Virus record (IMG/VR): IMGVR_UViG_3300023176_005024
Location: 1-26,597 of that record
DNA: 26,597 nt
Origin: a virus
Reading direction: 5' to 3' (one strand)
Each line of letters starts with the position of its first letter. Within the stretch, counting starts at the first letter, position 1. The position numbers were made by a program, and so were the translations under genes. The notes under the pieces were generated by a model. That model was not told where the DNA came from and ran no database searches. It saw only the letters and a program-made list of their open reading frames with translations. Shown one piece after another: positions 1 through 26,597 of the stretch.

Positions 1-1366
1 ACTAATGGAAAGCTCAAGTTCTGACCCTTTTGGCGAAGATCAATTTTTCCTTAATTACGGAAATGAAAGTGATAATGCGGATAAATATAATAGCGAGTCA
101 CTTACTACACTTGAGGAAATGTGGCTTAAAGACTATTCAATGGTCCCTATTGATGACGAGGAAACACAGCTTGAAATTTCAAAAGAATCAGTTGAGATCC
201 AGCAAGGCATAAATCCCGATATTCACAAATACGAAGATCACGAAGCCCATAAGGCCGGTCATATTGAGCAAATGTATATCATGGCGGCCCAAGCTCTTGG
301 CGTTGATGCCTCTGAAATAACCGAAAAAGATATTGAAAACCTAAAGCAAGACCCTGAAATTGGTCTAATTTTCTCTATAGCTCAAGACCATATTGAAATG
401 CACGAAACTTACTTGGAAATGGGGCACGATAAAGCTCAAAAACCTAAGTATGATAAAAATATGCGAGTCGTGATTAAAGTAGGAAAAGAGGTTCTTTACG
501 ATGGGAATGACCCTAGTGAAGCTGGTTTATATCCTATAGCTCCTTTCTATTGTTACAAGGAAGAAGATTGTTTTTATGCGACAGGTGAAGCAAAACACCT
601 TATTCCAGTTCAAAAGTCACTTAACGAAATGGATTGGGCCGAGTATTCAGGCCTAAGACTTAACGGAAATAGCGGCTGGGTTGTAGATGAAAACTCTGGC
701 GTTGATGAAACTACACTTGATAACCGTCAGGGAATAGTAGTTAAAAAGAAGCAAGGAACCGAAGTAAGAAGGCTTCAATCCGGTCAAGTTTCGCCTCAGT
801 TTAGTGCTAGAAAACAAGACGATATTGAATCGATGCAAGCGGTTTCTGGCGTAAATGAGGCAACAATGGGCGAAGCACCCACAGGTGACCCGTCAGGCGT
901 TGCGATTAAAAAATTACAGCAACAAGCCATCGGAAGAATAAGATTGAAGTCTAGATCTCTTGAGGAATACACAATCCCAAAAAGAGACAAGCTTATTTTA
1001 TCTAGGATAATGAAATACTATTCAACCGAGCGAAAGCTTAGAATCGAGGACGGGGAAGGACAGGTTTCTTTTGTTAACTTCGATCCAGAGGCGGTAAAAA
1101 ACCTTAAATACGATATCATGTTAAGCCCCGGAACTAGCGCGGGCCTAGACAAGGAAGCGGTTATTACGATCTTTAAAGAGCTTTATCAAGGGCAAGTAAT
1201 AGATGCTAAAACCTTAGTTGACTCTATTGATATTCCAATGAAATCTAAAATCAAAAAGTATTTAGCTGAAAACGATCAAGTTCAAGCTACTTTACAACAA
1301 TTACAAGAAGAAAATATGGCGCTTAAGCAAGAGTTAGGTTTGCCAGTTGAGGAAATCCAAGAATAA
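1..1366 (+). CDS. Portal protein, C-terminal part (5' truncated by window edge)
   Basis: This is the dodecameric head vertex protein through which DNA enters and leaves the capsid. The frame is open to the left edge, so the ATG at base 5 is probably internal; podovirus portals usually run 600-750 residues and only about 453 are visible. The visible part has the portal layout: a wing/stem region, a conserved stretch with G-EAPTGDPSGVAIKKLQQQA near residues 290-310 of the visible part, a basic helical clip/stem region, then a glutamine-rich C-terminal helix (residues 420-445) ending in an acidic tail. The scaffold and capsid genes that follow fit the standard head order. Family-level confidence is good; the exact subfamily (P22-like or other) cannot be settled by eye. 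Confidence 0.88.
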   Translation, partial: LMESSSSDPFGEDQFFLNYGNESDNADKYNSESLTTLEEMWLKDYSMVPIDDEETQLEISKESVEIQQGINPDIHKYEDHEAHKAGHIEQMYIMAAQALGVDASEITEKDIENLKQDPEIGLIFSIAQDHIEMHETYLEMGHDKAQKPKYDKNMRVVIKVGKEVLYDGNDPSEAGLYPIAPFYCYKEEDCFYATGEAKHLIPVQKSLNEMDWAEYSGLRLNGNSGWVVDENSGVDETTLDNRQGIVVKKKQGTEVRRLQSGQVSPQFSARKQDDIESMQAVSGVNEATMGEAPTGDPSGVAIKKLQQQAIGRIRLKSRSLEEYTIPKRDKLILSRIMKYYSTERKLRIEDGEGQVSFVNFDPEAVKNLKYDIMLSPGTSAGLDKEAVITIFKELYQGQVIDAKTLVDSIDIPMKSKIKKYLAENDQVQATLQQLQEENMALKQELGLPVEEIQE

Positions 1367-1402
1367 GAGTCGCAATGATGCGACCAACTTAAAAGGATAT
1401 AT

Positions 1403-2440
1403 ATGAGACTATTTAAACACGTTTTAATGAATGAATTTGGAAATGAAGATGCTGGCGGTGCTGTCAATATCGAGGACGTTGCCACAGACTTAGGCGTAGA
1501 CCTTAACGACACCGTTGATAACTTTATGACTGACAACCAAGACTTAGACGTAAAAGCAGAAAACAACGAAACTGAAATTAAAGAAGATAATGAAAATTTG
1601 TCAGACCTAGACAAGTTTTTATCCGAGGCATCCGAGGAACTTAACGACGATCAACCAGAGGATAATAACGAAGTCTCAGAGTCATGGCTTGATGAAGTAA
1701 ACTCCCTTGATCTTAGAGATAATGGCGAAGGTTTTGAGGTGCAATCCAAGGAACACTTACAAGAGCTACTCCAAAAAGGGCACAACTTCACGCAAAAAAC
1801 ACAGGCCTTAGCTCAAGAGCGTAAAGATTTCGAAGCCGAAATGGAAACGAAACTAGCTGAGTTTAAGGAGCAAGAGGACTATTTCACGCAAAATGCTGAG
1901 TCAATCAATACTCAGATCATGGAAAATCAAATCATTGAGCAGGCCATCTTAAAGATGCAAGCCGATGACCCTGACTTGTTTGAGGAAGTGAAAAACTACT
2001 ATCGACAAGCGGAAACTGGTTTCACAGCGCAACGAAATAATCCCGAAGTCTTAAAGCTTCAAAAAGAGATTCAAGAGCTTAAGAAGGGCGTAGATGCAGA
2101 AAAGTCATCCTATGTAATGAAGCAGTTTGACCTCGAGTTCGAGCAAGCAAGCGAGCTTTTATCCGACCTTAAGGACACCCTAGGGCTTGAAGTCGATCGC
2201 GAAGTTATTAAGAAAGAATGGGCGACCGGAAAAGACGTTAAAAAAGCGATCTTCTCTGAGTACGGTGACAAAATCCTGAAATTGAAAAATAGTAAGGAAA
2301 AAGTCAACAAGGTAAAACAAAAGAAACCAGTTCAAGCCTTGGGCGGCTCACGGTCTCGCTCGACCGGAAAAGGTGGTCGAAATATTGACTGGTCAAAAGA
2401 CTATGATTCCATTGCGGAAGATATAGCAAACTTTTTTTAA
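1403..2440 (+). CDS. Capsid scaffolding protein
   Basis: This 345-residue protein lies between portal and major capsid protein, the usual place of the scaffold that directs procapsid assembly and then leaves. The composition fits: a very acidic N-terminal 110 residues, a long charged coiled coil (about 115-270, rich in E, K, Q), and a basic C-terminus (about 285-330, K-rich then S/R/G-rich) of the kind that binds the coat protein. There is no cysteine. The start ATG has AAAAGGAT upstream at good spacing. It is assigned by position and composition; the sequence family is not recognised. Confidence 0.8.
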   Translation: MRLFKHVLMNEFGNEDAGGAVNIEDVATDLGVDLNDTVDNFMTDNQDLDVKAENNETEIKEDNENLSDLDKFLSEASEELNDDQPEDNNEVSESWLDEVNSLDLRDNGEGFEVQSKEHLQELLQKGHNFTQKTQALAQERKDFEAEMETKLAEFKEQEDYFTQNAESINTQIMENQIIEQAILKMQADDPDLFEEVKNYYRQAETGFTAQRNNPEVLKLQKEIQELKKGVDAEKSSYVMKQFDLEFEQASELLSDLKDTLGLEVDREVIKKEWATGKDVKKAIFSEYGDKILKLKNSKEKVNKVKQKKPVQALGGSRSRSTGKGGRNIDWSKDYDSIAEDIANFF

Positions 2441-2452
2441 AGGAGAATTACT

Positions 2453-3415
2453 ATGGCGATTTCAGTAACTCAACTAGATGCAATTACGCATCGATTTGTT
2501 GAAAAGAAAATGACTGACAACGTATATAGATCAAAAGCGTTGTTAACTAAATTATACGAAATGAGAGTAAAGCTAGACGGTGGATCAAGCTTAAATCACC
2601 CTGTTATCAGTGGCGACATTGACAGCACCACAGGGGGCTGGTTTTCTGGCGCTGAGACACTAGACGATGCTGAAAAAGATGACCTGACCAATGTAGTTTT
2701 ACAATGGAAAGAGATTTACGAAACTGTGTTACTATCTCAGTCAGACATTTTGAAAAACAATGGTATTAAGCAAATCTTAAACCTTGTTTCTTCAAAAGTT
2801 AAAATTGCAGAAAAAAGAATGCAATCAAGAATCTCTGACGGGGTTTTTTCTGATGGGACAAACACTAAAGTGTTTAACGGTCTTGAGGAAATTGTTGACG
2901 CGACAGGTGCCTATGGTGGTCTTACGATCTCTGATATTACTGACGAGGACGGAAACAACTCTTGGCTTGCAAAAATAGACGGAAACTCTGGAACTGACAG
3001 AGCACTTTCTTTAGCACTTATTCAAAAAGTAATGGGTGATGCGACGGAAGGCGCTGACAAGCCGGATTGTGCGGTTTCAAGACAAGACGTTTTCAATGAA
3101 CTATGGAACCTTCTTAGTCCACATCAAAGAACGGTTGAGTCTGACACTTTCAGCGGTCTAGGTCACAAAGGTGTTTTAAGATTCAACGGGATTGATTTTC
3201 TAGTTGATTCTCACGCGGCCGCAAATAAAATGTACTTCTTGAACACAGATTACTTAAAGCTTTACGTTCATCAAGGTCAAGACATGAAAGTTCAATCTTT
3301 CAGTCAACTTGAAGATAAAAACGCTATTAAGAAACGTGTGCTTCTTATGGGTAACCTTCTTTGCTCTGCAAGAAGATTCCAAGGCGCAATTGAAGATATT
3401 TCAGTAGCTAGCTAA
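2453..3415 (+). CDS. Major capsid protein
   Basis: This 320-residue protein would form the icosahedral shell. It follows the scaffold by 12 nt and has the strongest Shine-Dalgarno seen here (AAAGGAG), as expected for the most abundant virion protein. Features that match HK97-fold coat proteins of podoviruses are an N-terminal helical arm, a GG-W-SGAETL loop (about 62-70), a long helix (about 95-125) that would be the spine, and a C-terminal run with an LVDSHAA strand (about 250). There is no prohead protease gene nearby and no obvious cleaved delta domain. I infer the fold from general pattern only. Confidence 0.85.
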   Translation: MAISVTQLDAITHRFVEKKMTDNVYRSKALLTKLYEMRVKLDGGSSLNHPVISGDIDSTTGGWFSGAETLDDAEKDDLTNVVLQWKEIYETVLLSQSDILKNNGIKQILNLVSSKVKIAEKRMQSRISDGVFSDGTNTKVFNGLEEIVDATGAYGGLTISDITDEDGNNSWLAKIDGNSGTDRALSLALIQKVMGDATEGADKPDCAVSRQDVFNELWNLLSPHQRTVESDTFSGLGHKGVLRFNGIDFLVDSHAAANKMYFLNTDYLKLYVHQGQDMKVQSFSQLEDKNAIKKRVLLMGNLLCSARRFQGAIEDISVAS

Positions 3416-3439
3416 ATAGTTTTTTAAAGGAGATTTGAA

Positions 3440-3931
3440 ATGAAATTTTTAGTATTTGTTTTAGCAATGGTTTTCGCTTTTGAAACTTTTGCAAATGCCT
3501 TTGGTCACAACTCTTTTGATGGGACAGGGGCCGTTAAATCTAGATCTAAGGATTATAGATTTTATAAAAACTCTGCAAGCTCGGCTTTCGCAGAGGGAAA
3601 TGTTATTTGTGCCGACTTAACAGATGACGACGGAATCAGTGCTGATTTTTGTGCATCTGAAGGTGACGATGCTGCACTAGGTATGGTTGACGAGGCGTGT
3701 GCTGTGGGTGATATGTGTAAAGTTCTAGTTGAAGGGTTTACAGATAAACTTACTTACGACGGCTCTGGCGACTCTGCAAGTGCGGGTGACGCTCTTTACG
3801 CTGATATTAACGGGAAGGCCGCCGGGGTAACCGTTGACACTACTGCGGAAGCAGCTTACAAGAAAATCGGCTTTATTTATGATGCTGCATCTACTTCGGT
3901 AGACGTTGAGGCATATATTAGAGTCAAATGA
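3440..3931 (+). CDS. Head decoration-like protein with Sec signal peptide
   Basis: The protein has 163 residues and directly follows the capsid gene with a strong AAAGGAG site. The mature part resembles small capsid-decoration or DUF2190-type proteins: beta-rich, Gly/Ala/Asp-rich, with a SAGDALYADINGKA segment (about 115-128) and a final beta strand. Unusually, residues 1-20 form a textbook Sec signal peptide: one Lys, a hydrophobic core and ANA before residue 21, a signal peptidase I site. The mature chain has four cysteines, an even number, consistent with two disulfides formed in the periplasm. The gene overlaps the next one by ATGA, so the two are translationally coupled. Its virion role is inferred from position and similarity of pattern; export is inferred from the signal peptide. 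Confidence 0.7.
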   Translation: MKFLVFVLAMVFAFETFANAFGHNSFDGTGAVKSRSKDYRFYKNSASSAFAEGNVICADLTDDDGISADFCASEGDDAALGMVDEACAVGDMCKVLVEGFTDKLTYDGSGDSASAGDALYADINGKAAGVTVDTTAEAAYKKIGFIYDAASTSVDVEAYIRVK

Positions 3932-5034
3932 TTGGTTTTTTAATCGGGGGGCTGTTTATAACAGCCTCCTTTTTTCTCAAGTTCTCGTTTCCAATTGATA
4001 TAAGATCCGGCCATCACATGTGGTTTTCCTTGTTTTCTTTTGTGATCATTCTCATAACAGGAAAGCCTAGCAAGAAATCATGGCCATTAGTTTATTTTTT
4101 ATTTGCGAGCTTTTTAATACCGAGTAATTTCTATAACGGATATACTTTTTTACAGTGGTTACCTCAAAGTTTAGCGGTTATTCTTTATTTAAAGTTGGAA
4201 AATATTACATTAGACAGAAAATTTTTAGAAAAGCTTTTCGCCTATTGTTGCCTAGTTCAGGCAGCGTGGGTTTTGGTTGATAAAGCAGGCTTTGACATAT
4301 ATGGCACAATTTTGGGCTCGGTCTTTGATGGCGTTCAAAAGACTACAAAAGCGGGCGTTCCATGGAATGAAAAAGCGGTGACGGGAAGCCTAGGACACCC
4401 TACTTTGTCCGGTGCGTATATGGGAATACTTTTACCATTTGTTTATAGATTGAAAAAATATCTTATCTTTTTACCCATACTGGCTATCCATTACACACAA
4501 AGCTCTATGGCGGCATTGACCGCCTACGTAGTTATCTTGTATATTGCAACCTATGATAGCAGATTTAAGTACCACCTATTCTTTTGCCATTGTGTGGCCC
4601 TTGCTCTACTGCTTCACCATGGGAACACACACGGAGGCTTTTTTAGCGACTCGGCCAGGCTTGAGTTTTGGCGAGTGGCACTAGCTAAGCATGGTTTGGC
4701 ATCCCCTGTTTTTGGAAACGGGCCGGGTTTCATTGAAATTGCGGGCGTCCAGTTGTCAAAAAACAGCGAGGTTCTTAGACCCGAACACAACGAAATATTA
4801 ACACTTTACTTTCAATACGGACTCATCGGCATAGCGATACTTATCTATATAATTCGCCTTAAAGTGGTAGAATTTTACAAGGAAAAAGACGTTTATTTTA
4901 AAGGTGCTTTAGTGGGTCTAGTGTTTAACTCTTTGGGTAATTTCCCTTTGCATATAGCATCTACGGGAACTATTTTTATAATACTAGTTTCACAACTTAA
5001 TAAGGAGAAAAAGCATGGCGGCATCAGTTTCTAA
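3928..5034 (+). CDS. O-antigen ligase/polymerase family membrane protein (WaaL/Wzy/PglL-like)
   Basis: This 368-residue protein has about ten hydrophobic segments and belongs by pattern to the Wzy_C superfamily. A large periplasmic loop holds SARLEFWRVAL, then a P-FGNGPGF stretch, then HN-X9-G-X-X-G at H287-G301, the motif known from WaaL ligases and shared with PglL-type protein O-oligosaccharyltransferases. Members move undecaprenyl-linked glycans onto lipid A, another glycan, or periplasmic proteins. Here it sits inside the head operon: its ATG overlaps the stop of the exported decoration protein, and its end overlaps the next head gene by 20 nt, whose AAGGAG site lies inside it. It may change host O-antigen to block superinfection, or act on the coupled exported protein. 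The substrate cannot be told from sequence. Confidence 0.82.
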   Translation: MIGFLIGGLFITASFFLKFSFPIDIRSGHHMWFSLFSFVIILITGKPSKKSWPLVYFLFASFLIPSNFYNGYTFLQWLPQSLAVILYLKLENITLDRKFLEKLFAYCCLVQAAWVLVDKAGFDIYGTILGSVFDGVQKTTKAGVPWNEKAVTGSLGHPTLSGAYMGILLPFVYRLKKYLIFLPILAIHYTQSSMAALTAYVVILYIATYDSRFKYHLFFCHCVALALLLHHGNTHGGFFSDSARLEFWRVALAKHGLASPVFGNGPGFIEIAGVQLSKNSEVLRPEHNEILTLYFQYGLIGIAILIYIIRLKVVEFYKEKDVYFKGALVGLVFNSLGNFPLHIASTGTIFIILVSQLNKEKKHGGISF

Positions 5035-5290
5035 AAAACAAGAGATCGATTTTGGTAACGTAAGGGGAGCGATTTTTGAAATCACTATGACAGGCGTTAC
5101 AGAGTACGACTTTACAGAAAATGACCACGGATTCAGAAACATTTTACACGTTGATTTTAACAATGAAACCAGCGAGGCGGACGGGCTAGTTCAAAAAAAC
5201 ACGCTAGCGGCTGGCGCTACAATAGGCGGTATTTACCTAAGTGGTTTTACTGCGGCTGACGTAGTTTCCATTTTTGTTATAGGTAACTAA
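5015..5290 (+). CDS. Small virion-associated protein (unknown)
   Basis: This 91-residue, beta-rich protein is translated from an AAGGAG site that lies within the end of the membrane-protein gene. It has no signal peptide, no cysteine and no recognised motif. Its place between capsid/decoration genes and the head-tail adaptor, and its soluble Gly/Ala-rich beta pattern with a hydrophobic last strand (VVSIFVIGN), suggest a small head protein. Its stop codon shares a base with the next start (TAATG), showing tight coupling to the adaptor. The function is otherwise unknown. Confidence 0.6.
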   Translation: MAASVSKKQEIDFGNVRGAIFEITMTGVTEYDFTENDHGFRNILHVDFNNETSEADGLVQKNTLAAGATIGGIYLSGFTAADVVSIFVIGN

Positions 5291-6285
5291 TGGGCTGGAA
5301 CGGGAAAGACTTTATAGACGAGTTAACAGCTAAACTTGGAGACACGTCTAACTCTTTCAAGAATAAAACCCTTGAGTGGACAAATGAAGGCATAAAGGAA
5401 ATTTGTGCTAGACATGATTGGTCCTTTTTAAGGGTTTTGGGAAAGAAGGTTTTAACTGCGGATCAGGCAACTCAGGACATTTCCCTAGGGCAACCAAGCG
5501 CACCGAGCGTTGCGGTAAGTTCTGGGGGTTCGTTAACTGCGGATTCAACTTATAATGTACTTATAACGTTTATTGAAAGTGTTTCGGGCATCGAAAGCGT
5601 TGCTGGGGTTGCAAGTTCTGACGCCTCACCTACAGGGGCAAATTTAACTATTGATTTAACTTCAATACCTACTAGCCCCGATCCGCTTGTCACTGGCCGA
5701 AGAATTTACCTAAGCAAAGATTCTGGGGATTATTATTTAAGCTCAACCTTAAGCGATAACACCACCACAACCGCGAGCATTACAGGTGACGTTACCGTTG
5801 GGGAAGTAAGGGACGTTTTGAAACCACCTTTACAGCACGCTATCAGGAAGATAGATGGGAATCCATTTATAACCGATTTTAGAGCTTTAAGTTATATTCC
5901 TTTAAAGCAAATAATTGAACAATCGTGGGCATCAAACACTTCTGGCGACCCTGACACTTGGTCACAGGAGCAAGAGGAAAAGCTTTACTTGTATCCTAAG
6001 CCTTCAAGTGCCAGAACGCTTGAATATTATTATTTCAAAATACCGAATGAAATAACCTACTCCCTCACGTCTTTGTTTCCAATTCCTGAATGGCTTAAAG
6101 CTGACCTTGATCGCTATGTCACTTGGAAAGGATACGAATACAGGGACAGAAATGGACAAGAATCTAAGTTTAACAACTTCGAGGAAATGCTCAAAAGATC
6201 TATAAGTGAAAAAGGAGCGCCAAAGAGTATAACGGCTCACGTTCCGGACGTTGTGGGCGACTCGGACGGCTTCGCAATATATTAA
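5290..6285 (+). CDS. Head-to-tail adaptor protein with inserted Ig/Fn3-like domain
   Basis: The 331-residue protein fits the adaptor that docks under the portal in podoviruses (P22 gp4 / T7 gp11 role). The N-terminus (1-50) has the typical helical F-NKTLEW-NEGIKEICARHDWSFL pattern, and the C-terminal half (about 175-320) has a second helical part with PLKQIIEQ and P-WLKADLDRY. Between them, residues 69-170 look like an extra beta-sandwich (V-SSGGSL, then NLTIDLTSIP, then RRIYLSKDSGDYYL). The same domain recurs in the next protein. The start overlaps the previous stop as TAATG. The insertion is larger than in classical adaptors. Confidence 0.72.
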   Translation: MGWNGKDFIDELTAKLGDTSNSFKNKTLEWTNEGIKEICARHDWSFLRVLGKKVLTADQATQDISLGQPSAPSVAVSSGGSLTADSTYNVLITFIESVSGIESVAGVASSDASPTGANLTIDLTSIPTSPDPLVTGRRIYLSKDSGDYYLSSTLSDNTTTTASITGDVTVGEVRDVLKPPLQHAIRKIDGNPFITDFRALSYIPLKQIIEQSWASNTSGDPDTWSQEQEEKLYLYPKPSSARTLEYYYFKIPNEITYSLTSLFPIPEWLKADLDRYVTWKGYEYRDRNGQESKFNNFEEMLKRSISEKGAPKSITAHVPDVVGDSDGFAIY

Positions 6286-6295
6286 AGGGGTTTAA

Positions 6296-8191
6296 ATGCC
6301 TTTATCTTATCGGGCGCAAAAAAGATTAAGCGATTTTAATTTTGGCGTTTCTTATAGAAACTATGAGAATAAAGTTTCAATGCGTGACGCTGCAAATGTA
6401 TTCACGAATCAAGGAAGAATAGAAACTCGTCACGGTTTCTCAAAATATAACTCGACAGCACTTGCCTCGGGCGTTGACTCAATTTCCTTTTTTGAAAAAT
6501 CAGACAACACAAAATACGTTTTAGTTAAAGCGGGGACTATTCTTTATAAATTGGAAGCCACAGGGGCAAGCACTGAGTTAAAAACAGGACTTACGGCCGG
6601 CACTAGACACAGGGGCGTAACCTTTAACGATCGGCATATAATAGCTATTGGAAGTGATGGGCTTTTTTCCTATGATGGAACTACTTTTACACAGCTTGGC
6701 CAGGCTGCACCCGGAACACTTACGGCGGCCGTTTCTAGTGGTGGCTCTTTACCTAATTCAACAAGCTATCAAGCTGCTATTACTTTTTACGCCTCGGGCA
6801 TTGGTTTTGAATCAAATGCGCTTTCAAGCTCGACGGTAACAACTAGCTCACCTAATTTGCAAATTGATCTTTCAAATATTCCATCGACAGCGGATAACGC
6901 TTTCATTGACAAGGTAAGGATATACCTTAAAGATGTGACAAATAACGGTGATTTTCTTTATATAGCTGAAATAAATCTAGGGACGACTATATACACAATT
7001 ACTGACGAGTCCACTAGCACACAAACACCCCCCACAACTCACGCAGCACCACAGTCAGGCGGTGGTCAATATTTAACTGAGTTTAACAGGCGCTTAGTTT
7101 ACTCAGGCTCAAATTCTTTTAAAAATGACGTATTCTTTTCAGAGGTTGAACTGCCCGACGCTTGGGATGACGGAAGCACCGCCAAGACAATAAACGTGCC
7201 GAGTAACGGTGACGTAACAGGAATAGGGCGAGGTCTATACAATGGAAACGCACTAGACCCTTACCTTATTATTTTCAAAAGAAAATCAACTCATATATAT
7301 AGTGAAGTCGGGGGAAATGCTCGTTTTGTTACCTTGAATAACGAGATTGGTTGCGTTTCACATGACACGATAAAAGAAGTACACGGAAACTTATATTTTC
7401 TAAGCGAAAACGGTTGGCGCATGATAGTCAACGGTAACATTGTGACCGAATCAAAAACACAAAAGGCAACGCTGGCAAATGGTGACATTGACGATATTTT
7501 TACAAGTAAGGGTTTTGTTTACGAAATAAATAACTCTTATTCTTCAAACTTTCAGAGTGTTTACTATCCGACCCTAAACCAATACATAACATTAGTAGCG
7601 GAAGGCTCAAATAATGCCTTAACAAAGGCCTATGTTTACGAAATGGGCATAAATGCCTTTAAGCCTTATCAGTTTGCTGTAAATTTTACGGCCATGAATT
7701 CAGGGGAAGACGCAAGCGGAAATGAGGCGGTTTTATTCGGTGACGTTGACGGTTATGTTTACACTCACTCGGTGCAAGAAGATCGAACGGACACCACAGC
7801 CGATGACACTAGCACAAATATTGATGCTTTTTTCTTGCTTAACTGGCACCCACAGCAGGGCGATTTTGATGCTACTTACAATTTTAGAGAGTTAAAACTT
7901 AGGGCGATAACAGGAAATGACTTGACCGTAAAAGCTTGGACTGATTTTGATCAATCTGACCTAACGGAATATACTTACTCTTTCCCAGACCCACAAAGTG
8001 GTTTTGTGCTTGACGTGTCAAAACTTGACGAGGGCGTATTTTCAGACGGTCGAACAATAGTACACGCAAGAGGCGATATAAACAGAGTGGGCCTTGTTTT
8101 ATTACTTGGTTTTTATCAGAATGAAACTGATTCAAATATCAACTTATTAAGCTTACAATTAGATATGTCTAAAAACGGAATAGATAATTAA
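6296..8191 (+). CDS. Tail stopper / DNA-stabilisation protein, beta-propeller-like, with Ig/Fn3-like insert
   Basis: The 631-residue protein follows the adaptor after 10 nt with AAAGGGG before the ATG. The N-terminus (MRDAANVFTNQGRIETRHGF, about 29-48) and the run of repeated short beta blades with aromatic residues (for example SYDGTTFTQL, VFFSEV-LPDAWDD, NGWRMIVNGNIV) are typical of podovirus neck/nozzle proteins such as P22 gp10 or T7 gp12-type tubular proteins, which plug the portal after packaging. Residues about 137-245 are an inserted beta domain matching that of the adaptor. There is a single Cys and no signal peptide. The fold is inferred from pattern. Confidence 0.75.
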   Translation: MPLSYRAQKRLSDFNFGVSYRNYENKVSMRDAANVFTNQGRIETRHGFSKYNSTALASGVDSISFFEKSDNTKYVLVKAGTILYKLEATGASTELKTGLTAGTRHRGVTFNDRHIIAIGSDGLFSYDGTTFTQLGQAAPGTLTAAVSSGGSLPNSTSYQAAITFYASGIGFESNALSSSTVTTSSPNLQIDLSNIPSTADNAFIDKVRIYLKDVTNNGDFLYIAEINLGTTIYTITDESTSTQTPPTTHAAPQSGGGQYLTEFNRRLVYSGSNSFKNDVFFSEVELPDAWDDGSTAKTINVPSNGDVTGIGRGLYNGNALDPYLIIFKRKSTHIYSEVGGNARFVTLNNEIGCVSHDTIKEVHGNLYFLSENGWRMIVNGNIVTESKTQKATLANGDIDDIFTSKGFVYEINNSYSSNFQSVYYPTLNQYITLVAEGSNNALTKAYVYEMGINAFKPYQFAVNFTAMNSGEDASGNEAVLFGDVDGYVYTHSVQEDRTDTTADDTSTNIDAFFLLNWHPQQGDFDATYNFRELKLRAITGNDLTVKAWTDFDQSDLTEYTYSFPDPQSGFVLDVSKLDEGVFSDGRTIVHARGDINRVGLVLLLGFYQNETDSNINLLSLQLDMSKNGIDN

Positions 8192-8201
8192 GGATATAAC
8201 C

Positions 8202-9200
8202 ATGAAAAACTTTTTCTATTTATCACTTACAGCACTTTACCTAGTGTTCGTTTGCTTGTTTACAAGCGCCTATGCTGGGACGTGTACTAGTATTTCACGA
8301 ACAAACTCTGGGGCGAACACAGTTTTAACGTCGACTAAATACAATGCTGACTTAAACACTGTTTACTCTCACGCAAACGACCTAGACGGCGGGTGTATAA
8401 CCGACGGAACACTTGAGGCCGCAGCGCTAAACTCTTCTGAATTCGCGTTTTTAAACAAGGGCATCCACCAAGGCTGCAAGGTTACAAAATCAAATGACTC
8501 GACCATTTCAATTGATCGATGTCATTTATCAGTAAACGGGAACTTTGTCTCAACAACAAGCGCAACGACTGAAAGTTTTGGTTGCTCGGGTTGTTCGACA
8601 GAAACCTCTTCAACCGCTTATTATGTTTATGCAAAATCTGATTCCGACGGGTCGACTATAAATGTCTTACTACTAACAAGTGCCCCTAATGCTGACGGTT
8701 TTGATGGGTCAAGCAATAGGGTTCTGGCAAGGTTTTACAACAACTCGTCCAGCAATATAGATTCCTACTCTATTGATCAGTGGGCTATTAATGAGTTTAA
8801 AAGAAGCAAGAGCGCTTTGGTGTCCTACACGCCAACCGTGACCGGCCTTGGAACCGCAGCCAATGTTTCGTTTTCTTGGCAAAGGGATGGTAAAAACATG
8901 ATCGTAAGGGGCCGCTTGGACGCTGGCACCCCCTCGGCTGCGGCCATGACGCTAACACTCCCCTCTGGCTACACAATAGACGACTCCGACTCTGGCAGCG
9001 TGGGTGCGATATACGGGGTGGGCTCAACGGACAACGCGGGCGCAAACGCAATTGGCGTTTACGGCCTCGACAATGGGAGCATTGTAACGCTAAGAAACAT
9101 GGTCGGTGATTTTTCGGCTACCTTTAACGGTAGTTCGGCCGTTAACGCTGGCGAAACCATTTTTATAAACTTTACCGTTCCTATAGACGGGTGGAATTAA
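8202..9200 (+). CDS. Tail fibre / receptor-binding protein with Sec signal peptide and mosaic C-terminus
   Basis: This 332-residue protein sits where podoviruses encode their fibre. Residues 1-25 are a clear signal peptide (basic N-terminus, long hydrophobic core, AYA before G26). The next stretch, about 26-60, matches the common fibre N-terminal pattern (ISRT, LTSTKYNADLNTVYSHANDLDGG), which normally begins a cytoplasmic protein. Six cysteines follow in residues 26-135 (C28 plus five more) and none later. The last 130 residues (YTPTVTGLGTAANVSFSW to FTVPIDGWN) are a widespread fibre-tip domain and are much richer in G+C: about 57% over 8881-9120 against about 43% over 8281-8400. The AAGGAT site gives the start. 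Confidence 0.75.
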   Translation: MKNFFYLSLTALYLVFVCLFTSAYAGTCTSISRTNSGANTVLTSTKYNADLNTVYSHANDLDGGCITDGTLEAAALNSSEFAFLNKGIHQGCKVTKSNDSTISIDRCHLSVNGNFVSTTSATTESFGCSGCSTETSSTAYYVYAKSDSDGSTINVLLLTSAPNADGFDGSSNRVLARFYNNSSSNIDSYSIDQWAINEFKRSKSALVSYTPTVTGLGTAANVSFSWQRDGKNMIVRGRLDAGTPSAAAMTLTLPSGYTIDDSDSGSVGAIYGVGSTDNAGANAIGVYGLDNGSIVTLRNMVGDFSATFNGSSAVNAGETIFINFTVPIDGWN

Positions 9201-9571
9201 TGAGTTTGATTGAGAGATATTTCAAAGAAAGAGAAGGTGAAGAAACTATCTATTTCGAAAAAAAAGGGTTTATGATGTATAAAATAGAAGCCCTAAAAGA
9301 CGACGAGCATTCATTTAATGGTCTAGCCTGTATCATCACGGCCACCTACGTACTCCCGCAATTTAGGACTGGTAAGATATCGCACAAACTTGCACTACAC
9401 GTTGAAAAAATAGCAAAAGCCAGAGGTGTTAAGCAGATCTTTTGCCAGAGCGACGAAAACTCGAACGGGTGGTCAATAGCGCATAACAATATATTAAAAT
9501 ATGGATTTAGGGAGTATGACTCGGAAGATACCCCTAAAAATATCCACAACTATCATAAAGAGGTGTTTTAA
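9200..9571 (+). CDS. GNAT-like acetyltransferase family protein in the virion operon
   Basis: The 123-residue protein (taking the ATG that overlaps the previous stop as TAATG; a GTG nine bases earlier has no usable ribosome site) has the GNAT pattern. A central strand ATYVLPQFRTGKISHKLALHVEKIAKARGVKQIFCQ (about 50-85) corresponds to the V-pyrophosphate loop-helix, and a late NILKYGFREYDSE resembles the final strand. GNAT-like proteins occur in the tail/ejection cluster of many podoviruses, where the substrate is unknown. The loop has RTGKIS rather than the usual QxxGxG, so acetyl-CoA binding may be weak or lost and the role may be structural. Confidence 0.65.
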   Translation: MSLIERYFKEREGEETIYFEKKGFMMYKIEALKDDEHSFNGLACIITATYVLPQFRTGKISHKLALHVEKIAKARGVKQIFCQSDENSNGWSIAHNNILKYGFREYDSEDTPKNIHNYHKEVF

Positions 9572-10155
9572 TGGGCGGTGCAATAAAAAAAGTCGCAAAA
9601 AAGGTTGTGAAGCCAATAGGTGGCTTGCTCTTTGGTAAAAAACAAAGCGACATTGGCCCAGATCCAATGAGTCACGACATAAGAAGGGTTCACGGAAAAG
9701 CCTTAAAAGCTCAAGAGGGCATTCTCAAAGACATTAAAGGAATCGATCCAAGTGACTTGGCGAAAAAGGCGACTGAAAGAGAGGCTAAGTTCTTAAGGGG
9801 TGCCGCAAAAGATCAAAGGCGAAGGCTTCAAGAAAATATTGCACGAAAAGGCTTGGGGAGATCTTCGCTTGCTTTAACGGCTGGGTCAGACATCGACAGG
9901 CAGCTTGGAGAGAGAATAGCATCTTCGCAAGCTCAAATTCCAATGAGGCGACTAGGTGCGATTCAGGGCAAGGCGGGAATCATTCAACCTATAGCATCTG
10001 GGACACGCTTTCCGGTTCAAATGAGAGCTATAAAACGAGGTAAAAAAGGCGGCATTTCAGGCCTACTAGGCGCTGGAATCGGTGGCATGGTCGGTGGGCC
10101 TCAAGGTGCTGCGGCCGGAATGCAAATAGGCGAAGGCCTTAAGTCGGTGTTTTAA
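9571..10155 (+). CDS. Internal virion (ejection) protein, glycine-zipper C-terminus
   Basis: The 194-residue protein is basic at the N-terminus (IKKVAKKVVKPIGGLLFGKK), alpha-helical and charged in the middle (residues 40-130), and ends in a glycine-zipper segment (GGISGLLGAGIGGMVGGPQG, about 163-182) that can insert in membranes. This is the layout of small podovirus ejection proteins (T7 gp14 / P22 gp7 type), which leave the virion with the DNA and build a channel across the cell envelope. It lies in the expected place, with TAATG overlaps at both ends showing translational coupling. Assigned by pattern and position. Confidence 0.72.
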   Translation: MGGAIKKVAKKVVKPIGGLLFGKKQSDIGPDPMSHDIRRVHGKALKAQEGILKDIKGIDPSDLAKKATEREAKFLRGAAKDQRRRLQENIARKGLGRSSLALTAGSDIDRQLGERIASSQAQIPMRRLGAIQGKAGIIQPIASGTRFPVQMRAIKRGKKGGISGLLGAGIGGMVGGPQGAAAGMQIGEGLKSVF

Positions 10156-10412
10156 TGTACGAACTATATGATCCCACAGAAAAAAAGAAAAAAGAGAAAA
10201 AGAAGGGCTTTGACCTTGGCTCTGTTATAAACCTTGCATCTGCAATAGGTGGCAAGAAAGAGGGTGCGGGCAAAATTGGAAAGCTATTACATGGCGACGA
10301 CGGCAAAAGCTGGGAGCAAGAGGCTGACGAGCTAGCAGAGCAAAAACGAAAAAAGAAAATGCAAGGCCAGAGTTACGGCAAAACAATGGGCTTTGGAAAA
10401 TTATTTATATAG
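10155..10412 (+). CDS. Small lysine-rich protein of the ejection-protein cluster (unknown)
   Basis: This 85-residue protein has an extremely basic stretch at residues 9-17 (almost all K and E), a short hydrophobic Gly/Ala segment (SVINLASAIGG, about 23-33), and a second K-rich stretch. It is coupled to the previous gene by TAATG and followed after 7 nt by the next ejection gene. It may be a minor internal virion protein or a chaperone for the ejection proteins; no family is recognised. Confidence 0.55.
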   Translation: MYELYDPTEKKKKEKKKGFDLGSVINLASAIGGKKEGAGKIGKLLHGDDGKSWEQEADELAEQKRKKKMQGQSYGKTMGFGKLFI

Positions 10413-10419
10413 GTGACCT

Positions 10420-11562
10420 ATGGCATACGTTGATTTAACTTCTCAACTTCAAAGAGAGCAAGACGCTGGCGCGGCAAGAAAAATGGCACTGCAACAAGAG
10501 CTTGTTAGAGGGCTTCAGGGCTTTGCCGATATTGAACGTCAAAAGAAAGCAGAGGAAAGGCAAGCCGCCCTAGATGCTATAAAAGCTCAAGACAGGGAAA
10601 TAAAACTAGCTCAAATGGGCTATGTTTCACCCGAGCAAAAAACCTTGTTAGATGCCGAGCAAGCAAGCTCCTTTCAGCAAGCCCAAGCTCAACCAGAGGG
10701 TTTCGAAGGGCCTATGCAACCAACGCAAGAGGCATCGCAGCAAGCTGGTTTCGCAAGGTTTTTACAAGGTCAAGCAGATCAAGCGCAAGCCGACAGGCAA
10801 AGGGCGCTTGAAGATCGAAGATTGAAGCTCGAACAAATGGAACGCGAGAGAGAGCAAGCATCTTTACCTTATAAAGAAACAAGAGACTATCAAAAGCAAA
10901 TAACCCTTCAAGGCCTTAGGGATAAATCAGCAAGACAAAGATTTGCGGAGCAAAAAGAGCTTGAAGGAATGAGACAAGCCGGAAGAAAGGCTATTGCGCA
11001 ACAATCTTTAATAGATAGGCGTAAAAAGGAATCTGAAAAACAAAAAGAGGGCGTGGCACCCGGCTATAAAATAGATGAGAAACTAGGGATAAAGCCTACA
11101 AGCATGGAATCAAGACAATTTAGGGCCGCCATTTCAGATGCAACGGCATTCAAAAATAACATTACGAACGTCGAAAATATCATAAAAGAAAACGAGGGCG
11201 TTCCAAGCCAGTTATTTAGTCCTAATACATACAATAGAATGCAACAAGAGATGACAAAGGCGAAACTAGACCTTAAAGGTGAAGCATTTTTCAAGCTAGG
11301 GGTTTTAGCGGGGCCAGACATGGAACTAATTGACAAAACTTTTGGGGAAATTGACGGGCTTTTTGGAACGTGGCAACCGGGCAACGAAAAGGTAGCACTT
11401 GAAAAACTTAAGGCGATAAAGGACTACGTTGATAACAAGGTAAGTTCAAAAGCTAGTTCTTTGGGCTACGTTAAAGATATGGGACAGGTTGAGCAAGGCG
11501 ACCTTCAAAAATTAAGTGATGCCGAGCTTGATGCAATGATAAACCAATACGCAGGAAATTAA
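10420..11562 (+). CDS. Internal virion (ejection) protein, coiled-coil
   Basis: The 380-residue protein is rich in Q, E, A, K and R, with long predicted helices at about 1-60 and 95-205, a proline/glutamine linker around 80-95, and a more globular C-terminal part (about 235-345). No hydrophobic membrane segment and no cysteine are present. Its size and composition match the middle ejection protein of podoviruses (T7 gp15 / P22 gp20 role). GGTGA lies just before the ATG. Its C-terminus ends one base before the next gene. Confidence 0.65.
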   Translation: MAYVDLTSQLQREQDAGAARKMALQQELVRGLQGFADIERQKKAEERQAALDAIKAQDREIKLAQMGYVSPEQKTLLDAEQASSFQQAQAQPEGFEGPMQPTQEASQQAGFARFLQGQADQAQADRQRALEDRRLKLEQMEREREQASLPYKETRDYQKQITLQGLRDKSARQRFAEQKELEGMRQAGRKAIAQQSLIDRRKKESEKQKEGVAPGYKIDEKLGIKPTSMESRQFRAAISDATAFKNNITNVENIIKENEGVPSQLFSPNTYNRMQQEMTKAKLDLKGEAFFKLGVLAGPDMELIDKTFGEIDGLFGTWQPGNEKVALEKLKAIKDYVDNKVSSKASSLGYVKDMGQVEQGDLQKLSDAELDAMINQYAGN

Positions 11563-13683
11563 ATGGCTTACACAATTGAAGAATTAATGGCCGAAAGAGA
11601 AAGAAGAAAGGCTCAAACACCACAAGCACCCGACAATATGGGCGAAATGCTTTTGGCCGAAAAGCGTAGGCGACAGCAAGAAAAATTTAAAGAAGAGGGT
11701 GAACTTGGAAGGCAAGCCCAAGCTGGCCTAGAGTCTTTTGGTCAGGGCGTGACTTTTGGTTATTTGCCACAGCTTCAAGCACTTGCAGAAAAAGGTGTCG
11801 AGGCCGTGACTCAATATATTCCCGGCACCGCAGCTTACGAGGACGAAAGGCTAAGGGAGCAAGGTTTTATTTTACCAGAGGAAACCTACACAGAGGCGCG
11901 TGATATAAACATTGCAAGACAAAAAGCACAACAAGAAGAATTTCCATTGACCACACTAGGCGGTGAAATAGGTGGGGGTATTGTTGGGGCACTTGCAACG
12001 GGCGGCCTTGCAAAAGGCGCTATGGCCGGAACCAAGGGAGCAAAACTACTAGCACCGGCCGCAACAAAACTAGGAAGGATAGCCCAAGCAACGGGAGCAG
12101 GGGCTTTATACGGAGCCGTTCAAAATCCGGGTGATATTGAGGGCGAAATAAGCCCGATTCAAGCAGAGGAAAGACTTAAGGGCGCTGGTATTGGAGCTTT
12201 AACAGGTGGCGCTTTACAGGGTGGGGTTGAATCAATACCGGCCGTAAAAAAAGGTATTGGTTTCGCTGGTAAAAAGGCAAAAGATTTATTTTCCAGCAAA
12301 TCCGTGGCGGCAAAAAGAGCGACCGACGAGGTGACCACGCCCCAAGTAATGAAAAGGGTCGCTAAAAATATCAAAAAATCAGTTAAGGACACTTTCGCAC
12401 CCACAAGGGTTGAAGATTTTGACGACACTATTTCCGTTTTAAAAAAGCATAAAATAGACACCGACTATATACCCGAGGCTTTAGAATTTGGAGAAGATAC
12501 TAGCATCGGAAGGCTTGCCAAGGTTATAAGACAAAGCCCCGGCGGTGACGAGGCGGCCGGAAAGTTTGCCGGATTCTTAAATAAAATAGATGACTCTATT
12601 GACGACGTAATAAATAAATCTTCAAAAAGCGGAGCGCTTGACGAATATCAAGCCGGAGAAAGATTATTTAAAGGTTTCAATGATTCAGTTGATGAGTTTT
12701 TCGGTGACCTTGACGTTACCTATAAAAAGTTTAATCAGATTTCACCACAGCACCAAATGTCAAAGGCTAGCGACAGGTCAATGAGGCGCTTTATCTCTCA
12801 AGCAAGGGCAAACGCAGAAAGGGGTCTTATGTCCGCAACGCCTGAAATGGAACCGAAGTTTAGAGGCGTTTTAAAGGTCTTAGACAAGCTAGATAACCTA
12901 GATGGGTCTTATGACTCATTCACCGATTTTATGCTTGGAATAGGCGCTCAAACAGGCAAGAAGGGGCCGCAAGCTCTTGGCGTAGTTGAGACAGATAAAA
13001 GGTTTTTAAAAAGTCTTTATAATAAGATGAGGGAAAACGCAGTCAGGGAAGTTGACAGTATTGATAAGGGCCTAGGTAAAATGCTTAGGCAAAACAATGA
13101 AAAAATACATAAATTTATATCTGAAAACTCGGATATTTCAAAAATTATAGATTCTAAAATGTCTCCTGAAAAACTATTTAATAGACTAGTTGAAAAGGGG
13201 AGTGTTGACGAAATCAAAAAGCTTTCTCAAGTTTTACCAGAGGAAGTATTTAACGACTTAAAATCAGCATATCTTTCTAAGCTTGTTAAGTTAAACCCAA
13301 AAACCGGATCGATAAGTTATAAAAATACGCTTAACGCGATAAACAAGAAAAACAGACAATTGACCGAGTTTTTTGCTGACGACGAGACACTTCAAGACGT
13401 TTTGGGGCTTTTAAAAGTGGGCAAAAAAAGCGGTGACGCTATACTTAACTATTCAGGGACGGACGTTTCTAGGTCATTTAGAGACTACTTAAAATCACTT
13501 ATTACGTCAGGTCAAGACGAGGTAACCCTTGAGGCGATTAAAAACAGGGCAAGAAAAAGAGCGACAAAAGAAGCCGTCAAAAAAGCCGTTCCTAAAAAAG
13601 CAAAACCAAGCAAGCCTATTTCAACGATTCCGGCCGGCGTAGGTATATCGGGCTTAATGATAGGTGACGAAAGGGAAAGATAA
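11563..13683 (+). CDS. Large internal virion (ejection / DNA transfer) protein
   Basis: The 706-residue protein begins with a helical charged region, followed by an aromatic/Gly segment (QAQAGLESFGQGVTFGYLP, about 50-68) and two Gly/Ala-rich membrane-active regions (GGEIGGGIVGALATGGLAKG, about 130-150, and GIGALTGGALQGG, about 208-222). This layout is common in large podovirus ejection proteins. The remaining 450 residues are helical and charged, and the last 30 are Lys/Ala/Pro-rich and may bind DNA. No lytic transglycosylase or peptidase motif is visible. It would be ejected with the genome to cross the inner membrane. Confidence 0.68.
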   Translation: MAYTIEELMAERERRKAQTPQAPDNMGEMLLAEKRRRQQEKFKEEGELGRQAQAGLESFGQGVTFGYLPQLQALAEKGVEAVTQYIPGTAAYEDERLREQGFILPEETYTEARDINIARQKAQQEEFPLTTLGGEIGGGIVGALATGGLAKGAMAGTKGAKLLAPAATKLGRIAQATGAGALYGAVQNPGDIEGEISPIQAEERLKGAGIGALTGGALQGGVESIPAVKKGIGFAGKKAKDLFSSKSVAAKRATDEVTTPQVMKRVAKNIKKSVKDTFAPTRVEDFDDTISVLKKHKIDTDYIPEALEFGEDTSIGRLAKVIRQSPGGDEAAGKFAGFLNKIDDSIDDVINKSSKSGALDEYQAGERLFKGFNDSVDEFFGDLDVTYKKFNQISPQHQMSKASDRSMRRFISQARANAERGLMSATPEMEPKFRGVLKVLDKLDNLDGSYDSFTDFMLGIGAQTGKKGPQALGVVETDKRFLKSLYNKMRENAVREVDSIDKGLGKMLRQNNEKIHKFISENSDISKIIDSKMSPEKLFNRLVEKGSVDEIKKLSQVLPEEVFNDLKSAYLSKLVKLNPKTGSISYKNTLNAINKKNRQLTEFFADDETLQDVLGLLKVGKKSGDAILNYSGTDVSRSFRDYLKSLITSGQDEVTLEAIKNRARKRATKEAVKKAVPKKAKPSKPISTIPAGVGISGLMIGDERER

Positions 13684-13684
13684 A

Positions 13685-13879
13685 ATGATGAAGGCCGCAA
13701 CGTGGTTTATTTTAACGTCTATTTTACTTCCAGTGGTGGCATGGGCGGCATTAAAGATTTATGACCATTCCGAGCGCATTGCGAAAAACGAGCAACGATA
13801 TATAGATATTGAAAAGAACTTGTCAGACATAAAACATGGTCAAAACGAAATACGATCTTATATTATAAATAACAAATAA
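13685..13879 (+). CDS. Small single-pass membrane protein with coiled coil (holin or i-spanin candidate)
   Basis: Starting at the ATG just after the previous stop (AAGGGAAAG upstream), the product is 64 residues: one N-terminal membrane segment (about 6-27, ending before KIYDHSE) and a soluble heptad-rich C-terminal part (about 34-60). This topology is that of inner-membrane spanins (Rz-like, N-in/C-periplasm) and of some small holins. A predicted lipoprotein lies two genes downstream and could be the partner, but nothing in the sequence proves it. Confidence 0.6.
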   Translation: MMKAATWFILTSILLPVVAWAALKIYDHSERIAKNEQRYIDIEKNLSDIKHGQNEIRSYIINNK

Positions 13880-13894
13880 AAAAGGAGACATGGC

Positions 13895-14176
13895 ATGTCA
13901 GAAGAAAAAGGGATCAAAGAGATCACAGAACTAGCCGATGGACTAAAGGTTTTTGCGGCTTTTGCTGGTAAAGTTTTAAAAGATAACAAATTAAGTACAT
14001 CAGATTTGCAATATGTAGTAGATATCGCTATGCAATTTGATGCTATTTCAAAAGCGTTTGACGGTCTTGGCGAAGTCCCAGCGGAGTTAAAAAATCTTAA
14101 GAAAGATGAACTAATTTCGATTGTTGCCAAGTTTTTCGAAGTAAGAGATGCTTACAACGAAGCAAAAAAATCTTAA
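13895..14176 (+). CDS. Hypothetical helical protein
   Basis: A 93-residue, acidic, alpha-helical soluble protein with a strong AAGGAG ribosome site. No membrane segment, cysteine or motif is recognised. The pattern of helices separated by short D/S turns (LADGLKVFAAFAGKV, then STSDLQYVVDIAMQFD) resembles small proteins of unknown role found late in phage virion operons. It lies between the membrane protein and a lipoprotein, so a part in lysis or assembly is possible but unproven. Confidence 0.55.
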   Translation: MSEEKGIKEITELADGLKVFAAFAGKVLKDNKLSTSDLQYVVDIAMQFDAISKAFDGLGEVPAELKNLKKDELISIVAKFFEVRDAYNEAKKS

Positions 14177-14208
14177 TTAAATTTGTTGGGGGACAAAGGA
14201 AGGAAAAA

Positions 14209-14448
14209 ATGAAGTGTTTCATCATGCTTTTAATTTGTTTAACTTTTGTTGCCTGTGACAAGGAACCGGATTTACCGACAGGGGCGAACCCTGAATATTT
14301 TGCAAAATGCGTAAGTAATGAAGAGGCCGCAGCCCTTGGGTTTGAAAAAAAGTGTTCACCGCCCGGCTGTGTTTGCTTACAAGACGTTCACGGAGAGGAA
14401 CCGAGGCTTGAGGCCCATTGTCATTCAAACGCCTTAAAATGTAACTAA
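14209..14448 (+). CDS. Cysteine-rich predicted lipoprotein
   Basis: This 79-residue protein has a short basic start, a hydrophobic run and a lipobox-like FVAC at residues 13-16, so the mature N-terminus would be lipidated C16. Asp at +2 would favour inner-membrane retention under the enterobacterial rule. The mature part has six further cysteines (an even number), including KKCSPPGCVCLQD, suggesting a small disulfide-stapled periplasmic domain. The ribosome site is AAGGAAGG. It could be an o-spanin-like or superinfection-exclusion lipoprotein; most o-spanins are Pro-rich rather than Cys-rich, so this is unsure. Confidence 0.65.
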   Translation: MKCFIMLLICLTFVACDKEPDLPTGANPEYFAKCVSNEEAAALGFEKKCSPPGCVCLQDVHGEEPRLEAHCHSNALKCN

Positions 14449-14466
14449 TAACCAAGGAGAGGAAAA

Positions 14467-14985
14467 ATGGAACAGGAAACTTTTAACTTACATATTGCGG
14501 CTATTTGTCGATATTTAGCTAGATATACCGAGGAAGTAAGTAAATCAATGAGTGCATCAGTCACGGCCTTATCAAGTGCCGATAAGCGTAGACTTTACTC
14601 TTATGTGGGTGATTTACACAAATACCTTGAGTGGGTGTGGGGCTTACAGCAAGACGATGACGGTGGTTTTTTAGACCTTCCAGAATCTCACCCGTCCTCA
14701 ATTGTAGTTCCTATCATGGACCCGGTGGGCGAAATGGAAAACAATGCACTAATTGATATTGTTGAATATTTCAAAACTTTTTATCGTGAAGCTATGAGTT
14801 CACAATCTAGCCGTCTAGGCGCTGGAATCTTAGGCCACGACTATGAGAGGTTTACGGCACTTCTTGGAACCATTGATTCCTATATTGAGGAGTTCGTTGC
14901 TGAAACTTCACCTCAAGACTTCCCAGAGTCAAGCCCAAGAAACCTAATGCCTTCACCGGGTAAAACTGGCGTTCGTAAAAAATAA
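14467..14985 (+). CDS. Hypothetical protein, last gene of the virion operon
   Basis: The 172-residue soluble protein has an AAGGAGAGG ribosome site. It is helical through residues 5-65 with a W-W pair (EWVWGL, about 57-62), then an acidic loop (QDDDGGFLDLPE), a second helical part (about 92-145) and a proline/serine-rich tail with a basic end (TGVRKK). No family is recognised. A strong terminator begins 6 nt after the stop, so this is the end of the main rightward transcript. Confidence 0.55.
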   Translation: MEQETFNLHIAAICRYLARYTEEVSKSMSASVTALSSADKRRLYSYVGDLHKYLEWVWGLQQDDDGGFLDLPESHPSSIVVPIMDPVGEMENNALIDIVEYFKTFYREAMSSQSSRLGAGILGHDYERFTALLGTIDSYIEEFVAETSPQDFPESSPRNLMPSPGKTGVRKK

Positions 14986-14990
14986 TGCAA

Positions 14991-15019
14991 GGGCTCACTT
15001 AACGTGGGCCCAAGTTTTT
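14991..15019 (+). terminator. Rho-independent terminator of the virion operon
   Basis: GGGCTCAC (14991-14998) pairs with GTGGGCCC (15004-15011) around a TTAAC loop, giving 8 bp with one G-U, followed by AA and GTTTTT. It acts on rightward transcripts. The same bases encode the last residues and stop codon of the homing endonuclease on the other strand. Confidence 0.88.
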
Positions 15020-15495
15020 CTCAACACAATGTGACTTATATTTGACTGGGTAACGCCAAAATATATGGCTAAGTCTTTTTGACTGTAACCACTTGAGGCC
15101 ATTTTCCTGATAAGTATTATGCGGTTTTCATTAAGCCTTGAGAAGTGATGCTTAGAGCCATTTTTTATAAGACCAATAGAATAGGCGTGTTTCCTGTTTT
15201 CCCCGGGGGTACACCATTCGAGATTCTTTAATCGACTGTCTGATTTTATGCCGTTAATATGATTAACTTCTCGCTTTCCTTTAGGGTTGGGGATAAACGA
15301 CATCGCTACAAGCCTGTGTATTCTTTCCGTTTTCCGCTTTCCGTCCTTCTTTAAATTAATGGCCATATAGCCAAGGCTATCAACAAACGGCTTTAAAATA
15401 CAATCACGGTCTGAAATTGATTTTATTCTCCCTAAATCGCTTATCTTGTATAACCCCTCATAACCCCTAGTGTCTTTCCATTTTTCTTTTCCCAT
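14995..15495 (-). CDS. NUMOD4/HNH homing endonuclease
   Basis: The 166-residue protein has the three usual parts of a phage HNH homing endonuclease: an N-terminal NUMOD4 motif (EKWKD--GYEGLYKISDLGRIKS, about 3-25), an HNH core (RLVAMSFIPNPKGK-EVNHINGIKSDSR-KNLEW, about 60-94, with the N-H pair as part of the metal site), and a C-terminal DNA-binding helix-turn-helix (GYSQKDLAIYFGVTQSNIS, about 135-153). Such genes spread by cutting alleles that lack them. It is transcribed against its neighbours and fills the gap between a terminator and the next gene. It lacks a Shine-Dalgarno; TATACA lies 6 nt before its ATG. Confidence 0.9.
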   Translation of the reverse strand: MGKEKWKDTRGYEGLYKISDLGRIKSISDRDCILKPFVDSLGYMAINLKKDGKRKTERIHRLVAMSFIPNPKGKREVNHINGIKSDSRLKNLEWCTPGENRKHAYSIGLIKNGSKHHFSRLNENRIILIRKMASSGYSQKDLAIYFGVTQSNISHIVLRKTWAHVK

Positions 15496-15501
15496 TAGTA
15501 A

Positions 15502-15509
15502 TGTATAAT
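15502..15509. promoter_or_regulatory. Overlapping divergent -10 elements in a 23-nt intergenic gap
   Basis: Only 23 nt separate the divergent start codons (15495 leftward, 15519 rightward). TATAAT (15504-15509) can serve the rightward gene and, read on the other strand, TATACA (15502-15507) the leftward gene with exactly 6 nt to its ATG. Neither has a good -35 box or a ribosome site, so both mRNAs would be leaderless or nearly so. Confidence 0.5.
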
Positions 15510-15518
15510 ATAAATATC

Positions 15519-15758
15519 ATGCAATTAAAAATCTTATTACAAGCTATTATAGCCGTCCCTACGCTCCTTAAGGAAATTAAGGAGACAGGGGCGCTTATAG
15601 CTGGGGCCATTGATAAACTCCGAAATCAAATGACCGATAAATACATAGGTGAGTTAAAAGGCGATATCGAAAAAACCTTAAAGAAAATCAAAGGAACTAA
15701 AGACGATGACGAGCTTAAAAAACTTCTTGCTGATCTTAGCGATTATCTTAATAAGTAA
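15519..15758 (+). CDS. Small helical protein, possible inner-membrane spanin/lysis partner
   Basis: The ATG at 15519 is preferred over one at 15501, which lies on the likely -10 box. The 79-residue product has a moderately hydrophobic first 20 residues (LKILLQAIIAVPTLL), a small Gly/Ala segment, then a charged coiled-coil-like part (about 38-78). The start of a lipoprotein gene lies inside its 3' end in another frame, an arrangement like Rz/Rz1 spanin pairs. The first segment is short for a membrane span and contains a proline, so membrane insertion is uncertain. Confidence 0.55.
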   Translation: MQLKILLQAIIAVPTLLKEIKETGALIAGAIDKLRNQMTDKYIGELKGDIEKTLKKIKGTKDDDELKKLLADLSDYLNK

Positions 15759-15984
15759 TAGTTGTAAGGACGGACATAAACCGCCTTCTTTAAAGGTTTG
15801 TGCAACGGCAAACACCGTCGGATTTTTATGTAATGACGAAAGCAAACCAGAGGGCGAGCAAGACAGCTTCGAACCTTACAGGTCTGGATATATTTGTTTT
15901 GACCAACCAGATTTTTCTCAATTATATAGCTATTGTGCTGACCTTAGAAAAGATCTTATCAAGTGTGAAAGAAAGTGCGACTAG
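15706..15984 (+). CDS. Cysteine-rich predicted lipoprotein overlapping the upstream gene
   Basis: The 92-residue protein has a signal sequence (residues 5-19) ending SNSC with C20 as the likely lipidated residue; the -3/-2 residues are not the classical lipobox, so lipidation is likely but not certain. The mature part has six more cysteines (even number) and ends with KCERKCD. The gene starts 53 nt inside the previous gene in a different frame, with AAGGA ten bases before the ATG. The overlap resembles Rz1 o-spanins, though the Cys-rich, Pro-poor composition does not. Confidence 0.65.
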   Translation: MTSLKNFLLILAIILISNSCKDGHKPPSLKVCATANTVGFLCNDESKPEGEQDSFEPYRSGYICFDQPDFSQLYSYCADLRKDLIKCERKCD

Positions 15985-16019
15985 TTGAATATCTATTTTT
16001 TGAAGTAGTTAAGCATCTT

Positions 16020-16634
16020 TTATATGTATTGTTGTGGGTACTCTGAATCCCAGACCGTAATTAAATTTTTACATTTATAGATTCCCTCTGGCGACAAGTA
16101 AGGCCTTCCCATTCCAACTAAGTCGCTTAAATCAAAATCAAGGGTTTTCAAATAGTCTGAGTGATAAACAAGCTCACTACAGTATAGCGCCTCTATTCCA
16201 AGGGAAAACTCAACGTCATATTTTGCATTAGACATGCTCAAGCATTTTTGAATAACGTCTAGCTTATAGGTCTCGCTCCAATCTTTTGCCCTTAATATAA
16301 CTACTCGAGTGCTTTCTTTGCAGATATCGAAAAAGGTCGATCGCCTGTAATTGTCATGGGTCATTTCCGCAAACTCGAAAACCTCATTTTTTGAAACACA
16401 AAAAGCCGCATGTGAAAACTCCCCACCTATTAAAAGACTTGTCAGTTTTTTGTTATCGATTGTTAAAACTATGTCAGAGGGGCGTAAAATCTTATATCCC
16501 TCATAAAAAAGCTGACCTTTAAAGTCTGGATAATAAGTTGTAAATCTAATATATGGAATCCAATCTTTTAAAGCCTTTTTATAAAGACTTGTAGACATAA
16601 GCCATAAAATTAATTTCGTTTTTAGTTTTCTCAT
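16020..16634 (-). CDS. YiiX/NlpC-P60-like permuted cysteine hydrolase
   Basis: Starting at the ATG behind a TATAAT box, the 204-residue protein shows the circularly permuted papain-like (DUF830/YiiX) pattern: SDIVLTIDN (about 53-61), GGEFSHAAFCV with the catalytic-type H75, VFEFAE (about 85-90), and ALYCSELVYHSDY with the nucleophile C152. Known relatives cleave amide bonds in peptidoglycan or lipids/acylated proteins. Residues 3-20 are basic and partly hydrophobic and could touch the membrane, but this is no clean signal peptide. It lies on the opposite strand between a rightward lipoprotein gene and that transcript's terminator, with its own leaderless promoter. It may be an accessory (moron) gene, or act in lysis or envelope change. 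Confidence 0.8.
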   Translation of the reverse strand: MRKLKTKLILWLMSTSLYKKALKDWIPYIRFTTYYPDFKGQLFYEGYKILRPSDIVLTIDNKKLTSLLIGGEFSHAAFCVSKNEVFEFAEMTHDNYRRSTFFDICKESTRVVILRAKDWSETYKLDVIQKCLSMSNAKYDVEFSLGIEALYCSELVYHSDYLKTLDFDLSDLVGMGRPYLSPEGIYKCKNLITVWDSEYPQQYI

Positions 16635-16640
16635 ATTGCA

Positions 16641-16646
16641 ATTATA
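16641..16646 (-). promoter_or_regulatory. -10 box (TATAAT) of a leaderless promoter for the YiiX-like gene
   Basis: On the minus strand TATAAT is followed by exactly 6 nt (TGCAAT) and the ATG at 16634, with no Shine-Dalgarno. The expected start site is the A of the ATG or next to it. A -35 match is poor (ACTTTA at 18-bp spacing). Confidence 0.55.
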
Positions 16647-16715
16647 TCGAAATACCACTAATATTAAAGTCTCTACTATAACAGTTTTCATTTTTGTTGT
16701 TTTTTCATTGTTTAG

Positions 16716-16741
16716 CCCCTCGAAAGAGGGGTTTTCTTTTT
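16716..16741 (+). terminator. Rho-independent terminator (rightward)
   Basis: CCCCTC (16716-16721), a GAAA tetraloop and GAGGGG (16726-16731) make a perfect 6-bp stem, followed by TTTTCTTTTT. It would end rightward transcripts of the 15519-15984 genes after they have passed antisense through the YiiX-like gene. No U-run exists for the other direction. Confidence 0.92.
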
Positions 16742-16765
16742 ATCGGTAAGGCATTTTTAGTCTCA

Positions 16766-16797
16766 TTGAACACTTTTTTGTGAAATACTTTTATTAT
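16766..16797 (+). promoter_or_regulatory. Putative promoter region for 16836-17944 genes
   Basis: TTGAAC (16766-16771) and TATTAT (16792-16797) lie just after the terminator; the 20-bp spacing is longer than ideal, so the match is imperfect. The 13-mer CTTTTTTGTGAAA (16773-16785) recurs at 24236-24248, also 6-7 bp before a -10-like box, and may be a shared activator or alternative promoter element. Confidence 0.4.
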
Positions 16798-16835
16798 ATC
16801 CAAGGAAGGGATTGACCCACGGAAAGGGGGCGCTT

Positions 16836-17045
16836 ATGGCAAGTCACAGGATGCGACGAGCCCACAGCGTTTTATATATGGTAAAACAGGAAAACAAAAA
16901 GAAAATTTACAAAAACATTTCAATTTTACAGAAAAACGCGGTTGAGAGAAACGAGCTATTTGAGAAGGTGAGAAAAGGTGAAGCTGAAATTATATTGCAG
17001 TTTCTAGACGGCTCGGAGCCTGTAAGAATAACAAAAGTAGACTAA
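16836..17045 (+). CDS. Small basic protein of unknown function
   Basis: A 69-residue protein; the ATG at 16836 is preferred because GGAAAGGGGG lies at proper distance, whereas an in-frame TTG 24 bases earlier has its purine run too close. It is rich in K and R in the first 40 residues and ends with a small beta part (AEIILQFLDGSEPVRITKVD). The stop is immediately followed by the ATG of the phosphoesterase gene, so the two are coupled. No family is recognised. Confidence 0.55.
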   Translation: MASHRMRRAHSVLYMVKQENKKKIYKNISILQKNAVERNELFEKVRKGEAEIILQFLDGSEPVRITKVD

Positions 17046-17759
17046 ATGTTTAAATCAATCTTAGTTATTCCAGACCTACACTGTCCGGTCATGCATAAAG
17101 ATGCGTTTAAATTTATTAAGGCCGTAGCTAAGTTGTATAAGCCGGATAAAGTAGTTTGCTTAGGTGACGAGCTAGACTATCACTGTTTAAGCTTTCACGA
17201 AACAGAGGATGAGTGCCCATACAATGAAAGCCAAGAATTTGAAGAGGGTAAGAGATATTTTTCTAATCTTTACGATATGTTTGACAGCGTCGATATTCTT
17301 ACCTCAAATCATGGCAGCCTCTTATATCGTCGTGCTAAGGCGTGTCGAATCCCAAGACAGTTCCTCTTTACCTACGAGCAAGTATTAGACGCGCCAAAAG
17401 GTTATAAATGGCACGATAACTTAATACTTCAAACCAATAGAGGCGAGTTCGTGCAATTTCACCACGGAAATATCGCGCCTAAAGATATTCTTCGAAAGTC
17501 TCAACTTACAGGTATAAGTCAAGTTCAAGGCCACCATCACAACAATTTCGAAATCAAATACTGGCAAGACAACGTAACAAATAAAATGAAATTTGGGATG
17601 TCATGCGGTTGTTTAATAGACGATGAGAAATACGCCTTTCTTTATAATAAAAATAATATTGGAAGGCCCTTACTTGGTTGTGGCGTAATTTATGACGGTA
17701 TTCCCGAGCTTATACCGATGAATTTAAACGAGGAAAAAAGATGGGATGGGTGTTTATAG
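17046..17759 (+). CDS. Calcineurin-like metallophosphoesterase
   Basis: The 237-residue protein has the ordered metal-binding motifs of the family: D10-x-H12 (VIPDLHCP), G40-D41 (CLGDELDYH), N88-H89 (TSNHG), H139/H140 (FHHGN) and G162-H-H (QGHHHN). These bind two metals and hydrolyse phosphomono- or diesters. Phages carry such enzymes for nucleic-acid end processing, nucleotide turnover or signalling; the substrate cannot be told. There is no signal peptide, so it should be cytoplasmic. It has nine cysteines, which in this reducing location are unlikely to be disulfides. The next lipoprotein gene begins inside its last codons. Confidence 0.9.
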   Translation: MFKSILVIPDLHCPVMHKDAFKFIKAVAKLYKPDKVVCLGDELDYHCLSFHETEDECPYNESQEFEEGKRYFSNLYDMFDSVDILTSNHGSLLYRRAKACRIPRQFLFTYEQVLDAPKGYKWHDNLILQTNRGEFVQFHHGNIAPKDILRKSQLTGISQVQGHHHNNFEIKYWQDNVTNKMKFGMSCGCLIDDEKYAFLYNKNNIGRPLLGCGVIYDGIPELIPMNLNEEKRWDGCL

Positions 17760-17944
17760 TTTTACTTCTCACCTCTTGCGTTGACGAAAAAGGAAACCCT
17801 ATTCCTTTAGAGTTTTATAGCTCTGACGATGAATGCTTAGTTTCGGAGCATTACAAGTCTAATGATGTTTACTTTTCAATATGTCATCTTAAAAATAGAT
17901 CGGTTTATGATAGCGATATTCCCGAAAAGGTCATTGAGTTTTAA
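17741..17944 (+). CDS. Small predicted lipoprotein
   Basis: The 67-residue protein has a very short signal (residues 2-9 hydrophobic) with a classical lipobox LTSC, lipidated C13. The mature part has two cysteines. Its ATG lies 19 nt before the end of the phosphoesterase gene, with GAGGAAAAAAG as ribosome site. Its 3' end overlaps the convergent zincin gene by 14 nt. It is a candidate o-spanin or surface-exclusion lipoprotein; no family is recognised. Confidence 0.68.
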   Translation: MGWVFIVLLLTSCVDEKGNPIPLEFYSSDDECLVSEHYKSNDVYFSICHLKNRSVYDSDIPEKVIEF

Positions 17945-18257
17945 TTTCAATTTGAACTGGATAATTTTTTGCCATTAGTATTTCAAAAAACGAAATTATA
18001 AAGTGTTCAATATCTTCATTCCAATATGATTGATCTCTGAATCCAGCTTCAAAACAAAAAGCGTGAAAAATCTCATGCCAAAAGGTGCGACTTATTTGCC
18101 TTGCAATCTCTTTTTTTGGAGTCGTTGCCGGATAAGTAACATTTATCAATATTTGCTTTTTTTCAAAATCGCATAGGCCAGCGACTACTTGCTCATCGTG
18201 AACTACTTTTTTCCTAAACTTAATGGCATATTTTATACCTAGAATGTCGTGGGTCAT
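17931..18257 (-). CDS. Zincin-like metallopeptidase (HEXXH)
   Basis: The 108-residue protein has FWHEIFHAFCFEAG with H61-E62-x-x-H65, the zinc site of small metallopeptidases, and a downstream NEDIEHF whose E81 or E84 could be the third ligand. A strand before it (KKQILINVTYP) fits the small ImmA/IrrE- or SprT-like phage proteins. ImmA-type enzymes cleave phage repressors, and an XRE-family gene lies 1.1 kb upstream on the same strand, but the link is only suggestive. Transcription appears to start at its own leaderless promoter (TTGATG, 17 bp, TATAAT, 6 nt, ATG). Confidence 0.78.
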   Translation of the reverse strand: MTHDILGIKYAIKFRKKVVHDEQVVAGLCDFEKKQILINVTYPATTPKKEIARQISRTFWHEIFHAFCFEAGFRDQSYWNEDIEHFIISFFEILMAKNYPVQIEIKTQ

Positions 18258-18263
18258 TACTAA

Positions 18264-18292
18264 ATTATAGCTTTCATTCTTTCTGGCATCAA
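18264..18292 (-). promoter_or_regulatory. Leaderless sigma-70-type promoter of the zincin gene
   Basis: On the minus strand: TTGATG (18292-18287), a 17-bp spacer, a perfect TATAAT (18269-18264), then exactly 6 nt to the ATG at 18257. No Shine-Dalgarno is present. It is the clearest member of the leaderless set. Confidence 0.75.
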
Positions 18293-18305
18293 AAGACTAA
18301 AATAG

Positions 18306-18527
18306 TCAGTGAATCAAGTAATTTTGATCCTCTATTTCGTTAAACATATAATAAATGATGTCTTGCGTGGCGCGTATATTGGATTTAATATTTAATATTT
18401 CCTCGGCAAGCACTTGAGCGTGGCCATAGCGACCCTTTAAGATCGCCCTTTGATAGTCTAATATTCTTTCGTGTTTTACTTTAATTAAATAGTCTAGCCT
18501 ATCGCTTAGTATTGTATAATAGTTCAT
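18306..18527 (-). CDS. Small helical protein of unknown function
   Basis: A 73-residue protein predicted to be almost wholly alpha-helical (two long helices, about 3-30 and 35-66), with R/K/D/E-rich surfaces and no cysteine. The ATG overlaps the HNH gene's stop as ATGA and there is no good ribosome site, so it is probably made by translational coupling. Similar short helical-pair proteins are common in early phage operons; no function can be given. Confidence 0.5.
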   Translation of the reverse strand: MNYYTILSDRLDYLIKVKHERILDYQRAILKGRYGHAQVLAEEILNIKSNIRATQDIIYYMFNEIEDQNYLIH

Positions 18528-18775
18528 TCTTTAACAGTATAAACCCATTTTCCCATTACTAGTTCAAATCCACGGTTTAACATTTCGCTTTCCATTCCAA
18601 ATTTTCTAATAAAAGAAGATCGACCTAGATAATGAATCTCATTATGGTGGGCCCTACAGAGATAAATTAAGTTAAAGGGTGAGTGCTTATATTCAGGGTG
18701 AGACTTTTTAGTTAAAATGTGATGCTCGTCCACAGGGGAGCGCCCACAAATAAAACAATTACTTTTTCGTTCCAT
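18524..18775 (-). CDS. HNH nuclease domain protein
   Basis: The 83-residue protein has CFICG near the N-terminus (C7, C10), VDEHHILTK (H18, H19), FNLIYLC-AHHNEIH (N35, C40, H43, H44), i.e. the beta-beta-alpha metal site of HNH nucleases with a C-x2-C / C-x2-H zinc knuckle. HNH proteins near packaging genes help the terminase cut; this one is far from TerS, in the leftward operon, so a free-standing nuclease or recombination role is equally likely. Its start lies 17 nt inside the end of the amidase gene. Confidence 0.85.
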   Translation of the reverse strand: MERKSNCFICGRSPVDEHHILTKKSHPEYKHSPFNLIYLCRAHHNEIHYLGRSSFIRKFGMESEMLNRGFELVMGKWVYTVKE

Positions 18776-19340
18776 GTCCTATAAGTATATGCCTACGCCA
18801 GAAGTTTGCTTGGTCTTGAACTGTCATAAAGTCTCTTGATGAATCGATAAAATGAAGCTCGCTTAAAAGCGCGACTCTCATGCCTAGATTTTTAGCCGTC
18901 TTTAAATTGGTATAGCCTCGATCTCCTTTTTCGATCCACTTTATACCATTATCATGCCTTAAAACTCTCTGAGGGTTTAGTTCATTAAAATCTTCAAGTA
19001 TATGCCTTGCCGCCCTTTCGCTTTCTTTATCGCCCTTTAATACGAGTATTTCAGAGCCTCGAGATTGACCATTGTAAGCGTTTCCATGCGGCTCGAGTGA
19101 ACAATTTACGCCTTGCTCTTTAAGTTCAAGAATCGCACCTTTTACGCCCTTCTTGTTTCTTGTTGCGTAAGGAATAGGGCTTAACGCCTCGGCCATTTCA
19201 AGGCCATAGCGATATTCGTTTGTTGTTTTATCAAAACTCGAAGCACCGGGGCTCACGATAGTATGAGGGATCACTAGGCCCCAAGTAAGTTTTGGGACGG
19301 TTTTTTCGCCATAACCTTCGGATTTATTAAAACAAAACAT
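18759..19340 (-). CDS. N-acetylmuramoyl-L-alanine amidase, Amidase_3-like (endolysin candidate)
   Basis: Starting at the ATG with a strong AAGGAG site (a longer frame would run into the regulator gene), the 193-residue protein carries the Amidase_3 zinc site in order: H26 in VIPHTIVSPGASS, E42 in TTNEYRY, H85 in LEPHGNAYNGQSRGSEIL, and the catalytic-type E161 in LLSELHFIDS. Such enzymes cut the bond between muramic acid and the stem peptide. There is no signal peptide or cell-wall-binding domain, so export would depend on a holin. Its place right behind the XRE regulator in the leftward operon is odd for an endolysin, which is usually a late gene. Confidence 0.87.
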   Translation of the reverse strand: MFCFNKSEGYGEKTVPKLTWGLVIPHTIVSPGASSFDKTTNEYRYGLEMAEALSPIPYATRNKKGVKGAILELKEQGVNCSLEPHGNAYNGQSRGSEILVLKGDKESERAARHILEDFNELNPQRVLRHDNGIKWIEKGDRGYTNLKTAKNLGMRVALLSELHFIDSSRDFMTVQDQANFWRRHILIGHGTKK

Positions 19341-19341
19341 A

Positions 19342-19722
19342 TTACTCCTTAAATAAAGACAATTGTTGCTTGGCCTCTTGGAGTTTCCAGTTTGTTTCCC
19401 AGAGTTCCTTTTCAAGCTTCGCCTTTATCTCGTCGATTCTTTCTTGCATTACTTTATACGTTTCGCTGTCCCCTAAAAGCAAGTATTCAAGCGTAATAGA
19501 TTCGTCATTTAGTTTTTTTCTGAAAAAGTTTGCGATTTGCTTTAGGCGTGAATATCTATAAGACCTTGATCCGGTCGTTAACTCATAAAAGCTTGTAGTT
19601 GGAATATTAAGCTCTGATGCTATCTCTCTGTAAGACATTTTTGAACGCGCTATCAATTTGTTTAGCGTCCGTGTAAAGATCTCTTGACCCAAGCGGTCTT
19701 TAATACAGTCTTCCGTAACCAT
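19342..19722 (-). CDS. XRE-family transcriptional regulator with coiled-coil tail
   Basis: The 126-residue protein has a helix-turn-helix at about 17-65 (RTLNKLIARSKMSYREIASELNIPTTSFYELTTGSR), typical of lambda Cro/CI-type DNA binding, followed by a helix pair and a long charged C-terminal coiled coil (about 88-122) that probably makes it dimerise. There is no autocleavage peptidase domain, so it is not a full CI-like repressor. It lacks a Shine-Dalgarno; TTTAAA, 17 bp, TATGAT and 6 nt precede the ATG, so it may be translated leaderless, as lambda cI is from its maintenance promoter. It may act at the repeats near 22562-22598. Confidence 0.82.
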   Translation of the reverse strand: MVTEDCIKDRLGQEIFTRTLNKLIARSKMSYREIASELNIPTTSFYELTTGSRSYRYSRLKQIANFFRKKLNDESITLEYLLLGDSETYKVMQERIDEIKAKLEKELWETNWKLQEAKQQLSLFKE

Positions 19723-19728
19723 GATAAA

Positions 19729-19757
19729 ATCATAAACTAGTTATCTTTATTTTTAAA
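19729..19757 (-). promoter_or_regulatory. Putative leaderless promoter of the XRE regulator
   Basis: On the minus strand: TTTAAA (19757-19752), 17 bp, TATGAT (19734-19729), then exactly 6 nt to the ATG at 19722. No ribosome site is visible between the -10 box and the ATG. Confidence 0.6.
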
Positions 19758-19913
19758 CCCATTACAACGCGCCACATAGGCAAGCTTTAAATCTTTGTCA
19801 TTTTCACAAAAAAGCATTAGTTTTTCAGCATTGCATTGTTTTTGACCATGCTTACACTTGTGGCAAATTGACTTTTTGGATTTTTTAAAGATTTGATCAC
19901 TTGCCATAATCAT
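19737..19913 (-). CDS. Small cysteine-rich (zinc-ribbon-like) protein
   Basis: About 58 residues. ATG codons at 19913 and 19907 are possible; the former has a weak GAAG upstream, and both overlap the preceding gene. The product has CHKCKHGQKQC near residues 16-26, then LFCEND and a further Cys (ARCNGF), so four to five cysteines could hold one zinc ion. K-rich throughout. It is probably a small nucleic-acid-binding protein; no family is recognised. Confidence 0.5.
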   Translation of the reverse strand: MIMASDQIFKKSKKSICHKCKHGQKQCNAEKLMLFCENDKDLKLAYVARCNGFKNKDN

Positions 19914-20112
19914 ATTTAAAATCTTCAATCTTGAAGGTAAAGTCCCTAGCCGTTTTTTTGGTTTTTTTAGGCTTTTCGGCTTTCTGGGTTTTTACAATCT
20001 CTTTTCCAAGTTTTAAAAAATCTTCAAGCTCTGTAAGGTGAATCGATTTACTTCTTTTTGCCTTGCTTAAAAGATCGTCAATGTCGGCTTTATTAAAAAC
20101 TAAGTATTTCAT
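19897..20112 (-). CDS. Small basic protein of unknown function
   Basis: A 71-residue protein: a short helical N-terminal half (KADIDDLLSKAKRSKSIHL), then a lysine-rich linker (about 45-56) and a short FTFKIEDFKYDYG tail. AGGCG lies before the start, and the ATG overlaps the previous stop as ATGA, so it belongs to the same leftward transcript. No function can be given. Confidence 0.5.
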   Translation of the reverse strand: MKYLVFNKADIDDLLSKAKRSKSIHLTELEDFLKLGKEIVKTQKAEKPKKTKKTARDFTFKIEDFKYDYGK

Positions 20113-20339
20113 TTTTTACGCCTATTTATGTAAACTTCTCGATGCTCTGGCAAAAGCTCTTTGTGTTTCCATTTTTCACAGATTCTTACCCTATCGTCAA
20201 CGCTAAGCATGGGCGAAAAATCAAACCACAAGGCATCAAACCATTCCATGTCTCTATTATTTAACTGGCGGCTTCCTATAGCATAGCGATAGTAGTTGCC
20301 GCCTTTTCTTTTATAGACGTGTATTCTTGCTGAGTTCAT
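20109..20339 (-). CDS. Small basic aromatic protein of unknown function
   Basis: A 76-residue protein, rich in R, K, W and Y (for example YKRKGGNYYRYAIG and MEWFDALWFDF). It is coupled to the lipoprotein gene by TAATG and to the next gene by ATGA. The two aromatic clusters suggest a small beta-sheet nucleic-acid or protein-binding domain, but I recognise no family. Confidence 0.5.
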   Translation of the reverse strand: MNSARIHVYKRKGGNYYRYAIGSRQLNNRDMEWFDALWFDFSPMLSVDDRVRICEKWKHKELLPEHREVYINRRKK

Positions 20340-20752
20340 TAATACGACTCACATTCGTAAGAGGTCACGCCACCGCCAAGGTCGATGCTAGTGCAATTTG
20401 TTTGCGTGGGCGTTTCAATTTGCGGCTCTGGCGCTTGATTTGCCTCGTTGTGTTTTCGCATTGATTCGCCAAACTGATAAAGAGCCTCTTGGTTTCTTGC
20501 TCTTTCTTTGGCATCCATATTCCAGCTTTTGAGCTTTCCCATGCGAAAAGATAAGTAATAGGGAAAGTTCCCTTTCCATGCTTCCCACATTGTGTACTTG
20601 TAAATTAGGTGACCATTTTTAAACTGTGTTTGCTCGGGCTCACCCATTAGGTCGGTAACCTCGTCGATTGTCATATTAGGTCTTAACTGGTTTAGTTCAT
20701 TTGTCCCAATGCTTGCGCATGACACTAAAAATAAAAGAATCAAAATTTTCAT
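20339..20752 (-). CDS. BamE/SmpA-like predicted outer-membrane lipoprotein
   Basis: The ATG at 20752 is chosen because GAGGTG lies just upstream and the product then begins with a proper lipoprotein signal: MKILILLFL and lipobox LVSC, C11 lipidated. The mature part (about 12-75) follows the SmpA/OmlA pattern: LNQLRPNMTIDEVTDLMGEPE, then a strand pair with Y-Y-M-W and LSFRMGKLKSW. The tail is Q/P/E-rich and holds two cysteines near the end. The gene is sandwiched between RecT and small proteins in the leftward operon, so it is likely made early; a role in changing the outer membrane against superinfection is possible. Confidence 0.8.
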   Translation of the reverse strand: MKILILLFLVSCASIGTNELNQLRPNMTIDEVTDLMGEPEQTQFKNGHLIYKYTMWEAWKGNFPYYLSFRMGKLKSWNMDAKERARNQEALYQFGESMRKHNEANQAPEPQIETPTQTNCTSIDLGGGVTSYECESY

Positions 20753-20753
20753 T

Positions 20754-21761
20754 TTACACCTCGCTTTCAAGCTCTGAATAATAGAGATCTCGGTTTTTAA
20801 AAAAGTCATCCATCATTTGATAAGTTTCGTACTTGTCGCCTGTCCTATAGCCCTTTTTATTTGCCTCAACTTTTTCCTGAATACCTAGAAAATAGTCGTA
20901 TAGGTCATCTTCGTCACATTCCTTTATTCTCTTCCCCTTAAACTGTCCCCATATAAACTTGTAATTTAGGCCGGGCTCGCAGTCGTCTTTCTTTCTAATG
21001 TAATCCGCATCAAGGGCCGCCTTTTCTTCAAGTTGCTCTTGTTTTCTTTCCTCGAAATTTATTCCCTCATGTTCGTTAACAACGTCAATCGCCTTCTCTA
21101 ATTGCATTATTTGTGGGGTTCGCGGCCAGAGCTTAGCGGCTCTTTTAACAACGGTTTTCTTTATCATTTCACCTTCGAAATCGACCCAAGGGCCATATCC
21201 TTTTTTATAGGCTTCGCTTCGGTTTCGTATTTCGTAAATCTCATCTATAGACATGGGCGTAGTTAAGTAGTCCCCGTGACAGGTTTTGGCCACCACATAA
21301 GCGCCCACTATTTTCCCCCTGTCCTTACAAAAGGGGTTGTGTTTATGCTCTGGCATTTGTCCGAGATCTAGAACGGTAAACTGATCTTTTTCGTAAACAA
21401 TTGCAGATTGGGCCCATTCAATAGAGCCTGACTCAGTGGCCGCCCTAATTAAACCCTTGTATGAGATATCAAGGCAAACAGACTGTTTTTTATTTACCCT
21501 TCTTGGAACCAAGTAGGCCAGTTGACTGACAGGATTTAAAGTCAGGCCTACAGCCGCTATGTTTATAATTGCATTTTTTAGAGATGCTGGATTTTTTCGG
21601 GCAACGTCTAATAGATAGTCATTGTTTTGAAGCGCTTGAATAGCGAAATGCGCTTCTTGAGCAAATTGAATGCGGTTGTCAGAAAGTGCCGCCTCAAATT
21701 GGTCTTGATATTCTTGCACTACGTCGCTAAGTGTTTTCGCCTTCTCTTGTAGTTGATTCAT
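20754..21761 (-). CDS. recT: RecT-family single-strand annealing protein
   Basis: The 335-residue protein has the RecT hallmark GLTLNPVSQLAYLVPR (residues 72-87), then DISYKGLIRAATESG and IVGAYVVAKT, with a conserved K-V-KRAAKLWP helix (about 205-215). RecT binds single-stranded DNA and anneals complementary strands during phage recombination or concatemer formation. After about residue 245 the protein carries an extra acidic and aromatic tail (about 90 residues) that looks like a separate module. No RecE/YqaJ-type exonuclease is visible in the window. The ribosome site is AGGACGG. Confidence 0.92.
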   Translation of the reverse strand: MNQLQEKAKTLSDVVQEYQDQFEAALSDNRIQFAQEAHFAIQALQNNDYLLDVARKNPASLKNAIINIAAVGLTLNPVSQLAYLVPRRVNKKQSVCLDISYKGLIRAATESGSIEWAQSAIVYEKDQFTVLDLGQMPEHKHNPFCKDRGKIVGAYVVAKTCHGDYLTTPMSIDEIYEIRNRSEAYKKGYGPWVDFEGEMIKKTVVKRAAKLWPRTPQIMQLEKAIDVVNEHEGINFEERKQEQLEEKAALDADYIRKKDDCEPGLNYKFIWGQFKGKRIKECDEDDLYDYFLGIQEKVEANKKGYRTGDKYETYQMMDDFFKNRDLYYSELESEV

Positions 21762-21921
21762 TTTTTACCGTCCTGTTAAGTAGTTGTTTCATTTGTTTCG
21801 GATATCTCTTTAAAACTTTAAATAAGTTATCTAATGCTTTTTGTCTAGTGTCTCCAAACTCTAATAAAAGCGCCTCATTTTCGTCATAAGATCTATATGT
21901 TCGATTCTTTTTAGCACCCAT
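21727..21921 (-). CDS. Small protein of unknown function upstream of recT
   Basis: A 64-residue basic, helical protein (E-N-E-ALLLEFGDTRQKALDNLFKVL, then KRYPKQMKQLLN). It overlaps recT by 35 nt and the preceding gene by 11 nt, so it is part of the same transcript. GGA lies six bases before the ATG. No motif is recognised. Confidence 0.5.
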   Translation of the reverse strand: MGAKKNRTYRSYDENEALLLEFGDTRQKALDNLFKVLKRYPKQMKQLLNRTVKNESTTREGENT

Positions 21922-22225
21922 TGGATTCCAGCGTCATAAGCCCCTCACAATCTCTGCAAATAGGCTCCTCATCTTCACTTAAAGCATGAGGTATAATTTC
22001 AGAGCCACACGGGCAAGTCTCAGCAAACCCAAGCCCCTTAATATGTAAATGCTCAAGCTTGGAAATAGATTCTTTCAGCCAATTGAACGTCGAAACAAGC
22101 CTATCATTGTCATATTTTGGACCCTCGGAAACCCTTTCCATTTCATTGTTATAAAGTTTCACGGCATCGTTAACAATGGTCAATTGTGCTCTGATTTGAT
22201 TCTTTAAGACTATAAAAGCCGTCAT
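21911..22225 (-). CDS. Small protein with C-terminal zinc-ribbon-like motif
   Basis: A 104-residue protein. Residues 1-65 are helical; the C-terminal part has CPCG (about 71-74) and CRDC (about 89-92), a C-x-C / C-x2-C zinc-ribbon arrangement. It has an AAGGAG ribosome site. The helical part may be a coiled-coil dimer interface. It resembles small phage proteins of unknown role that sit near recombination genes. Confidence 0.6.
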   Translation of the reverse strand: MTAFIVLKNQIRAQLTIVNDAVKLYNNEMERVSEGPKYDNDRLVSTFNWLKESISKLEHLHIKGLGFAETCPCGSEIIPHALSEDEEPICRDCEGLMTLESNGC

Positions 22226-22236
22226 GCGTCATCTCC

Positions 22237-22458
22237 TTATTTGCATTCGTAGTAAGTTTCAACTATAAACTCGGCCCATATTTCAGGATCGTTTTGATCG
22301 GCCTCAGAATGAAGCGGTGAATCAGCGTGGTCATTACAATGCTCAACAAACCAGCCCTCAAGCTCGTCGTCACAGTCTTGCATCCAGATATCTAAATCTG
22401 CAACTTGATTTGGCTCCCAGTTTGAAATTTGTTTCTGTAGTGCTTCGTTTCTTGTCAT
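22237..22458 (-). CDS. Acidic small protein, first gene of the leftward operon
   Basis: The ATG at 22458 is chosen: AACAGGATGGTAAAA lies directly before it, nearly the same leader as in front of recT. The 73-residue product is strongly acidic (many D and E in residues 20-60) with two His/Cys clusters (WFVEHCNDHADSPLH) and no recognised motif. Early acidic phage proteins often imitate DNA or inhibit host proteins, but nothing here shows it. Confidence 0.55.
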   Translation of the reverse strand: MTRNEALQKQISNWEPNQVADLDIWMQDCDDELEGWFVEHCNDHADSPLHSEADQNDPEIWAEFIVETYYECK

Positions 22459-22554
22459 TTTTACCATCCTGTTTTAGTTAAAAGGCCTCTCACCTAGTCG
22501 AGCGTTACAATTTGTTTCCGCAGTTAAAACGCCTAAGTATGTCTGCTTGAATAC

Positions 22555-22583
22555 ATATTACAGAAAAAAGTAACACAGTTCAA
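22555..22583 (-). promoter_or_regulatory. Main leftward (early) promoter
   Basis: On the minus strand: TTGAAC (22583-22578), a 17-bp spacer and TAATAT (22560-22555), about 100 bp before the first gene. The spacer is almost exactly filled by one copy of a 16-bp direct repeat, so a bound protein would directly control it. The 5' leader is about 90 nt and can form a weak GCGTT/AACGC stem. Confidence 0.75.
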
Positions 22584-22598
22584 GAAAAAAGTAACACA
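22562..22598. repeat. Two direct repeats (operator or iteron candidates)
   Basis: AGAAAAAAGTAACACA occurs perfectly at 22562-22577 and 22583-22598, 21 bp apart (two helical turns). The first fills the spacer of the leftward promoter; the second lies just upstream of its -35 box. An inverted partial copy GTGTTATACT lies over the RusA -10 box at 22635-22644. Spacing and placement suggest a phage regulator site; replication iterons are a less likely alternative. Confidence 0.75.
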
Positions 22599-22638
22599 AA
22601 TACATAAATTATTCACTTTTCAAATAAAATCAACGTGT

Positions 22639-22644
22639 TATACT
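22639..22644 (+). promoter_or_regulatory. -10 box (TATACT) of a leaderless promoter for rusA
   Basis: TATACT is followed by exactly 6 nt and the ATG at 22651 with no Shine-Dalgarno. A -35 match is weak. GTGTTA overlaps the box, the inverse of the GTAACAC core in the nearby repeats, so one regulator may act in both directions. Confidence 0.55.
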
Positions 22645-22650
22645 GACAAT

Positions 22651-23112
22651 ATGCAGCTTTATTTTACCTTTAGAAACCTTAAGCCATGCTCAACAAATAA
22701 AGTTTGGCGAAACTCAAAAAGAGGGGTTTACAAGTCAAAAGAGGCTAATTTATTTGAGCAAAGGGTGACCTTGCTACTTCTCAAAAAAAAGCGTGAGATC
22801 GAAGATTTCGAGGCCAAGTTTGACATAAATAAGTCGCATCTAGCTTGCTCGGTGAAGATATATGTCCCCAAGTCAATACTTTTGACCAAAAAAGGCTATA
22901 TAAGCTCAAGAAACCTAGATTTAGACAATATTCTAAAAAACTTAATAGATGCGGTATTTAAAAGCTTTAACAAGCTCGGAGATCACTACATAAGAAGTTT
23001 TAGCTTTATCGAATCTCTGGCGAGCGAAGATAATAACTATAATATCGAAATATCACTAAAATCTAGGTCAAATGACCACCTTTTCCCAGACCTAAACAGT
23101 TCAATGGAGTAG
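22651..23112 (+). CDS. rusA: RusA-family Holliday junction resolvase
   Basis: The 153-residue protein has the RusA pattern: an N-terminal strand with a Pro-S/T-N-K-x-W element (CSTNKVWR, 13-20), a strand VKIYVPK, and the catalytic block D90-L-D92-N-x-x-K96-x-x-x-D100 (LDLDNILKNLIDAVF). The aspartates bind the metal used to cut four-way junctions; phages use such enzymes to clear branches before packaging. It is about 30 residues longer than E. coli RusA. It is the first gene to the right of the divergent control region and has no ribosome site. Confidence 0.9.
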   Translation: MQLYFTFRNLKPCSTNKVWRNSKRGVYKSKEANLFEQRVTLLLLKKKREIEDFEAKFDINKSHLACSVKIYVPKSILLTKKGYISSRNLDLDNILKNLIDAVFKSFNKLGDHYIRSFSFIESLASEDNNYNIEISLKSRSNDHLFPDLNSSME

Positions 23113-23114
23113 CC

Positions 23115-23186
23115 GTGAGTGAAGATTGGATCGAAACAGGATTCTATTTCGTTCTGGCACTACTGGCGCTGTATTTTTTAACTTAA
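23115..23186 (+). CDS. 23-residue single-span membrane peptide
   Basis: A GTG start with GGAG at 5-nt spacing follows the rusA stop by 2 nt. The product has an acidic, Trp-containing head (SEDWIETG) and a hydrophobic helix (FYFVLALLALYFL) to the end. This would be one membrane span with the N-terminus possibly outside. Size and form recall tiny phage membrane effectors. It is unusually short, so translation is plausible rather than proven. Confidence 0.5.
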   Translation: MSEDWIETGFYFVLALLALYFLT

Positions 23187-23258
23187 ATCACTAATATTAA
23201 AGGCTTTACATGCAAGCGTGACAAAATGGCATCTTTACGTGTAGTCGGGTTTCTCTGT

Positions 23259-23305
23259 TATATAAAAATTATATAGAAACTTAATATCTATATAAAAATT
23301 ATATT
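23259..23305. repeat. AT-rich palindromic direct repeats
   Basis: TATATAAAAATTATATA (23259-23275) is a perfect inverted repeat (7-bp arms, AAA centre), and it recurs as a direct repeat at 23289-23305 with one changed final base, 30 bp apart. The 100 bp from 23241 to 23340 are only about 20% G+C. A protein-binding site, a UP-element-like promoter enhancer, or a duplex-unwinding element are all possible. Confidence 0.7.
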
Positions 23306-23333
23306 TTACCTATAAATCAAATCTAATTATTCT
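23305..23333 (+). promoter_or_regulatory. Putative promoter of the structured non-coding segment
   Basis: TTTACC (23305-23310), a 17-bp spacer and TATTCT (23328-23333) would start RNA at about 23340, exactly where the G+C-rich, foldable segment begins. The two AT-rich palindromes lie just upstream, where an UP-element would be. Confidence 0.5.
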
Positions 23334-23338
23334 AAGCA

Positions 23339-23589
23339 AGCATCGGGGCGGGGTTAGCGGAGCCCATCTAGGAAGCAAGGACCGACGCAAGCGACCTAGA
23401 CAATTCACTAAGGCGAAAAGTGCGACGGAAGCATATATTTCGACTTTTAAGCGGGTCTCACTCATATATAAGCTAGAGCATCTAGAGACTGTCTACCGAA
23501 GGGATCAAGCACCTACTTGCCCTTTGCGCGGAGTAATGGGCGATTAAAAACGGGAATAGTATTCCTAGCCTATAAAGGCTTCCTATGCT
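23339..23589 (+). ncRNA. Candidate structured non-coding RNA (about 250 nt)
   Basis: This stretch has no credible gene. G+C jumps from about 20% just upstream to about 51% (23341-23540, hand count). Many helices can be read: TCTAGG/CCTAGA (23367/23395), AAAAGT/ACTTTT enclosing CGGAA/TTTCG (23416-23448), GTCT/AGAC enclosing CTAGA/TCTAG (23455-23489), AAGGG-CAAG / CTTG-CCCTT (23499-23524), AGCCT/AGGCT (23567-23580), and AGCAT at 23339-23343 that can close with ATGCT at 23585-23589. The plus strand is more purine-rich in loops (for example GCAA), favouring that strand. It matches no RNA family I know. A packaging or replication site is an alternative. Confidence 0.55.
23546..23565 (-). terminator. 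Possible terminator of the leftward 24164-23599 genes
   Basis: On the minus strand GGAATACTATTCC can form a hairpin and is followed by CG and TTTTT. A second hairpin AGCCT/AGGCT precedes it. The stem is AT-rich, so its strength is doubtful. It overlaps the 3' part of the candidate RNA of the other strand. Confidence 0.4.
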
Positions 23590-23598
23590 CAAAAAGCA

Positions 23599-23874
23599 TT
23601 AAAGCGGTTCGTATTTAGCCTTAAGTCCTTTAATAGTCCTAAACTGATTTTCTGTTATCCCATAGCCTAATACAGCATGATTCAATACTTTTTCTATTAT
23701 CCAAATATCCCTATTTTCAATCTCTTTAATTTCATTACTTAAGTGGCCTAGTAACTTATATGTCTCAGCATTAAATAGGCTTTCAGTAACTAGTTTTCCT
23801 TTTTCGTCTAGTCTCCTGTGAAGCTCACTTAGGTAAAAAGCCCTAAGTTTAAATGCCAGCTTTCTTTGATCCAT
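23599..23874 (-). CDS. Small helical protein, C-terminus related to upstream gene
   Basis: A 91-residue, basic helical protein. The C-terminal half (WIIEKVLNHAVLGYGITENQFRTIKGL, about 57-83) has a W-x-helix-G-Y-[IV]-[ST]-x-[RNK]-Q-helix pattern also seen in the upstream neighbour. This short motif is known to me from phage replication or helicase-like proteins (the LSEKQ-type segment), so a nucleic-acid role is possible. The start overlaps the upstream stop as TAATG. Confidence 0.55.
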   Translation of the reverse strand: MDQRKLAFKLRAFYLSELHRRLDEKGKLVTESLFNAETYKLLGHLSNEIKEIENRDIWIIEKVLNHAVLGYGITENQFRTIKGLKAKYEPL

Positions 23875-24164
23875 TAAAAATCTCTAAGCCAAGACGTTTT
23901 TTGAATAAAGATATTGTGAACTACTTCCGCTTGCCTTCGGCTTACATAGCCATTTTTCTCGTAAAAGTTTGCGAACACAGCGCACCAGTTTAACTCGTTC
24001 AAGTTTAACAAATCTTTTGACTCATATAGTAATCTTAGCTGTTTCTTAAACCTGTCAGTTTGCTTACAAGTTAAAGACTTTCTAGTTAAAATATTCTCTC
24101 TGTCTAGCAAGGCATTTTCAAAACCAAGCGTTAACTGCGAAAAATCATTATATTTACTAGTCAC
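23874..24164 (-). CDS. Small helical protein with GTG start
   Basis: A 96-residue protein starting at GTG with AAGGAG eight bases before it. The N-terminal half is charged and helical; the C-terminal part (WCAVFANFYEKNGYVSRRQAEVVHNIF, about 62-88) matches the following gene's W-helix-GY-[VI]-S/T-Q-helix pattern. The two may be old duplicates. A well-formed promoter lies 30-60 bp upstream. The function is unknown. Confidence 0.55.
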   Translation of the reverse strand: MTSKYNDFSQLTLGFENALLDRENILTRKSLTCKQTDRFKKQLRLLYESKDLLNLNELNWCAVFANFYEKNGYVSRRQAEVVHNIFIQKTSWLRDF

Positions 24165-24195
24165 GTATATGCTCCTTGATTAATATTAAGGGGCG

Positions 24196-24224
24196 TATAT
24201 ACTTACCGCCACATGCCATGTAAA
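24196..24224 (-). promoter_or_regulatory. Leftward promoter of the 24164-23599 genes
   Basis: On the minus strand: TTTACA (24224-24219), a 17-bp spacer and TATATA (24201-24196), a strong sigma-70-type match, with about 25 nt of leader before the GTG. The perfect 11-bp palindrome ACATGCCATGT (24211-24221) overlaps the spacer and the -35 edge and may be an operator. Confidence 0.75.
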
Positions 24225-24255
24225 GCACTTTCTTTCTTTTTTGTGAAAAAATCCC

Positions 24256-24261
24256 TAAAAT
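24256..24261 (+). promoter_or_regulatory. -10 box (TAAAAT) of a leaderless promoter
   Basis: TAAAAT is followed by exactly 6 nt and the ATG at 24268, with no Shine-Dalgarno. CTTTTTTGTGAAA (24236-24248) just before it also occurs at 16773-16785 in a similar place. Confidence 0.5.
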
Positions 24262-24267
24262 ATTCTC

Positions 24268-24462
24268 ATGGCATGGCTTTACGGGAAACAAAGGATATGG
24301 CTCAAGGGAATAGATGGAATAGACTATATAATAGCTGTCTATAACGTCGAAGCTATATTAAACACCCACCTTAACGGAAGATTCCCTTTTGACGTTGCAT
24401 TCGAAGGCTATAGTAAAAGCGGTCATCCTATTTATATTGAAATACCGGATCAATTGACATAA
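24268..24462 (+). CDS. Small protein of unknown function
   Basis: A 64-residue protein with a beta-rich pattern (IDYIIAVYNVEAILN, then GHPIYIEIPDQLT). No signal peptide, cysteine or recognised motif. It is the first gene of the rightward packaging region and carries the -35 box of the next promoter across its stop codon. There is no ribosome site, so it is probably leaderless. Confidence 0.5.
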   Translation: MAWLYGKQRIWLKGIDGIDYIIAVYNVEAILNTHLNGRFPFDVAFEGYSKSGHPIYIEIPDQLT

Positions 24463-24483
24463 AACTCACCTCGAGCTTAAAAT
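24454..24483 (+). promoter_or_regulatory. Promoter of the TerS operon
   Basis: A perfect TTGACA (24454-24459), an 18-bp spacer and TAAAAT (24478-24483). RNA would start near 24490, about 28 nt before the next ATG, whose AAAGGAG site lies in the leader. It is the best -35 match in the window and probably starts the packaging and virion transcript. Confidence 0.75.
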
Positions 24484-24517
24484 ATACTTATGACCAACCA
24501 TGTAAAGGAGTCAGTCA

Positions 24518-24709
24518 ATGGAAAGCAAGGGCCTAGGCGTTTGTCACGCTGAAATAAATAAGATTCAAACTTTAGCTGATGGAGGAATAAGGCTAAGCCT
24601 CGATTTGCCAGAAAACACCGACAAGGAGCTTATTACGGCACTAATGGAAAGAGCTATGAGCGCATATTCAATGGTCGCAGTAGGTTTTGGGGAAATAACA
24701 GATGCCTAA
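24518..24709 (+). CDS. Small conserved-type protein preceding TerS
   Basis: A 63-residue protein with a strong AAAGGAG site. The pattern HAEINKIQTLADGGIRLSLDLPENTDKE resembles small phage proteins that commonly precede terminase genes; their role is unknown. It overlaps TerS by 8 nt, so TerS is probably translated by coupling. Confidence 0.6.
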   Translation: MESKGLGVCHAEINKIQTLADGGIRLSLDLPENTDKELITALMERAMSAYSMVAVGFGEITDA

Positions 24710-25115
24710 GCTAGACAACGAAAGACACGAAGCCTTTTGCAATGAATATATAAAGCACTTCAATGCGGTAAAAGCTTATCAAGCATGTTACCCAGACTCT
24801 AAATACAACTCAGCTAGACCAAGTGCGGTAAAGCTCTTAACAAATGACAACATTCAGCAAAGACTTCAAGAGCTTAAAGAGGAAAGGGCCGAAAGGGTAA
24901 ATATAACCCAAGACGACGTGCTAAAATCAATACTTGAGATCCGAGACAGATGCATGGAAAAGTACAAGCTAAGAGAAAACGGGGCGCTTAAAGCAAATGA
25001 ACTACTTGGCAAGCACTTGGGAATGTTTAAAGACAAGGTCGAAGTAGACGGAAAGATCACTTGGGAAATGTTTATAGATCAACTTCGGAATGACGAACCA
25101 CTAGACGAAAACTAA
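24702..25115 (+). CDS. Terminase small subunit
   Basis: The 137-residue protein fits the Terminase_2 pattern: an N-terminal helix-turn-helix (R-EAFCNEYIKHFNAVKAYQACYP, about 7-30; S-R-SAVKLLTNDNIQQRLQEL, about 36-55), a charged helical middle with V-ITQDDVLKSILEI (about 65-78), and a short acidic C-terminal tail for contact with the large subunit. It recognises the packaging start on phage DNA. The large subunit does not follow within the window; three virion-like genes come first, which is unusual. Confidence 0.87.
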   Translation: MPKLDNERHEAFCNEYIKHFNAVKAYQACYPDSKYNSARPSAVKLLTNDNIQQRLQELKEERAERVNITQDDVLKSILEIRDRCMEKYKLRENGALKANELLGKHLGMFKDKVEVDGKITWEMFIDQLRNDEPLDEN

Positions 25116-25151
25116 TTATATAATTTAATATAAAAGAAAAAAGGAATATTT

Positions 25152-25478
25152 ATGGGTCAAGGAAATGTCTCGAATCAATCAAGTGCAATGGGAGCTAGTG
25201 AAGCTTATCAAGCGATAGCTCAAGGGACTACTACTAATAAAACCACCTCTGGCACTTCTCAAGAGATTCAATTTGGAACTGGAACCAATATCATACGAGT
25301 AGCGACCACAAAAGCTTGTTACATTTTAATCGATGACGATGGAACTGATGTTACAAGCTCAAATGGAATGCTTTTGCCTGACGGTGGGGTCGACTATTTT
25401 TCGGTAAGACCCGGTGAATATCTCAATGTTATTCAAGTTTCCGAAGCTGGAACATTTTCTTTAACAGAAGGTAAATAA
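25152..25478 (+). CDS. Small beta-rich virion-type protein
   Basis: A 108-residue protein with AAAGGAA before the ATG. The pattern (Q-IQFGTGTNIIRVATTKACYILID, then MLLPDGGVDYFSVRPGEYLNVIQVSEAGTFSLTE) resembles small beta-sandwich head proteins that follow TerS in several podoviruses and are thought to sit on the capsid or neck. One cysteine and no signal peptide. The next gene starts on its last stop base (TAATG). Confidence 0.6.
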   Translation: MGQGNVSNQSSAMGASEAYQAIAQGTTTNKTTSGTSQEIQFGTGTNIIRVATTKACYILIDDDGTDVTSSNGMLLPDGGVDYFSVRPGEYLNVIQVSEAGTFSLTEGK

Positions 25479-26236
25479 TGCCATTAGGTCGAATGGGAAT
25501 GATGGCCAGAAAAAGCTCTGGCGTTTCATTCGCTCCCTCTGATATCGCAAACCTTGTTATATGGCTCGATGCTACTGACGGCTCGACTGTTTTAAATGCA
25601 AGTGACACGGCCGCAAGTAATGGCGAAAATGTTAAAACATGGCAAGACAAGTCAGGTAACGGCTATGACCTAGTTCAAACAACCGTAAACCAACAACCAA
25701 TTTACAGAACCGCTGGAAGTGCTAGCGAGTTTTCAACTGCGGCTATTGAGTTTGATGACATGGTAAACGCCACGCACTTATTAAACACAACCGACACTAT
25801 TCAAACTACAGGGTGTACGCACTTTATAGTTTTTAGTGATGGCACCGCTGGGGGGTCGTCAGGCTATATTTTTTCTGGGGGAACCGCAAACGGGCATCTA
25901 TTTGCAGAAAATGGCGACGTTGGGCCGGGTGTTTCGATAAACCTTTTTCAATTTGCTGGGGCGGTTGTAAATCAGACGACCTATACATATAACACTAAAT
26001 ATTATTCAACTTTAACAATGAACGGGGCCAGTTCAAAACACTGGCAAAATGGCTCACTAATTGGAACCGCAAACGCTGGAACTGGAACGGCAACGGGTCT
26101 ATGTATAGGTGCTTTATATACTGGCGCTGGCCCTTCAGACTTAGAGGTTACGGAGTTTTTAACTTATAGCTCGATAGGTGACACTGACAGGCAAGCCGTA
26201 GAATCTTACCTTGCTGGAAAATATGGAATAAGCTAG
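25478..26236 (+). CDS. Concanavalin-like lectin/LamG-domain virion protein
   Basis: The 252-residue protein has the LamG/ConA-like pattern seen in phage surface proteins: FAPSDIANLVIWLDATDG (about 18-35), VKTWQDKSGNGYDLVQTT (about 52-69), aromatic-flanked strands around THFIVFSDG and YYSTLTMNG, and a C-terminal VTEFLTYSSIGDTDRQAVESYLAGKYG (about 222-250). Such domains bind carbohydrates, so it may bind the host surface or decorate the head. It is coupled to the genes on both sides (TAATG and TAGTG). Confidence 0.78.
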   Translation: MPLGRMGMMARKSSGVSFAPSDIANLVIWLDATDGSTVLNASDTAASNGENVKTWQDKSGNGYDLVQTTVNQQPIYRTAGSASEFSTAAIEFDDMVNATHLLNTTDTIQTTGCTHFIVFSDGTAGGSSGYIFSGGTANGHLFAENGDVGPGVSINLFQFAGAVVNQTTYTYNTKYYSTLTMNGASSKHWQNGSLIGTANAGTGTATGLCIGALYTGAGPSDLEVTEFLTYSSIGDTDRQAVESYLAGKYGIS

Positions 26237-26597
26237 TGGGAATTTTACACGGCATCAAATCTTTAATCTCACAGAGTAATACGCTCGCAAAAGCTATAAC
26301 CTACACTGAAACACCGACAAAAAGAAGGATAGATGTTTCAAGCGAAAGGGACGGTGCTTACAGGTCATCTTTTGGCGATTATTTATCAGAATCAAAAGAG
26401 CCTATTGAACAAATTTCGGCACAATATGGGATAAACCCGAACACAGTAGAAACATTTACCGCTACGGGCGGCTCTGTTAACGCTAGCACCAATAATTTGT
26501 TTGAGTGTAAAACTGGAACATCGATCGGTGGCTATGGGGTTATAAGAACCAAAAAGCCCACAATTTACCGCGAAGGCATTGGTTTAATGACAAGGTT
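26236..26597 (+). CDS. Virion-type protein, N-terminal part (3' truncated by window edge)
   Basis: A GTG start shares its first base with the previous stop (TAGTG); the frame then stays open to the right edge (about 120 residues). The visible part starts with a helical segment (GILHGIKSLISQSNTLAKAI), then polar sequence, then a GGYGVIRTKKPTIYREGIGLMTR stretch. The latter resembles the N-terminal assembly region of large phage structural proteins that I associate with head or tail surface roles. The full length and role cannot be known here. Confidence 0.6.
   Translation, partial: MGILHGIKSLISQSNTLAKAITYTETPTKRRIDVSSERDGAYRSSFGDYLSESKEPIEQISAQYGINPNTVETFTATGGSVNASTNNLFECKTGTSIGGYGVIRTKKPTIYREGIGLMTR

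Follow-up and report, generated by a model that had tools for sequence, protein, structure and literature searches.

The stretch of viral DNA analysed here, hereafter the window, spans all 26,597 nucleotides of IMG/VR record IMGVR_UViG_3300023176_005024. Among its head genes is a gene for a cement-like protein, which begins after a gap of only 24 bases behind the major capsid gene. The features of the locus are summarized in the table below. The identity of the capsid gene is firm, with a score against NF033394 of 202.6 bits (cut-off 80) and further matches to SU10_MCP (2.5e-5) and PHROG 9953 (2.3e-49), so that the position directly behind the major capsid gene, as described in the first-pass annotation, is well founded. 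A strong Shine-Dalgarno sequence (AAAGGAGA) precedes the ATG at 3440. The next possible start in frame, M10, lacks a Shine-Dalgarno, and no start codon is found between M10 and the conserved body of the protein. ATG 3440 is thus the one credible start, and we regard this assignment as secure; alternative starts were considered and rejected, as none has a Shine-Dalgarno.

Features of the window discussed in the text, with the basis for each assignment
Feature	Position	Strand	Basis
Major capsid protein, podovirus type	2453-3415	+	NF033394 capsid_maj_Podo, SU10_MCP, PHROG 9953
Shine-Dalgarno AAAGGAGA of the cement-like gene	3426-3433	+	Sequence; precedes ATG 3440
Cement-like gene	3440-3931	+	ORF, 163 aa
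Signal peptide, residues 1-20, predicted cleavage between ANA and F	3440-3499	+	Rule-based scan, chance rates, sequence
Mature cement-like protein (predicted), residues 21-163, and stop codon	3500-3931	+	PF09956 over residues 76-157; profile continuum
O-antigen-ligase-like membrane protein (Wzy_C-like)	3928-5034	+	PF04932, coordinates, hydrophobic segments
Intrinsic terminator, 11-bp stem, 3-base loop, T tract	3946-3976	+	Best of region; folding
Signal-peptide protein in tail cluster, fibre-like	8202-9200	+	Signal rule; cysteine count; C-terminal domain likeness

The first 20 residues of the cement-like protein are MKFLVFVLAMVFAFETFANA, followed by FGHNSFDG. They comprise a lysine at position 2, an uncharged hydrophobic core of 12 residues (3-14) and alanines at 18 and 20, which places the sequence A-N-A directly before the phenylalanine at a predicted 20/21 cleavage site. 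The core has a mean Kyte-Doolittle hydropathy of 3.28 over its best 9 residues. The layout expected for Sec and signal peptidase I is thus present, with a positive n-region, an uncharged hydrophobic core and small residues at -3 and -1. A scan was made with a rule that calls for a positive residue, an uncharged hydrophobic core and small residues at -3/-1, or else a lipobox. This rule is passed by 0.2-1.0% of random N-termini and by 5 of 1552 ORFs in related loci. Within the window five ORFs pass, three of which are of lipoprotein type (starting at 14209, 15706 and, on the minus strand, 20342); the only others are the cement-like gene and the fibre-like gene of the tail cluster. Judged by sequence, residues 1-20 have every formal feature of a standard Sec/signal-peptidase-I peptide, and export and cleavage of the protein are very probable. 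The cleavable signal with an ANA site, noted at first pass, is therefore real as a sequence feature.

The hydrophobic start could conceivably instead be an uncleaved arm of a virion protein, or an inefficient signal, in which case the protein would stay in the cytoplasm and decorate heads in the usual way. Relatives function without a signal, and DUF2190-type proteins encoded in bacterial genomes often start with a hydrophobic beta strand, the mean hydropathy of which reaches 3.07 over 9 residues. However, those starts lie within the domain and lack the combination of lysine, uncharged core and AXA, and the full layout is as rare as the scan indicates. Moreover, the KDYRFYKN strand of the window protein aligns with EFIYLKG and KIYKYVKY of relatives; upstream of this strand the relatives carry about 25-40 residues without a signal, whereas the window protein carries the signal peptide and about 16 residues. 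The first strand of the DUF2190 family thus corresponds to residues downstream of the signal, and the idea that the signal is a misread family strand was rejected. The alignment, which is of low identity, suggests that the signal peptide replaces the N-terminal arm of the relatives. An uncleaved arm or inefficient signal seems quite unlikely.

The body of the protein resembles phage cement proteins. The Pfam family Phage_cement_2 (PF09956, formerly DUF2190) matches residues 76-157 with an E-value of 6.9e-5 and a score of 23.6 bits; as this is 0.4 bit below the curated cut-off of 24, no formal membership of the family is claimed. A profile of DUF2190 proteins gave 22 weak matches among 5860 reading frames from the related loci and the window, and 12 of these are capsid-adjacent genes, including those of the window and of Mx8. 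The enrichment corresponds to a hypergeometric probability of 5e-15, calculated for at most 130 capsid-adjacent frames with positions assigned by hand. Single-sequence comparison with hhalign against two capsid-adjacent families gave no support. AlphaFold models of the full and mature chains, built from shallow alignments, reached pLDDT values of 39 and 49 and were unusable; the best Foldseek match of the low-pLDDT model is a DUF2190 protein (E 0.68), which is not used as evidence. The protein returned no match by tblastn against phages and plasmids and no meaningful match by phmmer against the PDB, and five single-protein scans of viral sequences for nearer relatives yielded only contigs of the same population. 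Taken together, the Pfam profile, the gene position and the weak but enriched continuum of profile matches back the likeness to a capsid decoration protein that was recognized at first pass, and the cement relationship can be considered moderately shown.

The occurrence of the signal was surveyed in the capsid-adjacent genes of 80 viral and 24 genome loci selected by capsid similarity, of Mx8 and Mx9 and of other annotated phages, together with about 50 DUF2190-type proteins from 299 genomes, all ORFs of the loci and long stretches of ten related phages. No signal-bearing cement protein was found among the approximately 100 capsid-adjacent genes and 50 DUF2190-type proteins, nor do any virion genes of the ten related phages have such a signal start. 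One protein (L162) passes the rule, but it has a plain DUF2190 start and was set aside. The open-access literature searched gave no precedent for a signal peptide on the decoration protein of a tailed phage. The first-pass annotation had suggested a search for homologues with the same signal beside capsid genes, and had counted homologues lacking the hydrophobic start against its proposal. The homologues do lack it, and so offer no evolutionary confirmation of the trait, which would make it lineage-specific rather than disproved in the window phage. As far as shown within these collections, the cement-like protein would be a lineage-specific, signal-bearing variant of a type of gene that is itself already known.

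The only other copy with the signal is on a contig (L001) of the same population, identical to the window over 8.9 kb. This copy bears on whether a wrong start or a chimeric N-terminus could have created the signal as an artefact of assembly or annotation. The phage is known from metagenome contigs only, but L001, a separate contig, matches the window here at 100% identity, no alternative start has a Shine-Dalgarno, and reading frame and terminator are intact; an artefact is exceedingly improbable. A further contig (L103) is 99.6% identical, the cement-like gene lying outside its coverage. Its differences from the window are concentrated in a 0.6-kb block, with 26 of 28 falling within 9268-9873 on the plus strand (covering a GNAT-like gene and the beginning of the gene after it) and the preceding 4 kb being identical, which suggests recombination.

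The predicted mature chain contains four cysteines, at positions 57, 71, 87 and 93, in agreement with the number given at first pass. Exported-type ORFs of the window have 4, 6, 6, 6, 2 and 2 cysteines in their mature parts beyond any lipid-bearing one, and proteins of the virion cluster without a signal have 0-2 each. Such even numbers fit a periplasmic fate. For the cement-like protein itself, however, the argument is weak, because the positions of C57 and C93 are also cysteine in relatives without a signal (VCTSD in L006, QYCW in L040); another signal-less relative (L023) has a first cysteine pair comparable to that of the window protein.

The fibre-like protein starts with MKNFFYLSLTALYLVFVCLFTSAYAG, followed after the predicted cleavage point by TC; its mature part contains six cysteines. 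It gave no profile match; its C-terminal domain resembles a protein of phage MW202458.1, and its place and composition point to a fibre role. It is possibly a second case of an exported virion part and, though absent from the first-pass annotation, speaks for the proposal made there. Searches with the fibre-like and Wzy_C-like proteins for a host assignment returned nothing. Elsewhere in the window, four small lipoprotein-type ORFs (14209-14448, 15706-15984 and 17741-17944 on the plus strand, 20339-20809 on the minus strand) contain lipobox cysteines, and their remaining cysteines are even in number. Two small minus-strand ORFs (14995-15495 and 18524-18775) appear, from sequence, to be HNH-endonuclease-like, and 16020-16691 on the minus strand encodes an amidase of permuted papain-like type (C92, PF05708, E 7.6e-10), the N-terminus of which is hydrophobic.

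The cement-like gene is followed immediately by a strong terminator, the hairpin of which (3946-3970, followed by the T tract) has a folding energy of -17.8 kcal/mol with a z-score of -4.4. Its position marks the cement-like gene as the last gene of the head transcription unit. The same terminator falls within the opening codons of the Wzy_C-like ORF, the start of which overlaps the stop codon of the cement-like gene (ATGA). This ORF matches PF04932 with an E-value of 2.4e-6 and 27.8 bits, below the cut-off of 31.7, and has no NCBIfam or PDB match. It stands amid the genes of the head cluster, which also includes a small ORF at 5015-5290, and it is absent from the same place in the annotated relatives examined. 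Given the terminator in its first codons, the Wzy_C-like gene may have been inserted later, or else it may depend on translational coupling and read-through for its expression; its product is a possible partner of the cement-like protein.

Such a partnership could take the form of periplasmic glycosylation, in which the exported cement-like protein is modified by the coupled Wzy_C-like protein and joins the virion or the cell surface. Ligases of the PglL/TfpO type modify pilins. The ATGA overlap, the Wzy_C likeness, an H-N...G motif (RPEHNEILTLYFQYGLIG) and stretches rich in A and S in the mature cement-like chain are in keeping with this scheme. It is nonetheless very unlikely, given the sub-threshold Wzy_C score with no NCBIfam or PDB match, and given that the terminator within the start of the Wzy_C-like gene speaks for a separately inserted gene.

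The main rival to head loading at lysis is that a cement gene gained a signal and that its product now serves a function in the periplasm or on the surface, outside the virion, for example in superinfection exclusion or with the Wzy_C-like protein. The signal peptide itself and the translational overlap with an O-antigen-ligase-like gene missing there in annotated relatives fit such repurposing, as does the small ORF at 5015-5290, which has no assigned role; a small head-cluster protein such as this one may then serve as decoration. The head-protein context argues in the other direction, the gene being directly behind the capsid gene with a strong Shine-Dalgarno and a terminator after it, and a second repurposing would be needed for the fibre-like protein. 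We consider repurposed export to be on the unlikely side.

The reading that we prefer is of a head-decoration protein in which a cleavable Sec signal has taken the place of the short arm found at the N-terminus of its relatives. The protein would be made late, together with the capsid protein, exported, cut after residue 20 and folded in the periplasm, and on opening of the inner membrane at lysis it would bind finished heads from outside; the fibre-like protein possibly follows the same route. Both proteins would be expected on the virion exterior, and parts located there can physically be added late. The full chain of export, periplasmic storage and coating of heads at lysis, as proposed at first pass, is given a probability of about 0.4. 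In its favour are the signal with a secure start, the likeness to PF09956, the adjacency to the capsid gene, the profile enrichment and the terminator. Against it, head binding by the relatives presumably takes place in the cytoplasm, and hundreds of copies would need to cross Sec. Presence of the protein in the virion is slightly favoured; loading of heads at lysis, argued purely from the coherence of the scheme, is a tentative step with somewhat less than an even chance. A stronger form, in which the cement-like and fibre-like proteins both travel via Sec, undergo oxidation or some other modification in the periplasm and are added to DNA-filled heads and tails only at lysis, would be unlikely.

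The current view is that virion assembly in tailed phages takes place entirely in the cytoplasm. If a coat protein did pass through Sec, assembly would be split between two compartments, and disulfides or glycans on capsids would become possible. Were the protein instead a repurposed cement protein, it would show head genes turning into genes that act on the envelope.

The window protein is like the PF09956 head decoration proteins in its body residues 76-157 and its position beside the capsid gene, but differs from them in its signal, which is carried by 0 of about 50 members from the 299 genomes. In many viral contigs the gene after the capsid gene is cement-like. The gene order of the Myxococcus phages Mx8 and Mx9 is the same as in the window, with portal, scaffold-like protein, capsid, small structural protein and adaptor, although neither has a Wzy_C gene between the small structural gene and the adaptor. 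Their post-capsid gene is annotated as a (putative) major virion structural protein (AAK94384.1 in Mx8), and its product shares the first-strand motif with the window protein but has a different N-terminal arm and no signal peptide. Filamentous phages are the known example of coat proteins that pass through Sec; their pVIII and pIII are synthesised as Sec preproteins, the signals of which are cleavable. There, however, the virus is assembled at the inner membrane and extruded, and both the proteins and the virion type are unrelated to the present case. Export signals are also used in tailed phages by SAR endolysins and lipoprotein spanins, for example in JG068 (PMC3765740), but these are lysis proteins, unlike the coat-like protein of the window.
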